Shown: one piece after another, positions 1-64,000 of the stretch
Layout: each line of letters opens with the position of its first letter
Position numbering within the stretch: the stretch's first letter is position 1
Origin: Alphaproteobacteria bacterium Ga0077535
Lineage (GTDB): Bacteria > Pseudomonadota > Alphaproteobacteria > Caulobacterales > Aquidulcibacteraceae
Direction of reading: 5' to 3'
NCBI GenBank assembly: GCA_001464425.1
Contig: LNEK01000038.1
Location: 29,476-93,475 of the forward strand
DNA: 64,000 nucleotides
Notes under the pieces: model-generated
Seen by the model: the letters and a program-made list of their open reading frames with translations, nothing else
What the model was told of the DNA's origin: nothing
The model's database searches: none
Made by a program: the position numbers and the translations under genes

Positions 1-25
1 GGTATCGCCGGGGGGAGTTCGTTCA

Positions 26-799
26 ATGAAGCGTTTGATGATTGCGGCTGCGGCCGTGCTGATGAGTGCCTGCACGCCGCCGGCGCAAGATGAAGCAGCT
101 GCGCCGGAGCTGCCGGCGGTGACGTTGCCGATGGCGGATGCTGCCGGCAATCGTATGGAAGCGCTGAGCGAGCAGAACGGGCGTTGGTGCAGCGGTGACG
201 GCGTTTGGTGCGTTACGCGCGGCGAGAGCACGGTGGCGATATCCCGCGGCCGCATCGAGTTGCTGACCTTCGACGAAAGCACCGGCACGCCGGAGGTTTG
301 GCCGGTGATCATTCGCGAGCCGAATGATGCGAGCGTGGTGATCGGTTTGGGCTGGACGCAGAGCCAGATGTATTCCGGCGGCGGCGGCGATGCGACGAAA
401 GTGACGCTCTATCGGATCACGCAAGGCTCGGCGCTGATCCCGGAGGTCGGCACGTGGCCGAGCCGCGCCAACATCACCATCCGCGCCTGTTTCGATGAAG
501 ACGATCAGCGCGCGCGCCGGGAAGCCTGCGTCGACGACTACAGTTTCGTTGGCCAGCTGGCGCTCGACACCGAAAACGCGAGCGGCCCGCCGCGGCTGCT
601 GCTTTCGACCCTGGCGACGAGCTATCCGGGCGTGCGCAGCCGCAGCTCGGACTCGACCACGGAAGCGCCGCTGCAAGAGAGCGATCTTTTCATCGCGCGC
701 GATGACACGTGTTCGTACCAGCGGGCGATGGTTTGGGATCAGGAATCCTTCGCCTACGATTCAGAGCCGCCGGCCTGCACGGATTATCTTGAACCGTGA
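26..799 (+). CDS. Predicted lipoprotein of unknown function
   Basis: A 257-residue protein with a lipoprotein signal: short basic N-terminus, Ala/Val-rich core and a lipobox ending in Cys16 (LMSAC). A purine-rich GGGGGAG lies about 9 bases before the ATG. The mature part has several Cys residues and many acidic residues but no family I recognise. Its stop overlaps the GTG start of the HAD hydrolase in a GTGA arrangement, so the two are probably co-translated. The function is unknown. Only envelope location is supported, most likely anchored by lipid to a membrane and facing the periplasm. Confidence 0.75.
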   Translation: MKRLMIAAAAVLMSACTPPAQDEAAAPELPAVTLPMADAAGNRMEALSEQNGRWCSGDGVWCVTRGESTVAISRGRIELLTFDESTGTPEVWPVIIREPNDASVVIGLGWTQSQMYSGGGGDATKVTLYRITQGSALIPEVGTWPSRANITIRACFDEDDQRARREACVDDYSFVGQLALDTENASGPPRLLLSTLATSYPGVRSRSSDSTTEAPLQESDLFIARDDTCSYQRAMVWDQESFAYDSEPPACTDYLEP

Positions 800-1440
800 C
801 ACTGCCCCGTAAGCCGCTTGCCGTTGTGTTCGATCTCGACGGCACGCTCATTGATTCCGAAGCGCTCGTGAAAGAGGCGCATTTCGCTGCGTGCGGGCAG
901 CTGGGCTTTGCGATGAGCGAGGCGCAGTTTCTCTCGCTCGTGGGCATGCACCGCGAAGCCAACGACACACAGCTGCGCCTCTATTACGGCGATGATTTCC
1001 CACTGGAGGATTTCATCGCCGCGACGCGCGCGCATGTTGGCGAGCGCGTCGCGCCGCTCAAGCCTGGCGCGGTTGAGGTGATGGATGCGTTGGACGCGCT
1101 GGCCCTACCCTATGGCTTGGCGACATCGTCGCGGCGGCCTTGGGTGGAACGTCACTTTGCGGCCCACGGTCTGACCGCGCGCTTTCGCGCCGTGGTGACG
1201 CGGCAGGATTGCATCGAAGGCAAGCCGCATCCGGAGCCGTATCTCAATGCGTCGCGGCTCTTGAGGGTCGCGCCGGAAAATGTGCTGGCGTTGGAGGACT
1301 CACATCCAGGCGTGCGGGCGGCACATGCCGCGGGCTGCATGACGGTAATGGTGCCGGATTTGCTGGCGGCGGACGAGGAAATGCACGCAAAGGCGCGCGT
1401 GGTTGCGTCGCTGCATGACGTGTTGGCGCTACTGCGCTAG
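796..1440 (+). CDS. HAD-superfamily hydrolase (beta-phosphoglucomutase/phosphatase type)
   Basis: A 214-residue HAD phosphotransferase. Motif I is FDLDGTLIDSE near the N-terminus (the first Asp is the nucleophile), motif II is in GLATSSRRP, the motif III lysine is in GKPHPEP, and motif IV is LALEDSHPGV. The helical cap lies between motifs I and II, as in subfamily IA enzymes such as beta-phosphoglucomutase and phosphoglycolate phosphatase. It should be a cytoplasmic, Mg-dependent sugar-phosphate phosphatase or mutase; the substrate cannot be told from sequence. The GTG start at 796 overlaps the upstream lipoprotein stop by four bases, implying translational coupling. Confidence 0.88.
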   Translation: MTLPRKPLAVVFDLDGTLIDSEALVKEAHFAACGQLGFAMSEAQFLSLVGMHREANDTQLRLYYGDDFPLEDFIAATRAHVGERVAPLKPGAVEVMDALDALALPYGLATSSRRPWVERHFAAHGLTARFRAVVTRQDCIEGKPHPEPYLNASRLLRVAPENVLALEDSHPGVRAAHAAGCMTVMVPDLLAADEEMHAKARVVASLHDVLALLR

Positions 1441-2855
1441 CTCCGCGCTTGCAGGCGCCGGTAGGTGATCGCGCCGCCGCGATTGATGCGCACGACAATC
1501 GGGTGTTCGCCGATGGCGGCGCGGCCGGCGACGGCGCGGGCGGACGCAAGCGAATCTACAGGCTCGAACGCGATCGCTTCGATCACATCGCCAGCGCGGA
1601 CAACGCCCTCGTTCTCGGCGCCGACATCGACGGCCAGCACGACAAGCCCTTGCACGTCCGGTTCGATTTGAAATTCCTGGCGCAGACCTGAATCAATTTC
1701 ACTCAGCGCGATGCCGAAGACGCGGCCGCCGCGCGGGCCGCCGTCACGACGCGGCGCCGGGGAGCCGTCTTCACGGGCGACGCGTGCGCCTTCGATTTCT
1801 TCCAGCCGCTCAATGGTGGCGGTCAAGGTTTGGCGGCGGCCGTCGCGCACGATCTCCACCTGCGCACTGGAGCCCACGACGGCTTCCCCGACCATGCGGG
1901 TCAAAGCGCGGCTATCGGCTACATCGCGGCCGGCGAATTTTAGCACGACATCGCCCGGTCGCAGGCCAGCAGCTGCTGCTGGGCCGCCGGGCGTGATGCG
2001 CGTCACCACTGCACCGGAACTGCCATCGTAACCGGCGCGCTCAGCGGTAGCGCGCGTCAAGTTAGCGAGGCGCACGCCGAGCCAGCCGCGGCGCGTTTCG
2101 CCATAGCGGATGAGTTGATCGACCACAGGCCGCACGATCGATGTCGGCGTGGCAAAGCCAATGCCAACGCTGTTGCCGGTGGGCGAGATGATGGCGGTGT
2201 TGACGCCGATGACGTCGCCATCGGTGTTGAACAAGGGGCCGCCAGAGTTGCCGCGATTAATGGCGGCGTCAGTCTGGATGAAATCGTCGTAGCGCCCGGC
2301 ATCGATGTTGCGGTTGCGGGCGCTGACGACGCCGACGCTGAGCGAGCCGCCGAGGCCGAACGGATTGCCGATCGCGAGCACGATGTCGCCGACGCGGGCG
2401 GTGTCGCTGTCGCCCATGTTCACATAGGGCAACGGCGTGCGCGCGTGCATGCGCAGCACGGCAATGTCAGTGGCGGGATCGCGGCCGACAACGGTGGCTT
2501 CGAAGCGCTGGCCGTTCTGCAGGATGACTTCGATCGCGTCGGCCGCTTCGATGACGTGGTTGTTGGTGACCACAACGCCGTCCGCCGAAATGATGAAGCC
2601 GGAGCCGAGCGAGGTGATCTGCGCGCCACCCTCGCCTTGGCCTTCGTTGAAGCGCTCCATCGGCGAGCCGGGCGGGAAGCGCGGCAAGTCTTCCAAGCCC
2701 TGGACACGCTGGCTGGTGGAGATGTTCACAACAGCCGGCGAAAGCCGCTCAGCCAGATCGGCGAAGCCTTCCGCAGGCAATCGCGATTGCGCCAACGCCG
2801 GTGCGGCGAGCGCGAACAATATCAAAGCCGAAACGAGAGGGCGCAAACGGAACAT
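1437..2855 (-). CDS. Periplasmic HtrA/DegP-type serine protease
   Basis: A 472-residue trypsin-like protease. It has a signal peptide (cleavage near Ala22-Gln23), the catalytic triad His100 (NNHVIEA), Asp130 (PATDIAVL) and Ser204 (GNSGGP), then two C-terminal PDZ domains (about 240-340 and 370-470). The family degrades or refolds damaged envelope proteins as oligomers in the periplasm. The hflC-hflK genes follow upstream on the same strand, a common alphaproteobacterial grouping for membrane and envelope protein quality control. Its end overlaps the convergent HAD gene by four bases. DegP, DegQ and MucD cannot be told apart here. Confidence 0.93.
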   Translation of the reverse strand: MFRLRPLVSALILFALAAPALAQSRLPAEGFADLAERLSPAVVNISTSQRVQGLEDLPRFPPGSPMERFNEGQGEGGAQITSLGSGFIISADGVVVTNNHVIEAADAIEVILQNGQRFEATVVGRDPATDIAVLRMHARTPLPYVNMGDSDTARVGDIVLAIGNPFGLGGSLSVGVVSARNRNIDAGRYDDFIQTDAAINRGNSGGPLFNTDGDVIGVNTAIISPTGNSVGIGFATPTSIVRPVVDQLIRYGETRRGWLGVRLANLTRATAERAGYDGSSGAVVTRITPGGPAAAAGLRPGDVVLKFAGRDVADSRALTRMVGEAVVGSSAQVEIVRDGRRQTLTATIERLEEIEGARVAREDGSPAPRRDGGPRGGRVFGIALSEIDSGLRQEFQIEPDVQGLVVLAVDVGAENEGVVRAGDVIEAIAFEPVDSLASARAVAGRAAIGEHPIVVRINRGGAITYRRLQARS

Positions 2856-2936
2856 GGCGCGACACTAGCCGAGCGCACGCGCCGCGCAATCGCTTGCGTC
2901 AGGAGAAAATGCGCGGGCCCGAAGACCCGCGCATTA

Positions 2937-3782
2937 TCAACCCCGGCGGCGCTGCATATAGCGGAAGAAGTCGCTATCCGGCGGCACCACGATCGGCGTG
3001 CCAGCTTCGAGTGCGGTGTCGTAAGCGCGCATCGACCGGTAGAAAGCGGCGAATTCCGGGTCGCGATTATAGGCTTGCGCGAAGATGCGGGCCCGCTCGC
3101 CGTCGCCTTCACCACGGAGGCGCTCGGCCTCCTGGTTGGCGGTGGCGCGGATGATCGCGGCGTCGCGTTCGCCTTCGGCGCGGATGCGGCCGGCGACTTG
3201 CTGGCGTTCCGAGCGCATGCGCGCATAGACGCCGTCGCGGGTTTCATTCGGCAGATCAGCTTGGCGGATGCGCACGTCGATGACGCGGACACCGAGTTCG
3301 GTAGCTGCCGAGGCGTTCAAGTCGGCCTCGACTTGCTGCATCAGCTCGGCGCGGCGGCCGGAGATGATGTCGTTCGAAGTGGCCGAGCCGAGCGCACGAC
3401 GCATTGCGGCTTCGGTAAAGGCGTTGAGCCGGCTGGCGCCGCCCTCTTCCGAAATCGCACTTTGGTAGAAGCGGCGCGGGTCGGCGATCTGCCAACGGAC
3501 GATGGCGTCGACTATGAGGCGTTCCTGGTCGGACGCGACGAAGGCTTCGCCTTCGATGGTGAGGCCAAGATTGCGACGGTCATATTTTATCACGTTCTCG
3601 ACGAACGGGAGCTTGAAGTAGAGACCCGATTCTGCCCGGCTCGGCGGATTGAGCACGCGGGTGAACTCGCCGAAGCGCAGAACGATGGCTTGCTGATCCT
3701 GGCGCACGATGAACATCGAGTTCATCAGCACGATGAGTACGGCAAAGCCGATGATGGCGATGAAAGGCATAGAGCGCGGCAT
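2937..3782 (-). CDS. hflC: Protease modulator HflC (SPFH/band 7 protein)
   Basis: A 281-residue protein with one N-terminal transmembrane helix (about residues 5-25), then the SPFH/band-7 domain beginning around the DQQAIVLRFGEF motif, and a charged coiled-coil-like segment rich in Arg/Glu/Ala (about 170-240). HflC forms a large inner-membrane cage with HflK around the FtsH protease and modulates its access to membrane substrates. The start codon overlaps the hflK stop in an ATGA arrangement, so the two subunits are translationally coupled in the usual hflK-hflC order. The length fits the family. Confidence 0.95.
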   Translation of the reverse strand: MPRSMPFIAIIGFAVLIVLMNSMFIVRQDQQAIVLRFGEFTRVLNPPSRAESGLYFKLPFVENVIKYDRRNLGLTIEGEAFVASDQERLIVDAIVRWQIADPRRFYQSAISEEGGASRLNAFTEAAMRRALGSATSNDIISGRRAELMQQVEADLNASAATELGVRVIDVRIRQADLPNETRDGVYARMRSERQQVAGRIRAEGERDAAIIRATANQEAERLRGEGDGERARIFAQAYNRDPEFAAFYRSMRAYDTALEAGTPIVVPPDSDFFRYMQRRRG

Positions 3783-4897
3783 CAGCGGTTTCCTTCCGGC
3801 TGCGCCGTCGCTGGGCGACGGACCATGCCTTCGAGCGGTAGGTACGGCACCGCGCCGCCACGCTGATCGAGAATGATCAGGTTGCCGCGCTGGTACACGC
3901 GTTCCATGGTTTCGAGATAAAGCCGGTCACGCGTGACTTGCGGCGCCTGGCGATACTCGGCGTGGACGGCGATGAAGCGCTGCCCTTCACCAGTGGCTTG
4001 CCGCACGACCTGCTCACGATAGGCCTGCGCTTCGTTGAGAATGCGGGCGGTGTCGCGCTCGGCGTTGTTGACCAGGGTTGAGGCTTCCTGGCCGGCGATG
4101 ACGACATCGTTGAACGCATCGATCACGACCGGCGGCGCAGCGGCATTCAGCAACTCGACCTGCAGCACCTGGACGCCTGACTCATACTCATCGAGCGTGG
4201 CCTGCATCAATTGCTCGACGCTGAGCTCAACCGCGGCGCGCTCGGTGGTGATGACGGGTTCGAGCTGGCGCCGGCCGATGACTTCGCGCATGGCGCTCTC
4301 GGCAACCTGGCTCACAGTGAGATCAGGCTGGCGCACATTGTAGGCGAACGCGACCGCGTTCTTGATGTTGTAATAGATGCGGAACTGGATTTGGACGATG
4401 TTGCGATCGCCCGTGATCATCAGGCTTTCGTCCGGCACGTCGCGGATCTCGCGGTTGGCGCCCTCTTCGAAGCCGATGGTCTCGGTGCGCTGGCCGGTGA
4501 CGTTGATCACTTGGCGCGCTTCGAATGGCACCGGCAAATTCATATGAATGCCTGGGCCGGTGGAGCGATTGTAGCTGCCGAAACGCGTGATGACGGCTTG
4601 CTCGCCTTCATCGACTGTATAGATGCCGGTCATCAACCAGCCGACGAACAGCACGCCTGCGATAATAGGAAAAGGAATGCCGCGGCCGCCGCCCGTGCGC
4701 CCAGAGCCGCCGCCGCCATTGCCGCCGCCGTTCATATTGAAGCGTTCGCGCATTTGGCGAAGCCAATCTTCGAGGTCAGGCCCCTGCGGACGTTGCGGTG
4801 GACGTGGGGGCTGACCCCATGGACGGCGCGGACCGCCGCCCCAAGGCCCCTGGCCGCCACCCTGCTGGCCGCCGCCCGACTGATCATTCCAAGGCAT
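3782..4897 (-). CDS. hflK: Protease modulator HflK (SPFH/band 7 protein)
   Basis: A 371-residue protein. The N-terminal about 75 residues are Gly/Pro/Gln/Arg-rich and low in complexity, as is typical of HflK. A transmembrane helix follows (about residues 75-92, IPFPIIAGVLFVGW), then the SPFH domain (VDEGEQAVITRFG) and a long Ala/Glu/Arg coiled-coil segment. Partner of HflC in the FtsH-regulating membrane complex. Four-base overlap with hflC downstream. The divergent mrp gene begins 109 bases away, so the short gap probably carries promoters for both. Confidence 0.95.
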   Translation of the reverse strand: MPWNDQSGGGQQGGGQGPWGGGPRRPWGQPPRPPQRPQGPDLEDWLRQMRERFNMNGGGNGGGGSGRTGGGRGIPFPIIAGVLFVGWLMTGIYTVDEGEQAVITRFGSYNRSTGPGIHMNLPVPFEARQVINVTGQRTETIGFEEGANREIRDVPDESLMITGDRNIVQIQFRIYYNIKNAVAFAYNVRQPDLTVSQVAESAMREVIGRRQLEPVITTERAAVELSVEQLMQATLDEYESGVQVLQVELLNAAAPPVVIDAFNDVVIAGQEASTLVNNAERDTARILNEAQAYREQVVRQATGEGQRFIAVHAEYRQAPQVTRDRLYLETMERVYQRGNLIILDQRGGAVPYLPLEGMVRRPATAQPEGNR

Positions 4898-5006
4898 CAG
4901 ATATTCTTCCCGCCCTTTTCAAAGCGCGCCCTTCTGGCGGCTTGCCGGGGAGCTTGCAGCGCCCCCGTGCGCGCCGATATGTGGCCCATGTTGTGAAGGA
5001 TCAAGC

Positions 5007-6083
5007 ATGAACAACCAGTTGGCGCTCCTCAGAGAAAGCGTAGAAGCGCGCCTCGATGCCGTGCGAGACCCTACAACTGGCAAGGGTTTGTTCACGTCTG
5101 GCCGCATTTTGGGGCTGGATGTGCGTGATGGCGGAAAGGTCTCGTTCACCCTCGAAGCGCCGGCCGATGTTGCGGAACATTATGTCGCGGTGCGCGATCG
5201 CGCGGAACAAGCAGCGCGCACGGTCGATGGCGTCACCAGCGTGACGGCGGTTCTAACAGCGCATGAAGCAAAACCGGTGAGCGCCGCCGGCATTGGACGC
5301 GTGAAGCATGTGATCGCAGTGGCGAGCGCAAAGGGCGGCGTCGGCAAATCCACAGTGGCGGTGAATTTAGCGGCGGCGTTCGCGGGCCTCGGGCTGAAAA
5401 CCGGGCTTCTGGATCTGGATGTGTACGGGCCTTCCGCCCCCACTTTGCTTGGCGTTGGCGCCCGACGACCGCAGATGAGCCGCGAGAAGATCCTCGATCC
5501 GCTCGACGCATTCGGCATGAAGACGATGTCTATCGGTTATCTCGTCGATACCAATTCGCCGATGATCTGGCGCGGCGCGATGGCCACGAGTGCTGTGCGC
5601 CAAATGATCGATGAAGTGGCCTGGGGCGAGCTTGATGTGCTGGTGCTCGATATGCCGCCGGGCACGGGCGATGTGCAGGTGACGTTGGTGCAGCGTGTGC
5701 CGCTGGCGGGCGCCGTGATCGTCTCCACGCCGCAAGAGATGGCGCTGGCGGATGTGCGGCGGGGGCTTGCGATGTTCGAGAAAACCCGCGCGCCGATTTT
5801 GGGCGTGATCGAGAACATGGCGTATTTCGAAACGCCGGACGGCAAACGCACGCACATTTTTGGCGAAGGCGGCGCGCGGCGCACGGCGGAAGCGGCAGGC
5901 GTTCCCTTCCTGGGCGAAGTGCCAATCGATGTGAGCTTGCGCGTGAGCTGCGATGCGGGCGCACCGCTGGCGGCGACGCAGCCGGATCATCCCGTTTCGC
6001 TGCGCTTCCGTGAGATGGCGGAAGCGGCGCTGGCGAACGTGGCGCGGTTCAACAAGCCGGCGCCGACGATTCAGGTGCGCTAG
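5007..6083 (+). CDS. mrp: Mrp/NBP35-type Fe-S cluster carrier ATPase
   Basis: A 358-residue P-loop ATPase. It has an N-terminal DUF59/MIP18-like domain (about 1-85), then a deviant Walker A motif SAKGGVGKST, the switch region LLDLDVYGPSAPTLLG, and the MPPGTGDVQ motif characteristic of Mrp/ApbC. These cytoplasmic proteins carry Fe-S clusters and deliver them to apo-proteins. The CxxC motif seen near the C-terminus of many homologs is not obvious here, although a single Cys is present in the RVSCDAG segment. The stop overlaps the convergent serine hydrolase gene by four bases. Confidence 0.92.
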   Translation: MNNQLALLRESVEARLDAVRDPTTGKGLFTSGRILGLDVRDGGKVSFTLEAPADVAEHYVAVRDRAEQAARTVDGVTSVTAVLTAHEAKPVSAAGIGRVKHVIAVASAKGGVGKSTVAVNLAAAFAGLGLKTGLLDLDVYGPSAPTLLGVGARRPQMSREKILDPLDAFGMKTMSIGYLVDTNSPMIWRGAMATSAVRQMIDEVAWGELDVLVLDMPPGTGDVQVTLVQRVPLAGAVIVSTPQEMALADVRRGLAMFEKTRAPILGVIENMAYFETPDGKRTHIFGEGGARRTAEAAGVPFLGEVPIDVSLRVSCDAGAPLAATQPDHPVSLRFREMAEAALANVARFNKPAPTIQVR

Positions 6084-7210
6084 CCGGGATTGTACTCCCA
6101 CCACCATGGCATGTCCGTTTCGCCGAGCACGAAGCGCACCATCTCGGGATAAATCAGCTCAGCACGGACGCTGTTGGCGAGCAGTACGACGCAGCGCTGG
6201 CGGGCATCCTGGCAAACGACCATGTTGCCAGTGAAATCATTGTGGCCGCCTTTGAACCACATGAGGCCAGAGGCGTCGGCGAAGGTGATCATGCCAAGGC
6301 CAGCAGAGAGGTTGATCGCGGGCCCGCGCGGATCCCGATCCGGACGGAACGACGGAAACTGGTGCGCACTTTGGACCGGAAATTGCGGGCGTGTGAGTTC
6401 GGCGCGTGACGCTCGCGTGAGCCCCTCACCACGTACGATGCCGGCCCACATGCGCGCCTGATCGGCGATTGTGGTGTCCATTGAGCCAGCGGCGCTGACG
6501 TTGGAGCGCTCATCATGCGGCTCGTATGTGCCGTCGATGCCGTAGCCATCCGCTAGGTTTGGACGAAAATCCGCGCGCCACTGCATCGACGTGCGCGTCA
6601 TGCCGAAGCGATCGTAGACGCGCCGTTGCATCTCGGCCTTCACGTCGAGGCCAAGCCCCTCCTCCAGAACCATCTGAAGAATGTAGAAGCCCTCGGCTGA
6701 ATAGCCGTACTCCGCGCCGGGATCGCGGTGAAAGCGCAGGCGCCGGCCCTCATCGATCCAGCGGAAGTTGAGAAAGCCAGTTGTGTGGTTCAGCACATGG
6801 CGGGCTGTGAGCAGACGCCAGCGATCGTCACCGGCGAGATCGGTATAATCCTCATACTCGATCAGCGGACGTGGCAAATACTCGTGCATCGGCCGATCGA
6901 GATCGAGCCGGCCTTCGTCGACCAATTGCAGGATCATGTAGGCGAATGCAGTCTTCGTCAGCGAGGCCCCATACATGACGGTATCGAGATCGAGCGGCCG
7001 GTTCTCAGCGACGTTGGCAAATCCATACGCCGCGACATGCACGATCTGACCGTTGTCGATCACGGCGATGGCCATGCCCTTCACATCTTCCCGCGCCATC
7101 AAACGCGCGGCCTCTGCGTCTATGGAGGCGTTGGAGGGAAGCGTTGGCGCAGGCGTGGTGGCGCAGGCGGCGACAAAGGTAAGAGCAACGAAAGCGAGAT
7201 GGCGGATCAT
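6080..7210 (-). CDS. Beta-lactamase-family serine hydrolase (lipoprotein)
   Basis: A 376-residue class C beta-lactamase/esterase-fold protein. The N-terminus is a lipoprotein signal with Cys16 in VAACAT. The catalytic SxxK is Ser83-Leu-Thr-Lys86, a YGYS segment fits the Tyr-x-Asn/Ser motif, and a late GGHNDF segment is in the place of the third motif. These enzymes act in the periplasm on peptides, esters or D-amino acid bonds. True beta-lactamase activity cannot be concluded. It is followed 9 bases on (to the P450 stop) by the P450 gene on the same strand. Confidence 0.88.
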   Translation of the reverse strand: MIRHLAFVALTFVAACATTPAPTLPSNASIDAEAARLMAREDVKGMAIAVIDNGQIVHVAAYGFANVAENRPLDLDTVMYGASLTKTAFAYMILQLVDEGRLDLDRPMHEYLPRPLIEYEDYTDLAGDDRWRLLTARHVLNHTTGFLNFRWIDEGRRLRFHRDPGAEYGYSAEGFYILQMVLEEGLGLDVKAEMQRRVYDRFGMTRTSMQWRADFRPNLADGYGIDGTYEPHDERSNVSAAGSMDTTIADQARMWAGIVRGEGLTRASRAELTRPQFPVQSAHQFPSFRPDRDPRGPAINLSAGLGMITFADASGLMWFKGGHNDFTGNMVVCQDARQRCVVLLANSVRAELIYPEMVRFVLGETDMPWWWEYNPG

Positions 7211-7219
7211 GATTGCACG

Positions 7220-8494
7220 TTACGCCAGCTCGAAAGCGATGGGCAGGGTTTTGAGGCCATTGACGAAGAAGCTTTCGACATAGCGCGGCTCGCCGTCGAG
7301 GCGGACGCTTTTGAGACGCGGCAACAATTCCTCGAAGAGGATACGCATCTCCATGCGGGCGAGGTGCTGGCCCAAGCAGAGGTGCGCGCCATTGCCGAAC
7401 GCGATCTGACGGTTGGGTTTGCGGTCGATGTCGAAGCTGTCGGGATTGGCGAAAACTTCCTCGTCGCGATTGCCGGAGGCGTAGCAAAGCATCAGCCAAT
7501 CGCCCTGCTTGATCTCACGCCCACGCAATTCGGTATCAGCGCTGGCCGAGCGCATGAAGGTTTTGACTGGCGTCGCCCAGCGTATGGCTTCTTCGATCAG
7601 AGCCGGCACGAGCGAAAGATCGGCGCGTACGCGCTCCAACAAGCCGGGAACCGTCGCCAGGCCCCACATGGCCGCTGCTGTCGAGGACGACGTCGTGTCG
7701 TGCCCGGCAGTGGCAACGATGGTGTAATAGCCGGTGCGCTCGAACGGCGGCAGCGGCGCACCATCAATCTCGGCTTGCGCGAGCAAGGTGGCGAGATCGT
7801 CACGCGGGTTGGCGCGGCGGTCGGCGGTGATCTGCTCAAAATAATCGGTGAAGTCCTGAACGACGCTGATCAGCAATTGTGCGAATTGCTCATCGCTGAG
7901 CGCAGCTTTGAAGCGTTCTGTGTCGGGATCGGAAGCGCCGAACAATTCCTGCGTGAGACGCAGCATGCGGCCGAAATCTTCTTCCGGCACGCCGAGAATG
8001 TTCATCACCACGCGCAGCGGGTAGTGCGAGGCCACGTCCTTGATGAACTCGCAACGCCCCGGCAGCGCCGCGAAATCGTCGGCCGCTTTCTTTGCAAGCT
8101 CGCGGATCGCCTCCTCGCGCTTACGGATATTGGCGGGCATGAACCAAGCTTGCGTCAACAGCCGGTATTTCATGTGATCCGGCTCATCCATCTGGACGAG
8201 CGAGCGCACCAGATGCGGCGTGCCGGTGACAGCGCGCGCACGCGCCTCCCCGTCCTTGTTCATCAGCGTTGTGCCGCGCTCGCCGCTCAGAAACAGCGCG
8301 TTGTTGCGGCTGATCTCGAGAATGTCGGCGTGCTTGGTGACCACCCAGAACGGATCGAAACCCTCAGGCTCTGCGACGCCCAGCGGATTGTTGGCGCGCA
8401 ACCAGCGATACGCGTCGTAAAGTTCCTCCGAAGCGTAGGTGGGCGCCGCGACGAGCTTGCGCGCGATATCGGCGGGAATGCTGCGTTCAGTCAT
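7220..8494 (-). CDS. Cytochrome P450
   Basis: A bacterial class I P450 of 424 residues from the ATG at 8494 (MTERSIPAD). Upstream in-frame residues exist but look like non-coding Arg-rich sequence. Diagnostic features are the I-helix ATAGHDTTSS, the K-helix ExxR (EEAIR) and the heme-binding segment FGNGAHLCLGQHLAR, whose Cys ligates the heme iron. It is a soluble monooxygenase needing ferredoxin and reductase partners. Neither is adjacent, so the substrate and redox chain are unknown. CYP107/CYP111-like and terpene- or fatty-acid-oxidising families are possible. Confidence 0.93.
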   Translation of the reverse strand: MTERSIPADIARKLVAAPTYASEELYDAYRWLRANNPLGVAEPEGFDPFWVVTKHADILEISRNNALFLSGERGTTLMNKDGEARARAVTGTPHLVRSLVQMDEPDHMKYRLLTQAWFMPANIRKREEAIRELAKKAADDFAALPGRCEFIKDVASHYPLRVVMNILGVPEEDFGRMLRLTQELFGASDPDTERFKAALSDEQFAQLLISVVQDFTDYFEQITADRRANPRDDLATLLAQAEIDGAPLPPFERTGYYTIVATAGHDTTSSSTAAAMWGLATVPGLLERVRADLSLVPALIEEAIRWATPVKTFMRSASADTELRGREIKQGDWLMLCYASGNRDEEVFANPDSFDIDRKPNRQIAFGNGAHLCLGQHLARMEMRILFEELLPRLKSVRLDGEPRYVESFFVNGLKTLPIAFELA

Positions 8495-8575
8495 AGAGTG
8501 CGCCTCGCGACTTGGTTCGGCGCCAATCTGACCGCAGTCGCGCGCGCGGCGCAACTGCACGTCGGGGAAGCCGGC

Positions 8576-9352
8576 TTAGTTGCTTTCCGTCTCGATGCGC
8601 TCGGCAAGGCGCATTGCCGTCTGGCGATCATGCGCCGACAGGTCGGAATAGACGCGGATCGTGCTCATCCAAAAGCGCAGGCCACGCAACACTTCCGGCG
8701 CCGCCATGTATGTGCGCAGGATTTCGCGGGCCTCGGCTTCACTGATCGGAGACTCGCACGGCAAGAGCGCTTGCGCCTCTTCAGTGCCATCGACGACAGC
8801 GCGATGGCAATTGGCCCAGATGTGGCTTTGAACGTGCATTGGCGTCAGCCCGCGAATGGTTTCGCGATAGGCAGGCAGTTCTGCAAACATCGGATCGAGC
8901 CGGCTCTTGCGCACGACGTAATAATCGGCGAGCGCAGCGCGCATAGTATTATCGCGGATGAGACTGAGTTCGCCGGCGCCGGTGAGTTCGCGGTAGGTCG
9001 TGTCCGTCGCGGTGTACGGCCAGATTTGGCTTGCCTGAAAGAAGGCGAGCACGGTTTCCCAAGCCGAGCCATTCTTCAGCGTGCCGCGTTCGGCATAGGA
9101 CAGCGCATCCTCGCCATAGCCGGCGACTTGGCCCCAGAACACGGGGCGGCGCTCGATGGCGGCGGCGTCCGTGAGCAATTCACCATGGATGCTCGCGAGG
9201 TAGCCCTCCCCGCGCGCGCGATCGCGGTTGGCGTCATTCCAATTGCTGACTTGCGTGGCGACGAAAACACCGACCACGACGATGACGAAGTAGATGCCGA
9301 CTGCCAGCCAGTTCTGCGTTTTCACGTGCGCGAGGATGCGGCGGAAGATCAT
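8576..9352 (-). CDS. Single-span membrane protein, DUF6090-like
   Basis: A 258-residue protein with a short basic N-terminus, one transmembrane helix (about residues 16-36, VGIYFVIVVVGVFVA) and the conserved-looking QVSNWND motif just after it, which I recall from the DUF6090 group of membrane proteins. The rest is a helical, probably extracytoplasmic domain with several Cys and Trp residues. The start overlaps the pyruvate kinase stop by four bases, so it is likely co-translated with pyk. The biochemical role is unknown, and the family assignment is from memory. Confidence 0.7.
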   Translation of the reverse strand: MIFRRILAHVKTQNWLAVGIYFVIVVVGVFVATQVSNWNDANRDRARGEGYLASIHGELLTDAAAIERRPVFWGQVAGYGEDALSYAERGTLKNGSAWETVLAFFQASQIWPYTATDTTYRELTGAGELSLIRDNTMRAALADYYVVRKSRLDPMFAELPAYRETIRGLTPMHVQSHIWANCHRAVVDGTEEAQALLPCESPISEAEAREILRTYMAAPEVLRGLRFWMSTIRVYSDLSAHDRQTAMRLAERIETESN

Positions 9353-10761
9353 TCCAGCCTCAGCACGCGGATCGTGTTGGTCTTACCCGCGCGGCCGAAG
9401 GGGATGCCGGCGATGATGGCGACGCGGTCGTCGGGGCCGGCTGCGCCGAGGGCGCGCACGGCGGCTTCGGCTTTCGCGACCATGTCTTCGACGCTGGTGA
9501 CGTCTTCGGTGACGCGGCTGCGCACTCCCCACACCAATGAGAGTCGCCGGGCTGTCGCTAGCACTGGCGTCAAGCCGGTAACGCCGCAGCGTGGGCGTTC
9601 GCGCGCGACGCGGATCGCGGTCGAGCCTGTCGCGGTATAAGCGACGATGGTGGCGCAGCCGATCGTATCGGCAATGTGGCGGGCGGAGAGCGCGATAGCG
9701 TCGGCGGTGGTGGCTTGCGGCGGCGTCATATCGCGCGGCAGCGAGGACCAATATTCCTCGTCCTCCTCCACCGCGCGGATGATGCGATCCATGATCGCGA
9801 CGGCGCTCTGCGGGTGACGACCGACTGCGCTTTCGGCCGAAAGCATCACAGCGTCGGCGCCCTGATAAACGGCGGTGGCGACGTCAGAAGCTTCGGCGCG
9901 CGTTGGCGTTGCGGCTTCCACCATGCTTTCAAGCATGTGCGTCGCGACGATCACCGGCTTGCCGGCGGCGCGGGCGGAGCGAATGATTTTGCGCTGCGCG
10001 ATCGGCACTTGCTCTGGCGGGAGTTCAACGCCGAGGTCGCCGCGCGCGACCATGACGGCGTCGGAAAGCTCGACGATCTCATCGATCTGCGTCAGCGCGC
10101 TTGGCTTTTCGATCTTGGAGATAATGCCGGCGCGATCGCCGATGAGGTGGCGGGCTTCGCGCACGTCTTCCGGGTGCTGCACGAATGAAAGCGCGATATA
10201 ATCGACGTTGAGATCGAGGGCGTAGGCAAGGTCTTCGCGATCCTTCGGCGTCAACGCTGAAATCGGAATGCGCCGCGTCGGGACGTTGACGCCTTTTTGG
10301 TTTTTCAGCGTGCCGCCGAAATCAACACGCGCCTTTATTTGGTTGCGACCGCGCTCGATCACCGTGAGCTGCATCTTTCCGTCATCGAGCTTGAGGATGT
10401 CGCCCTCCTCCAGCGCGTTGACGAGTTCGAGGTGCGGCAGCCGGATGAGCTTGCCGGAACCCGGTTGGTCGGAGGCTTCCAGCGTGACGATGTCGTTGAA
10501 GCGCAGCTTGATCTCGCCGCCTTCAAATGTGCCAACGCGAATTTTCGGGCCCTGCAGATCGGCGAACACGCCGACGGCGGCGCCGGCTTTGGCTTCGGCG
10601 ACGCGGATCGCGTCCATGCGGCGCGCGTGGTCCTCGCGGCTGCCGTGGCTGAAGTTCAGCCGGAAGCAATCGACGCCAGCTTCAATCAGCATGGCGAGCC
10701 GCTCTGGCGGGTCGCTGGCCGGGCCCATAGTGGCGACGATCTTACAATCGCGAGTACGCAT
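9349..10761 (-). CDS. pyk: Pyruvate kinase
   Basis: A 470-residue glycolytic enzyme converting phosphoenolpyruvate and ADP to pyruvate and ATP in the cytoplasm. Visible landmarks are the N-terminal KIVATMGPAS, the barrel segment FRLNFSHGS, the family signature containing the catalytic lysine (IISKIEKPSAL), the MVARGDLGVE metal-binding segment, and VATHMLESM. A complete B domain and C-terminal allosteric domain are present. An inverted repeat (CTCTCC/GGGAGA type) sits just upstream of the start. The downstream DUF6090-like gene overlaps its stop. Confidence 0.96.
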   Translation of the reverse strand: MRTRDCKIVATMGPASDPPERLAMLIEAGVDCFRLNFSHGSREDHARRMDAIRVAEAKAGAAVGVFADLQGPKIRVGTFEGGEIKLRFNDIVTLEASDQPGSGKLIRLPHLELVNALEEGDILKLDDGKMQLTVIERGRNQIKARVDFGGTLKNQKGVNVPTRRIPISALTPKDREDLAYALDLNVDYIALSFVQHPEDVREARHLIGDRAGIISKIEKPSALTQIDEIVELSDAVMVARGDLGVELPPEQVPIAQRKIIRSARAAGKPVIVATHMLESMVEAATPTRAEASDVATAVYQGADAVMLSAESAVGRHPQSAVAIMDRIIRAVEEDEEYWSSLPRDMTPPQATTADAIALSARHIADTIGCATIVAYTATGSTAIRVARERPRCGVTGLTPVLATARRLSLVWGVRSRVTEDVTSVEDMVAKAEAAVRALGAAGPDDRVAIIAGIPFGRAGKTNTIRVLRLE

Positions 10762-10812
10762 GATCTCTCCGTTCGCGGGAGACTTTCAGTGCGTTGCGCC
10801 GAAAGGCAAGAG

Positions 10813-11451
10813 CTATGCGCCCATCTTGTACGGCCCGCCCTTTTCCAGCGCTTTTTGATACGCAGGACGGGACTGTTGCAGTTTTCTGACGCGGGTCAGG
10901 TTCGGATAACGATCCAATCCGCCGCGATTGTTGCCGGCGTCGAGCACGAAGCTCATCTGGATATCGGCGGCGGTGAAACGATCGCCGGCGAAATAGTCGC
11001 GGCCTTCGAGGTGGGCGTTGATGAAGCTGAAATGATTGTCGATCTCCGGCTCGACACGCATCTGCATCAAAGGCGCGCCGTTCTCCCCCAAGAGGCTGAC
11101 ATAGAGCTTCAACAAGAGCGGCAGCATGGCTGAGCCTTCGGCGAAGTGCAGCCAATAGAGATAATCGAAGCGCGCCGGATCGCCGGCGGCGATGGCGAGC
11201 GAACCGAAGGCTTCGCTCTCGGCGAGGTATTCGATGATGGCGGCGGACTCGGCGAGGACTTTGCCGTTGGCTTCAATCACCGGCGATTTGCCGAGCGGGT
11301 GAATTGCTTTGAGCTCCGGCGGCGCCAGACGCGTCTGCGGATTGCGCTCGTAGCGGCGCACTTCGTACGCGGCGCCGAGTTCTTCGAGCAGCCAAAGGAT
11401 GCGTTGTGAGCGCGATTCTTCGAGGTGGTGGACGATGATGGTCACGCGCAT
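10813..11451 (-). CDS. Glutathione S-transferase family protein
   Basis: A 212-residue protein with an N-terminal thioredoxin-fold domain (about 1-80). This includes SRSQRILWLLEELGA, the cis-Pro segment GKSPVIEANG and the GSH-contacting ESAAIIEYLAE segment. An all-helical C-terminal domain follows, with the FTAADIQMSF motif typical of the family's N-capping box. It probably conjugates or transfers glutathione in the cytoplasm; the substrate is unknown. It lies between pyk and an SMP-30 gene on the same strand, but the gaps are large enough for separate promoters. Confidence 0.93.
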   Translation of the reverse strand: MRVTIIVHHLEESRSQRILWLLEELGAAYEVRRYERNPQTRLAPPELKAIHPLGKSPVIEANGKVLAESAAIIEYLAESEAFGSLAIAAGDPARFDYLYWLHFAEGSAMLPLLLKLYVSLLGENGAPLMQMRVEPEIDNHFSFINAHLEGRDYFAGDRFTAADIQMSFVLDAGNNRGGLDRYPNLTRVRKLQQSRPAYQKALEKGGPYKMGA

Positions 11452-11476
11452 CTCCTAGTGTTTTGTTCTGTACGTC

Positions 11477-12391
11477 TCAGTACGGCGCGAAGTTCAGCTT
11501 GAGCCCCGCTTCCGGCCAGCGTGCCTTGATCAACTGGCCGGTGGCGGAAAACGTTATGTAGGCGTCGCGCATGTCAGGTCCACCAAAGGCGATGTTAGTG
11601 ACGAGCGGATCGGGGAACGCAGTGTGGCTTGAGGCGCCCGCCGACGTGAGCGTAGTGATGCCGCCATTGCCGATCGTCGCGACGCAGATATCGCCGTTGG
11701 CCTGTACCGCGAGGCTGTCGAACCGGCACATCTGAGGCTGGCCGGACACGAAGCGCCCGACATTGCCAGGCGGCGGCGGCGCTATTTCGCCTGCGCCGGC
11801 AACATCGAACGCCCAAAGCCGCGCAGTGTCGGTTTCCGCGGCATAGACAACACTTTCATCAGGAGAGAGGCCAACACCGTTCAGGCCGACCGATCCGTAG
11901 GCAATTTCCTTGACCAGAGAGCCATCGGGTTTTGCGTAATAGAGCCCGCCGCGCTCTTTCACGCGCGGACGCCATTTGCCGAGATCGGTGAACCAGAACG
12001 CGCCAGATTTTTCGAATACGATATCGTTGGGTCCAGAGAGGCGCTCGCCAGCTACACTCTCATAGACGCGCTCGAACTTTCCGGTGGCGAGATCGACGCG
12101 CTCGATGCGGCCGGTCGTGTAGTCGGCCGCTGCGTCGCCGGGGATGTTGTAGATTCCGGCAATCTCATGCCACGCAAAGCCGCCATTGTTGCAGACATAA
12201 ACAGCGCCGTCCGGACCAAAGGCGGCGCCGTTCGGGCCGCCGCCAAGATTGGCGATGACTTCACTTTTGCCGTTCCACACGCGCGTCAACGTCCCGCGCT
12301 TGATCTCAACCAAGATGACGCTGCCGTCTGGCATGACGATCGGGCCTTCGGGAAATTGAAGGCCGGTGGCGATGACTTCGAATTCGGACAT
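11477..12391 (-). CDS. SMP-30/gluconolactonase-family protein
   Basis: A 304-residue six-bladed beta-propeller hydrolase of the SMP-30/gluconolaconase/LRE family. Landmarks are LQFPEGPIVMPDGSV (with the metal-binding Glu), GGGPNGAAFGPDG, SGPNDIVFEKSG (metal-binding Asn/Asp) and LNGVGLSPDES. There is no signal peptide, so it is cytoplasmic. The family hydrolyses sugar lactones or related esters with a divalent metal. A second, exported member is at 15095-16150; the two are only distantly similar. Confidence 0.9.
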   Translation of the reverse strand: MSEFEVIATGLQFPEGPIVMPDGSVILVEIKRGTLTRVWNGKSEVIANLGGGPNGAAFGPDGAVYVCNNGGFAWHEIAGIYNIPGDAAADYTTGRIERVDLATGKFERVYESVAGERLSGPNDIVFEKSGAFWFTDLGKWRPRVKERGGLYYAKPDGSLVKEIAYGSVGLNGVGLSPDESVVYAAETDTARLWAFDVAGAGEIAPPPPGNVGRFVSGQPQMCRFDSLAVQANGDICVATIGNGGITTLTSAGASSHTAFPDPLVTNIAFGGPDMRDAYITFSATGQLIKARWPEAGLKLNFAPY

Positions 12392-12422
12392 GGGGCGAGC
12401 ATACGCGCCCGGACGCTGGGCG

Positions 12423-12932
12423 CTAGTCGCGCTCCAGCACCCGCACTACGAAATCCGCATCATCGTTCGGGCCTGCCGCAACGGCCTCGCGACCGACTTC
12501 GCGCCAGGCGGAGAGATCGAGATCGAGGCGCGCATCGCCTTCGGGCGAGAGGTTCACTTCGGTGAGGATGATGCGGTCGGCCTGCGGGAGCACTGCATTG
12601 TAGAGCTGCGCGCCGCCGATGACGCACGACTCCTCGGCGCCAGCCGCTTGCGCCATCGCACGTGCGGCGGCGAGCATGGCGGTGAGATCCGTGTAAACCC
12701 ACGCGCCATCAGCTGTGAAATTGGCGTCGCGCGTGAGGATCAGGTTCTGGCGCCCCGGCAGCGGCTTTTTGGGAAGCGAGTCCCAAGTCTTGCGCCCCAT
12801 CAGCACCGGCTTGCCCATCGTGGCGGCCTTGAAGCGCTTCATGTCGGACGAAAGCCGCCACGGCAGATCGCCATCGCGGCCGATGACGCCGTTCTTCGCG
12901 ACGGCGACGACGAGGGTCAGTTTGGGAGTCAC
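12423..12932 (-). CDS. folA: Dihydrofolate reductase
   Basis: A 169-residue enzyme reducing dihydrofolate to tetrahydrofolate with NADPH. It shows the N-terminal LVVAVAKNGVIGRDGDLPW (substrate and cofactor loop), the acidic position within SSDMKRFKAAT, the GKPVLMGRKTWDSLP motif that binds NADPH, and CVIGGAQLYNAVLPQADRI. It supplies the folate cycle that ThyA (18233-19075) drains, but the two genes are separated by about 5 kb here. Divergent from the membrane protein gene at 12983, with about 50 bases between them for both promoters. Confidence 0.96.
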   Translation of the reverse strand: MTPKLTLVVAVAKNGVIGRDGDLPWRLSSDMKRFKAATMGKPVLMGRKTWDSLPKKPLPGRQNLILTRDANFTADGAWVYTDLTAMLAAARAMAQAAGAEESCVIGGAQLYNAVLPQADRIILTEVNLSPEGDARLDLDLSAWREVGREAVAAGPNDDADFVVRVLERD

Positions 12933-12982
12933 CCCGCCCCTTTAGCCTTGGCGCCGGGCGCCGTCACCCATAAGGATGCGAC

Positions 12983-13558
12983 ATGCCACGCAATCTCATG
13001 CTCTATGGCGCCGCTGTCATCGTCGGCCTCGTCGTCTACTTCGTGCTGAGATCGCTGCTCGGCCCCGAGATCATGTTTATCGTGGCGCTGATTGGCGTGG
13101 TGATCGGCGGCGTCATTATCTTCCGCAATCTACAGACCAACCGAAAGGTTGCCGAAGCGACGCCCGAACAACGGACGCAAGCGCTCACCTTCGCGCCCGT
13201 GCCGGACAAAGCTGCGCTCTATTTGTTTCGCAACCAGTTTGTCGGCAAGGCGGTCGGAATCAACGTGCTGATCGATGGGCGCGAGGTGGTGCAGCTGAAG
13301 AGCCCGCGCTTCACGCGCATCCTGCTGACCCCCGGCCCGCATCGCATCGCGGGTTATACCGGCACCAACAAAAAGCCCGGCCACGGCGAAGGCACGGCGC
13401 TGAACGCTGCAGCCGGCGAAGTGCTGGTGCTGAAGTGCGAAGTCGAGCCGCAGCTGGTGGGCGTCACGATCAAGTTCACACCGATGAGTGCCGATGCGGC
13501 GCGTGCAGATATTCAGAAGATCACGAAGATGGTCGTGCCGGACGTGGCTAAGGTTTAG
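12983..13558 (+). CDS. Two-span membrane protein with DUF2846-like domain
   Basis: A 191-residue protein with two N-terminal transmembrane helices (about 5-22 and 30-48), then a soluble beta-rich domain. Segments such as AALYLFRNQF, NVLIDGREVVQL and LTPGPHRIAG resemble the DUF2846 family (recalled, not computed). The topology probably puts both termini on the same side. Divergent to folA. Two tiny membrane-protein genes lie immediately downstream on the other strand. The function is unknown. Confidence 0.72.
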   Translation: MPRNLMLYGAAVIVGLVVYFVLRSLLGPEIMFIVALIGVVIGGVIIFRNLQTNRKVAEATPEQRTQALTFAPVPDKAALYLFRNQFVGKAVGINVLIDGREVVQLKSPRFTRILLTPGPHRIAGYTGTNKKPGHGEGTALNAAAGEVLVLKCEVEPQLVGVTIKFTPMSADAARADIQKITKMVVPDVAKV

Positions 13559-13648
13559 CTATACGAGAAGCGACCAGATCGTGGCCACTGCAGCAACAAT
13601 GGTCAGCCCGACGACGATTCCCAAGATAAATTTGTGCTGCCGGGTCAT
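13559..13648 (-). CDS. Tiny single-span membrane protein (29 aa)
   Basis: An ATG-initiated reading frame of 29 codons giving MTRQHKFILGIVVGLTIV and then a further hydrophobic run ending WSLLV. It has a basic N-terminus and one transmembrane helix, so the predicted topology is N-in. Its start is five bases after the stop of the 36-residue frame at 13654-13764, which has the same design. The tandem arrangement and clean helix make both plausible real small proteins. There is no homolog I can name, and coding status is inference. Its stop codon begins immediately after the stop of the convergent membrane-protein gene ending at 13558. Confidence 0.5.
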   Translation of the reverse strand: MTRQHKFILGIVVGLTIVAAVATIWSLLV

Positions 13649-13653
13649 CGCAC

Positions 13654-13764
13654 TTAGCCCCGGAAGAGCAGAACAAAAGCAACCGCAGCCAAGGCTAGCG
13701 AAGCGACAACCAGGATGATCGGCATCAGGCGCCGCGCCTGCTCTTTATCTTTCTCTTCTGACAC
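13654..13764 (-). CDS. Tiny single-span membrane protein (36 aa)
   Basis: A GTG-initiated frame of 36 codons beginning MSEEKDKEQARRLMP, followed by a hydrophobic helix of about 20 residues and ending LLFRG. The strongly charged N-terminus plus one helix indicates a small inner-membrane protein. A GGGGGCG stretch lies about 6 bases before the GTG and could serve as ribosome-binding site. The downstream 29-residue frame starts five bases after its stop. Too short for homology from sight; support rests on composition, ribosome-binding site and tandem layout. Confidence 0.5.
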   Translation of the reverse strand: MSEEKDKEQARRLMPIILVVASLALAAVAFVLLFRG

Positions 13765-13824
13765 GTTGAACGCCCCCGGAAGCCGATCCTTAGGCTGCCG
13801 CCTTCGCCACCGCTGGTCAACGCT

Positions 13825-14271
13825 TCAGCGTGCAGCGGCACGGCGGAACAACACCGCCGACACGGCAAACATCACCACCAGCAACCCGCTCGCACCGAGA
13901 ACATCGAACGGCCAGATCGGGCCGTCAGCGCCCCAGCCGGACATGACTGCGACGATGGCGATCGAAGCGGTCGCCAATGCGGTGACGGACAGAACCCAGG
14001 TCATGGGGCGCGGCTGAAAGCGCGTGATCGCGGCGCCGATCAGAGCAAACGCCAGAACGCCGACATAAAGCAGGTTGGCATCGTTGTCTTCGCTGCCGAT
14101 GATGCCGACCGCGCCGGTTGTCATGACGACAAAGATGGCCGCCATGACTGCAATGCCGACGCCCAAGCGATACGAAAAACTCTGCGGGCCCTTGAACAAA
14201 AACCAAGCCGCCAGCGACCAAACCGCAAGCATCGCGCCGGCGAAGGCGAAATCGAAAAGCGTCCAGTTCAT
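13825..14271 (-). CDS. Four-span membrane protein, unknown function
   Basis: A 148-residue hydrophobic protein with four likely transmembrane helices (about 8-26, 36-56, 66-84 with 92-112, and 122-140) and short polar loops (SEDNDANLLY and RFQPRPMTW). The C-terminal FRRAAAR is basic and presumably cytoplasmic. It lies alone on the minus strand, between the tiny membrane-protein pair and the spermidine-synthase-like gene. I do not recognise the family. Confidence 0.65.
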   Translation of the reverse strand: MNWTLFDFAFAGAMLAVWSLAAWFLFKGPQSFSYRLGVGIAVMAAIFVVMTTGAVGIIGSEDNDANLLYVGVLAFALIGAAITRFQPRPMTWVLSVTALATASIAIVAVMSGWGADGPIWPFDVLGASGLLVVMFAVSAVLFRRAAAR

Positions 14272-14339
14272 CCCGGCTCTCCCTGTGTGGAGGCAAAATA
14301 CCCGGCGGTCGCACGCCGTGGTGCGGGCTTTTCTAGGAC

Positions 14340-15017
14340 TTATTGTGCAGAAGCGTCAGGCGCGGCGGCGAACCAGATGACGTGCCGCGCGCCTTTGCCT
14401 TTGCGGGCGCGCACGACGACTTCCTCGACATTGAAGCCAGCATGTTTCAGGCGGCGTGCGAACTTTTCGTCCGGCGCAGCGGACCAAACCGCGAGCGTGC
14501 CGCCAGGCTTGAGCGCAGCTTTCGCGGCAGCGAGGCCGTGGCCGGCGTAGATTTGATCGTTATCGGCGCGGGTGAGGCCATCAGGGCCGTTGTCGACATC
14601 GAGCAAGATAGCGTCATAGCGGGCGCGGCCTCTGATCGATCCGCCAACATCACCGATCACAAGCGTAACGCGCGGATCGTCGAGGCAGCCGGCGGTGAGC
14701 GCCGCCATCGGTCCGCGCGCCCACTCGATGATCTCGGGCACGAGTTCAACGACCGTGACCCGCGCGCGCGGCCCGAGCGTGGCGAGCGCGGCGCGGATCG
14801 TAAAGCCCATGCCGTAACCGCCGATCAGCAGATGCGGATCCTCGTTGCGCAGACGTTCGCACGTCATCTTGGCGAGCGCTTCTTCGGAGCCGCTGACGCG
14901 GCTGTTCATCAACTCGTTGCGGCCGAGCAGGATGATGTAATCGCCGTCGTGGCGGAAAAGCTGAAGCTCCTCGCCGTGTGGGATTTGGGCTGTGCCGATG
15001 AGTTCGCGCGGTTTCAT
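14340..15017 (-). CDS. Spermidine synthase-like methyltransferase-fold protein
   Basis: A 225-residue Rossmann-fold protein, taking the ATG at 15017 (MKPRELIGTAQIP). A longer in-frame extension is Arg/Pro-rich, overlaps the divergent lipoprotein gene and looks non-coding. Motifs are LLIGGYGMGFTIRAAL (nucleotide-binding glycine loop), VTVVELVPEIIEWARG (acidic residue at the end of strand 2) and ILLDVDNGPDGL. This pattern matches the SpeE/PMT superfamily often annotated as spermidine synthase. Without the full amine-binding set I would not claim polyamine activity. Confidence 0.82.
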   Translation of the reverse strand: MKPRELIGTAQIPHGEELQLFRHDGDYIILLGRNELMNSRVSGSEEALAKMTCERLRNEDPHLLIGGYGMGFTIRAALATLGPRARVTVVELVPEIIEWARGPMAALTAGCLDDPRVTLVIGDVGGSIRGRARYDAILLDVDNGPDGLTRADNDQIYAGHGLAAAKAALKPGGTLAVWSAAPDEKFARRLKHAGFNVEEVVVRARKGKGARHVIWFAAAPDASAQ

Positions 15018-15094
15018 GCGAGCCGGTATGACACCGACAATGGCCCACGCCCAGCACCTCGCGCCACCCTCGACAATACCAAGCGAGACTGAAT

Positions 15095-16150
15095 ATGCGA
15101 TCGATCCTTGGGATGGTTGTGCTGACCTGCGCGCTGGCGGCGTGCACGCCCGCGGCGAACACCGAACGCACCTGGACGATGGACGATGGTGCGGTCTTTC
15201 CGGCGGCGCGCGGCCTCGCCCGCGCCGAAGATGGCCTCGCACTCGCCGACCGCAGGCTCATCGTCGTCGATCAAATGCATGGCCTGCGCCTCATCGCGCC
15301 TGACGAGACCTCACGCCCCTTCGGCCGCTTCGCGGAAGCAGGCTATGCACATGCGCCGCCCGCGCAGATCGCCGGCCCGAACGGCGTGTCGCTTGAGCCG
15401 GACGGCGTACACGCCCTGCTCGCTGATGTGTTCACCGGCGCGATCTATCGCATCGATCTTAACACCGAGGCGGTGGAGCTGATCTACACTCACCCGTTCG
15501 GCGTCAACACGGCGGTGGCCGATAGCACTGGCGCGATTTGGTTCACGCAATCGGCCGCCAATGCCGCGGGCCCTCATTCAGAAGAGCGCCTCTTTGAACC
15601 GCTCAACAATTACGCTGCCGAAGGCGCGCTCTTCCGCATCCCGCCGCCTGACGCCAATGGAGCGCGCGGGTCGGCGCAACAATTGGTCGACGGCCTGCAG
15701 TTCGCAAACGGCATCGTCATCGACGAAGCGCGCGGCCAGCTCTACTTCGCCGAAACCATGGGCGACAAGATCAACGCCTATCCCGTTACGGTGGCGAGCG
15801 GTGAATTGGGCGAAGCCCGCGTGCTCGCCACGATCGTCGGACCCGACAATGTCGAACTTGATGAGCACGGCAATCTATGGGTGGCCTCACCAATCCAGAG
15901 CGCACTCATCGTGGTCGATCCAGACACTGGCGAGATGCGCACGGCATTTCGCGAAAGCACGCCTGAAAGCGACGCGCTTGTCGCCGAATGGCGCCGCCGC
16001 GGCGCTGCGCGCGAGGGCGCGCTTGAATTGTTCGGACCGGCGTTGTGGGGCCGCCTGCCCGGCGCATCGACGGGTATGATCCTGACGCCTGGCGATGGCC
16101 CCGTGTACGTCGCCACTCTGGGCGATGCGCTGGTGAAGATCGAGCGATGA
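15095..16150 (+). CDS. Exported SMP-30-like beta-propeller lipoprotein
   Basis: A 351-residue protein with a lipoprotein signal (lipobox LAAC, Cys17) and a six-bladed propeller. Segments [43 protein letters not shown] and [14 protein letters not shown] fit the SMP-30/strictosidine-synthase-like superfamily. It should be a periplasmic or outer-membrane-anchored lactonase or esterase-like protein; the substrate is unknown. Its stop overlaps the start of the next gene (ATGA), so they form an operon. It is a distant relative of the cytoplasmic gene at 11477-12391. Confidence 0.85.
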
Positions 16151-16555
16151 TGATGGAAATTGGACCCGCGCTGATGACGATCGGCATTCTGCAATTTACG
16201 GTGATCCCGCCGATTGCGGACCTCAGCAAATCACACGCGCTAAATCCAGCTTGGCCGGCTCATGCGCGCTTTCATGCAGATTCTGACGACATCCGCGCTG
16301 GGAATGGCTGCGCTCTTTTTCTTGTGGTCCGGCAGAGTCGATCACGCGCTCGGCGTTTGCATCGCGACGATCCTGAGCGCGATCGTGCTGAGCGGCTTCT
16401 TTGTGAGCGCGGCGCTGTCGCCCCGCTATGGCGGCGCCGTCCGCGCTGAATCGGGGTTCGCCGCTTCCAAGCTCGGCCGCATCGACGGCAACGTCGCCAA
16501 CTTCGCGCTCGCGGGCATCTTGATACTCACGGGCCGCTTGACGGTACTTTTCTGA
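16147..16555 (+). pseudogene. DUF6640-like small membrane protein, split by a frameshift
   Basis: The reading frame starting ATG at 16147 encodes a helix, then [15 protein letters not shown], and then degenerates. The frame resuming at about 16274 ([18 protein letters not shown]) encodes the rest, with three more hydrophobic segments to the stop at 16555. Joined by a one-step shift near 16262-16280, they give one coherent membrane protein of about 135 residues with a NPxWPxHARFH motif, which I recall from DUF6640-type proteins. It starts inside the stop of the SMP-30 lipoprotein. Either a real inactivating indel or a sequencing error; the rest of both halves looks intact. Confidence 0.6.
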
Positions 16556-16578
16556 TAGGCGCTTTCGCTGGGGCTAGA

Positions 16579-17055
16579 ATGCGACGGCTGCTGAAGTTTC
16601 TGCATAGCGCCGCAGCTGCGGGCTTGATGGGCGGCGCGGCGGCGATGGCGATCGTGTTGATGTTCGCGCCCGCTTCGATCGACGACGCGGGCTATGCCGC
16701 GATCGTGCTTGGCATGTCGAAGCTCGCCGCGTGGGTCATTGGTCCATCCATGGTGCTGACGGTCATCACCGGTCTTTTGGCGATGGTGGTGCATCCGCCG
16801 TTTCAGGACGCCGGCTGGGTGTGGGTGAAAGCCGCGACCGGCATTCTCGTTCTTCAAGCCGGCTTGCACATCATCGGCCCGCTGCAGGAAGAAGCGGCGC
16901 GTGTGGCGCGCGGGCTGGCGATCGCCGCCGATGCAGCAGAGACAGCCCGCCTGTTCGAAGCCGAGATCAACACGGCGTGGGTGCTGCTCGGCGTATCTGT
17001 CGCCAACATCGCGCTGGGCGTTTGGCGGCCCCGCTTTCCGCAGTATCCGGTTTGA
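16579..17055 (+). CDS. DUF2269-like four-span membrane protein
   Basis: A 158-residue integral membrane protein with four predicted helices. Family-like features are the N-terminal KFLHSAAAAGLMGG, the central GLLAMVVHPPFQDAGWVWVKA and a GLHIIGPLQEEAAR segment. This resembles DUF2269/CopD-like membrane proteins (recognised by eye). It begins 23 bases after the frameshifted DUF6640-like gene, so they were probably one unit with the SMP-30 lipoprotein. The function is unknown. Confidence 0.75.
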   Translation: MRRLLKFLHSAAAAGLMGGAAAMAIVLMFAPASIDDAGYAAIVLGMSKLAAWVIGPSMVLTVITGLLAMVVHPPFQDAGWVWVKAATGILVLQAGLHIIGPLQEEAARVARGLAIAADAAETARLFEAEINTAWVLLGVSVANIALGVWRPRFPQYPV

Positions 17056-17059
17056 AGAG

Positions 17060-17200
17060 AGCGCTGTGGCCCTTCTGCGGGTTAAGGAGAAGGGGCCAAA
17101 CTTCTCCTCTCTGGTCATACGCACCGCAGGCACCATAGGGATCCAGAAGCAAACGACGAGGAGGCGGCCCTGGGTTCCGGTCTCTCGCTCGGAATGACGA
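17060..17200. repeat. Intergenic inverted repeats
   Basis: The gap between the DUF2269-like gene and the GIY-YIG gene holds two stem-loops. One pairs 17067-17076 with 17088-17098 (TGGCCCTTCT with AGAAGGGGCCA, one bulged G). The other pairs TTCCG at 17174-17178 with CGGAA at 17189-17193. The second, ending GGAATGACGA, resembles dispersed intergenic palindromes common in alphaproteobacteria (from memory). Neither has a clear T tract, so termination is uncertain. No second copy was seen in this window. Confidence 0.4.
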
Positions 17201-17204
17201 TGGG

Positions 17205-17648
17205 CTAAAGCACCTCCATCACGGATATCGCGTATTTCGGAGCCAGCATCGCAGTGACATACGCCTCTAGAATTCCGCGTTGACGACGACCGTCCAGCCG
17301 AATCCAACGTGCAGCGCAGGCGGTGGCTATGAAGCGCTTGGCGCTCTCTTCGTCGGCGCACTCCTGCGAGGCACAAAGGTATCGCTTGAGGCGAGCGTTA
17401 GAAGTCGGCCCCATCAAGTGATTTCGGTACAATCTTTCGCTGAGGTTGCTGCTTTGGCCGACATAATAGGCCGTCTCAACACCGTTGATGGTTGCGGAAA
17501 TGAGGTAAACGCCGCCGCCGCTTGGTACTCGCGTAGGCGTAAGCGTTGCAAAGGCTACGGGCTCGAAGGCGAGCAATGCCTCCATCTGGCCATCAAGTAG
17601 TAATCGCTGCTCCGCAATTCGTTCGCGCACTAATCCTCTCCTCGCCAA
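17205..17648 (-). CDS. GIY-YIG nuclease-family protein
   Basis: A 147-residue protein with a recognisable GIY-YIG core: GVYLI at 46-50, YYVGQSSNL at 61-69 (GVY and YVG replacing GIY and YIG), the catalytic-type Arg72 in SERLYRNHL, and Glu128 in RGILEAYVT, in the expected order. The N-terminal about 40 residues are an extra helical part. The family cuts DNA in repair or mobile elements. Here it is free-standing, beside a membrane protein and with codon use less GC-biased than neighbours, which suggests acquired DNA. Whether it is active is unknown. Confidence 0.75.
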   Translation of the reverse strand: MARRGLVRERIAEQRLLLDGQMEALLAFEPVAFATLTPTRVPSGGGVYLISATINGVETAYYVGQSSNLSERLYRNHLMGPTSNARLKRYLCASQECADEESAKRFIATACAARWIRLDGRRQRGILEAYVTAMLAPKYAISVMEVL

Positions 17649-17690
17649 TGCGAGCGTCGCTGAGCTGCGGTTCGCGTTTGATGCCCCAGC

Positions 17691-18230
17691 TTAAGGCGGC
17701 GCTTCTGATGTCGCGAGAATGCCTTTATCGAGCGAAGCCTCCGCGGCCTTGGCGATTTCGATCAGATTTCCAAACAGCGATTTGATGACATTGATCCGCG
17801 TTCGAGGCACCACAATGTAATCAACGGGTGCGCTTTGATCTTCGACTAGGACCGACAGCCGTTGAGGAATTTCCTGAAGCCAAACGTACACCGACGTAAC
17901 CTTCTCGATTTCATCATCTGTCAATAGGTCAATTCGATCAGACAATTTTTCGAATAGCGGAAAAGGTGCACGTTTCGGAAAGAGGAAGTCATGCTTTCCG
18001 TCCAATCCCTCGGTCGCATGACTCGCATACTCCGCGACTTTGCAGATTTCAGTCTTGAGAGCCACCAGCAGCCTGTGCCTAGCTCGTTGTTCCTTGCGGT
18101 CTTCAAGACTTAGATCGTGTTGGCGCTGGACGATGAGTGTGACCATAATGCCAGCAAAACCAGCCGCGACTGAGACCAACGTAGCCCAAACCTGATAGTC
18201 CAGGAAAAACCCCTGCAACCACTTGGACAT
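17691..18230 (-). CDS. Membrane-anchored protein of unknown function
   Basis: About 179 residues, with one N-terminal transmembrane helix (about 14-34, ATLVSVAAGFAGIMVTLIV) followed by a basic segment (RKEQRARHR) and a helical soluble domain. The start is ATG at 18230, or GTG one codon earlier, which overlaps the thyA stop. Either way it follows thyA closely and could be coupled. The base composition is clearly more AT-rich than the neighbouring genes, as in the adjacent GIY-YIG gene. No family recognised. Confidence 0.65.
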   Translation of the reverse strand: MSKWLQGFFLDYQVWATLVSVAAGFAGIMVTLIVQRQHDLSLEDRKEQRARHRLLVALKTEICKVAEYASHATEGLDGKHDFLFPKRAPFPLFEKLSDRIDLLTDDEIEKVTSVYVWLQEIPQRLSVLVEDQSAPVDYIVVPRTRINVIKSLFGNLIEIAKAAEASLDKGILATSEAPP

Positions 18231-18232
18231 CA

Positions 18233-19075
18233 CTACACCGCAATCGGCGCTTTGATGATCGGATGCGCCGTGTAGTTCTGCAGCGCGAAATCCCCGTACT
18301 CGAACGCAAAGATATCCTTTCGCTCCGGATTGATCATCATTGTCGGCGGCGCGTACGGCGTGCGCGCCAGCTGTGTACGCGCTTGATCAAAATGATTATG
18401 ATAGAGGTGCGCGTCGCCGAAGGTGTGGACGAACTCGCCGGGCTCTAGCCCCGTCACCTGCGCCATCATTTGCGTGAGCAGCGCGTAGCTGGCGATGTTG
18501 AACGGGACGCCGAGAAATACGTCGGCGCTGCGTTGGTAGAGTTGGCAGCTGAGCTTTCCGTCAGCGACGAAGAACTGGAACAGGCAATGGCACGGCGGCA
18601 ACGCCATTTGATCGACTTCGGCGGGATTCCAGGCCGACACGATATGGCGGCGTGAGTTCGGGTTGGTTTTAATCGCGGCGACGACATTGGCGATCTGATC
18701 GATGACGCGGCCGTCCTTGGTTTCCCACGAGCGCCATTGCTTGCCATAGACGGGGCCAAGTTCGCCCTCTTCATTGGCCCACTCGTCCCAGATCGTGACG
18801 CCCTGCTCCTGCAGCCAGCGCACGTTCGAGTCGCCGCGCAGGAACCAGAGCAGTTCGAGAATGATGCTTTTGAGGTGCACCTTCTTCGTCGTCAGCAGCG
18901 GAAAGCCGGCGCTGAGATCGAAGCGGAGCTGGCGGCCGAAGACGCCGCGCGTGCCCGTGCCGGTGCGGTCGCCGCGGTCGACGCCGTTTTGCAGGATATC
19001 GTCCAGCAGGCCGAGATAGGCGATGTCGGCTTGCGACGGGCTGCCTTCTGGCAGAGGTGCGGGTTGGGCGCTCAT
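18233..19075 (-). CDS. thyA: Thymidylate synthase
   Basis: A 280-residue enzyme that methylates dUMP to dTMP using methylene-tetrahydrofolate. Start chosen at ATG 19075 ([11 protein letters not shown]); further upstream residues are Arg-rich and non-coding. Landmarks are [11 protein letters not shown] (phosphate-binding Arg), [14 protein letters not shown], the active-site [13 protein letters not shown] with nucleophilic Cys, [20 protein letters not shown] and the C-terminal [12 protein letters not shown]. It works with FolA (12423-12932). The membrane-protein gene follows with essentially no gap. Confidence 0.97.
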
Positions 19076-19110
19076 TTCAGAGCCAATATGGGCTGACTCG
19101 GCGCTGTCTC

Positions 19111-19833
19111 CTACCTGGGGCGCTGCAGGGCGGCGCAACTGGTCCGCCCCGTCTCCTCCACGGCCCGAACCAAAGGCCCGCCGAGCCAGGCGGCGCGGGC
19201 GTTGATGTTGATGCCGGCGGCGCGCAGGGCGCGGGCCATCCATTGGTTGCAGACGTTGAAGAGATGGAACGAGCCGCGCGTGCGCAAGAAGGATGAGCGG
19301 CCGACGATCTTGCCGTCGCTGGTGCGGATGACGTCGCCAGATTCATCGAGCACCAGTGCGCGATCGACGAAGGCGACGAAGCTTGCCGCGCCTTCGGTGC
19401 TGACGGCGACGTGCGTTTCGGCATTCGGACCGAGGTAAGCGGCGACGGCTGGTGCGTTGTAGGTGATGTGCATCACGCTGGGGCTCGGCGGGATGAGCGC
19501 ATCGAGGCCGAGCCAGACGTCCGTGCCATCGGAGAAATAGAAGCGCTCCTCGCCCCAGCCGATGAGGAAGCTTTCAGCGTCTGGATAGAGGCGGCGCAGT
19601 GGATGCGCTTCCGGGAAGATCGAGACAGGCGCGGCGATATCGGTGTGAAAGCCGTTGGTGAAGAGCGTGAGTTCGACGCAATCCCCTTCGCTGGGCGCGG
19701 CAATGTTTGGCGCCGGCAACGGCACATAGAGATACGCCAACACCGCAAAAGCGCCGATCGCGACACCGGCCGCGATCGGCCGCCGCGTTAACTGACGTCG
19801 TCGCTGGTCAGCAGTTTCGCCCGGAACGTCCAT
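19111..19833 (-). CDS. DUF2459-family exported or membrane protein
   Basis: About 240 residues from ATG 19833 ([13 protein letters not shown]), which overlaps the aqpZ 3' end by 46 bases. No closer ATG or GTG start precedes the hydrophobic segment. It has one N-terminal transmembrane helix, then a domain with [29 protein letters not shown] and [14 protein letters not shown], matching the DUF2459 family (TIGR02117-like). It is probably anchored in the inner membrane with a periplasmic domain. The function of the family is not established. Likely co-transcribed with aqpZ. Confidence 0.8.
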
Positions 19834-20495
19834 CCCGCCAACAACGCCCCCACCATTGGCGCGACGATGAAGAGCCAGAGTTGGCTCAGCGCATCGCCCA
19901 ACACCCAAACCGCAGGCCCGAGGGAGCGAGCCGGATTGACCGACACACCAGTAACCTGAATTCCGACGATGTGAATGGCGACAAGCGTGAGGCCAATGGC
20001 GAGGCCCGCAAATTCAGAGCCCTTCTGCGTCGAGCCCAAGATCACGGCGACGAAAATAAACGTCGCCACAACTTCGAAGACGGCACAGGCGATGAGCGCG
20101 TAATCGCCGGGCGAGCCCTGCCCCGATGGCAGCCGCAGGCCGTAGCCGTTCTGCCCGAGACCGCTCGTCGCCAATGCGTAATCGGGCGAGCCGGAGGCGA
20201 TCACAAGCAGGATGCCGGCGCCGACGATGGCGCCGAGGCATTGGGCGATCCAGTAGCCGCCCATGTCGGTCGTGCTCATGCGGCCCGAGGCCCAGAAACC
20301 GAAGCTGACCGCTGGATTGAGGTGCGCGCCGGAGACGCTGCCGATGCCGTAGGCCATGGCGACGATCGCGAGGCCAAAAGCCCAGGCGATGCCCTCCTGA
20401 CCGATAATGCCAAAGCCGGCCAGCACCGCCGCGCCGCAGCCGAATAGGACGAGCGTGAATGTGCCGATGAATTCCGCCGCGAGCTTCTTGATCAT
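19788..20495 (-). CDS. aqpZ: Aquaporin (MIP family, AqpZ type)
   Basis: A 235-residue channel with six transmembrane helices and two half-helices carrying the paired motifs NPAVSFGFW and NPARSLGPAVW. The N-terminus AAEFIGTFTLVLFGCGAAV is typical of AqpZ-type water channels. The inner membrane and rapid water flux are expected. The Shine-Dalgarno (GGAGGCGG) ends three bases before the ATG and lies inside a perfect hairpin, suggesting translational control. The DUF2459 gene overlaps its 3' end. Confidence 0.95.
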   Translation of the reverse strand: MIKKLAAEFIGTFTLVLFGCGAAVLAGFGIIGQEGIAWAFGLAIVAMAYGIGSVSGAHLNPAVSFGFWASGRMSTTDMGGYWIAQCLGAIVGAGILLVIASGSPDYALATSGLGQNGYGLRLPSGQGSPGDYALIACAVFEVVATFIFVAVILGSTQKGSEFAGLAIGLTLVAIHIVGIQVTGVSVNPARSLGPAVWVLGDALSQLWLFIVAPMVGALLAGWTFRAKLLTSDDVS

Positions 20496-20498
20496 GAA

Positions 20499-20515
20499 CC
20501 GCCTCCGCGAGGCGG
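20499..20515 (-). promoter_or_regulatory. Hairpin sequestering the aqpZ ribosome-binding site
   Basis: Seven-base perfect inverted repeat (CCGCCTC and GAGGCGG) with a three-base loop. On the minus strand the 3' arm is GGAGGCGG-like and is the Shine-Dalgarno, with only TTC between it and the aqpZ ATG. Formation of the stem would block ribosome access. Whether it responds to a signal such as temperature is not known. Confidence 0.55.
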
Positions 20516-20664
20516 TATTAATCTGAGTCTACGGAACCGCTGCGGATTTGTACGCGCCGCAGATGCCGCCTATATACGACTCGTTCGGGCTTGCCCGGAC
20601 TATGGCGATAAACGCGCAGAGATAGGCGGATCGGACCCGGGTGCGATGCCCGGCGGCTCCACCA

Positions 20665-20691
20665 GTTTCCTCCCTCATTCGGGGATTGTCT
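20665..20691 (+). other. tmRNA internal transcribed spacer
   Basis: Segment between the CCA of the acceptor piece and the GGGG that opens the coding piece. In two-piece tmRNAs it is removed during processing, leaving two RNAs held together by base pairing. The boundaries follow from the acceptor-stem pairing. Confidence 0.8.
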
Positions 20692-20771
20692 GGGGCCGAA
20701 ATAGGATCGACGGACGTTGACGGCTGTTGCTTTTGCTCGGGTGGTCCCGTCACAGGCCAAACAGCATAGTT

Positions 20772-20813
20772 GCGAATGACAACAACGCTGAAGAGTTCGC
20801 CCTCGCTGCGTAA
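20772..20813 (+). other. tmRNA proteolysis tag reading frame
   Basis: The resume codon GCG starts a 13-codon frame ending TAA, giving ANDNNAEEFALAA. With the alanine loaded on the tmRNA, this closely resembles the Caulobacter tag (AANDNFAEEFAVAA). The C-terminal ALAA is the ClpX recognition end, and the N-terminal AND-type part is where SspB-alpha is expected to bind. Confidence 0.9.
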
Positions 20814-20876
20814 GCAGTGCGAGTGATCTCGACCTAAGTCCTACCGAGTAGCATCGCTAGGCGGGGCCCCCCGGCG

Positions 20877-20903
20877 CCCGGCAACAGAAGCCGGGGATTT
20901 TCT
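20877..20903 (+). terminator. Intrinsic terminator after ssrA
   Basis: CCCGGC (20877-20882), loop AACAGAA, GCCGGG (20890-20895), then a short ATTTTCT tail. It is placed right after the tmRNA coding piece. The short T tract makes it moderate in strength. Confidence 0.6.
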
Positions 20904-21233
20904 CCGATCGAGACTTTCCTCAAAATTATCCACAAGGATGCTCGCCGATTCCGTGCGCGGTGTCACAGAGGTTTGCGCGCGCGGCGGGTGGAACGCGGCG
21001 ATTTTCCGTTATCGCGCAAACGCTTGGCGAGTTTTACACAGGTGCGTTCCCGATTCACGCGAAGCGCGCCCTACACAGCACATGCAATGTAAGCGTCCGC
21101 ACGAACTGTTGTTCGTCGCAAACGTTTCGCCTCGTGACGTTGGAAATGTTGATGTTTTCGCGCCCTGTGGATGAACAATTGACTGCCCGGAACGAGCTAG
21201 TAAGGGTGTGGCTAGAGCCAAGGAGGGGCGGCC
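20904..21233. promoter_or_regulatory. ssrA-sspB intergenic region with DnaA-box and GANTC sites
   Basis: No gene is supported here. The stretch contains a perfect DnaA 9-mer TTATCCACA at 20926-20934 and a one-mismatch copy in reverse, TGTGGATGA, at 21166-21174. GATTC sites lie at 20947-20951 and 21052-21056. It must carry the sspB promoter; I cannot place -35/-10 elements with confidence. Function of the DnaA boxes is inference. Confidence 0.45.
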
Positions 21234-21737
21234 GTGGCCGACGACCAGATCGGATATGAGAGCTTGATGCAGGACGCGCTTCGCGGCGTCGTCCGCGCAG
21301 CGCTTCAAGAAGCAGCAAACCCGCGCGGGCTGCCGGGCAAGCATCATTTTTACATCACGTTCCGCACGCACGCGCCGGGAGTAATCATCCCCGAGCAATT
21401 GCGCGCTCGCTATCCCGATGAAATGACGATCGTGCTCGAGCACCAATTCTGGGACCTCGAAGTTTATGCCGATCGCTTTCGCGTCATCCTGAAGTTCTCG
21501 GGCCAGCCGCAACCAATCACCATTCCGCTGAAAGCGATCACCCGCTTCTTCGATCCGAGCGTGAAGTTCGGGCTGCAATTCGAACAACAGCATCATATCG
21601 ACGAAGCACGTATGGCGTCCGGCGACGATGCCGGCGGCCCTGCCCCGCGCGAAGCTGAAGCGCAAACCGCCGCGGCGCCGCCGCCGGCAGCGAGCGATAA
21701 CGCGGTCGTCAGCCTCGACGCATTTCGTAAGAAGTGA
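21234..21737 (+). CDS. sspB: ClpXP adaptor SspB (alpha type)
   Basis: A 167-residue protein starting at GTG 21234, 8 bases after a strong AGGAGG (the start is decided by it). The folded domain (about 1-125) has GKHHFYITFRTHAPGVIIPEQLRARYPDEMTIVLEHQFWDLEV and FSVTL-like beta segments typical of SspB. A Pro/Ala-rich linker and a short C-terminal VVSLDAFRKK, presumed to bind ClpX, complete the adaptor layout. It tethers ssrA-tagged proteins to ClpXP in the cytoplasm. It is placed about 0.35 kb after ssrA, and fumC, DUF4169 and RHH genes follow nearby. Confidence 0.92.
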   Translation: MADDQIGYESLMQDALRGVVRAALQEAANPRGLPGKHHFYITFRTHAPGVIIPEQLRARYPDEMTIVLEHQFWDLEVYADRFRVILKFSGQPQPITIPLKAITRFFDPSVKFGLQFEQQHHIDEARMASGDDAGGPAPREAEAQTAAAPPPAASDNAVVSLDAFRKK

Positions 21738-22356
21738 CGCGCACCGGAGCGCGCGAAAGCGTGAACCGGGCTCATTGCACGCGCATGCGCGCAGCGCGCG
21801 CGTAAGCGCCGCTGGTTCGGCTTTGCCTTCCTCCCCAGTGGGAGAAGCGGGGCGCGCGATCCGCGCTGAGTAGTCTCTTTTGGGTATGCGGTTCATCTCT
21901 GAACCGCATTGCGCGCTGCGCGCGCCCCGCGATGTCGAAACTGTTTTTCCCGGAGCGTGCATAGGAGTTCAGCGAGGACCACCTGGGGTTTGAGCGCTAG
22001 GTATCTTAGCTCCATGGCCGCCTAGGCCGGTGCCGCGCGCATCGATGGTCCGACCCATCGTGGACCCCGCCTTTGTTTGTGCGGACATGTGAAGGGCGTT
22101 CGTTTCGCGTGACGGCTTTCCGAGCGGCGTACCATCTAGGCCTTCTCGACATCGTCCTGCTCGCCACGCTTGCTCAAACTTTAGAGCTTTGTGGGCTCTT
22201 CCGTCTGCGCCAATCACCGCGCCAGTTCCGGTCCGCACTTTCGAAGTTTCGGAGCTCCTCGAAATCTCCCGCGTGCGAACCAGGCAAGTGTAGGCACGGT
22301 TTGAACTCGGTCGGATTGGTGCGGGCGTATCCCCGTATTTTTCTGCGCCGTGCTCG
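21738..22356. other. Unassigned 0.6-kb region with a perfect stem-loop
   Basis: Nothing recognisable as protein or tRNA. It has GC-rich low-complexity sequence at 21775-21810. There is also a perfect ten-base inverted repeat with a TCTC loop at 21886-21909 (ATGCGGTTCA/TGAACCGCAT) and smaller palindromes around 22040-22070 (GGTCC/GGACC). A 90-codon frame on the minus strand (21969-22238) has no protein-like character. Confidence 0.5.
21886..21909. repeat. Perfect 10-bp stem-loop
   Basis: ATGCGGTTCA, loop TCTC, TGAACCGCAT. There is no T tract on either side, so it is not a standard terminator. It could be an operator or an RNA structure at the sspB 3' end. Confidence 0.6.
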
Positions 22357-22716
22357 TCAGTCCTTCCCTTCGCGGCGGACGGCGCGGACGGCGATGCGGT
22401 CGCGTTCGCCGGATTTACGCTCGCATAGGAGCCGCGCGATTTGGCTATCGTCGAAGAAAATGTGCCCCTTCAGCGCGTCGAGCAGCGCCTTGGCGAGATT
22501 GTCGAGATCGAGCGTCGGCGTTTCGCCGACATATTCCATCGTAAGTTCAACTTCGAACTCACCCCAGCGCGGGCGGATCTGAAATTCTTTGCGGAAGAAC
22601 TCATACACCAGCGGCTTGTAGTAGCGCGCCTGGGTGGTGATCCCGTCAATCGTGATCTCGGCGCCGCCTGCGATTTCGCGCGCACGGACTTTGCCGCGAC
22701 CGGTCCAAGCGTTCAC
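22357..22716 (-). CDS. RusA-family Holliday junction resolvase-like protein
   Basis: A 119-residue protein with the RusA active-site pattern: PTLDLDNLAKALLDALKG followed by IFFDDSQI. Asp70, Asp72 and Lys76 fall where RusA has its catalytic Asp70, Asp72 and Lys76, and Asp89/Asp90 correspond to RusA Asp91. RusA dimers cut four-way DNA junctions; the family is often phage-borne. The GTG start at 22716 overlaps the stop of the membrane-protein gene (GTGA), so they are co-translated. No other phage genes are nearby. Confidence 0.85.
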   Translation of the reverse strand: MNAWTGRGKVRAREIAGGAEITIDGITTQARYYKPLVYEFFRKEFQIRPRWGEFEVELTMEYVGETPTLDLDNLAKALLDALKGHIFFDDSQIARLLCERKSGERDRIAVRAVRREGKD

Positions 22717-23720
22717 GCCGGCACGCGATGGGTTGCGCGCATGGCCGCGATGATTGCTGCGCGAAAACGGCTCCGGCGCTGCATTTCGCCGTCTGGCGCA
22801 TAAAAGAAACAGGGTGCGTCGACGCCCGCAGCGGCGAGCGCGGCCTCCGCCGCTTCTAAGCGCCCCCAGAGCGTGACGAACACACAGCGGCCGGCTTGCG
22901 CTTCGTCGCGCAGATCATCGAGCACGCCGGCGCCGTCGCTAAGGTCGACGAGGATCGCGTCGCTTGAATTGGCGATCAACTGCAACGTTAGCCCGCGCCA
23001 TTGCGGCGCCGCGGCTACGGGCAAAGCTTCACGTGAGGACAAAGCGGTGGCGAGGTTTAGACGCACGCGGCTGCGCATGCGGCGCGCCAGCGCGCGATAA
23101 TCGCCAGCGCTGCGCACGACCGGCGCTTCGGGCGCATCCATCCGAACGGTGTTGCCGAAGATGCGGAGTTCGTCGCGGATCATCGCGCGCAGCGGACCCT
23201 CGTCGCCCGCGCCATGATACAAAAGTCGCGCCGGACGCTGGCGTAGAGCCACCATCAAGAGCCACAGCGCCCAGCTTGCACCGACGATCACGGCGAGCGC
23301 CGCAAACCAGCGCGGATCGACAGCAGGGCCGCCAATGCCCGCGTTTGCCGCAATCGCTACGATCGCAATGGCCGAGAAGCGCGCCAGCGACATCATCAGT
23401 ACACGCCGCCGCCAGGGCCAGCCGAACAAGCGCCGCTCGACGCCGTGCAAATCCTCTGGACGGAGGAAGCCGCGTACGCCGGCGCGCCATGGCGCCGGGC
23501 TTATGCGGCGCGCGCGCATGGCTTCAGCCACCGCCTGGCGCGCAGCGTCACTGTGGTCTGGATTGACGATGGCGGCGCGCAGCGCCCGGTCGGACAGGCG
23601 CTCGACCGCCTCGCGTGGCGGGGCGGGAGCGCGCAAGGCGCTCAAGGTCCGCATGTCCTGCGCCTGCACGCCGCTGCCCTCACCCTGCCCCTGAGCTTGA
23701 TCGGCTGATTTCATGCCCAT
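22713..23720 (-). CDS. Two-span membrane protein of unknown function
   Basis: About 335 residues from ATG 23720 ([10 protein letters not shown]) or 23714; a longer extension would run over the divergent fumC promoter. It has a Gln/Gly-rich start, an Arg-rich helical segment ([20 protein letters not shown]), two hydrophobic helices in the middle, then a C-terminal soluble domain ending ATHRVPA. GTGA overlap with the RusA-like gene. No family recognised. The pairing with a junction resolvase is unexplained. Confidence 0.65.
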
Positions 23721-23765
23721 ATCCCCTACAGGGACAACGCGGCAGATTCTCCCGAGGGCCCCAAA

Positions 23766-25151
23766 ATGACCATCCGCAAAGAAACCGACACGTTCGGCCC
23801 AATCGACGTTCCGGCGGACAAGTATTGGGGCGCCCAGGCGCAACGCTCACTCCAGAACTTCAAGATCGGCGAGGAAAAGATGCCGGCGCCGATCGTGCGG
23901 GCGCTCGGGATCGTCAAGCGAGCCGCAGCCGAAGCCAATATGGAATTGGGCGTTCTGAAGCCTGAGGTGGGCGAGACCGTCGTCAAGGCCGCGCAGGAAG
24001 TGATCGAGGGCAAGCTCAATGCGCATTTCCCGCTGGCGGTGTGGCAGACGGGCTCCGGCACGCAGTCGAACATGAACGCCAACGAAGTGATCTCGAACCG
24101 CGCCATTGAGATGCTGGGCGGCGAGATGGGTTCGAAGAAGCCGGTGCATCCGAACGATCACGTCAACATGAGCCAGTCTTCGAACGATACGTTCCCGACG
24201 GCGATGCACATCGCCTGCGCCGAAGAGATCGAGCATCGGCTGATCCCGGCTCTCTCAAAGCTACGCAACGCGCTGAACGACAAAGCGCAAGCCTGGAAGG
24301 ACATCATCAAGATCGGCCGCACGCATACGCAGGACGCGACGCCGATCACATTGGGCCAAGAGTTTTCAGGTTACGCCACGCAGATCGAAAACGGCATTGC
24401 GCGCATCGAGCAGACGATGCCGATGCTCATGCAATTGGCGCAAGGCGGCACGGCAGTGGGCACCGGCCTTAATGCGCCGATTGGGTTCGCAGAGAAGGTC
24501 GCCGAGAAAATCGCGGCGATCACGCAGATGAAGTTCACGTCGGCGCCGAACAAGTTCGAAGCTCTGGCGGCGCATGATGCAATGGTGTTCAGCCACGGCG
24601 CGATCAACACGGTTGCGGCCTCGCTGTTCAAGATCGCCAACGACATTCGCTTCTTGGGCTCAGGGCCGCGTTCGGGACTTGGCGAACTCTCGCTGCCCGA
24701 GAACGAGCCGGGCTCTTCGATCATGCCGGGCAAGGTGAACCCGACGCAGTGCGAGTCACTGACGCAAGTTTGCGCGCAGGTGTTCGGCAATCACGCCGCG
24801 ATCACGTTCGCGGGCGCGTCCGGACACTTTGAGCTCAATGTGTTTAACCCGGTGATGGCGTATAATTTCTTGCAGAGCGTGCGGCTGATGGCGGATGCGA
24901 GCGTGAGCTTCACCGACAATTGCATCGTCGGCATCGAGCCGCGGAAAGACAACATCAAGCGCGGTCTCGACAATTCGCTGATGTTGGTCACCGCGCTTGC
25001 TCCGAAGTACGGCTACGACCGCGCCGCCAAGATCGCAAAGACCGCGCACAAGAACGGCACGACCTTGCGGGAAGAAGCCATTCTGGACGGCATCCCGGCG
25101 GATGACTTCGACGCCATCGTGCGACCGGAAAAAATGATCTCGCCGGGTTGA
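23766..25151 (+). CDS. fumC: Fumarate hydratase class II
   Basis: A 461-residue TCA-cycle enzyme interconverting fumarate and malate without a metal centre. It begins [22 protein letters not shown]. Also visible are [15 protein letters not shown], the [20 protein letters not shown] substrate-binding region, [11 protein letters not shown], and the fumarase/aspartase signature [15 protein letters not shown]. Full length. DUF4169 and ribbon-helix-helix genes follow about 240 bases downstream, a neighbourhood I recall from other alphaproteobacteria (sspB-fumC-DUF4169-RHH). Confidence 0.97.
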
Positions 25152-25387
25152 AGCGCGCGCAACCTCTACTCGAACGGCGAACTATTCCGCGCTGTATAGA
25201 TCTTCCGCGCGCGCAGTGCGCTTAAGCACTCATTGATTAATCTAGGATCACAGTTGCCTCACGCACGCGTGATGGCGACTAACTTAGTTTAATGCGCGAG
25301 TTGTCGAAGCAGTTCAGGCGCGGGAACAACTGTGTAATGCGAACCAAAAGCTTGGCTGCGCATTACCGTAGTCCTATGTGAAAGCTG

Positions 25388-25579
25388 ATGACCGAGGTCG
25401 TGAACTTGAAACGCGCGCGAAAAGCCAAAGCGCGCAAAGCGGAAGAAGCAACGGCGGCCCAAAACCGCGTCAGCTTCGGACGCAGCAAGTCAGAAAAGAC
25501 CCTCGCCAAGGCCCAAAAAGAGGACGCCGCGCGCAAGCTCGACGGACATAAGAGACATGACGATGACAGCAACTTCTAG
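25388..25579 (+). CDS. DUF4169-family small protein
   Basis: A 63-residue, very basic protein matching the DUF4169 pattern: NLKRARKAKARKAEEATA, AQNRVSFGRSKSEK and LDGHKRHDDDSNF. Lys/Arg clusters followed by an acidic C-terminus suggest nucleic-acid binding, but no role is established. The next gene starts within its 3' end (two possible ATGs at 25557 and 25563), so they are coupled. Confidence 0.85.
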   Translation: MTEVVNLKRARKAKARKAEEATAAQNRVSFGRSKSEKTLAKAQKEDAARKLDGHKRHDDDSNF

Positions 25580-25796
25580 CGGCGGCCTGCAAAAGCGCTC
25601 CATGCGCATTGCCGGTCATCGCACCTCGCTCGCTTTAGAGCAGGAATTTTGGTCGGGCCTCGAAAAGATCGCGCGCTCGCGCTCAACAAGTTTGCCGATG
25701 CTGATCGCATCGATCGACGAAACGCGCGCCAAGGCGGCGCCGGACGCTTCGCTTGCGTCAGCGGTGCGCGTGTTCGTGTTGGAAAATCGCGTTTAG
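25557..25796 (+). CDS. Ribbon-helix-helix domain protein
   Basis: A 79-residue protein of the RHH_4 type: the strand RSMRIAGHRTSLALEQEFW, then helix GLEKIARSRSTSLPMLIASIDETR and a C-terminal AVRVFVLEN helix. RHH proteins dimerise and bind DNA through the beta ribbon, so this is a probable small transcription regulator. It overlaps DUF4169 in a different frame and ends inside the convergent TIR gene (four bases). Targets are unknown. Confidence 0.85.
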   Translation: MTMTATSSGGLQKRSMRIAGHRTSLALEQEFWSGLEKIARSRSTSLPMLIASIDETRAKAAPDASLASAVRVFVLENRV

Positions 25797-26812
25797 GGCT
25801 GCAGCGGCCGGCCGTAGAGAACGAGCGCGTAATAGCACGGCGCGACGGTGCAGTTCTGCATCACGGCTTGCGCGGTGAACGGGCCGCTCCATTGGGGGGC
25901 CACCGATACGATCGGCGTCGCATCGGGCAAGATATCCTGCGAGATGAGGTTATTGTTCTGATCGTAGAGGATCATGTTGAAGTCTGCGCAATCATTGTCG
26001 CAGACGCCGATGATCCGATACTCGCCGCCAGCTTCTAGCGTCACCGGTACGTTGGTCACTTCACCTGGCTGCAGCTGCCCGCTTACGGGCGGGGCCAATT
26101 GCTGAAAGCCTTGCGCTGCCAAGTGCTGCTCGGCTTGCGCAAGGCGGGCGAGGATCTGTTGCTCGTAGTTTACAGCGCCGGGCGTTTGGGCGGTGGGGCC
26201 TGAGGCGGATTGGATTTGCGCAGGTTGTGGCGCGGCTTGCTCGCTGCCTTGGATAATCGCGCCGAGCGCGCCCAGCACGACTACGGTGGCGGCGACGCCG
26301 CCGCCAACCCAAACCCAGGGCGATATGCTCTTCTTTTCTGGCGCGCTTGGAGGCGTGACTTGCGCAGACTGGGGTGGCGGGGCGTAGACCGGCTGCGGCG
26401 GCGGCGCGACGGGCGCTGGGCCGGTTTGCGCCACACGCGAGATGGCGTCGACAATGCGCCGCCAGCCGGCGTCATTCTGATCGCCATTCCAGTTCGACAG
26501 ATCGGCGGTCTGCACTTCGCCGAACCCAAATGGCGGCGACGCGCCATCGATGGACACGGGGATCAGCAGCCCTTTGTCACGCGCGAGGCGCGCCTCTTCG
26601 CGCACCGATTGCGATTTCGTCGAGAGCTGGCTCCACAACACGATCAGCGCTTTGCACTGGCTGAGCTTCAGCTCGATGTGGTCCGCCCAGGTGGCGCCAG
26701 GCGGAATTTCATTATCCCAGAAGACGTCGAGGCCGGCCTGCTCCAGCGCCTGCGCGACCTGACGGGCGCGCACGGCGTCCTCGCGGGCGTAAGATAGGAA
26801 TACATCGGCCAT
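25793..26812 (-). CDS. TIR-domain membrane protein with extracytoplasmic Cys-rich domain
   Basis: A 339-residue protein; start at ATG 26812 (MADVFLSYAREDA). It has a TIR_2 domain (1-128) with FLSYARED, FWDNEIPPG, ALIVLWSQ and the conserved acidic SVREEA (Glu72/Glu73, the catalytic Glu position of TIR NADases). A Pro-rich linker (131-160), one transmembrane helix (about 166-186), and an external domain with Cys271, Cys275, Cys321 and Cys326 follow. TIR domains hydrolyse NAD+ in many bacterial defence proteins. Here the layout suggests an external sensor driving a cytoplasmic TIR. Its neighbour at 26868 has a closely similar TIR. Confidence 0.9.
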   Translation of the reverse strand: MADVFLSYAREDAVRARQVAQALEQAGLDVFWDNEIPPGATWADHIELKLSQCKALIVLWSQLSTKSQSVREEARLARDKGLLIPVSIDGASPPFGFGEVQTADLSNWNGDQNDAGWRRIVDAISRVAQTGPAPVAPPPQPVYAPPPQSAQVTPPSAPEKKSISPWVWVGGGVAATVVVLGALGAIIQGSEQAAPQPAQIQSASGPTAQTPGAVNYEQQILARLAQAEQHLAAQGFQQLAPPVSGQLQPGEVTNVPVTLEAGGEYRIIGVCDNDCADFNMILYDQNNNLISQDILPDATPIVSVAPQWSGPFTAQAVMQNCTVAPCYYALVLYGRPLQP

Positions 26813-26867
26813 CGGGTCCCCTCCTCGCACCGTCCTAGCAGGAGCGAAGGCCGAATTTAAACCCGCT

Positions 26868-27845
26868 TCAGGCAGCAGCCTTCGGATCAGGCCCGTAAGT
26901 GTTAGGTCCTGGTGTTCCCGGCATCACGCCAATGACGATCGCCGCGGCGACTGCGGCCAAGGAGAGCAGCGACGCAAGCATCGCGAGCGCCCCGCCGTCG
27001 ACCGACATAACGCCGGCAACGATGCTGCCGCCGGCTACACCGGCGGCGATCCAACCGCTCTTGTTGATATCGTGGAGCCGCCGCGCGAGCACGCTTACGC
27101 CCGGCGCAAGCAAAGCAAGCCACACAGCGCCAGTGATGATCGGATTGGCCGGCGCGCCGGTGTAATCGAGGCCGAAGCTGGAATCGATCATGACAGCCAC
27201 GACCAGCGACACGATGCTGAACAGCGCCCACCACCAATACTCGGCCCGGCGCGCCCGGCCTTGGCCGTTTGCGTAGAGGCGAAAGCACTTCTTGATGTAG
27301 TCGAGCGGCGACATCTCACGTGCGGCTGCCGTGCTCGATGACCCGCCGGCCGCCATGGCCGCGACTGCAGGCTCGGAAGGACGCCACGCGGGCGGCGGCT
27401 GGATTGGCGGTTGCTGCACTGGCGGCGCAGCGCGCGGCGGCGGCGCCGCATCTGGCCCGCGCACCGTCGCGTACACAGCCTGCGCGAACCGCGTCCAATT
27501 CTGATCGTTGTAATCGCCGCGCCACTGGGTGAGATCGGCGGTCTGCACTTCACCAAAGCCGAACGGCAGTGGCGTCGCTTCGATCAGCGCCGGGATGAGC
27601 CGCGACTTGTCGCGTGCGATCCGCGCTTCTTCGCGCACGTAGTGCGAGCGCGTCGAGTGCGCGCTCCACAACACGATAGCAGCTTTGCTGTTGACCAACT
27701 TGGCTTCGATAAAGTCAGCCCAGGTTTGACCGGGCGGGATATCCGTATCCCAGAACGCCTCAAGGCCCATCGCCGACAAGCCCTGCGCAATGCGCAAAGC
27801 AGTCTCGCGATCCTCGCGCGCATAGGAAATGAAGACGTCTGCCAT
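26868..27845 (-). CDS. TIR-DUF805 fusion membrane protein
   Basis: A 325-residue protein from ATG 27845. The TIR_2 domain (1-128) is co-linear with the neighbour, including FISYARED, FWDTDIPPG, AAIVLWSAH and HYVREEARIARDK (Glu72/Glu73) and PFGFGEVQTADL. A Pro-rich linker (132-158) leads to a DUF805 domain (about 178-325) with SPLDYIKKCFRLYANGQGRARRAEYWWW and four transmembrane helices. So one TIR is fused to a different membrane module. A prophage or immune role is possible but unproven. It lies 56 bases before the second TIR gene on the same strand. Confidence 0.9.
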   Translation of the reverse strand: MADVFISYAREDRETALRIAQGLSAMGLEAFWDTDIPPGQTWADFIEAKLVNSKAAIVLWSAHSTRSHYVREEARIARDKSRLIPALIEATPLPFGFGEVQTADLTQWRGDYNDQNWTRFAQAVYATVRGPDAAPPPRAAPPVQQPPIQPPPAWRPSEPAVAAMAAGGSSSTAAAREMSPLDYIKKCFRLYANGQGRARRAEYWWWALFSIVSLVVAVMIDSSFGLDYTGAPANPIITGAVWLALLAPGVSVLARRLHDINKSGWIAAGVAGGSIVAGVMSVDGGALAMLASLLSLAAVAAAIVIGVMPGTPGPNTYGPDPKAAA

Positions 27846-27933
27846 AGGAGCCTCACGCACCGCGGATGGCGCAAGGCTAGTCTGATTTGCAGCTAGGTTT
27901 GAATTTTATTGCGGTCATATCGACCGCGGAACG

Positions 27934-28122
27934 TCACCGTCCGAGGTGGCGGATGACGCCATCGGCGCTAGCAATGGTGACCGCCTTAAACCCAGCGTAA
28001 CGCGGCGGCTCGGCTTGGGCTGGATCGAATGACATGAACGCCATCGCCGTCAGCGCGATGACCATCACCCCGGCAACGATGCCGGAAAATAAGCCTGCGC
28101 GGTATTCACGATCGTCAGTCAT
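27934..28122 (-). CDS. Small single-span membrane protein
   Basis: A 62-residue protein from ATG 28122 (MTDDREYRAG), with one hydrophobic helix (about 11-30) and a polar C-terminus containing PPRYAGFKAVTIASADGVIRHLGR. The charged N-terminus and single helix suggest N-in topology. The longer frame upstream is non-coding by composition. No family recognised. It is upstream of the TIR pair on the same strand. Confidence 0.55.
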   Translation of the reverse strand: MTDDREYRAGLFSGIVAGVMVIALTAMAFMSFDPAQAEPPRYAGFKAVTIASADGVIRHLGR

Positions 28123-28180
28123 CCAAAAGCTCCGCAAGGACAACAGGCTCGGGAGTCTGAAGTTCCCTATGACAGACGAA

Positions 28181-28618
28181 CTAGAGCGGCGCGCAATAAA
28201 CGAGACTGGTTCCTTGTTGCCAAGGGCCACCGGAAATCATCATCGCGCGTGCGGATTCCGCGAATGAAAGGTTAATCGTGTGCGGAGTGGGCGGGCCTAC
28301 CGCCGTGCACGTGGCTGCAATCTCGTAGCCAGTGTTAGTCTGCCTCACGTCGTTGAAGCTGCAGGCGACTTCGCCGAGCGTGGTGATCTGGCGTTCTTGG
28401 AAGCGCCAAGCAGGCTCTGCACACCCCTCGGCGCTGGTTGCCCACAGACCGACATAACGCGGCTGCGACGCACTCGGCGGCGGCAGCGTGTCGGGGAGCG
28501 GTTGGGCCTCTCCGACCTGGGCTGCGGCCTCAGGGTCCGGCGGCGGATCGACCGCTTCAGTGCAGGCGAGCATGGAGACGGCGCAGGCGCCGACCGCGAT
28601 CAAACGGACTAATCTCAT
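28181..28618 (-). CDS. Predicted lipoprotein of unknown function
   Basis: A 145-residue protein with a lipobox ending in Cys19 (SMLAC), a Pro-rich stretch (PPPDPEAAAQ...PLPDTLPPPS), and a compact domain with four or more Cys (AEGCAEPAWRF, VACSFND, ATCTAVG, VYCAPL) probably forming disulfides. A periplasmic lipoprotein is likely. No family recognised. The gene is divergent from uvrD. Confidence 0.72.
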   Translation of the reverse strand: MRLVRLIAVGACAVSMLACTEAVDPPPDPEAAAQVGEAQPLPDTLPPPSASQPRYVGLWATSAEGCAEPAWRFQERQITTLGEVACSFNDVRQTNTGYEIAATCTAVGPPTPHTINLSFAESARAMMISGGPWQQGTSLVYCAPL

Positions 28619-28746
28619 ACGGGACTAACAACCGCACGTAGCTCCTGTTCCGCGCCCTCGCATCCGGGCCGCGCCGGCACTATGTTCCCGCTTCGTGCTA
28701 AGCTGCGCGCGTTAATCCGCGAATCGAGGGCAGAACGCCGCCGTAC

Positions 28747-31122
28747 ATGTCTGATCAATTGCCGATCTCTCAGCGCGCCATGGCCGCGCCCCCCTACGTC
28801 GCGTCGCTCAATCCGGAGCAGCGTGCGGCGGTGGAGGCGCTCGATGGCCCGGTGCTGGTGCTTGCTGGCGCCGGCACAGGAAAGACGCGCGTGCTGACGA
28901 CGCGGCTTGCACATCTGCTTTCGACCGGACGCGCCAAGCCGTGGGGCGTGCTGGCGGTCACCTTCACTAACAAGGCGTCGCGCGAAATGCGTGAGCGGGT
29001 TGAGAAATTGCTCGGCCCCGGCGGCGGCGGTTTACCTTGGCTCGGCACGTTTCACTCGATCAGCGCCCGCATGCTGCGCACGCACGCCGAACTGGTCGGC
29101 CTCAAGAACAATTTCTCGATCCTCGACACGGACGATCAGGTTCGGTTGCTGAAGCAGATCATCGACGCCGAAGGCATCGATGAAAAACGCTGGCCGGGCC
29201 GGCAACTCGCTGGGCTGATCGACGGCTGGAAGAACCGTGCGCTAACGCCGGAGAAAGCGCCGAAGAACGAGGCGTTTCATTTCGCAGATGGCGCGGGCCT
29301 GAAGCTCTACGCGATCTACCAAGCGCGGCTGAAGATTCTGAACGCTTGCGATTTCGGCGATCTGCTGCTGCACATGATCGACATCTTCCAGCGCCATCCA
29401 GATGTGCTGGAGACCTACCACCGCAAAATCACGCACATGATGGTGGACGAATATCAGGACACCAACGTCGCTCAGTATTTGTGGCTGCGCTTGCTGGCGC
29501 AGGCTTCGAAGAATCTGTGCGTGGTTGGCGACGACGATCAGTCGATCTACGGCTGGCGGGGCGCCGAGGTCGATAACATCCTGCGCTTCGAGCATGATTT
29601 TCCGGGCGCTGTCGTGGTGCGGCTGGAGCGCAATTATCGCTCGACGGGCCATATCCTCGCCGCCGCTTCCCATCTGATCGCGAACAATCGCGGCCGGCTG
29701 GGCAAAACGCTCTTCACCGACGATGAGGAAGGCCACCGCGTTAAAGTCCGCGGCGTCTGGGATGGCGAAGGCGAAGCGCGGCTCATCGGCGACGATATCG
29801 AGCAATGGGTGCAGTCAAACCGATCCTACGGCGAGTGCGCGGTTTTGGTGCGCGCGGCGTGGCAGATGCGGGCGTTTGAAGAACGCTTCTTGATGCTGCG
29901 CATTCCATACAAAGTCATCGGCGGCCCGCGCTTCTTCGAGCGCGCCGAAATTCGCGACGTGCACGCATACCTGCGCCTGATCCGTTCCGAGGATGACGAT
30001 CTCGCTTTTGAGCGCATCGTCAATCAGCCGAAGCGCGGCATTGGCGAAGGCACGGTGCAGAAGCTGCACGGATATGCGGGCAAGCCGCCAGTGCGGTTCG
30101 TGACCGATAACGGGCCCCTCTTCGACGCTGACACCGGCGAAGTCGTGACCGAGGAGCCGGAGGCGCCGGGCGGCGCGACGCGTTTCCGCACTCTGATCGG
30201 CGCGGCGCGGGAGATGATCCTCACCGATGATCTGCCGCTGAAAGCGCGCACGGCGCTGCGCAGCTTCCTCACGGACCGAGATCGCTGGCGCGAACAGGCG
30301 CGCACGATGAGCCACGTCGAGCTTGCGGAAATCGTGCTCGATGAGAGCGGCTACACTGAAATGCTGCGCAACGATAAGTCGCCGCAAGCGCAGACGCGGC
30401 TCGAAAACTTGAAGGAACTGGTCCAGTCGATGGCCCAGTACGACACGCTGGAAGCGTATCTCGAACACGTCTCGCTGGTGCTCGATATTGAGTCCGAAAG
30501 CGAAGGCGAGAACGTCCAGCTCTCGACGCTGCACGCAGCCAAGGGCCTGGAGTTTCCGCTCGTGTTCTTGCCGGGTTGGGAAGAAGAGGTGTTCCCTTCC
30601 AAGCGCTCGATCGATGAGAGCGGCGAGAAGGGTTTGGAAGAAGAGCGCCGGCTTGCGTATGTCGGCATCACGCGGGCGCGGGAGAGTGCGCGCATTTCGT
30701 TTGTGGCGAACCGGCAGATTTATGGGCGCTGGCAAACGGTGCTGCCGTCGCGCTTTATCGATGAGCTGCCCGCCAAAAGCGTCGATGCGGTGAGCGAGAC
30801 CGGCTACGGCATGCAGGCGCCGGGCGTGCGCGATATGGCGGTGGAGCCCTTCTCGTCCGGCTACCAATCGCCGGGCTGGCGGCGCGCGCAGGAGCGCGGC
30901 GCGTTTACCTCAAAGCCGCCGATGATCGATGGCGAAGCGCGGCTGGTGGCGCGCAGCGGCGGCGACGATTCCAGCTATTCCCGCGGCGATCGCATCTTCC
31001 ACGAAAAGTTTGGTTACGGGCGGGTGCGTTCGGTTGAAGGCAACAAGCTGACGGTCGATTTCGACAAAGCCGGGGAAAAGCGCGTCATCGATAGTTTCGT
31101 GCGCCCTGCGAGCGCAGCGTGA
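28747..31122 (+). CDS. UvrD/PcrA-family DNA helicase (3'-5')
   Basis: A 791-residue superfamily 1A helicase. Walker A is GAGTGKT (41-47), motif Ia is AVTFTNKASREMRERV, Walker B is MMVDEYQDTN, motif III is VVGDDDQSIYGWRGA, motif IV is ERNYRST, motif V is LSTLHAAKGLEFPLVF, and motif VI is RRLAYVGITRAR. The C-terminal GDRIFHEKFGYGRV...VDFDKAGEKRVIDSFV is the Tudor-like tail seen in UvrD/PcrA. It unwinds DNA in excision and mismatch repair and strips RecA or RNA polymerase. UvrD cannot be separated from Rep/PcrA from sequence alone. The stop overlaps the next lipoprotein start. Confidence 0.94.
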   Translation: MSDQLPISQRAMAAPPYVASLNPEQRAAVEALDGPVLVLAGAGTGKTRVLTTRLAHLLSTGRAKPWGVLAVTFTNKASREMRERVEKLLGPGGGGLPWLGTFHSISARMLRTHAELVGLKNNFSILDTDDQVRLLKQIIDAEGIDEKRWPGRQLAGLIDGWKNRALTPEKAPKNEAFHFADGAGLKLYAIYQARLKILNACDFGDLLLHMIDIFQRHPDVLETYHRKITHMMVDEYQDTNVAQYLWLRLLAQASKNLCVVGDDDQSIYGWRGAEVDNILRFEHDFPGAVVVRLERNYRSTGHILAAASHLIANNRGRLGKTLFTDDEEGHRVKVRGVWDGEGEARLIGDDIEQWVQSNRSYGECAVLVRAAWQMRAFEERFLMLRIPYKVIGGPRFFERAEIRDVHAYLRLIRSEDDDLAFERIVNQPKRGIGEGTVQKLHGYAGKPPVRFVTDNGPLFDADTGEVVTEEPEAPGGATRFRTLIGAAREMILTDDLPLKARTALRSFLTDRDRWREQARTMSHVELAEIVLDESGYTEMLRNDKSPQAQTRLENLKELVQSMAQYDTLEAYLEHVSLVLDIESESEGENVQLSTLHAAKGLEFPLVFLPGWEEEVFPSKRSIDESGEKGLEEERRLAYVGITRARESARISFVANRQIYGRWQTVLPSRFIDELPAKSVDAVSETGYGMQAPGVRDMAVEPFSSGYQSPGWRRAQERGAFTSKPPMIDGEARLVARSGGDDSSYSRGDRIFHEKFGYGRVRSVEGNKLTVDFDKAGEKRVIDSFVRPASAA

Positions 31123-31477
31123 AAGCGTACCTCGTTGCCTTTATCGTCCTAACCGCGACGCTCAGCGCATCATGCGCCACTTCCTCACTTACCCGCGGAA
31201 ACTGCATAGGCGACAACGACCGCCGTCCCTGGCGGCGGATTGGAGCGCCGGAACAGGCAGGCGCTTATCGAACCATAGCTGACGCCAATCCTGGCCTCGT
31301 CGGTGGGTGGCATGCACGGGAGAACTCTGGTTCGAACTTCCGACGGGTGAAGTGACGCTCTGCCGGATCGGCGACCACGCCTCACCTCTCCATGCACCAT
31401 CGGGCGTAACATGGGAGTTCAATGCCAATGGGACGTGGGATGACGTCGAACCGAGCATTTGGATTACCACTAGGTGA
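31119..31477 (+). pseudogene. Small lipoprotein gene with an internal frameshift
   Basis: The frame starts at GTG 31119, overlapping the uvrD stop. It encodes a lipoprotein signal (Cys19 in LSASC), then RRIGAPEQAGAYRTIADANPGLVGGWHAR, and fails near 31318. A frame shifted by one base (ELWFELPTGEVTLCRIGDHAS ... SIWITTR) continues as sensible protein to TGA at 31475-31477. A one-base shift at about 31315-31325 restores a product of about 119 residues. It could be a real lesion or a sequence error. Family unknown. Confidence 0.6.
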
Positions 31478-31628
31478 CGGTGCGGCAGCATCACGCAATG
31501 ACGCTCTCGGTTAATAAGGTTCACGTCGCGCGCCTGGAGCCCCAATCACTTAACCACACTGCAAGCTAACTTCGGCTGTCGCGATTGTGCGGTGGACGCC
31601 GCGCCCCGAGAGGCGTAGCGCATTTCGC

Positions 31629-32357
31629 ATGGCGCTAGCAGCGGTGGCATCGATGGAAGCTGGCTGGGATAGCATCCGGCACTGGTTCAGCAATAAGCTG
31701 GATCGGGTCATTGAGTATGCGCAGTTCCTCTACGTCCAGCGGGTGAGCGGATTTACCGTCTCCGGCGCGCCGGAATTTGAAGCATCGGCGGTGCCATTCT
31801 TCTTGGAGCTGCTGACTGGGGCCGCGACGTATCTCGAGTTCGGGATGGGCGGCTCGACGGTGCTGGCGGCATTGCACGGCGTACGTTTCGTGTCGGTCGA
31901 TTCCGATCCGTATTTCAAACGCGCGGTCGAGCGGAAGATCGAAGAAGACGGCAATGCCGATCCGGAAACGCAAACCCTGATACATGCCGATATCGGCCCC
32001 ACCGAAGCTTGGGGCACGCCGGTCCTGCGGACGCCGACGCCCGCTCGCGTTGCCAACTGGCGCAACTATCTCGAAGCGCCTTGGGCGGCGATGAAGGACG
32101 AGCCAGGGCCGTACCTGGTCCTGGTTGATGGCCGCTTCCGCGTCGCCTGCGCGCTGACCGCCGCGAAGAATTTGGACGCAGCCCAAACGCGCATTCTGAT
32201 CGATGATTACGAGGGCCGCGATCACTACCGCGTCGTCGAACGGCACCTCGAACTGAAAGAACGCCGCGGGCGTGTGGCCTTGTTCACGCCGCGCGCTGAT
32301 ATCGATGCAAGCGCGCTGGACGCTGACATCGAACGCTACAGCGCCGATTGGCGCTGA
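31629..32357 (+). CDS. SAM-dependent methyltransferase-like protein
   Basis: About 242 residues from ATG 31629 (an in-frame GTG at 31587 would add 14 residues; neither has a clear Shine-Dalgarno). It has a Rossmann-like core: TYLEFGMGGSTVLAAL (motif I position), VRFVSVDSDPYF (acidic residue after strand 2), and GPYLVLVDGRFRVACALTA. These match a methyltransferase-fold protein of unknown substrate. The N-terminal helical segment is distinct. It is near the frameshifted lipoprotein but not clearly linked to it. Confidence 0.7.
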   Translation: MALAAVASMEAGWDSIRHWFSNKLDRVIEYAQFLYVQRVSGFTVSGAPEFEASAVPFFLELLTGAATYLEFGMGGSTVLAALHGVRFVSVDSDPYFKRAVERKIEEDGNADPETQTLIHADIGPTEAWGTPVLRTPTPARVANWRNYLEAPWAAMKDEPGPYLVLVDGRFRVACALTAAKNLDAAQTRILIDDYEGRDHYRVVERHLELKERRGRVALFTPRADIDASALDADIERYSADWR

Positions 32358-32366
32358 GCTTCAGGC

Positions 32367-32720
32367 TCAATCGTCGTCGTCATCATCGTCGTCGTCATCA
32401 TCGCGCGCATTTAGTGCTGCGATGGACTTCCCGCGCAGCGCGTTGGCGCTCACGCGGCTGACCGATGATGATTTGTCGGCGTTGGCCGCCGCGCCGGTGG
32501 CGCGCGAAGCACTCCGCTCTCCACCCTCAACTGAAGCGACGGAAGGCGCCGCCGCCGGACGCGCAGCTGGCGCCTCCGCAGGGCGAACCTCTGCGGCATT
32601 GGCGACTTCGATCACCTCGGCCCCACCAGGGGTCAGCGCATAGTGCGCGACTGCGGCGGCGCCGAACGCGAACAGGCACGCCGTGCCCAGGCTTGCCGCC
32701 AGGAAACCCGGCTTCTTCAT
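32367..32720 (-). CDS. Exported protein with an 11-aspartate C-terminal tail
   Basis: A 117-residue protein with an N-terminal membrane or signal segment (3-25), an Ala/Pro/Glu-rich low-complexity middle (about 38-80), a Ser/Arg/Ala region (81-106), and residues 107-117 all Asp, coded by GAC GAC GAC GAT GAT repeats. Such a tail would bind Ca2+ or other cations or act as an electrostatic tether. No family recognised. The trinucleotide repeat is prone to length changes. It is a convergent partner of the methyltransferase gene. Confidence 0.7.
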   Translation of the reverse strand: MKKPGFLAASLGTACLFAFGAAAVAHYALTPGGAEVIEVANAAEVRPAEAPAARPAAAPSVASVEGGERSASRATGAAANADKSSSVSRVSANALRGKSIAALNARDDDDDDDDDDD

Positions 32721-32827
32721 GATCTTGCTCCCTCGGGCCGAACCAGAACGCCGCGCGGCTGAATAGCAGCTGAACCAACGCCAAGCCCAGTTCCATTTGG
32801 GGCGACGGACCTCTATGCCAAGCGCCG

Positions 32828-33673
32828 ATGTTGCTCCTGACCGCCCTCGGCACGCAGACCCAGATCCGCGCCGCCGCCGATGAACTCGATCGCCACGATC
32901 CCTCGCCCGCCGACGCGGTGAGCTGGTTCGAGGAAAAGCCGGGCAAGTTCCGCATCGAGATTTACGTGCCCACCAAGCAGGACGCGGCGAGCGCTGAAGC
33001 GATCGTCGGCGCGGCTGCGCCAGAGCTGCATTTGAAGCAGAAGAAGGTGAAAGCGGCCGATTGGGTGGCGATGTCGCTCGAAGGGCTGCCCGCGGTGCGT
33101 GCGGGGCGCTTCGTCGTCGCAGGCGCGCATGCGTTGATGGGCGAGAACAACGGCCGCACCAAGATTTGGATCGAGGCCAGCGAAGCGTTCGGCACCGGCC
33201 ACCATGGCACGACATGGGGCTGCTTGATGGCGCTCGAAAGCGTGCTGCGCGAGCGGCGGGTGAACAGCGTGCTCGATGTTGGCGCGGGCTCCGGGGTGCT
33301 GGCGATCGCGGCGGCAAAGCTTGGCGCCGAAGCGCTGGCGATCGAGATCGATCATCGCGCCGCGGCGATCGCAGAGATCAACGCACGGCAGAACAAGGTC
33401 GCGCAGCGCATGCAGGTGATCGCCGGCGACGGCGCGCGCTACATCGCGGGCAAGCAGTTTGACCTGGTGTTCGCCAATATCTTGATGCGGCCATTGATCA
33501 AGCTCGCGCCGCGGCTCGTGCCAGCTGTTGCGCCGGACGGCACGCTGATCCTCTCCGGCCTGCTGCGCACGCAAGCGCCCTTGGTGCGTGAAGCTTACGC
33601 CAATCGCGGCATGATCCTGGAAAAACAGATTCCGAAAGAAGCTTGGATGACGCTGGTGTGGCGCAAGCCTTGA
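32828..33673 (+). CDS. prmA: Ribosomal protein L11 methyltransferase-like (PrmA family)
   Basis: A 281-residue methyltransferase. N-terminal substrate domain (about 1-100) with SWFEEKPGKFRIEIYV, then EASEAFGTGHHGTTWGCLMAL, SVLDVGAGSGVLAIAAAKLGA (SAM-binding motif I), AIEIDHRAAAIAEIN, and FANILMRPLIKLAPRL (the N-ILxxPL post-motif typical of PrmA). It trimethylates ribosomal protein L11 in the cytoplasm. The alphaproteobacterial homolog is shorter in its N-terminal domain than E. coli. An upstream out-of-frame ATG (32815) is ignored. Confidence 0.9.
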   Translation: MLLLTALGTQTQIRAAADELDRHDPSPADAVSWFEEKPGKFRIEIYVPTKQDAASAEAIVGAAAPELHLKQKKVKAADWVAMSLEGLPAVRAGRFVVAGAHALMGENNGRTKIWIEASEAFGTGHHGTTWGCLMALESVLRERRVNSVLDVGAGSGVLAIAAAKLGAEALAIEIDHRAAAIAEINARQNKVAQRMQVIAGDGARYIAGKQFDLVFANILMRPLIKLAPRLVPAVAPDGTLILSGLLRTQAPLVREAYANRGMILEKQIPKEAWMTLVWRKP

Positions 33674-33717
33674 CCGCCCGCCCCTCGCCGGTAATTTCGC
33701 ACCGGGGAGGATGCATC

Positions 33718-34221
33718 ATGAGCAGGTTTACCGTTTTCGCGGCGTTTCTGGCGCTGGCGCTTTTCGCAGCGCCGCCGAGTTTTGCTCAGACGGCGCGTCC
33801 GTTCGATCTCGCGCAATTGACACCGGAGGTTCGCGCATCCGTTGAGGCCGCGCGTGCGGCGCAGACACGTGCGCTCATGGCGGCGGCGCGCTCGCAAGCG
33901 GATGGCCCTGGCCACATCCGGTTCACGGGCACTGGCGGCGACACCTACAACGGCGAATGCAATCCGTGCGGCGTCGATAGCCCGCAGCGCCATGGCGTTG
34001 GTCTGCTCTCCTGGCCCGATGGTGAAATCTATGCGGGCGAGCACATGCGCGGCGGCAATGGCGGCTTCAAACACGGCCACGGCGTTTACACGTTTATGAA
34101 TGGCACCGTGTTCGAAGGCGAGTACAGCCGCGATCAATATAGCGGTTATGGCGTGTTCTGGGCGGCAGACGGCCAACTCGTGGATCAGGGACGGTTCGTG
34201 AACGGCGAACTCGTGCGCTGA
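33718..34221 (+). CDS. Exported MORN-repeat protein
   Basis: A 167-residue protein from ATG 33718, with GGGGAGG about 7 bases before it. Signal peptide (cut near Ala23), then a helical stretch rich in Ala and Arg, and MORN-type repeats: HGVGLLSWPDGEIYAGEH, HGHGVYTFMNGTVFEGEY and YSGYGVFWAADGQLVDQGRF. MORN repeats are beta hairpins that bind lipids or proteins. Two Cys in GECNPCGV may form a disulfide. It is 44 bases after prmA, so it may share its transcript. Confidence 0.8.
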   Translation: MSRFTVFAAFLALALFAAPPSFAQTARPFDLAQLTPEVRASVEAARAAQTRALMAAARSQADGPGHIRFTGTGGDTYNGECNPCGVDSPQRHGVGLLSWPDGEIYAGEHMRGGNGGFKHGHGVYTFMNGTVFEGEYSRDQYSGYGVFWAADGQLVDQGRFVNGELVR

Positions 34222-34671
34222 TCAGCGCGAATAGACGTTGAACGCAAACCAGCACGGGGCGCTGGCGCAGCGGATCATCGCCGTCTCGATCGTGTGGCGG
34301 CCGGTGGTGCGCGGGCGGATGTGGATCACCGGCACGCTGTCTTCCAACACGTCTTGACCGATGACGCGATTGTCCGGGTCGTAGAGGCGCATGTCGAAGT
34401 CGCGGCAGCGCGTCTCGCACACGCCGACGATGCGATAATCTTGCCCCGCCCGCAGCATCACCGAAAAGCGGCGGCCCTGGCCGGCGTTAAGCCCGCCTGC
34501 AAAGGGGCCGGCCGCGCGGGCGTAGCCGTTCTCCACAAGCAGCGTTTCGGCCCGGGACAGCCGCTGCGCGAGCTCACGCGCGTACGGGTCAGGCACCTGC
34601 GCCGCGGCGGGTGTCGCCGCGAGCGTCAGCGCAGCAAACGCCGCGAGCGCCATTTTGACCCAAGACTTCAT
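34222..34671 (-). CDS. Secreted protein homologous to the TIR-protein external domain
   Basis: A 149-residue protein with a signal peptide (cut near Ala24). The rest aligns by eye with residues 215-339 of the TIR protein at 25793-26812: SRAETLLVENGY, AGQDYRIVGVCETRCRDFDMRLYD, VIGQDVLEDSVPV and CASAPCWFAF. The Cys positions 85, 89, 135 and 140 have the same spacings (4, 46, 5) as Cys271/275/321/326 there. So it is a free periplasmic or secreted copy of a putative sensor domain. Role unknown. It lies convergent to the MORN gene, abutting it with no intergenic base. Confidence 0.8.
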   Translation of the reverse strand: MKSWVKMALAAFAALTLAATPAAAQVPDPYARELAQRLSRAETLLVENGYARAAGPFAGGLNAGQGRRFSVMLRAGQDYRIVGVCETRCRDFDMRLYDPDNRVIGQDVLEDSVPVIHIRPRTTGRHTIETAMIRCASAPCWFAFNVYSR

Positions 34672-34787
34672 GTTTTCTCCGGGCGAACGCCTGGATTTGA
34701 GAGGATCGCCTCTTAAACCCCGCCACGCAAAGCCCTAAACTCAGCCTACTGAACCTGCCCTGAACCCGGGCTTTAAGGACGCAAGAC

Positions 34788-36599
34788 GTGTTCCAGACAT
34801 ACGACGATCCCGGCGGCCCTGCACTTGGCCGTAAGCACCTGCCCCGCTTGAGGAAAGCGCTCAAGGCCGCCGGCCTCGATGGCTTCATCGTGCCGCACGA
34901 GGATGAATGGCAGAACGAATACGTGCCGCCCGCCTATGATCGCTTGGCCTGGGCGACCGGCTTTACTGGATCGGCTGGCGCCGCGGTTGTGTTGGCCGAC
35001 GAAGCAGCGGTGTTTGTCGACGGGCGCTACACGCTACAGGTTCGCGCGCAGGTGGATGAGCAATTGTTCGCCTATCGCGATCTCGTCGATGGCGGCGTAC
35101 CGGCTTATCTGCGCGAGCGCGCGCCGAAGGGCGCGAAGATCGGGTATGATCCGAAACTGCACAGCCCTGACAGTTTGGAGCGTATACGCGCCGCCGCCGA
35201 TGCAGCGGGCGCTGTGCTGGTGCCGGTGACGCAAAATCCAATCGATACGATCTGGGACGACCGCCCGCCGATCCCGGCGGCGAAAGTTGTGCCGCAGCCT
35301 GAGACTTACACGGGCGAAAGCGCCGCATCGAAGCGGCATCGCTTGGGCGATGCACTCGGCGGCGAAGGCGCGGATGCGGTGGTGATTACTTCGCCCGCTT
35401 CCATCGCTTGGCTGTTCAACGTGCGCGGCGGCGATGTCGCGCGCACGCCGCTGCCGCTTGGCGAAGCGCTGCTGCACAAGGACGGCACCGCGGACTTGTT
35501 CTTGGCGGATGAGAAAGTCTCGCCGGAATTGCGCCAATGGCTCGGCAATGAAGTTGCGATCAAGCCGAGCGATGAGTTGCAGCCGACGCTTGCGGGCCTC
35601 GGCGGTAAGAGGGTGAAACTCGATCCTTCGACTTCGTCGGCTTGGTATTTTGAGGAACTCAAAAAAGCCGGCGCAGAGATCGTGCGCGGACAGGACCCTG
35701 TCGTGTTGCCGCGGGCGTGCAAGAACGCGGCGGAAATCGAAGGCTCGCGCAAGGCGCATATCCGCGATGGCGCAGCAGTTTCGCGCTATCTGCATTGGCT
35801 CGCGACTGACGCCCAAAGCGGCAAAGTGCAAGAGATCGAAGCGTGCGAGCGGCTGGAAGGTTTTCGGCATGACACCAAAGCGCTGCAAGATCTTTCGTTC
35901 GACTCGATTTCCGGCGCGGGCCCGAACGGCGCCATCGTCCACTATCGCGTCACCAAGAAAACCAACCGCAAGCTCGCGCGTGGGTCGCTCTTCCTGATCG
36001 ATAGCGGCGGCCAGTACCTCGACGGCACCACCGACATTACCCGCACGGTTGCGATCGGCCGCGCTTCGCCGGAAATGAAGGACCGCTTCACCCGCGTGCT
36101 CAAGGGCCACATCGCACTCTCGCGCGTGCGCTTCCCGAAAGGCACGACCGGCCACCAACTCGATGCGCTCGCGCGGATGAGCTTGTGGGAGGCCGGCCTC
36201 GATTATGATCACGGCACCGGCCACGGCGTCGGCGTTTATCTCGGGGTGCACGAAGGCCCGCACCGGATTGCGAAGTTCGTGAACACACAGCCGCTCGAAC
36301 CCGGCATGATCGTCTCGAACGAGCCCGGCTATTACAAAACCGGCGCTTACGGCATCCGCATCGAGAACCTGCAGGTGGTGACGCCCGCCGCTGACATCGA
36401 CGGCGGCGAACGGCCAATGCTGGGCTTTGAGACGCTGACGCTGGCGCCGATCGCGCGCGAGCTGATCATCAAGAAGATGCTGAGCAAGGACGAACTGGAC
36501 TGGATCAATGGCTATCACGCCAAGGTCTGGGACAAGATCGGGCCGTTGGTGGATGGCGAAGCGAAAGCTTGGCTGGAAGCGGCGACGAACCCGCTCTAG
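34788..36599 (+). CDS. Xaa-Pro aminopeptidase (M24 family, AMPP type)
   Basis: A 603-residue M24B peptidase starting GTG 34788. Two N-terminal creatinase-like domains (about 1-310), then the catalytic pita-bread domain. SGGQYLDGTTDITRT gives the first metal Asp pair, YDHGTGHGVGVYLGVHEGPH has the His ligand and catalytic histidines, EPGMIVSNEPGYY supplies a Glu ligand, and IRIENLQVVTPA another Glu. It removes an N-terminal residue before proline using two Mn ions, in the cytoplasm. The length fits the three-domain AMPP type (about 600). The C-terminal tail DELDWINGYHAKVWDKI is typical. Confidence 0.94.
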   Translation: MFQTYDDPGGPALGRKHLPRLRKALKAAGLDGFIVPHEDEWQNEYVPPAYDRLAWATGFTGSAGAAVVLADEAAVFVDGRYTLQVRAQVDEQLFAYRDLVDGGVPAYLRERAPKGAKIGYDPKLHSPDSLERIRAAADAAGAVLVPVTQNPIDTIWDDRPPIPAAKVVPQPETYTGESAASKRHRLGDALGGEGADAVVITSPASIAWLFNVRGGDVARTPLPLGEALLHKDGTADLFLADEKVSPELRQWLGNEVAIKPSDELQPTLAGLGGKRVKLDPSTSSAWYFEELKKAGAEIVRGQDPVVLPRACKNAAEIEGSRKAHIRDGAAVSRYLHWLATDAQSGKVQEIEACERLEGFRHDTKALQDLSFDSISGAGPNGAIVHYRVTKKTNRKLARGSLFLIDSGGQYLDGTTDITRTVAIGRASPEMKDRFTRVLKGHIALSRVRFPKGTTGHQLDALARMSLWEAGLDYDHGTGHGVGVYLGVHEGPHRIAKFVNTQPLEPGMIVSNEPGYYKTGAYGIRIENLQVVTPAADIDGGERPMLGFETLTLAPIARELIIKKMLSKDELDWINGYHAKVWDKIGPLVDGEAKAWLEAATNPL

Positions 36600-36626
36600 G
36601 CTTTCCTCCTCGCGGGGGAGAGCGCC

Positions 36627-37283
36627 ATGTTCGTCGGCCATTACGCAGCAGCGTTCGCAGCCAAAGCGATCGAACCGAAAGCGCCGATGTGGACGCTCGC
36701 CGCGGCAGCGCAGCTGGTTGATATCGGCTGGAGCGCTTTCATTATCACCGGCATTGAGCGGGCCAGCGTTGATCCAGCCCTGCCCGGCTCCACGCTTGTG
36801 CTTGAACACATGCCGTGGACGCACTCGCTGCCGATGGCATTGGCTTGGTCGGTCGGCGCGGCGTTGCTGGTGAAGCTGCTGCTGCGCTTGCCGATGTGGG
36901 CGAGCGCTGTTGTCGGGCTCACCGTGTTTTCACATTGGCTGCTCGATCTTCTCGTGCATCGGCCCGATCTCGAACTTTGGATCGGCGGCGATAAAGTCGG
37001 CTTTGCGCTTTGGAATTATCCCGTGCCCGAACAAGCGCTGGAGATTGGGTTGCTCGCGGTGTGCGGCGCGGCCTGGGTGGCGAGCCGCAAAACACTCGGG
37101 CGCTTTGCATGGCCGGCGATTGCGTTCATCGGCTTTCTCGTTGCGTTGCAAATCGTAGCGATGCTTTCGCCGCAGCCGGCTGGGCCGCTTCCACCAGAGA
37201 GCGGCGTGATGATCCTCGCTATCTACCTTGTTGTGGTCGCGCTCGCTGCATTGACGGATTTACGGGGCAAGCGCACGAGTTGA
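36627..37283 (+). CDS. Multi-span membrane protein (YdjM/DUF457-like)
   Basis: A 218-residue protein with several transmembrane helices. The pattern of His and Asp in MFVGHYAAAF, LEHMPWTHSLPMAL and FSHWLLDLLVHRPDLEL resembles membrane-bound metal-dependent hydrolases of the YdjM/DUF457 group, recognised by eye only. It probably sits in the inner membrane, with the His/Asp residues close to the membrane face. 28 bases after the aminopeptidase, so possibly co-transcribed. Confidence 0.65.
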   Translation: MFVGHYAAAFAAKAIEPKAPMWTLAAAAQLVDIGWSAFIITGIERASVDPALPGSTLVLEHMPWTHSLPMALAWSVGAALLVKLLLRLPMWASAVVGLTVFSHWLLDLLVHRPDLELWIGGDKVGFALWNYPVPEQALEIGLLAVCGAAWVASRKTLGRFAWPAIAFIGFLVALQIVAMLSPQPAGPLPPESGVMILAIYLVVVALAALTDLRGKRTS

Positions 37284-37301
37284 TCCGGGGAGGCTCAAGT
37301 C

Positions 37302-37697
37302 ATGTCCAATACAGAACCCGTTCGCGCGCTCTACGCAGCATTCGCCAAGGGCGACATGCCCGCAGCGCTCGCCACCATGGCGCCTGACATCGTTTGGAAC
37401 GAAGCCGAGAATTATCCGTACGCCGATCGCAACCCATATGTGGGGCCAGAAGCGGTGCTGATGGGCGTGTTCGCGCGCATCGGCGGCGACTGGGATGACT
37501 TCGCTGCAGTGCCCGATGAATTCATCGACGGCGGCGATACAATCGTTTCACTCGGCCATTACAGCGGCACGCATAAGGCCACCGGCAAACCCATGCGAGC
37601 ACAGTTCGCGCACGTCTGCCGTGTCAAGAACGGCAAGATCGCTGCGTTTCAGCAATATGCCGATACGCTTGGCACATGGCGCGCAACTCAGGCGTGA
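37302..37697 (+). CDS. SnoaL-like/NTF2-fold protein
   Basis: A 131-residue alpha+beta protein with the SnoaL-like pattern: VRALYAAFAKGDMPAALATMAPDIVWNEAENYPY, EAVLMGVFARIGGDW, and TGKPMRAQFAHVCRVKNGKIAAFQQYADT. NTF2-fold members are polyketide cyclases, dehydratases or simple ligand-binding proteins; no catalytic residues distinguish it here. A GGGGAGG sits just before the ATG. It is 18 bases from the preceding membrane-protein stop. Confidence 0.85.
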   Translation: MSNTEPVRALYAAFAKGDMPAALATMAPDIVWNEAENYPYADRNPYVGPEAVLMGVFARIGGDWDDFAAVPDEFIDGGDTIVSLGHYSGTHKATGKPMRAQFAHVCRVKNGKIAAFQQYADTLGTWRATQA

Positions 37698-37776
37698 GGA
37701 GATCGGAAGCTAGATCACGCTTGATCCCTCCCCCTTGAGCGCGCCAATCTGTTGGCTTGCTCAGGGGGGCTCTTAC

Positions 37777-39315
37777 ATGGACCGCAACGACATTCCGCCG
37801 ATCGATCAAATCGCCAAGCCGACACGGCGCGGCCTTTGGGCGGGCGCCGCGGCGCTGACGCCGCTCGCATTCGCGGAAGATGCTGACGCAGCGACGCCGA
37901 ACCGGAGCGCGCTGCGGCGCGTGGTCGATCAGCAGAAGGATGAAACCGTCGCGCTGCTGCAGGATTGGATTCGCAATCCGACGATCGCCGCCGAAGGTCT
38001 GAACATCCAGCAAGGCGCCGAGTACATGGCGCAACTCGCGCGCGACTCTGGGTTTCAAACCGTCGAGATCGTGCAGACGGATGGCTCGCCCGGCGTGTGG
38101 GCGACGCTCGATGTCGGCGCGCCGAAAACGCTCGCCGTTTATTTCATGTATGACGTGAAGCAGTTCAATCCGGCGGAATGGACTTCGCCGCCATTGGAAG
38201 CGCGGCTGGTTGATAACGAGCTCGGGCGCGTGATGGTGGGCCGCGGGACAGTCAACCAGAAAGGCCCGGAGATCGCCTTTCTTGCGGCGCTCCGCGCACT
38301 GCGCGCGGCGGGCCGGCAGCCGCCGGTCAACATCGTGCTGGTGTGCGAGGGCGAAGAAGAAATCGGCAGTCCGCACTTCCACCAGATCGTGCGCCGCCCC
38401 GACATCATGGCGCGGCTACAAAACAGCGTTGGCGTGTTCATTCCAAGCGCCTGGCAAGATCCGACCACTGGCGGCGTCAGCGTCAATCTCGGCGCCAAAG
38501 GTATTGTCGAATTGGAGCTCATCGCCAGCGGCGAAAGCTGGGGCCGCGGACCGACGCGCGATATTCACTCAAGCACCAAAGCCATGGTCGATGCGCCAGT
38601 GTGGCGCCTGGTGCGCGCGCTCGACACGCTCACCACCGAAGACGGCAACACGCCCGCGATCGACGGCTGGTTCGAAAACGTGCGCCCGCTCACGGCGCGC
38701 GAACGCGAACTCATCGCGCAAGGCGCGCGCAACACGAGCGAAGCGGATTGGAAACAGCGCAACGGCGTTTCGCATTTCATCGACGATCTGCCGTGGGCGC
38801 AGGCGCTGGAGCGCCTCGCCTCGCAGCCGACGGTGAACATTGAAGGCCTCGTCGCCGGCTATACCGGCCCGGGCGGCATGACCATTCTGCCGTCGCGCGG
38901 CGTCGCAAAGATCGATCTGCGGCTCGTGCCGAACCAAACGCGCGCCGAGGCGGAAGCCAAACTGCGCGCGCACCTCGACGCGCGCGGTTTCAACGATGTG
39001 CAGGTGGTCGTCGGCGGCGGCTACGACCCAACGGAAACCGCCGAGGACAGCGCCATCGTGCAGGCGCAGCTCGCCGTTTATCGGCGCGCTGGCGCGCGGG
39101 CGACGCTGAACCCGCGCCTCGCCGGCTCGTGGCCAGGCGCGGTGTTCACAGCGCCGCCTGTGAGCTTGCCGGCCGGCCAATTCGGGCTCGGGCACGGTAG
39201 TGGCGCGCACGCGCCGAATGAGTATTTCCTGATCGACAGCAACAATGCGCGTGTTCAGGGACTTTCCGGCGCCGTGATGGGCTTCATCGACATAATGTAC
39301 GAACTCGCGCGCTGA
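37777..39315 (+). CDS. M20-family metallohydrolase-like protein with altered metal ligands
   Basis: A 512-residue M20/CNDP-type hydrolase with a Tat-like signal (TRRGLWAGAAALTPL). Start at ATG 37777; upstream residues are non-coding. The fold is clear: YFMYDVKQFNPAEWTSPP, GRGTVNQKGPEIAFLAAL, LVCEGEEEIGSPH and GLGHGSGAHAPNEYFL. The usual HxD is MxD (Met124 where His is expected) and the bridging Asp of GRGxxDxKG is Asn160. The catalytic Glu pair and C-terminal His remain. It would therefore lack a normal two-metal site. Periplasmic if the Tat signal works. Confidence 0.85.
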   Translation: MDRNDIPPIDQIAKPTRRGLWAGAAALTPLAFAEDADAATPNRSALRRVVDQQKDETVALLQDWIRNPTIAAEGLNIQQGAEYMAQLARDSGFQTVEIVQTDGSPGVWATLDVGAPKTLAVYFMYDVKQFNPAEWTSPPLEARLVDNELGRVMVGRGTVNQKGPEIAFLAALRALRAAGRQPPVNIVLVCEGEEEIGSPHFHQIVRRPDIMARLQNSVGVFIPSAWQDPTTGGVSVNLGAKGIVELELIASGESWGRGPTRDIHSSTKAMVDAPVWRLVRALDTLTTEDGNTPAIDGWFENVRPLTARERELIAQGARNTSEADWKQRNGVSHFIDDLPWAQALERLASQPTVNIEGLVAGYTGPGGMTILPSRGVAKIDLRLVPNQTRAEAEAKLRAHLDARGFNDVQVVVGGGYDPTETAEDSAIVQAQLAVYRRAGARATLNPRLAGSWPGAVFTAPPVSLPAGQFGLGHGSGAHAPNEYFLIDSNNARVQGLSGAVMGFIDIMYELAR

Positions 39316-39352
39316 GGCTGAACCAAATCCGGCCTTCGCGCGTAAGCCATCC

Positions 39353-42096
<2,744 letters not shown>

Positions 42097-42165
42097 TTAG
42101 CTGAGAGTCAGCGGGCGCGAGCAAGAATGAGCGTTGCGCTCCCCCGCCCGCGCCCGAGAGCAATC

Positions 42166-43020
42166 TTAGAACACCGCGCCGAATGTGCGGCCGAGCCAGC
42201 CGCGGCGACGCGCTTCTTCCTCGGCGACGGGAGCAACGCCTGAATCGGTCATCAGCCGATACGAGCGCTGGTACCATTCGCTGCCCGGGAAGTTGTGCCC
42301 GAGGATCGAGGCCATACGCTGCGCTTCTTCAGTCATCCCGACGGAGAGATAGGATTCCACCAAGCGGTGCAGCGCTTCCGGCGTGTGTGAGGTGCGCTGG
42401 AAGTTCTCGTTCTCGATCACATTGCGGAAGCGGTTGATCGCGGCGAGATGCTGATCGCGCGTGAGATAGAAGCGGCCCACCGCCATCTCTTTGCCGGCGA
42501 GCTGGTCATAGACCATGTCGATCTTCAAACGCGCATCGCGCGCGTAGGCGCTTTCCGGGTAGCGACGCACAACGTCGTTCAACGCCTGCAGCGCGCGCTC
42601 AGTCGTGCCTTGGTCGCGGCCCACGTCGAGAATGCGCTCGAAATGGCAGATCGCGATCAGATAATAGGCGTACGGCGCGTTCTCGTTGCCGGGATGCAGC
42701 GCGATGAAGCGCTGCGCGTCGGCGATCGATTCATCGTAATCGTTGTTCTGATAGTGCGCATACGCTTCCATGAGCATCGCGCGGCGCGCCCAAGACGAAT
42801 ACGGGTGCTGACGTTCCACTTCTTCGAAATTGCGCAGCGCTTGCGGCCAGCGGCGGCGATCGAGATTGGCGGCGCCGCGATTGTAAATCTGCGCCACTGG
42901 TTCATCGACGAATTGCTGCCGCTCAGCCTGCTGACGGCCGAGCGTTCCGCAGGCGCCAAGGCCGGCGGCCAGCAACGTCGCGCCAAGGACGCGAGCCAGA
43001 TGCATCTGTCGAGAGTTCAT
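42166..43020 (-). CDS. bamD: Outer membrane assembly lipoprotein BamD
   Basis: A 284-residue lipoprotein with Cys after LLAAGLGA (lipobox) and TPR-like helices: EPVAQIYNRGAANLDRRRWPQALRNFEEVERQHPYSSWARRA, then YNDYDESIADAQRFIALHPGNENAPYAYYLIAICHFERI, and FRNVIENENFQRTSHTPEALHRLVESYLSVGM. It is part of the BAM complex on the inner side of the outer membrane and inserts beta-barrel proteins. The start is ATG 43020, or 43023 one codon earlier. Downstream of lpxC as in other alphaproteobacteria. Confidence 0.94.
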   Translation of the reverse strand: MNSRQMHLARVLGATLLAAGLGACGTLGRQQAERQQFVDEPVAQIYNRGAANLDRRRWPQALRNFEEVERQHPYSSWARRAMLMEAYAHYQNNDYDESIADAQRFIALHPGNENAPYAYYLIAICHFERILDVGRDQGTTERALQALNDVVRRYPESAYARDARLKIDMVYDQLAGKEMAVGRFYLTRDQHLAAINRFRNVIENENFQRTSHTPEALHRLVESYLSVGMTEEAQRMASILGHNFPGSEWYQRSYRLMTDSGVAPVAEEEARRRGWLGRTFGAVF

Positions 43021-43135
43021 CACCCGGCCTCTTCTTGCTCAGCACGTGGGGTGCGCCGAAGCGCGTCTTCACTCGCCTGATACAGGATCAATGGCGCGGC
43101 GCAAAGCGCCTGCGGCTGTCGCACGAACAGGTGTT

Positions 43136-44071
43136 TCAGCCGGCGGCTGCAATAAGGGCGGGTGCGGCCTCGCGGACCGTTTCGGCCTCAATATCGTATT
43201 CCCAGCGCCAAGCGTCCGGCGTGTCCAGAAGCGCGCGAACCAGGCGGGCGTTCAAGGCATGGCCAGGCTGGTCGGCCACAAAGCGGCCACAAATCGGCGC
43301 GCCGGCCATCGCCAGATCGCCCACAGCGTCGAGCATCTTGTGGCGGACGAATTCGTCATCGAAGCGAAGTCCTTCCGGGTTCACCACCCGGCCGGAGTCC
43401 ACCACCAGCGTATTGGCCATCGACGCGCCGAGGCCGAGGCCAGCCGCGCGCATAGCGTCGGCATCGGCCAGGAAGCCGAAGGTGCGGGCGTCGGCGATTT
43501 CGTTGAGGAAGGCGTCCGGCGTCACATGCACACGGCGCCGCTGCTCGCCAATGGCGGCGTCGGCGAAGCGGATGGTGACGTCGATATCGAGGCCGTCAAA
43601 GCCATCGCTCGGCAGCAAAGCCGCGCTTTTCGCGCCCATACGGACTTCGATCGGCTCCAGAATGCGGATCACGCGCTGCGCGACGTGTTGTTGCTTGATG
43701 CCGGCGTTCAGCAGGGTCTGCACGAACGGGGCGGACGAACCATCGAGGATCGGCACTTCCGGGCCGTCCACTTCGACGATCAAATTATCGACGCCGAGGC
43801 CAGCGCAGGCCGAGAGCAGATGCTCAACCGTGCCCAGCTCGACGCCGGCGACATTGCGGATGGTGGTGCAATTGCGGGTATCGTGCACGCTATCGGCATG
43901 CGCGCGAATGACGTTATCCACACCGCCTCGGACGTCGGTCCGGACGAAGACGATGCCGGTGTCGACCGGCGCAGGGCTGAGCGCCATGCGCACGTGCGCG
44001 CCAGAGTGGACGCCCACACCGGCACACATGGCCGGACCTGCTATGGTCTGCTGACGACGCAACGTAGCCAC
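43136..44071 (-). CDS. lpxC: UDP-3-O-acyl-N-acetylglucosamine deacetylase LpxC
   Basis: A 311-residue zinc enzyme for the committed step of lipid A synthesis. Start chosen at GTG 44071 (VATLRRQQTIAG), which matches the usual family N-terminus and is preceded by a GGGGGCGG tract. A longer 27-residue extension looks non-coding. Landmarks are CAGVGVHSGAHVRMALSPAPVDTGIVFVRTD, TVEHLLSACAGLGVDNLIVEVDGPEVPILDGS (first Zn His) and FVRHKMLDAVGDLAMAG (second His and Asp). Divergent from the TPR gene. Confidence 0.95.
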   Translation of the reverse strand: MATLRRQQTIAGPAMCAGVGVHSGAHVRMALSPAPVDTGIVFVRTDVRGGVDNVIRAHADSVHDTRNCTTIRNVAGVELGTVEHLLSACAGLGVDNLIVEVDGPEVPILDGSSAPFVQTLLNAGIKQQHVAQRVIRILEPIEVRMGAKSAALLPSDGFDGLDIDVTIRFADAAIGEQRRRVHVTPDAFLNEIADARTFGFLADADAMRAAGLGLGASMANTLVVDSGRVVNPEGLRFDDEFVRHKMLDAVGDLAMAGAPICGRFVADQPGHALNARLVRALLDTPDAWRWEYDIEAETVREAAPALIAAAG

Positions 44072-44202
44072 CCTAATCCGCCCCCTTGCAGGGATTTGGG
44101 CCCCCCGACCCGACGCTTGATCTAAGCGCCGGTTCCTGGCGTCACAACACACGTTGCGTTACGGTTTGTGACTATTAAGCAAAAGGCCATAACTTACTGA
44201 AA

Positions 44203-45924
44203 ATGGACAATAATCTCACCTCATCTGGCAGCCCTGAAGCGGCCGCAATGTTGGCGCTGGCGAAAGCCGGCGGCCCGCATGCGGCGCTGGCGGCGCGGCG
44301 TGCCGCATGGCTGGCGGAGCGCCAGGACCCGGAACTGGCCAGAGAAGCACTGAAGGTTGCGATCCGCTTAGAGCCGCAAGACCCCGCCCCAAAACTAGCG
44401 CTGGCGCGGCTCGCGGCGGAACAAGGCGACCTAGCCGGCGCGGCCGCGGCGGCTCGGGACGTGGTCGCGGAAACCACAGATCAGCCCGCCCGCGCACGCG
44501 CGACGTTCATGCTCGGCGAAATCGCCCGCGTGCAGGGCGACCGGCCGACAGCGCGCGGGCACTATGGCGAGACGCTGCGGATTGAAGACCGATTGCTTGC
44601 CGCAAACCGCTCCGATCCGACTGCAGCGCGCTGGTACGCCCGCGCACGCGGCCGATTGGCGGAACTCGACGCTGTCGATGGCGACCGGAGCCGCGCGCGC
44701 ACTGGGGCGGAAGGCGCGCTCGCCATGCTGCGCGCAGCGGCGGCTGGGATCGGCGAGCCGCCTGTGCTGGCTGCAGATATCGCCGATGCTGAAATGCGTC
44801 TTGGCGCGCTCGAACTCGATGACGGTGAGCCCGCATCGGCGCGGCGGCGCTTGGGTGAAGCGATCGGCCGGTACGAAGCGCTCGTCGTCACCGAAAAGGA
44901 TGAGCCGCACTGGCGCGCGGTGCTCTCGGATGCGTGGGCGCTCGCGGCGGAAGCGGATTATGTGCGCGGCGCCGCCGATCGCGCACGCGAAGCGATGGAT
45001 AAAGCGTTGCAGACGCGGCTTCGACTCGCCGCGCGCGACCCGCGAGAGGCTTTCGCGCTGGCCGGCACTTGGCGCTTACGAAGCGCTCTGCTTTCGGCGA
45101 TCGGTGACAACACGGGAGCTGCGGACTCTCTGCAGCAAGCTCGCAATCTGGCGGAGCAATTGGCGCGCCCGCCCTGCCCGGATGCGCCTGCGCGCTTTCT
45201 CGTACACACACTGCTGGACCAAGCGGATCAAGCGCTCCGCTCCAACGCCATCAACGCCGCGCGTGAAGCCGCTGATACAGCACGCGCGCATGCGGAAGAC
45301 TACGCGCGCGCGCCGAATGCTGCGCCGGTTTGGTTCACCGATGTCGCGGCAGCTTGGGATCGCTTGGGCGAAGTCGCGCGCTTGGCGCGTGCGCAGGTGC
45401 AAGCTCAAGAGGCATTCGCACGCGCCACCGAGTTTCGCCGCATGGCGCTAGAGCGCGAACCGAAGAACACGCAATCCGCCCGCGGCCTGGCTGCGGCGCT
45501 GGTCAAGCAAGGCGAAGCGGCGCTCGAGGCGAAAGCGTACGCGGGCGCGCGCGCTTCATTTCAGGAGAGCGCTGCGCTGCGGCTTTCACTGTTCGAGGCC
45601 AACCAGGACGATCCACGCACAGCGCAAGCTTTAGCAGTGGCGTTAGAACGACTAGGCCTCACCGCGCAGGCGCAAGGCGACATAGGCACCGCGCGCGCGG
45701 CGTGGGAGGAAGAGTTGGTCCTCGCCGATCGCATCTTCGCCACCGACGATGATATCGAAGGCCAACGCTTTCGCGCCATTGTCGAAGCGCATCTATCTGG
45801 CGTCGCCGGCGCCGATAGTGAGAGCTATCGGACCTCGGCGCTGGCGCGCTTCGATGACCTTGCGAAAGCTGGCGTGATGACAGAACGCGAAGCGGCGCTG
45901 CGCAAGCGGCTTTGGGGCGGCTGA
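44203..45924 (+). CDS. TPR-like repeat protein
   Basis: A 573-residue cytoplasmic protein without signal or membrane segments, made of many Ala-rich helical hairpins. Repeat signatures include EPQDPAPKLALARLAAEQGDLAGAAAAAR, FMLGEIARVQGDRPTARGHYGETLRIEDRLLA and ALAVALERLGLTAQAQGDIGTARAAWEEELVLADR. It probably acts as a protein-protein scaffold. There is no known family name. The next gene (PAP2-like) starts two bases after its stop, so both are co-translated. Confidence 0.8.
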   Translation: MDNNLTSSGSPEAAAMLALAKAGGPHAALAARRAAWLAERQDPELAREALKVAIRLEPQDPAPKLALARLAAEQGDLAGAAAAARDVVAETTDQPARARATFMLGEIARVQGDRPTARGHYGETLRIEDRLLAANRSDPTAARWYARARGRLAELDAVDGDRSRARTGAEGALAMLRAAAAGIGEPPVLAADIADAEMRLGALELDDGEPASARRRLGEAIGRYEALVVTEKDEPHWRAVLSDAWALAAEADYVRGAADRAREAMDKALQTRLRLAARDPREAFALAGTWRLRSALLSAIGDNTGAADSLQQARNLAEQLARPPCPDAPARFLVHTLLDQADQALRSNAINAAREAADTARAHAEDYARAPNAAPVWFTDVAAAWDRLGEVARLARAQVQAQEAFARATEFRRMALEREPKNTQSARGLAAALVKQGEAALEAKAYAGARASFQESAALRLSLFEANQDDPRTAQALAVALERLGLTAQAQGDIGTARAAWEEELVLADRIFATDDDIEGQRFRAIVEAHLSGVAGADSESYRTSALARFDDLAKAGVMTEREAALRKRLWGG

Positions 45925-45925
45925 T

Positions 45926-46477
45926 GTGAAGCGCGCGATCGCACACACCTTCTCGCTACTCGGGCATCCGGCGTTGCTGATGCCGCTTGTCGTTCTGGCG
46001 GCAGCGGGCACGAACGGCCTGTTGCCTGTCGTTGCCGCTGGCGCCGTCGCCGCGCTGGTCGTCGGCTTCAGCGCGGTGCGCGTACGAACCGGCCGGTGGC
46101 GCGATAGCGATGCATCGGCGCAGCACGAACGCAAAGAGCTGAACCTGTTTTTGACTGTGCTGTTGCTCGCGGCGGCCGCCCTCGCCTATTGGCTCGGCCA
46201 ACCGGTCCAACTCGTAGCGGGGCTCGCTCTCTCAGCTGCGATTGTGCTGGCGGCGCTGGCGCTGCGGCACAGACTGAAGCTCTCGCTGCATGTGGCGTTC
46301 GCTGTGTTCGGGGCGGGCGTCCTTATGGCGCTTGCACCGGCGCTCGGCATTGCGCTCGCAATTTTCACTGCCGGTGTCGCGTGGGCGCGGCTGGAATTGC
46401 AGCGTCACACGCGCGACGACGTTGTGGCCGGCGCCATCGCGGGCGCCCTTGCAGCGCTCATTCTAACGTTCGTGTAG
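45926..46477 (+). CDS. PAP2-superfamily-like membrane protein
   Basis: A 183-residue hydrophobic protein with about five to six helices. It carries residues reminiscent of the PAP2 phosphatase core: SLHVAF (in place of PSGH) and WARLELQRHTRDDVVAGA (Arg-x5-His-x3-Asp-like). The GTG start at 45926 is one base after the TPR stop. The active motif is divergent, so catalytic activity on lipid phosphates is only a suggestion. Membrane location is supported. Confidence 0.6.
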   Translation: MKRAIAHTFSLLGHPALLMPLVVLAAAGTNGLLPVVAAGAVAALVVGFSAVRVRTGRWRDSDASAQHERKELNLFLTVLLLAAAALAYWLGQPVQLVAGLALSAAIVLAALALRHRLKLSLHVAFAVFGAGVLMALAPALGIALAIFTAGVAWARLELQRHTRDDVVAGAIAGALAALILTFV

Positions 46478-46478
46478 C

Positions 46479-47807
46479 TCAGCGCGGCGTCATCTGGCGG
46501 CGCAGGAAGGCCGGGATTTCCAGCTCTTCATCGAGCGCTGGATCGCGGACCACATCCTCATGCGCGCGGCGCGGCTGCTGCGGTTCGGCCGGCGGCAGAT
46601 CGTCGTCCTGCTCGAACGACATGTCGCGCACAGCTTCCTCTTCATCGCGCGCTTCGGGCTTCTTCCAACCGAACAGGTTGAAACCGCCCGTGCGGCGCGG
46701 CTCAGGCTCGACATCATTAGCGAAGCGCGGGCGGGAATCCTCGTAGCGCTCGCGCACCGGCTCAGGCGCCGGCGTCGGTTCAGATCGCTGCGTCACCAAC
46801 GGACGGCGCACAGGTTGCTCGGCAGCGCGTCGCGCAGGTTCGACAACTGTTTGCTGCGTGACGATGGCTTCGTCATCAATGCCGGTGGCCACCACCGACA
46901 CGCGGATACGGCCTTCAAGTGTTTCGTCGAACGTGGAGCCGAGGATGATGTTGGCGTTCGGATCGACTTCGGCGCGAATTTCGTTCGCGGCCTGATCAAC
47001 CTCGTACAACGTCATGTCGAAGCCGCCGGTGATGTTGATCAGCACGCCCTTGGCGCCGCGCATCGAGACGATGTCGAGCAGCGGGTTGGCCATAGCGCCA
47101 TGCGACGCTTCGAGTGCGCGGTTGGGGCCTTCGGCCTCACCAGTGCCCATCATCGCGGTGCCCATCTCGGCCATCACGGTGCGGACATCGGCAAAGTCCA
47201 AGTTGATGAGGCCGGGCATCACCATCAGATCGGTGACGCCGCGCACCCCGGAGTAAAGCACCTGGTCCGCGAGTTGGAAGGCCTCCGCGAACGTCGTGCG
47301 CTCATTGGCGACGCGGAAGAGATTCTGGTTCGGGATGACGATCAGTGTGTCGACGTGCTTGCGCAGTTCCTGAACGCCCTGCTCCGCCAGCTGCATGCGG
47401 CGCTGGCCTTCGAAGTGGAACGGCTTGGTGACGACAGCGATCGTCAGAATGCCGCGCTCGCGCGCCGTGCGCGCAATCACCGGCGCAGCGCCAGTGCCGG
47501 TGCCACCGCCCATGCCGGCGGCGACGAACACCATGTGCGCGCCTTCGAGAAATTCGATGATCTCCGGCTGGCTCTCTTGAGCCGCCGCCTGCCCGACTTC
47601 CGGACGCGCGCCGGCGCCGAGGCCTTCGGTGATCGAATGGCCGAGTTGCAAGCGGTTCGGGGTGCGGGCGCGGGTCAGCGCTTGCGCGTCGGTGTTCGCC
47701 ACAACGAACTCGACGCCCTGCAAACGAGCGTCGATCATGTTGTTCACAGCGTTGCCGCCGGCGCCGCCGACGCCGAACACCACGATGCGCGGTCTTAGAT
47801 CATGCAT
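46479..47807 (-). CDS. ftsZ: Cell division GTPase FtsZ
   Basis: A 442-residue tubulin-like GTPase forming the Z ring. Short N-terminus, then [19 protein letters not shown], the tubulin signature GGGTGTG (100-106), the T7-region [11 protein letters not shown], a Glu/Arg/Pro-rich linker (about 320-425) and the C-terminal conserved peptide [10 protein letters not shown] that binds FtsA. Upstream lie a perfect TTAA-N7-TTAA box and two GANTC sites, as for CtrA- and CcrM-controlled ftsZ in Caulobacter. It starts 1.2 kb from ftsA, separated by two lipoprotein genes. Confidence 0.97.
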
Positions 47808-47840
47808 TACGGCGCTCTTTTACCCGCTCTGGAGCTCATC

Positions 47841-47854
47841 GAGTCTCACGATTC
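47841..47854. promoter_or_regulatory. GANTC sites upstream of ftsZ
   Basis: Two GANTC sites nine bases apart: GAGTC at 47841-47845 and GATTC at 47850-47854, within 50 bases of the ftsZ start. CcrM methylates GANTC in alphaproteobacteria and in Caulobacter affects ftsZ transcription. Confidence 0.55.
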
Positions 47855-47888
47855 GCCCATGCTCACACTTCACCGTCGGCGACGGCGC

Positions 47889-47903
47889 TTAAGCTTTCGT
47901 TAA
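47889..47903. promoter_or_regulatory. CtrA-type binding box (TTAA-N7-TTAA) upstream of ftsZ
   Basis: A perfect TTAA-N7-TTAA match centred about 90 bases upstream of ftsZ (TTAA at 47889-47892 and 47900-47903). In Caulobacter, CtrA binds such sites and represses ftsZ until the swarmer-to-stalked transition. No other perfect copy was noticed in this window. Confidence 0.65.
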
Positions 47904-48008
47904 GTCTTCGAAACGGTCGCGGCGCTTTTGCGGCGCGGTTGCGTCGAAACTCAGCTAGAGCACCAGGATGTAAGCGCTTTTTGCGGGACTGCCAGGGCGG
48001 AAGCTGCC

Positions 48009-48404
48009 TTACGGCGTGGCCGCCAGTAGGACGGGGATGCGAGTCTCGCGCCGCGGCGGCGCAGGCTCGCCTGTTGAGTCGGCAATGAGCACGATGGTTC
48101 CGGCCTGCTCCGTCGGAGACGTGTAGCTCAGCTCCGCCACGAACGGCACGGGCCCAGGCACGGTCCAATCGGTCTGCGCCCGCGCTGGCGCTTCGGCGAT
48201 GACGGCGCCGCTGGCGTCCAGCAATTGCGCATCGAAGATCGCTTCGAAGTACCAGTCTTGCGGCGCGACACCTTCGACAAGGATTGGACTTGGCGCCGTC
48301 GCACCCGATTGGGGCGCAGTGATTTCGATATCAGTCACGGACGAACCCGGCGCTCCCGGCTGCGAACAGCCAAGCAGCAAGGCCACAAGGATCAGCGCCC
48401 GCAT
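48009..48404 (-). CDS. Gmad2-domain lipoprotein
   Basis: A 131-residue protein from ATG 48404 that overlaps the upstream stop (ATGA). Signal with Cys11 in LLLGC, then an Ig-like Gmad2 domain: DIEITAPQSGATAPSPILVEGVA, DWYFEAIFDAQLLDASGAVIAEAPARAQTDW and VPFVAELSYTSPTEQAGTIVLIADSTG. The family is of unknown precise role and often in exported proteins. It is probably lipid-anchored in the periplasm. Co-translated with the 48404-48916 lipoprotein. Confidence 0.85.
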   Translation of the reverse strand: MRALILVALLLGCSQPGAPGSSVTDIEITAPQSGATAPSPILVEGVAPQDWYFEAIFDAQLLDASGAVIAEAPARAQTDWTVPGPVPFVAELSYTSPTEQAGTIVLIADSTGEPAPPRRETRIPVLLAATP

Positions 48405-48916
48405 CAGACACACTCCGCGGGCGGCATTTCAGAGATGCCCAGCAGGGTGCGGATCGAAACCGCTTCTTCGAGCGGAGCGCCGTCTTCCGTGGGCAGCGGC
48501 TGGGCCGTGATGTTTTCTATCCGCCACTGGCCGTCTGCGCGCCGGCACATGTCCCAACGCAAATCCATGGCGCCGCCGACGCTGTAGCTGAAATTTGTAG
48601 AGATCTCAGCGTGGCCATCGCCGCTGTGGACTCCGACACGATAGCGGATGTTCTCGACCTCGGGATCATTCGCCCACGAGCGATAGTCGAAATCGAGCAC
48701 GCCTGGCCCGCCAGTCTCTGCGTTCGCTGTCAGCGCCGTCGCCAACTCGCGGGTGAAATATGTCTCGCGCTCATCCTGAGTCGCCGGCAGCCCGCCAAAA
48801 TCGTAGAGCGCAGCGACGACAGGCATCGGCCCCATCTCATCGCTTGGCGCTTGCTGGGTGCAGGCAGCGGCCAAGAGCAGCGAAGCGGCGGCAACGCCGA
48901 CGAAGATGGAGCGCAT
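48404..48916 (-). CDS. Predicted lipoprotein of unknown function
   Basis: A 170-residue protein from ATG 48916 (MRSIFVGVAA), with lipobox Cys19 in LLAAAC. The mature region has YDFGGLPATQDERETYFTRELATAL and a beta-rich domain with SYSVGGAMDLRWDMCRRADGQWRIENITA, resembling small exported domains of unknown role (DUF3828-like, not certain). Four-base overlap with the Gmad2 gene. Together they lie in the space between ftsZ and ftsA, which in Caulobacter are closer together. Confidence 0.7.
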   Translation of the reverse strand: MRSIFVGVAAASLLLAAACTQQAPSDEMGPMPVVAALYDFGGLPATQDERETYFTRELATALTANAETGGPGVLDFDYRSWANDPEVENIRYRVGVHSGDGHAEISTNFSYSVGGAMDLRWDMCRRADGQWRIENITAQPLPTEDGAPLEEAVSIRTLLGISEMPPAECV

Positions 48917-49041
48917 GGAGTCCTCCCACCGACGCGCGATCCGCACGTCGTTATCGCCACGTACGAAAGATTCGTGGCTTCATTAAAGCGAGGTAAGCTG
49001 TGTTTCGCGGCGGCGCGCAAGCCGCCGGTACGTGAGTAGCG

Positions 49042-50361
49042 TCAGAAGTTCTCGCGTAACCAACGCCACGCGCCGCGTGCGGTATTACGCATCACCGAAG
49101 CGACTTGTGCGAGCGACGGCTGGAAGCTGTGTTCGACATCTTCCAGTTCGGGATTGTCGAAGCGGTGACGCAACATGCCGGCGGCTGTCGCGTATGCCGG
49201 GCCAGCGTCGCCGTGATCGAAGCCGCAAAGCTCGAACGGCCGACCAATGCGCACCGGCATTGAGAGCACATCCGTCGCAAGCTCGCGGATGCCCGGAATG
49301 AGCGCACCGCCGCCAACGAGGACAACACGCTGCGGGCCATCGGCATTGATGAAGCCGGCGCTGTCCAATTGGCGGCGCACTTGCAGCAAGGTTTCGTGCA
49401 GCCGCGGCGTCAGCGTATCGGCGATCACACCGCGCAAGGTGGTGGAGGCTTCAAGGCGTCCATCCATGCCGAGCTTCGGCGTTTGCACAGCTTCGCGCGG
49501 ATCGCAGGCGTTCGAGACGGCGCCGAAATGCTGCTTCACACGCTCAGCTGCTGCGAACGTGGTTTGCAGCTTGGTGGCGAGATCGCGGGTCAAGCGCACG
49601 CCGCCGGTGGCGATGGTTTCGGCATGGATCAGCGTGTCCTGCGCAAAGACAGAAACGCCGGTGGCGCCGGCGCCGAGATCGATGACGATCGCGCCCTCTT
49701 CCATTTCCTCGCGCGTCAAGACGGCAAGGCCCGCCGCTTTCGGTGCGGCGATGATGTCTTCCACTTCAACGCCAGCCTGGTTGATGCAGGCGCGCAGCGC
49801 ATTGATCGCATCGGTCGGCGCCGTGACGACGCACGCCTCTACTGCCAGCATTTTACCGGGATGGCCGTGCGGATCGGCGATCGGTTCGCCGTCATCGATC
49901 GTGTAGCTCAGCGGCTCAACGTGCAGGAACGATCGCTGCGGCGTGGGCAGCGAGCGCATAGCCGTGTCGATGGCGTTCTGAACATCGGCCCCTGAAATCA
50001 CGGCGCGCTTGATCCGCACAGCCCCGCGCACGATTTCCGCACGCAGGCCTGGGCCAGCATAAGACGCAACCACGCGCTTAATCGGCGCGCCTGCCATGGC
50101 CGACGCCTCTTGGATCGCCACTTCGATAGCGCGCGCGCAGGCGTCGAAATCGGCCGGCTTACCGGAGGCGATCGCAGGCGCGGTTTGCTGGCCGACGCCC
50201 AGCACACGCAACGGACGCTCTGGATGCAGATCGAGAACCGGGTCGCGCCGTGCGGCGAGGCACACAGTTTTGGAGACGCCGACATCAAGCGCGGCGACGA
50301 GCGGCGCTTGCGGCGCGGCGTCAGCGTCGATGTGTTCAATGCGTTCGAGAAGCGCTGTCAT
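49042..50361 (-). CDS. ftsA: Cell division protein FtsA
   Basis: A 439-residue actin-like ATPase linking FtsZ to the inner membrane. Start ATG 50361 overlaps the ftsQ stop; a GTG one codon earlier also exists. Signatures are VAALDVGVSKTVCLAARR (phosphate 1), VIDLGAGATGVSVF (phosphate 2) and VVLVGGGALIPGIRELA (adenosine), with the 1C domain between. The C-terminal amphipathic tail (WRWLRENF) would bind the membrane. In the ddl-ftsQ-ftsA line. Confidence 0.96.
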   Translation of the reverse strand: MTALLERIEHIDADAAPQAPLVAALDVGVSKTVCLAARRDPVLDLHPERPLRVLGVGQQTAPAIASGKPADFDACARAIEVAIQEASAMAGAPIKRVVASYAGPGLRAEIVRGAVRIKRAVISGADVQNAIDTAMRSLPTPQRSFLHVEPLSYTIDDGEPIADPHGHPGKMLAVEACVVTAPTDAINALRACINQAGVEVEDIIAAPKAAGLAVLTREEMEEGAIVIDLGAGATGVSVFAQDTLIHAETIATGGVRLTRDLATKLQTTFAAAERVKQHFGAVSNACDPREAVQTPKLGMDGRLEASTTLRGVIADTLTPRLHETLLQVRRQLDSAGFINADGPQRVVLVGGGALIPGIRELATDVLSMPVRIGRPFELCGFDHGDAGPAYATAAGMLRHRFDNPELEDVEHSFQPSLAQVASVMRNTARGAWRWLRENF

Positions 50362-51305
50362 CACGCGCCTCCCAGCAGCGGACGTAGGCCGCCTTCAAGC
50401 ATAGGATGGATGCGCACCGCCAAACGCCCCGGCGCGCGCATGTCGAGTTGCACCAGAGGACGGTCGAGCAACGCATATTCGGCGTGCAAAGCTTCCAGGC
50501 GCGCCAACGCATCGGTGGCGCCGTCGTCCGGCAGCGCAACCGTGGCGCCGGAGACCAACTCCAGATTCCAGCGCCGATCACCAACGCGCACCAGCCGTTC
50601 GGTGCGTTGCCGCACTTGTGGAAGGGCTTCGAGCGCTTCAAGCAATGGCTCAGCTGCGGGGCCTGCCCCGGCGCCGACGATCATCGGCAGATTGGGGTGG
50701 TCGGCAGCGCGCTCGGCCAGCAGACGCTCACCACTGGAGTCGATGACGGACACCTGGCCGTCCTCTTCCCACAACGCGTATTCTTGACGGCGCTCGACCT
50801 CGATCAAAAGCGTCGAGGGCCACAGCCGGCGCACACGCGCAGACGCGACCCAATCCAGGCTCAGCACGCGCGCCTGCACGTCCTGCGGATCGAGCGACAA
50901 GATGGAATGGCGGCCTTCCGGCACGATGACGTCGCGCACTTCGGCCGCGCGCGCATCGGTGATAACCGGTCCATCCGGCATCGCGGCGATTTCGATATCA
51001 TCGACGCCGAACCCAACGCTGGCCGCTGCGGAATCCGCCGAGCGCGCGAAAGCTTCGCGCGCGTCGAACAACGAAGAGCCCAGCCAGGCAGCGCCGGCGA
51101 CGGCGACACCAACGATCAGGACGAGGCCCGTGAGCGCAAGGCCCAAGCTTTTCGTCGTGATCGGCATATCGTCGGACGAAAGCCCGCCGGACAATTTGAT
51201 CCGCGCCAGGCGCGGCATGTTTTCATAGGACGGCGCGACCGCCTTGCGGCGCTTGCCCCGCGGCGGTGGGCCGCCGCCTGTACGACGTGCTCTCACCGCG
51301 GCCAT
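50361..51305 (-). CDS. ftsQ: Cell division protein FtsQ
   Basis: A 314-residue bitopic protein from ATG 51305 ([12 protein letters not shown]), overlapping the ddl end by 13 bases. A basic, Pro-rich cytoplasmic tail, one transmembrane helix (about 55-75), a POTRA domain ([21 protein letters not shown]...) and the C-terminal beta domain with [31 protein letters not shown] follow. It connects early and late divisome proteins. Confidence 0.94.
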
Positions 51306-52213
51306 GACGCATCCTCCAGGATCCACGCCACGAGATCGTCGTAGGACATGCCAACAAAGGCGGCTTGTTCGGGCACCAGCGACGTCGGCGTCATGCCGGG
51401 CTGGGTGTTCACTTCGAGCAGTGCGAGGCGATCGGTCTTTGGATCATAGCGGAAGTCCGAGCGCGAAACGCCGCGGCAGCCAAGCGCGTGATGCGCCGCT
51501 TCAGCAGCGCGCATGCATTGATCGGCTACGGATTGCGGAATGTCAGCGGGTACGACGTGGCGCGAACCACCGGCGGCGTACTTGGCGTCGAAATCATACC
51601 AGTCGCCATCGCTGGTGACGAAGATCTCTGTGACCGCGAGCGCGCCGCGATTGTGCATCACGGCGACGGTGAGTTCTTTGCCGTCGATGAATTCTTCGAC
51701 CAGCACTTCTTCGCCGAAGGTCCAGTCGGGATCGAGCAATTGTTCGGGGGGCCGGTTGGCGCCTTCGCGGACGATGAAGATGCCAACGGACGAGCCCTGT
51801 GCGTTCGGCTTCACCACATAAGGCGCCGGCATCGGATGGCCCTTCGCGGCCTCCAAGCGGTTCATCAGCTTGCCATTGGCGAGCGGGAGGCCGGCTTGCG
51901 CGAACACGGCTTTGGACTTGTCCTTGTCCATGGCCAGCGCCGAAGCGAGGCAGCCCGAATGCGTGTACGGAAGCTTCAGATAGTCGAGCACGCCCTGGGT
52001 GCGGCCATCCTCGCCCCATTCGCCGTGAAGCGCGTTGAAGACCGCGTCGGGACGCGCGTCCTGCAGTTCGGCTATCCAGCCGGGATTCAGAGGATCAATC
52101 TCTACGACCTCGTGCCCGAGCCGGCGGAGCGCATCTGCACAACCCCTGCCGGAGCTCAAGCTCACAGGCCGTTCGGGGCTCAAGCCCCCTAAAAGCACCG
52201 CCACCCGCGCCAT
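51293..52213 (-). CDS. ddl: D-alanine--D-alanine ligase
   Basis: A 306-residue ATP-grasp enzyme making D-Ala-D-Ala for peptidoglycan. Landmarks are the N-terminal [19 protein letters not shown], the central [60 protein letters not shown] and [20 protein letters not shown]. Preceded by an intergenic region with no nearby gene on the minus strand, so its promoter should lie at 52214-52330. FtsQ starts inside its end. Confidence 0.96.
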
Positions 52214-52469
52214 TTCTGCGCCTCGCTACCAACACCTGATCCGGTCGGACGCGTTCGTTCGCGCCTCATTCCGGGAGTGTCATAATGAAACGCCTCAGGG
52301 TTAAGGCATGGTGAGGGCGGACGCTTTAGTTGCTGATTTATTTGGTAAATTTGCATTCAGACGTGTTGTCGGCGCTTAACCACGTCTGCGGCTTCGATAG
52401 GCCATTTCTATGCAACACGACTGCGTGATCAATTTGAACAGCGCCAAAGTCTCACTACATACCCTTCAC

Positions 52470-52605
52470 GAACACAGACTGTGCGCCCAACCCTCCCCCC
52501 GCGGGCGCGCGGAAAGTCCGGCGGGGCGTTTGGGCTCAAGTGTCCCGCCGGCAACCTTCTGCAAAGACTGAAAGCGCGTGGCCCTCGGCTACGCGCTTTT
52601 TGTTT
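52470..52605 (+). ncRNA. Candidate structured RNA or attenuator leader
   Basis: Two mutually exclusive pairings are visible. Segment 521-526 of the 52 kb region (GCGGGG) pairs with CCCCGC at 52497-52502, nested within GCCCAA/TTGGGC (52485-52490 with 52530-52535). The overlapping CCGGCGGG (52518-52525) can instead pair perfectly with CCCGCCGG (52544-52551). A strong terminator follows at 52571. This is the layout of a switch or attenuator, or of a stand-alone small RNA. No known family recognised. 5' end unknown. Confidence 0.5.
52571..52605 (+). terminator. Strong intrinsic terminator
   Basis: AAAGCGCGT (52571-52579) pairs perfectly with ACGCGCTTT (52591-52599), a nine-base stem, followed by TTTTTG. 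It ends the candidate leader about 100 bases before the TIR-like gene. Confidence 0.8.
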
Positions 52606-52703
52606 GGGCGCACCGCCCGCGAAATGGGCGCCGAGCGGGCAAAGCTAAAGTTCCGGCGGCCAGCGCTTGGCGCAACCCGTGCGGCGCACCAGCAATAGCG
52701 CGC

Positions 52704-53303
52704 ATGCCATCACCTATTCTGCTCGCCCATCCACCCGGCGCCGCTTCGCAAGCTCAGGCCGTCGCTGCCGAGCTGAAGGCGCTTGGCTATGAGGTGGAAG
52801 AGCTGCGGGGGCGCGGACAAAGCCCGCGTGGGCGCAAGGTTGTGCTTTTGTGGTCGCGGCAGGCGTGGGGGACGCCGGCGCTCCGGGCGGTGGCGCGGCA
52901 AGCGCATGCAACGGGCTCGCTCGTTTGCGTACGGCTGGACGCCGCGCCGCCGCCCGTCGAGGGCGCGCGTCAGGCGCGCTTTGCCAAGCGGATGGAGTGG
53001 CGGCGTCTGCTCAGCTCGAAGGCCGGCCCGGTGGCGGCGGCGCCCCGCGGCGCCGCGCGCGCGAGAATTCACACAGCGCGCGCCAAACGCGTGAAACCTA
53101 AAACGCAACCAGTGGGGACTGACATGCGCCTATATTCCGACAGCAGCACGCGCGCGTTCGCGATCGTGCTGACGCTTTGCATAGTGAGCGCTGCAGCGCT
53201 TGGCGTGGCGTATGGCCGATACCCAGCAGTCGCCGCGCCGATCGACCAAGCGGCCGCAGCATTATATGCGCAGGCGAGCGAAATCGCTGCGCTCGCGCCT
53301 TAA
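52704..53303 (+). CDS. Small protein with TIR-like domain and a C-terminal membrane helix
   Basis: A 199-residue protein; start at ATG 52704 (MPSPILLAHPPGAA). The N-terminal 1-80 region, with ILLAHP, LKALGYEVEEL and KVVLLWSRQAWGTPALRAVARQA, follows the pattern of a TIR-like Rossmann fold (compare LIVLWSQ in the true TIR proteins here) but lacks the catalytic Glu motif. A basic, Ala-rich linker (80-140) leads to one transmembrane helix (about 150-170). Function unknown. It is preceded by a terminator-containing leader. Confidence 0.65.
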   Translation: MPSPILLAHPPGAASQAQAVAAELKALGYEVEELRGRGQSPRGRKVVLLWSRQAWGTPALRAVARQAHATGSLVCVRLDAAPPPVEGARQARFAKRMEWRRLLSSKAGPVAAAPRGAARARIHTARAKRVKPKTQPVGTDMRLYSDSSTRAFAIVLTLCIVSAAALGVAYGRYPAVAAPIDQAAAALYAQASEIAALAP

Positions 53304-54422
53304 CCCAGGGCTTCGGCAATATCGGCGATCAAATCGTCGACATCTTCGATACCGACGGAGAAGCGCACGAGGCCATCGCTGATGCCTAGTGCTTCGCGCA
53401 GCGGCTTATCGATCGAAGCGTGAGTCATAATCGCGGGATGCTCGATCAGTGATTCAACGCCGCCGAGCGATTCCGCCAGCGAGAAGAGTTGCACCCGCTC
53501 CAGAAAGTTGCGCGCCGCGGGTAGCCCGCCCTTCAATGTCGCGGTGATCATGCCGCCATAGCCGCCGCGCATCTGCTTCTTAGCGACCTCGTGCTGCGGG
53601 TGATCGGTGCGGCCAGGATAGATGACGCGCTCGATCTGGCTTTGCTGCGCTAGGAAATCGGCGATCTTGGCAGCGTTCTCGCAATGGCGCTGCACGCGGA
53701 CGTGCAGAGTCTTTGTGGAGCGCAGGAGCAAGAAGCAGTCCCAAGGCGCGCTGATCGCGCCGACGGCGTTTTGGATATAGTGCAGACGCTCGCCAAGTTC
53801 GTCGCTGTTGGTGATCAGCACGCCGCCGATGACGTCCGAATGGCCGCCAATGTATTTGGTGCAAGAATGGCTGACGATGTCGGCGCCTAGGCTGAGCGGA
53901 TTTTGCAGAACCGGCGTGGCGAAGGTGTTGTCGACGCAGACAATGGCGCCGCGGGCTTTGCCGATACGCGCGACGGCGGCGATGTCGACCACCTTCAAAA
54001 GCGGATTGGTCGGCGTTTCGATCCAGACCATTTTCGTCTTCGGCGTGAACGCAGCCTCGGTGGCGTCGAGATCGCTTGAAGACTTTATCGAGCGACCGAT
54101 AGGTGCCGCCATAGACATCATCGCACAGCACGACGTGGTCGCCGCTGGACAGCAAATGAATGCAGCCGGCAAGCGAGGCGAGGCCCGAAGCGAACATGAT
54201 GCCGTGGCGGCCGCCTTCGAGTGAGGCGAGGTTGGCCTCCAGCGCTTTGCGCGTTGGGTTGGCGGAGCGCGCGTAGTCGTAATCCTCGATCACGACGCCA
54301 GGGCTTTTCTGCACGTAAGTCGAGGTTTGATAGACCGGCGTCATGATCGCGCCCGTCGTCGGATCGGGCTGTTGGCCGGCGTGAATGCAGCGCGTGCCGA
54401 AGCCTTTATTGTCGTGATGCAT
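53300..54422 (-). pseudogene. Cystathionine gamma-synthase/lyase, frameshifted
   Basis: Two frames make one PLP enzyme. The N-terminal part (54422 to about 54075) has GFGTRCIHAGQQPDPTTGAI, YARSANPTRKALEANLASLEGG and YGGTYRSLDKVFKR. The C-terminal part (about 54085 to 53300) has WIETPTNPLLKVVDI, VDNTFATPVLQNPLSLGADIVSHSCTKYIGGHSDV (PLP Lys) and LAESLGGVESLIEHPA. A single-base shift near 54071-54085 reconnects them into about 373 residues, normal for the family. It lies one base from the cystathionine beta-synthase gene. A real lesion or a sequence error. Confidence 0.85.
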
Positions 54423-54423
54423 A

Positions 54424-55794
54424 TTAGCGGCCCTTGCCGGCGAGATATTCGATCAGATCGATTTTGGAGATGACGCCGACAACGTTTGACGCATCTACGA
54501 CGACTGCGACGTGATCGGTGGCGAAGATGTGGAAGAGCTCTTCAATCCGCGCTTTCGGGTAAATGAGCCCGGCGATCGGCGAAGCGATGCCTTTGGCCGG
54601 GGCGTCGAGATTGAACTCGCGCTTTTGCATCGACGCCAGCACATCGCTTTCATGCACAATGGCGTTGAGCTTGCCGCGTTCAATCAGTGGAATCTGGCTG
54701 ACACCGTGATCGCGCATGAGATTGACGACCGTGCGCAGCGGCGCTTCGGCGTCGGCGGTGATCGGATTGCGCTCGTGGAGTTTCAGCAATTCCTCGACGA
54801 AGCCTAGCTCCTGCTCGGTTTCAGTGAAGCCGTGCTCCTTCATCCAATCGTCGCGCAGGAATTTGGAAACGTAGCGATTGCCGTGATCCGGCAGCACCGT
54901 GACGACGACTTTGCCCGGGCCGAGTTCCTTGGCGATCTCGATGGCAACGCTGACGTTCGAGCCGGAAGAGCCGCCGCAGAACAGCCCCTCTTCTTTCACC
55001 AAACGCCGGGCCATCACGAAGCTGTCGCGGTCATTCACTTGGCGCATATCGTCGACGACGGAGAAATCCATGGCGCGGCATTCAATGTCCTCGCCGATGC
55101 CTTCGACCATGTAGACGTGCGCGGTCGGCAGCGTCTTGGTGTGAAAGAGATGATAGTGCACCGAGCCGAGCGGATCGGCGCCGATGATTTTCACGTGCGG
55201 CGCGTGCTCCTTGAACCAGCGGCCAACGCCGGAGACCGTGCCGCCGGTGCCGGTGCCGCCGACGAAGGCGTCGAACTTGCCGCCGTCCGTATCCTCGTAA
55301 ATCTCTTTGCCGGTCGACCAGTAATGCGCCTCGATGTTCCACTGCGAGTGATACTGATCGACGTAGAAGGCGCCGGGCGTATCCTCAGCGATCTTCTTGG
55401 CGACGTTGACGTAGTGCTCCGGTGAATCGCCCGGCACGTCGGTTGGCGTAATGATGACTTCGGCGCCGTAGGCGCGCAGCGAGTCCTGCTTTTCCTTGCT
55501 CATCTTGTCCGGCATCGTGAACACGCAGCGATAGCCTTTGATCGCCGCCGCCATGGCGAGGCCCTGGCCAGTGTTGCCGGACGTGTTCTCAACGATGAGA
55601 CCACCGGGCTTCAGGATGCCGGCGGCTTCGGCCTTCTCGATGATGTAACTGGCCATGCGGTCTTTGATCGAACCGGCGGGGTTCAGATACTCGCACTTCA
55701 CCCAAACTTCCGCGGCGCCGGGCGGCACGACCTTGTTGAGCTTTACTAGCGGCGTGTTGCCGATCGCGGCGAGGATGTTGGGCTTCAAGCGCAT
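54424..55794 (-). CDS. cbs: Cystathionine beta-synthase
   Basis: A 456-residue PLP enzyme from ATG 55794 (MRLKPNILAAIGNTPLVKLNK); a TTG five codons upstream is an unlikely alternative. The PLP lysine is in EYLNPAGSIKDRMA, and the substrate loop is ENTSGNTGQG. VGGTGTGGTVSG binds PLP phosphate. The C-terminus has two CBS domains (about 335-456) that regulate activity. It condenses serine and homocysteine to cystathionine. Paired with the lyase/synthase gene downstream, a reverse transsulfuration module for cysteine from methionine. Confidence 0.92.
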   Translation of the reverse strand: MRLKPNILAAIGNTPLVKLNKVVPPGAAEVWVKCEYLNPAGSIKDRMASYIIEKAEAAGILKPGGLIVENTSGNTGQGLAMAAAIKGYRCVFTMPDKMSKEKQDSLRAYGAEVIITPTDVPGDSPEHYVNVAKKIAEDTPGAFYVDQYHSQWNIEAHYWSTGKEIYEDTDGGKFDAFVGGTGTGGTVSGVGRWFKEHAPHVKIIGADPLGSVHYHLFHTKTLPTAHVYMVEGIGEDIECRAMDFSVVDDMRQVNDRDSFVMARRLVKEEGLFCGGSSGSNVSVAIEIAKELGPGKVVVTVLPDHGNRYVSKFLRDDWMKEHGFTETEQELGFVEELLKLHERNPITADAEAPLRTVVNLMRDHGVSQIPLIERGKLNAIVHESDVLASMQKREFNLDAPAKGIASPIAGLIYPKARIEELFHIFATDHVAVVVDASNVVGVISKIDLIEYLAGKGR

Positions 55795-55925
55795 GCGGAA
55801 ATCCTGCAAATCTGTGTGCGCGGTTTAGAGCGGCGCGGCCGGAAAAGCCACCCGATGACGGTGGACTTTCGGCCGCAAAACCGCATTGCAGCTGCGAACA
55901 GCAGGGAACGGCCCGGGCGACGAAG

Positions 55926-56837
55926 CTAGGCGCGCCCGATCCGCTTGATTTCCCACTCCAGCTCAATGCCGTGCTTGGCTTTGACGGCGGCGCGAACGTC
56001 CTCGCCCAGGCCTTCGATATCCGCCGCAGTCGCGTCGCCGGTATTGATCAGGAAGTTCGCGTGCAACTCGCTCACCTGCGCGCCGCCGCGCCGATACCCG
56101 CGCATCCCGGCTTCGTCGTTGAGCTTCCAGGCGGAGAGCTTTTCGCCGTTTGCCGCGGTCGGGTTCTTGAACGTTGAGCCGCCGGTCTTTTCCCGGATCG
56201 GCTGCGACGCTTCGCGGCGCGCGCTGATCTCCGCCATCCGCGCCGTCACCGCCATCGGATCGTCCAGCACGCCTTGAAACGTCGCGTCGAGAAAGATCAG
56301 CTCTTCCGGCAACGCGTTGTGGCGATAGGTGAAACCGAAATCGGCGTTGGTGAACGTCAGGCGCTTGCCACTGCGATCGAGCGCCGTGGCTTCGATCAAC
56401 ACGTCTTTGGTTTCGCTGCCATAGCAGCCGGCGTTCATCGTCAGCGCACCGCCAATCGTGCCGGGGATGCCCGCGTAAAATTCCAGCTTGCCGATGCCAG
56501 CTTTCGCGGCTGCGCGCGCCACCATCGAGTCCAGCGCGCCCGCGCCGGCCTTGATGCGCGCGCCGTCGAGCGCTTCGATCTGCGCCCAGGCGCGGCCGGC
56601 GAGCCGTATCACCACGCCTGGCACGCCGCCATCGCGTACGATCAGGTTCGAGCCAACGCCGATCGGCAGCAGCGGCACGTCATGCGGTAGCGCGGCCAGA
56701 AACTGCGCGAGATCATCCGCATCGGCCGGCAGGAAAACGGCGTCGGCCGGTCCGCCAACCCGGAACCAGGTGAACGGCGCGAGGCTTTCCCCTCGCAACA
56801 GCTGTCCGCGCACTTCTGGCAGATGAAGTTCACTCAT
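55926..56837 (-). CDS. murB: UDP-N-acetylenolpyruvoylglucosamine reductase MurB
   Basis: A 303-residue FAD enzyme reducing UDP-GlcNAc-enolpyruvate to UDP-MurNAc. Landmarks are [43 protein letters not shown] (FAD loop), [42 protein letters not shown], and [59 protein letters not shown], with the catalytic Ser in the GSTFKN part. It starts two bases from the divergent 56840 region. Confidence 0.96.
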
Positions 56838-56944
56838 AGTTGATGGCCTATCTCACGCTTTTGATCGCCAGCAAAGCGCCGCCGCCTCGTCGGACGCATG
56901 AGACAGGGTCATACTCCCAATCACCAGAGGACGGAGACGCCCAC

Positions 56945-57310
56945 ATGCTTCGCATGGGTACCATAGCCACAGCGCTACTTCTTTCGGCCTGCGCCGCGAC
57001 GCCGCACACAGTGAGCGCCAACGCGGCAGAGCGGGACTGCTTTTTCGCCGAGAGTGTTAGCGGCTATAGCGTCGTGGACGATCACAATGTCCGCGTGAAC
57101 GTCGGCGCCAGCCGGGCCTACATTCTGAGCACCAACTGGAATGCGCGCGATCTTGATTGGACGCAGACCATCGCCATCCGCTCCACCCTCGGACGCATCT
57201 GCACCGGCAACGGCCTCGGCGTCGACATTATCGGCGGCGATCCGCGCCGCACCTACCCGATCACATCCATCGCCAGAGCGCCGGAAGAACCGGCCAACCA
57301 AGGCACTTGA
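56945..57310 (+). CDS. DUF6491-like lipoprotein (first of a tandem pair)
   Basis: A 121-residue protein from ATG 56945. Lipobox Cys15 (LLLSAC), then RDCFFAESVSGYSVVDDHNVRVNVGASRAYIL, LDWTQTIAIRS and ICTGNGLGVDIIGGDPRRTYPI, a pattern I recall from DUF6491. Two Cys (RDC...IC) probably form a disulfide. A close paralog follows 14 bases later. Probably a periplasmic lipoprotein. Confidence 0.8.
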   Translation: MLRMGTIATALLLSACAATPHTVSANAAERDCFFAESVSGYSVVDDHNVRVNVGASRAYILSTNWNARDLDWTQTIAIRSTLGRICTGNGLGVDIIGGDPRRTYPITSIARAPEEPANQGT

Positions 57311-57323
57311 GGAGAACGCCTAC

Positions 57324-57689
57324 ATGTTTCGCAAACTTGCAGCTGCATCTGTATTGCTCGCGCTTGGGGCCTGCGCGTCCCCGGCTCAGAGCGCCGATTC
57401 TGAATCGTCATCGCGCGATTGCTTCCGGACGGTCGATGTTCGCGGCTACGGCGTCGTCGATGAACACCGCATCCGCGCCCGCGTCAGCACCACGCGCGAA
57501 TATTACATGACCATCGCGCAGAACACGCGTGACCTGGACTGGAACCACGCCATCGCGCTGCGCTCGACAACGAACTTCATCTGCGTCGGCAACGGCCTGG
57601 GCGTGCAAGTGATGGGCGGCGATCCGGCTGTGCCGTATCAGGTCACGCGCATCGAGCGCGCGCCGGACGATACGCCCGCAGGCAGCTAA
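57324..57689 (+). CDS. DUF6491-like lipoprotein (second of a tandem pair)
   Basis: A 121-residue paralog of the preceding gene, with Cys17 after LALGA, RDCFRTVDVRGYGVVDEHRIRARVSTTREYYM, LDWNHAIALRS and ICVGNGLGVQVMGGDPAVPYQV. The same length and order indicate local duplication. AGGAG lies about 9 bases before the ATG. Function unknown. Confidence 0.8.
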   Translation: MFRKLAAASVLLALGACASPAQSADSESSSRDCFRTVDVRGYGVVDEHRIRARVSTTREYYMTIAQNTRDLDWNHAIALRSTTNFICVGNGLGVQVMGGDPAVPYQVTRIERAPDDTPAGS

Positions 57690-57692
57690 ACT

Positions 57693-58553
57693 CTACGAAA
57701 CCGACAAACCGGCGCGCAGGGCAATCCGGCCCAGCGCGCCCTGGACGATCACGTCGAGCTGGCTTTTCGGCTGATAATCCGCCGGCGCGACGTAGCTCAC
57801 GCGATCTTCAGCGATGAGGCGCGTGATTTTGTCGAGACTGCGCGGCTCGGTCCATTGGTAAGGATCGAGCACAGCGATCGCGCAACCGCCTTGGCTGGTG
57901 ACCATTTTCATCGAAGGGATGTCGGTATCGCCGTCGCCGATGAAGATCATGCGCTCGAACGGCAGCTCGCGCGCATCATTGTGCATCCAGCGATTGATCG
58001 CTTCCGTATCGTGAACGTTGTCGATGCCCTTGTTGATGCGGAAGAGAAACTGCGTCTTGGTCGTGTAGTTGATCGCGACCCCCGGCCAGCGCGCCTCGCC
58101 CTTTGCATCGTACAAAAAGCGCGATGCGAAGACTTGGCGGAAGCGCGGAAAGAGCGCGCAGCCTTCGATCATCTCATAGATGCCGGATGAAACGACGTAG
58201 TGATCAAGCGTCAGCCCGAGATCGTCGCCGAACGCGTTGATGCGATCGAACCAATGATCGAGACCATCGAAAAAGTCCGGATCGGCGCCGGTCTGCTGCA
58301 GCTGCTTGCGTGTCACCGGCTGGCCCGCAGCGCGGGCGCGGTCGAGCATCAGGTGCATATAGACCAGGATCTCGTCGGCATCCTCGAGCTTGGCGAGGCG
58401 CTTCACTTCCATCCAGAAATCAGCGTGCTTCATGCCGACGACGTCGGGGATGAAGCTGCGTTCCTGAAGGTTGCCGCGCGCGAGCGTGCCGTCGAAATCA
58501 TAGACGATGGCGGCGCGCAGGGGCTTGGGGGCGCGATGAGCGGTGTCAGGCAT
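57693..58553 (-). CDS. HAD-superfamily phosphatase
   Basis: A 286-residue HAD protein from ATG 58553 (MPDTAHRAPKP). Motif I is VYDFDGTLARGN, a Ser/Thr motif is in HYVVSSGIYEMIEG, and motif IV is FIGDGDTDIPSM. A large insert (about 35-110) supplies a helical cap, as in SerB/PSP-like members. Acts on a phosphorylated small molecule; substrate unknown. Convergent with the second DUF6491 gene. Confidence 0.85.
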   Translation of the reverse strand: MPDTAHRAPKPLRAAIVYDFDGTLARGNLQERSFIPDVVGMKHADFWMEVKRLAKLEDADEILVYMHLMLDRARAAGQPVTRKQLQQTGADPDFFDGLDHWFDRINAFGDDLGLTLDHYVVSSGIYEMIEGCALFPRFRQVFASRFLYDAKGEARWPGVAINYTTKTQFLFRINKGIDNVHDTEAINRWMHNDARELPFERMIFIGDGDTDIPSMKMVTSQGGCAIAVLDPYQWTEPRSLDKITRLIAEDRVSYVAPADYQPKSQLDVIVQGALGRIALRAGLSVS

Positions 58554-58685
58554 TTCACCGAGGCGCCTTGAGTCGGGCGCCCGCGTCAATTGTTTCGACC
58601 TCAAAAGACTGCGCCTGGGGCCACAATCCGCCGCAAAGCTTCTAGAGCTTGCCGCTCAGCGCACGTGCAACAAAGGCAAAGCGAA

Positions 58686-59150
58686 ATGATCTCTCAGGTG
58701 AAGTTCGGCATCGCGGCCCTGGCGCTGGCCCTCGCGGGGTGCGCAAGCGCAGCGCCGGCGCCGACTGAGGTTCGACAGATCGTCTCGACCACGTCCTTCG
58801 GTATGTGCGTGGGCTATTGCACGACGCGGCTCGAAATCAGCGAGGGCCAAGCCGTGCTTATCCGCGACGGCCGCAGCGGGCGCGGTTCTGCCGAGTTGCC
58901 GGATCAGCGCTTTACGCAAACGCTGACGCCAGCCGAGTGGCAAGAATTCGCGCGCCTCGCAGCGGACACGAACTTGAGCGGCCTGCCGCCCGTGATCGGC
59001 TGCCCCGATTGCGCCGACGGCGGCGCGGAATCGCTGACCATCAACGGCGCGCCCACGGTGTCGTTCGATTTCGGCGCTTCGATCGCGCAAGCACAGCCGT
59101 TGCTTGAGCGCGTCCGCGCGCTACGCGCACGGATGACGCCAGAGCAATAA
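58686..59150 (+). CDS. Predicted lipoprotein
   Basis: A 154-residue protein from ATG 58686. Signal with Cys19 after LALAG, two closely spaced Cys in MCVGYCTTRLEI and a CPDCADGG motif, and a C-terminal helix. GGCGGAA-type beta strands around RGSAELPDQRFTQTL are consistent with a small beta domain. No family named. Confidence 0.7.
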   Translation: MISQVKFGIAALALALAGCASAAPAPTEVRQIVSTTSFGMCVGYCTTRLEISEGQAVLIRDGRSGRGSAELPDQRFTQTLTPAEWQEFARLAADTNLSGLPPVIGCPDCADGGAESLTINGAPTVSFDFGASIAQAQPLLERVRALRARMTPEQ

Positions 59151-59164
59151 TCTCCGCGGCGCAA

Positions 59165-60907
59165 TTACCCCGCAAACCCCAACTCGATCATCTTCGCAGA
59201 GACGAAGATCACGAGCAGCGCCAGTGGCGCCCCCACGCGCGCATAGTCGAGGAAGCGATACCCGCCCGGCCCCATCACCAACAGATTGTTCTGGTGCCCG
59301 ATCGGCGTGAGGAAGTCTGAAGAGGCGCCAATCAGGACGGCAATCAGCATCGCGTCGGGAGACACGCCGATCGCCTGCGCCACCGAGATCGCGATCTGGC
59401 CCATGATGATCGCGGTGGCGACGTTATTGAGGAAGATCGACAGCACCATTGTCGCCGTCGCCACAGCCGCCGCGGCCCAGAACAAAGGTGCATCCGTCAA
59501 GACTTGCGAAAGCTCTGTCGCGAACAGCGCCGCCGCGCCGCTGCTCTGAAAGCTATGCCCGACGGGGATCATCGCGCCGATGAGAACGATCACCGACCAA
59601 TCGATGGAAGAATAAATCTCTCGCGGCGGCAAATATCCCAACGCCGCCACCACAACGGCGCCTGCAGCGAAGGAAAACGCTGTCGGCACCCCAAGCGCGA
59701 CCGAGGCGGCGACGGCGGCGGCGTAAACGGCGATCGCAATGCCGGCTCGCATCGGGTTGATACGTGCGTTGGCGCGGCGCGCGACTTCGAGGATGCGGGC
59801 GTAGCGGGAATAGATCGCGATCTGCTCAGCCGAACCGTGCAGTGTCAGCTGATCGCCTGCCTCGATGGTGAGATGCGCCAAGGGCTGGCGGAGTTCCGCA
59901 GCGCGCCGGCCAGCGGCGACAACGGCAACTTCACCGCGCGTATCCCATCGCACCGTATCGAGCGAACGCCCGACCAGCGGCGAGCCGTTGCCGACCACCG
60001 CCACGATGGTAACAGCGTCCTCCGCGACGGAGCGCTGCGCGTGCATGCTCAGGCCACTGCGTTTGGCGGCGTCCCAGGGGTCCACCGCGCCGCCGACCAG
60101 CAAACGATCGCGCGGCTGCAGCGGCCGCGCCGTCGCCAGATCAAGCACGCGAACGCCGCGAAGCACCGCCAGCGGCGTGACCTTGGACGCGCGAAGCGTT
60201 TCAATCAGTTCGGCGTCGTCGGTCTCTTCAAGTGTGTCCCGCCCTACAGGACCGAGTTCGAACACGACGTATGCGTCTTTCGGAACATCCGTGCCGGAAT
60301 CGCGGCGCGGCGTCAGCCGCCAGCCCACCAGACAAATGTAGCCGACGCCCGCGGCCGCCACTGCGGCGGCGACAGGCGTCATCTGAAAGAACGCGAACGG
60401 CTCTCCAAGCTGCGATTCACGCACCGATGAAAGGATGAGGTTGGCGGGCGTGCCGATCAGCGTCGTCATGCCGCCGAGAATGGTGGCGAACGAAATCGCC
60501 ATCAGGCCCGCGCTGGGCGGAAGATCGTGGGCGCGGCAAATGCCAACCACTGCCGGGATCGTGATCGCCAGCGCAGCGATGTTGTTCATAAACGCCGATA
60601 AAGTCGCGCCGGCCACAAGAATGATCGCAAGCTGCACCGGAAACGGCGCGTTTAGCTGCGCCAACCTATCGGTGACAGCGTCGGCGATGCCGGTGAGTTC
60701 GATGGCGCGGCCAAGCACTAGAACTGCCGCGATGACAATGACCGATTGATCGGCAAAGCCGGAGAACGCGCTCGCGGTCGGCACCAGCCCCAGCAGCAAG
60801 CACGCCGCAAGCGACAGCAGCGCCACAAGATCATGCCGTACTTTGCCAGACGCAAACAGCAGCAGCGTAGTGGCTAGAACGATCGTGCTGAGGGTCGCCG
60901 GGGTCAT
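59165..60907 (-). CDS. SLC13/DASS-type transporter with RCK_C domains
   Basis: A 580-residue transporter with about 10-12 helices and two RCK_C (TrkA_C) domains in the middle (about 200-380), including FELGPVGRDTLEETDDAELIE and DQLTLHGSAEQIAIYSRYARIL. The MNNIAALAITIPAVVGICR and GASSDFLTPIGHQNNLLVMGPGGYRFLDYARVG segments are typical of the SLC13/ArsB/NhaD-type ion transporter superfamily. It moves dicarboxylates, sulfate or another anion with Na+ or H+; substrate unknown. Confidence 0.88.
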   Translation of the reverse strand: MTPATLSTIVLATTLLLFASGKVRHDLVALLSLAACLLLGLVPTASAFSGFADQSVIVIAAVLVLGRAIELTGIADAVTDRLAQLNAPFPVQLAIILVAGATLSAFMNNIAALAITIPAVVGICRAHDLPPSAGLMAISFATILGGMTTLIGTPANLILSSVRESQLGEPFAFFQMTPVAAAVAAAGVGYICLVGWRLTPRRDSGTDVPKDAYVVFELGPVGRDTLEETDDAELIETLRASKVTPLAVLRGVRVLDLATARPLQPRDRLLVGGAVDPWDAAKRSGLSMHAQRSVAEDAVTIVAVVGNGSPLVGRSLDTVRWDTRGEVAVVAAGRRAAELRQPLAHLTIEAGDQLTLHGSAEQIAIYSRYARILEVARRANARINPMRAGIAIAVYAAAVAASVALGVPTAFSFAAGAVVVAALGYLPPREIYSSIDWSVIVLIGAMIPVGHSFQSSGAAALFATELSQVLTDAPLFWAAAAVATATMVLSIFLNNVATAIIMGQIAISVAQAIGVSPDAMLIAVLIGASSDFLTPIGHQNNLLVMGPGGYRFLDYARVGAPLALLVIFVSAKMIELGFAG

Positions 60908-60923
60908 CGGCGGGCGCGGAGGG

Positions 60924-62339
60924 TCATGCCGCTGCGGCGGCGAGTTTGCCAGGAAGCGCGTTTGCGTAAGCGGTGATATCGCCAGCGCCCAAGCAGACAA
61001 CGATATCGCCCGGCTTGGCCTCGGCGCGGACGAAATCCGGGAGCGAGTCCATGTTGGAGATGCGCCGCGCGTCGCGGTGGCCGTGGCTCTTCAAGCTGAT
61101 CACCAGCGCATCGGAGTTGATGTCATCGAGCGGCGTTTCACCGGCGCTATAGACATCGGCGACGCAGACGATGTCGGCGTCATTGAAGCAGGTGGAGAAG
61201 TCCTGGAAGAGATCGCGCAGGCGCGTGTAGCGATGCGGCTGTACGATCGCGAGCACGCGCCCGCCCGTCATCTCGCGCGCGGCGGAGAGCACGGCAGCGA
61301 TCTCGACCGGGTGGTGGCCGTAATCGTCAACGATGCGGACTTCGTTCCAATAGCCAGTGGTGCTGAAGCGGCGCTTCACGCCGGCGAACTTCTTCAAGCC
61401 CGTGCGGATGCCGGCGTCGGTCACGCCCAGCTCGCGCGCCACCGCGATGGCGGCGACGGCGTTCTGGACGTTGTGGCGGCCAGCTACGGGCAAGAAAAGG
61501 TCGTGCATGGTCACGCCCGGACCTTCGCCCTTCTTGCGGGCGACGACGTCGAAGGTGGAGCCTTCGCGCGATGGGCGCACATTGACGGCGCAGACATCGG
61601 CTTGAGGGTTGAAGCCGTAGGAGATGATGCGGCGGTCGCGCACCTGGGCGGCGAGCGCTTGCACTTGCGGATGGTCAAGGCACATGACGGCGAAGCCGTA
61701 GAACGGGATGTTCTCGACGAACTGCCGGTAGGCGTCGTTCATGGCTTCGACCGAGCCGTAATGGTCCAAGTGCTCGGGATCCATGTTGGTGACGACGACG
61801 GCGGTGGCGCGCAGGCGCGTGAAGGTGCCGTCGCTTTCGTCGGCTTCGACCACCATCCATTCGCCCTCGCCCATGCGGGTGTTGGCGCCGTAGGCGTTGA
61901 TGATGCCGCCATTGATAACGGTTGGGTCCTTGCCGCCGGCGTCGAGCAACGCGGCGATCATCGAGGTGGTGGTGGTTTTGCCGTGGGTGCCGCCGACGGC
62001 GACGTTCCACTTCAGGCGCATGATCTCGGCGAGCATTTCGGCCCGCTTGACGATCGGCACGCCGCGCGCGCGGGCGACATCGACTTCGGGGTTGCCGTCC
62101 TTGATCGCGGAGGAAATCACCACCACGCCGGCATGCGCCGCCGTCTCGGCTTTATGCCCGATAGTGACAGTGATGCCGCATTCGCGCAGCCGGTCGATAT
62201 TGGCGCTCTCTTTAGCGTCGGAGCCGGTGACGTCGTAGCCGAGATTTTTCATCACCGAGGCGATGCCGGACATGCCGATGCCGCCGATGCCGACAAAATG
62301 GATGGGCCCGGTGTCGAACGGGATGGCGCGTCGCAGCAT
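60924..62339 (-). CDS. murC: UDP-N-acetylmuramate--L-alanine ligase MurC
   Basis: A 471-residue Mur ligase adding L-Ala to UDP-MurNAc. The N-terminal domain has [22 protein letters not shown], and the central domain has the ATP loop [29 protein letters not shown] and [15 protein letters not shown]. The C-terminal domain has [19 protein letters not shown] and [21 protein letters not shown]. Cytoplasmic. Separated from murB (56 kb) by lipoprotein and transporter genes. Confidence 0.97.
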
Positions 62340-62402
62340 GTGTTCTCCGGAAACGGAAACGCGCGCCAGTATAGGCGCGCGCCGGGACGTATCAAAGGCG
62401 GA

Positions 62403-62603
62403 TCAGCGGATGCCGTGCTTAGCGGCGAAATCTTCGGCGGGATAATAGATCTCGGCTTGGTTGTCGCCGATCTGAACGTCGCGCTGGCCATCTTTGACGA
62501 AGGCGCGAGCTTTGCGCACGGCATCAGCGGGCGTGTCGGCTTCGCCGATCGCCAGCGGCTTTGGCAGCGTCATCATACGAGCAAGGATCGAGTACCGCGC
62601 CAT
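62403..62603 (-). CDS. Small conserved-looking protein, unknown function
   Basis: A 66-residue soluble protein: an N-terminal beta strand, a helix (TPADAVRKARAFVKDGQ) and another beta segment (DVQIGDNQAEIYYPAEDF). The composition is protein-like and not low in complexity. It sits 63 bases upstream of murC on the same strand. No family recognised. Confidence 0.55.
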   Translation of the reverse strand: MARYSILARMMTLPKPLAIGEADTPADAVRKARAFVKDGQRDVQIGDNQAEIYYPAEDFAAKHGIR

Positions 62604-62617
62604 TCCAGTTTTCTCCG

Positions 62618-62959
62618 TCAGGCCCGCAACAGCGGCGCACGCAAAAGCGCCCGCGAGCGCGCCAGAACTACGGCAGGCCCCTGAATGGTCAAGAGCGCAA
62701 CCGCGCCTGCGACGGCAAGCGCGGCAGCAGCCATGAGCATAGGTTGGGCGTCGGCCCAGTTTAGCCCGGCGGCCTGCAGCACCGGAAACACGGCCCCAAG
62801 AGCCACAAACGCCGCGACCTGATTAAGCGCCCGGCCTTGCGCGGCGCGGCGGCGGCGGCGCTCGGCGACGCGGGACAGGACGTCAAAGCGGAAACTGGGG
62901 TCAGCTGCGCTGGGGGGCGCTTCGCCCAAGAGATCAGCAAGTTCCAGATCGTCACTCAT
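62618..62959 (-). CDS. Probable anti-sigma factor (two-span membrane protein)
   Basis: A 113-residue protein whose start overlaps the ECF sigma stop by four bases. N-terminal cytoplasmic segment with SFRFDVLSRVAERRRRR, then two transmembrane helices (about 45-62 and 72-92). This gene order and topology fit an anti-sigma factor that holds the ECF sigma at the membrane. The signal sensed is unknown. Confidence 0.68.
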   Translation of the reverse strand: MSDDLELADLLGEAPPSAADPSFRFDVLSRVAERRRRRAAQGRALNQVAAFVALGAVFPVLQAAGLNWADAQPMLMAAAALAVAGAVALLTIQGPAVVLARSRALLRAPLLRA

Positions 62960-63498
62960 TGGGCTTTCTCCGTTACGCCCAGCATCGCCTGCAAACGCGC
63001 CCGCCCGCGCGTCACGTGCGACTTTACCGTGCCCAGCGGTAGGCCGAGAACTTCGGCTGCTTCCGCGTGGGTGAAATCCTGCCCCAAACAGAGCGCCAGC
63101 GCCGCGCGCTGATCCTCCGGAAGTTCGTCCATGGCCTTCCTCAAGGCAAGACGCGCCGCTGTCCGCGCCGGCGGCTCAGTCTGCGTGTCGGCGAGCTCCG
63201 CGTACGCATCTTCGCGCGCCTGGCGACGAGATTGCGACCGCCGCGCCCGGCGCCAGTACTGAAACGCCACGCCACAAATGAAGGTCCGCAAACGCGAACT
63301 GCCATCGTAACGATCGAGGACGTCCCAGGTGCGGGCGAAAGCGTCCTGGGCGAGATCGTCGGCGTCGGCGTAATTGCCGACCAGCCGGCGTAGAAACGCG
63401 CGCACTGCAGCCTGATGCGCATCGACCAATTGGCCGAAGGCGCGCATATCGCCGCCGCGCGCGCGTTCGATCAGACGCGCTTCCTCGCCCGCGTCCAT
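62956..63498 (-). CDS. ECF-type RNA polymerase sigma factor
   Basis: A 180-residue sigma-70-family factor of the ECF type. Region 2 has [59 protein letters not shown], and region 4 has AMDELPEDQRAALALCLGQDFTHAEAAEVLGLPLGTVKSHVTRGRARL with its helix-turn-helix. It directs transcription of a stress or envelope regulon, with the downstream gene as likely anti-sigma factor. Regulon unknown. Confidence 0.93.
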   Translation of the reverse strand: MDAGEEARLIERARGGDMRAFGQLVDAHQAAVRAFLRRLVGNYADADDLAQDAFARTWDVLDRYDGSSRLRTFICGVAFQYWRRARRSQSRRQAREDAYAELADTQTEPPARTAARLALRKAMDELPEDQRAALALCLGQDFTHAEAAEVLGLPLGTVKSHVTRGRARLQAMLGVTEKAQ

Positions 63499-63504
63499 GC
63501 CGCG

Positions 63505-63900
63505 CTACTTTTTGCCGCCGAGCAGCAAAATCAGCAGCGCGCCAACCGCAAGGACGCCCATCGTCACGGCCACGATCAAGAACGCGAAGGCGTAACCCTC
63601 ATCGCGGATGAACCACCAGCCGACAGTAAATCCAGCGGACAATGCAGCGAACACCACAAACGACCAGGCATTGCTCTGCTGACGCGTGGCCGGCGTGTTG
63701 ACGCCGTCATCTAGGCTCTGCGCAGCCATACGCAAAAGCTCCTGCGGCGGCTCCTTGCCCTGATCGGTGTATGTTTTGAGCAGATCGATCATCGTCTTGG
63801 CGCGGCGCTCGCTCTGCGACATGCCGGTGAAGGCCATCGCCATCCCGAAGATGGGAAACATCAGCCACCAGAAATCTCGAAACAGTTCTTCGAAGTTCAT
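63505..63900 (-). CDS. Membrane protein of unknown function
   Basis: A 131-residue protein. N-terminal helix with FRDFWWLMFPIFGMAMAF, a soluble helical segment (SERRAKTMIDLLKTYTDQGKEPPQELLRMAAQ), and two C-terminal helices. The motif DLLKTYTDQGKEPPQELL resembles DUF6249-like membrane proteins (recalled, weak). The preceding partial gene overlaps it in an ATGA arrangement, and the ECF sigma gene follows six bases later, so they form one unit. Confidence 0.65.
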   Translation of the reverse strand: MNFEELFRDFWWLMFPIFGMAMAFTGMSQSERRAKTMIDLLKTYTDQGKEPPQELLRMAAQSLDDGVNTPATRQQSNAWSFVVFAALSAGFTVGWWFIRDEGYAFAFLIVAVTMGVLAVGALLILLLGGKK

Positions 63901-64000
63901 TGCCCACGCTCCAGACGTTCGCGGGCGTCACGCAGAATGGCGTCTTCGCGGGCGCCATTCTGGATCATCCCGAAGAGCGCCATCCCCATCCCGAACACCG
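63897..64000 (-). CDS. Partial membrane protein, cut by the window edge
   Basis: Only the last about 33 codons are visible: VFGMGMALFGMIQNGAREDA, then ILRDARERLERGQ and a stop overlapping the 63900 start. The hydrophobic then charged pattern resembles the N-terminal half of its neighbour, so it may be a related membrane protein upstream in the same operon. The start lies beyond position 64000. Confidence 0.5.
   Translation of the reverse strand, partial: VFGMGMALFGMIQNGAREDAILRDARERLERGQ

Follow-up and report, generated by a model that had tools for sequence, protein, structure and literature searches.

A secreted-looking PPC-like protein and the predicted external domain of a TIR protein are paralogs in one four-cysteine family, each at a fixed chromosomal place

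The window, which is the whole 64,000-nucleotide stretch of DNA analysed here, encodes a small secreted-looking protein (34222..34671, minus strand, a frame of 149 residues) and a TIR protein (25793..26812, minus strand, 339 residues from an ATG start, or up to 26830 and 345 residues from a GTG start), and the C-terminal part of the latter resembles the former. The question is how a soluble protein and a TIR protein came to share a domain, and whether the two act together. The original prediction regarded the small protein, here called the solo protein, as an orphan copy of the external domain of the TIR protein, which could be a ligand-binding partner, a decoy, or an ancestral module for a TIR sensor.

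The N terminus of the solo protein is Sec-type signal-like and ends with AAAQ, which agrees with the secreted form proposed earlier; judged by eye from the sequence, the predicted signal peptide covers residues ~1-25, and it is followed in the AlphaFold model by a helix (28-47) and eight strands. The protein is predicted to work in the periplasm, and its four cysteines (85, 89, 135, and 140) are predicted to form the disulfides Cys85-Cys89 and Cys135-Cys140, each spanning a strand-turn-strand. Its fixed neighbours in the window are a gene that we take to be prmA-like (32828..33673, plus strand) and a divergent gene, presumably for a pepP-like aminopeptidase (34788..36599, plus strand). A gene for a secreted-looking MORN-repeat protein (33718..34221, plus strand) is convergent with the solo gene, and the stop codons of the two abut; its start is the first ATG, which we chose within a frame open from 33643.

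In the TIR protein, the TIR domain (residues 4-120) is followed by a proline-rich linker, a predicted membrane helix (~163-187), another linker, and a PPC-like domain (215-339; 25796..26170, minus strand) placed by sequence match, model, and profiles. The hydropathy of the membrane segment (1.61) is barely above the threshold of 1.6; the AlphaFold model contains a helix at 166-186 in this region, and lysines sit on the TIR side of the predicted helix. We predict that the TIR domain lies in the cytosol and the PPC-like domain outside, connected by a single membrane helix, and the external position claimed earlier is supported as such a prediction. The TIR domain passes the TIR_2 (PF13676) gathering score and has the TIR fold. 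E73 is aligned with the Glu of 3h16 (PdTIR), and this Glu is kept in 34 of 34 cases, while the Trp of the WxxxE motif is replaced by Ser in the window's protein. In a subclass of TIR domains, NADase activity depends critically on the Glu between strands C and D (PMC7075850). Since E73 alone is undecisive and the WxxxE Trp is Ser here, the TIR domain may, judging from these residues, be a scaffold instead of an NADase.

Directly upstream of the TIR fusion lies a gene for a second TIR protein, with a DUF805 membrane domain (26868..27848, minus strand); the gap is 37 or 55 bases, and both adjacent TIR genes are likely on one transcript. Several regions also contain, between uvrD and the TIR genes, a small lipoprotein-like protein without a Pfam match (28181-28618, minus strand). 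The same genome holds 13 TIR_2 matches (loci L196-L208), 11 of them above the cut-off. Nine TIR frames were read there (L204, L205, and L208 were not recovered by profile), and seven of the nine contain predicted membrane segments, their outer or membrane parts being different.

The claim of a shared domain holds. BLASTP aligns the solo protein with residues 208-335 of the TIR protein at 39% identity and 58% positives over 132 columns (E 1e-34), and the local score of 262 compares with a mean of 26.0, an s.d. of 4.3, and a maximum of 53 in 1000 shuffles. Profile-profile comparison and AlphaFold-type modelling had been proposed as checks, and both agree with this result: the two profiles match with a probability of 100 (E 8.1e-47), and each model has one helix and eight strands in the domain, with the elements in the same order. 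The similarity spans the whole domain, which rules out an alignment limited to the C-x4-C motif. The cysteines of the external domain (271, 275, 321, and 326) have the spacing of 4, 46, and 5 residues of the solo protein, as had been noted; this spacing recurs in 80 of 99 domain rows of the family, and all four cysteines are present in every one of the 99.

It had also been stated that no name was known for this domain. The predicted models adopt a jelly-roll β-sandwich fold; 3afg, a subtilase with a PPC-type jelly-roll, is at the top of the Foldseek lists for both the solo and TIR models, GOLD and collagenase domains are near the top of both, and the list of the TIR protein also includes TIR structures. 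By hhalign, the family (all 99 rows) matches PPC with a probability of 96.4 (E 1.1e-9, 108 columns), compared with 0.1 for the control; the solo rows reach 95.0, the other rows 94.5, and the TIR external rows only 72.0. The PPC side of these comparisons consists of 25 of 30 stretches, the remaining five being dropped for a stop within the cut stretch including its flanks. The window's proteins have no match to Pfam PPC (PF04151) at E up to 1; weak PPC matches, below the Pfam cut-off, occur in three of 40 family members (set A2; best E 0.062), and one distant member, P0215, reaches the Pfam gathering score. When the solo profile was run against the sequences of solved structures, it gave four matches, the best at E 0.2, none of them meaningful. 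On profile and model evidence, the domain is thus a divergent relative of Pfam PPC, a predicted four-cysteine jelly-roll, and the earlier statement stands only in part; because the window's proteins miss the gathering score, we file the domain as PPC-like instead of as a PF04151 member. In modelled fold and profile relation it resembles PPC and the C-terminal regions of two subtilases, Tk-SP (3afg) and KP-43 (1wmd). However, it has an extra N-terminal helix and four conserved cysteines, and it occurs alone or behind a TIR domain and a membrane segment instead of behind a protease.

The solo protein is not an orphan. Its own genome holds four family members (E 7.5e-100 to 1.4e-15), namely the solo gene, the TIR gene, the secreted-looking C30, and C37 with a lipoprotein-like start; two further matches, at E 0.11 and 0.5, were left uncounted. 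Members occur in 65 of 299 sampled genomes of the order, in 17 of 54 genera, and in 27 of 41 relatives, and the genome-context search that had been suggested found the domain both alone and fused to TIR in many genomes of the order. Four members (L132, L166, L186, and L191) have two tandem domain copies in one frame. In a sample of the class, members were found in two of 385 genomes (E 1e-5), G000 and G026, both of this order. In a sample of the phylum, ten of 398 genomes matched at E 0.001, five of them from this order (own genome included); outside the order, G811 and G893 of family f17 are clear and three genomes of f27 are marginal, so that the order does not strictly bound the family. Among 5.8 billion proteins, 247 relatives of the solo protein were counted (best 120 of 247 listed), under a length limit that shut out TIR fusions. 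For the external domain of the TIR protein the count was 92, of which 85 carry a TIR Pfam domain; here the lengths were set to 0.55-1.75 of the TIR protein, a range that shuts out solo proteins. The family profile found 602 relatives in the same collection (best 120 of 602 listed). Among the matches listed, the names are mostly Hyphomonadaceae, Vitreimonas, Terricaulis, and Caulobacterales, and the few labelled Phycisphaerales, Verrucomicrobiae, or Candidatus Binatia are probably mislabelled bins.

The two forms occupy fixed chromosomal places. We took 20 regions, 19 of them chosen for having both matches on one contig, plus that of G149. In all 19, the solo gene lies between prmA and pepP (for G108 and G089, its position was taken from the set labelled by pepP/prmA proximity), the TIR fusion lies beside uvrD on the side away from prmA, and the two genes are ~6-10 kb apart on one strand. 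On the other side of the TIR fusion, fumC was found in 16 of the 19 regions (not in G217, G108, and G089), and the TIR-DUF805 gene was recovered beside the fusion in 16 as well (not in G013, G089, and G154). The identities of PepP, PrmA, UvrD, and fumC to the window are 62-94%, which indicates that the arrangement is old and was likely kept vertically. Across these 19 regions the neighbours are housekeeping genes in an unchanged order, which leaves a defence island or a mobile origin unsupported.

A tree was built from 99 domain rows of 100 ORFs, some with two domains; to enter, a domain stretch had to score at least 60 bits and begin no later than profile position 45. The solo label means a pepP or prmA match within 1.5 kb, and adjacency is thus built into it. 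All 31 solo rows, 26 of the 28 TIR rows, and two rows labelled 'other' form one starred clade (96/92), with 38 of the 40 'other' rows outside; one of the two inside, L030 (G015), probably represents a TIR protein truncated at a contig end. The solo and TIR forms are the closest paralogs on this tree, and the TIR rows of the main clade adjoin the solo gene of G217 (87/88). The TIR label changes four times, at L030, the main clade, G154, and G102 (family f3), and all of these changes are forced by starred branches, which suggests that the fusion likely occurred more than once or that the domain was replaced; G102 carries a long-branch flag, and the placement of G154 is unstarred (91/82). In G102, which belongs to a different family of the order, a TIR fusion to the same domain family (L168:1192-2469, minus strand) sits elsewhere on the tree and is likely independent.

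The suggestion of an ancestral module is supported. Solo forms occur more widely and surround the main TIR clade when the remaining paralogs serve as outside reference, although the tree itself is unrooted; because the root was not inferred, the direction from solo to TIR is likely but not proven, and support for this order of events is moderate (87/88; 125 columns, flagged as few for 99 rows). Separately, a diverged solo clade on a branch of 0.86 comprises L025-L027, L077, and L080 (G007, G004, G003, G131, and G076), and G004 and G007 carry a second TIR-length frame with the domain.

Sequence comparison establishes the homology, the conserved cysteines, the PPC relation, the fixed chromosomal places, and the further paralogs. 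The reading that we favour, at a probability of about 0.62, is that the solo protein is paralogous to the C-terminal part of the TIR protein within one four-cysteine, PPC-like family, and that the TIR protein likely gained an external sensor by fusion with a secreted domain. A one-pass receptor fits the conserved Glu, the predicted membrane helix with its TIR-side lysines, and the external cysteine pairs. By analogy with TIR proteins that act by assembling, the jelly-roll would bind a ligand in the envelope, such as a wall, polysaccharide, or protein fragment; binding outside would bring the cytosolic TIR domains together to cleave NAD+ or to pass a signal on. The solo protein would recognise this ligand, or one like it, and give no signal itself.

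It is possible, though we consider it doubtful, that the family consists of general envelope proteins, either structural ones or lysozyme inhibitors like PliG, and that the domain of the TIR protein is just a membrane or wall anchor. However, a membrane helix is already predicted in the TIR protein. In addition, the TIR proteins near fumC or beside uvrD in G149, G203, and G186, of related genera, end in a MORN-like part, which looks more like an exchange of sensors than like anchoring. In one BLASTP comparison, the G149 protein matches the window's MORN protein over 78 columns at 29% identity (E 4e-7), the ending in G203 and G186 was judged by the look of the sequences, and Pfam MORN is unmatched at E 0.1 in all three; the MORN reading is therefore tentative.

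A functional partnership, in which the solo protein forms a hetero-dimer with the external domain of the TIR protein, delivers a ligand to it, or serves as co-receptor, ligand carrier, or decoy, seems unlikely to us. The conserved linkage speaks for such a partnership; however, housekeeping genes lie between the two genes, and hence the linkage may be plain synteny. The distances of the solo protein and the external domain are correlated when PepP, PrmA, and UvrD are controlled (partial r 0.42; 0/500 permutations as high, n=19), also without the four genomes with a diverged solo gene (0.29; 5/500), whereas the correlation of the external domain with its own TIR domain is just 0.09 (114/500). 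However, rank and quadratic controls lower the value to 0.28 (3/1000, n=19); under these controls the genus alone, with the four genomes of other genera removed, gives 0.22 (22/1000, n=15), and the genus without the four diverged-solo genomes gives 0.07 (289/1000, n=11). Within-genome pairs are no closer than others (321/2000 as low), which also leaves gene conversion between the two copies unsupported. The correlation is thus suggestive, a lead that is not robust.

Each form also occurs without the other. By place and frame length, 30 genomes of the genus divide into 22 with both forms (G023 counted among them), five with the TIR form only (G016, G024, G244, G012, and G015), and three with the solo form only (G291, and, checked by locus, G014 and G011). 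Of the eight one-form genomes, several are incomplete. In G016 (99% complete), only ~90 bases separate pepP from prmA, the solo gene is missing there, and the TIR fusion is present; the contig of G024 ends at pepP and is uninformative on the solo gene. In G014 (89% complete), which has the solo gene, the interval from uvrD to fumC contains no TIR gene, and in G011 (91% complete) the TIR-DUF805 gene stands alone in that interval, without a fusion, the solo gene occupying its customary position on a different contig. In G023 (L023), the solo gene is split over two overlapping frames, by a frameshift or a record error. Genomes with one gene and not the other speak against an obligate ligand or decoy pair, and the partner or decoy of the original prediction is a weaker reading than that of a shared periplasmic module from which a TIR sensor was probably built.

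More speculative still is a Toll-like receptor made by module exchange, in which a membrane TIR protein at a fixed place would swap its periplasmic sensor from genus to genus, between PPC-like and MORN-like modules drawn from small secreted proteins with genes only a few kb away, and the solo copy would tune it by competing for or presenting the shared envelope ligand. Descent of the solo gene from the TIR gene, stripped of its TIR and membrane parts, agrees with the two being closest paralogs but is very improbable, since solo-type members are broader (families f2, f3, f4, and weakly f5 of the order, and f17 of the class) and since in G149 and G203 (genus g17) the solo gene stands where it normally does and the TIR protein near fumC lacks the domain.

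Compared with TIR proteins such as TIR_2 (PF13676) and PdTIR (3h16), the window's TIR protein differs by a predicted single membrane helix and an external PPC-like domain, and it sits among housekeeping genes with no recognised defence operon. With Thoeris ThcB4/ThsB, retron-TIR, and other anti-phage TIR proteins, it has only the TIR domain in common: the NCBIfam equivalog cut-offs of Thoeris and retron-TIR are missed (29.6 vs 220 bits and 22.9 vs 600 bits), scans of five window proteins named none of the partner genes of these systems, and PADLOC and NCBIfam gave weak TIR-level matches besides chance-level names. The portions of the open-licence PMC literature covered by our searches contain no description of a TIR protein with a PPC-type periplasmic domain, of a TIR domain in Hyphomonadaceae, or of a membrane-anchored TIR protein with a periplasmic domain, and as far as that literature goes, the reception of outside signals by bacterial TIR proteins is little described. 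A soluble twin and a receptor in the same cell provide a system in which to fish for the ligand and then try it on the receptor. If outer modules were exchanged at one locus, this would show receptor-like TIR proteins arising from ready-made secreted domains.

Animal Toll-like and IL-1 receptors combine a cytosolic TIR domain, one membrane helix, and an extracellular domain. The window's TIR protein is alike in its predicted layout, but a Pfam scan showed no LRR in it, and no Ig domain was found. The order is reversed, with the TIR domain at the N terminus (residues 4-120 of 339), and the likeness to the animal receptors is one of layout, with no descent implied.
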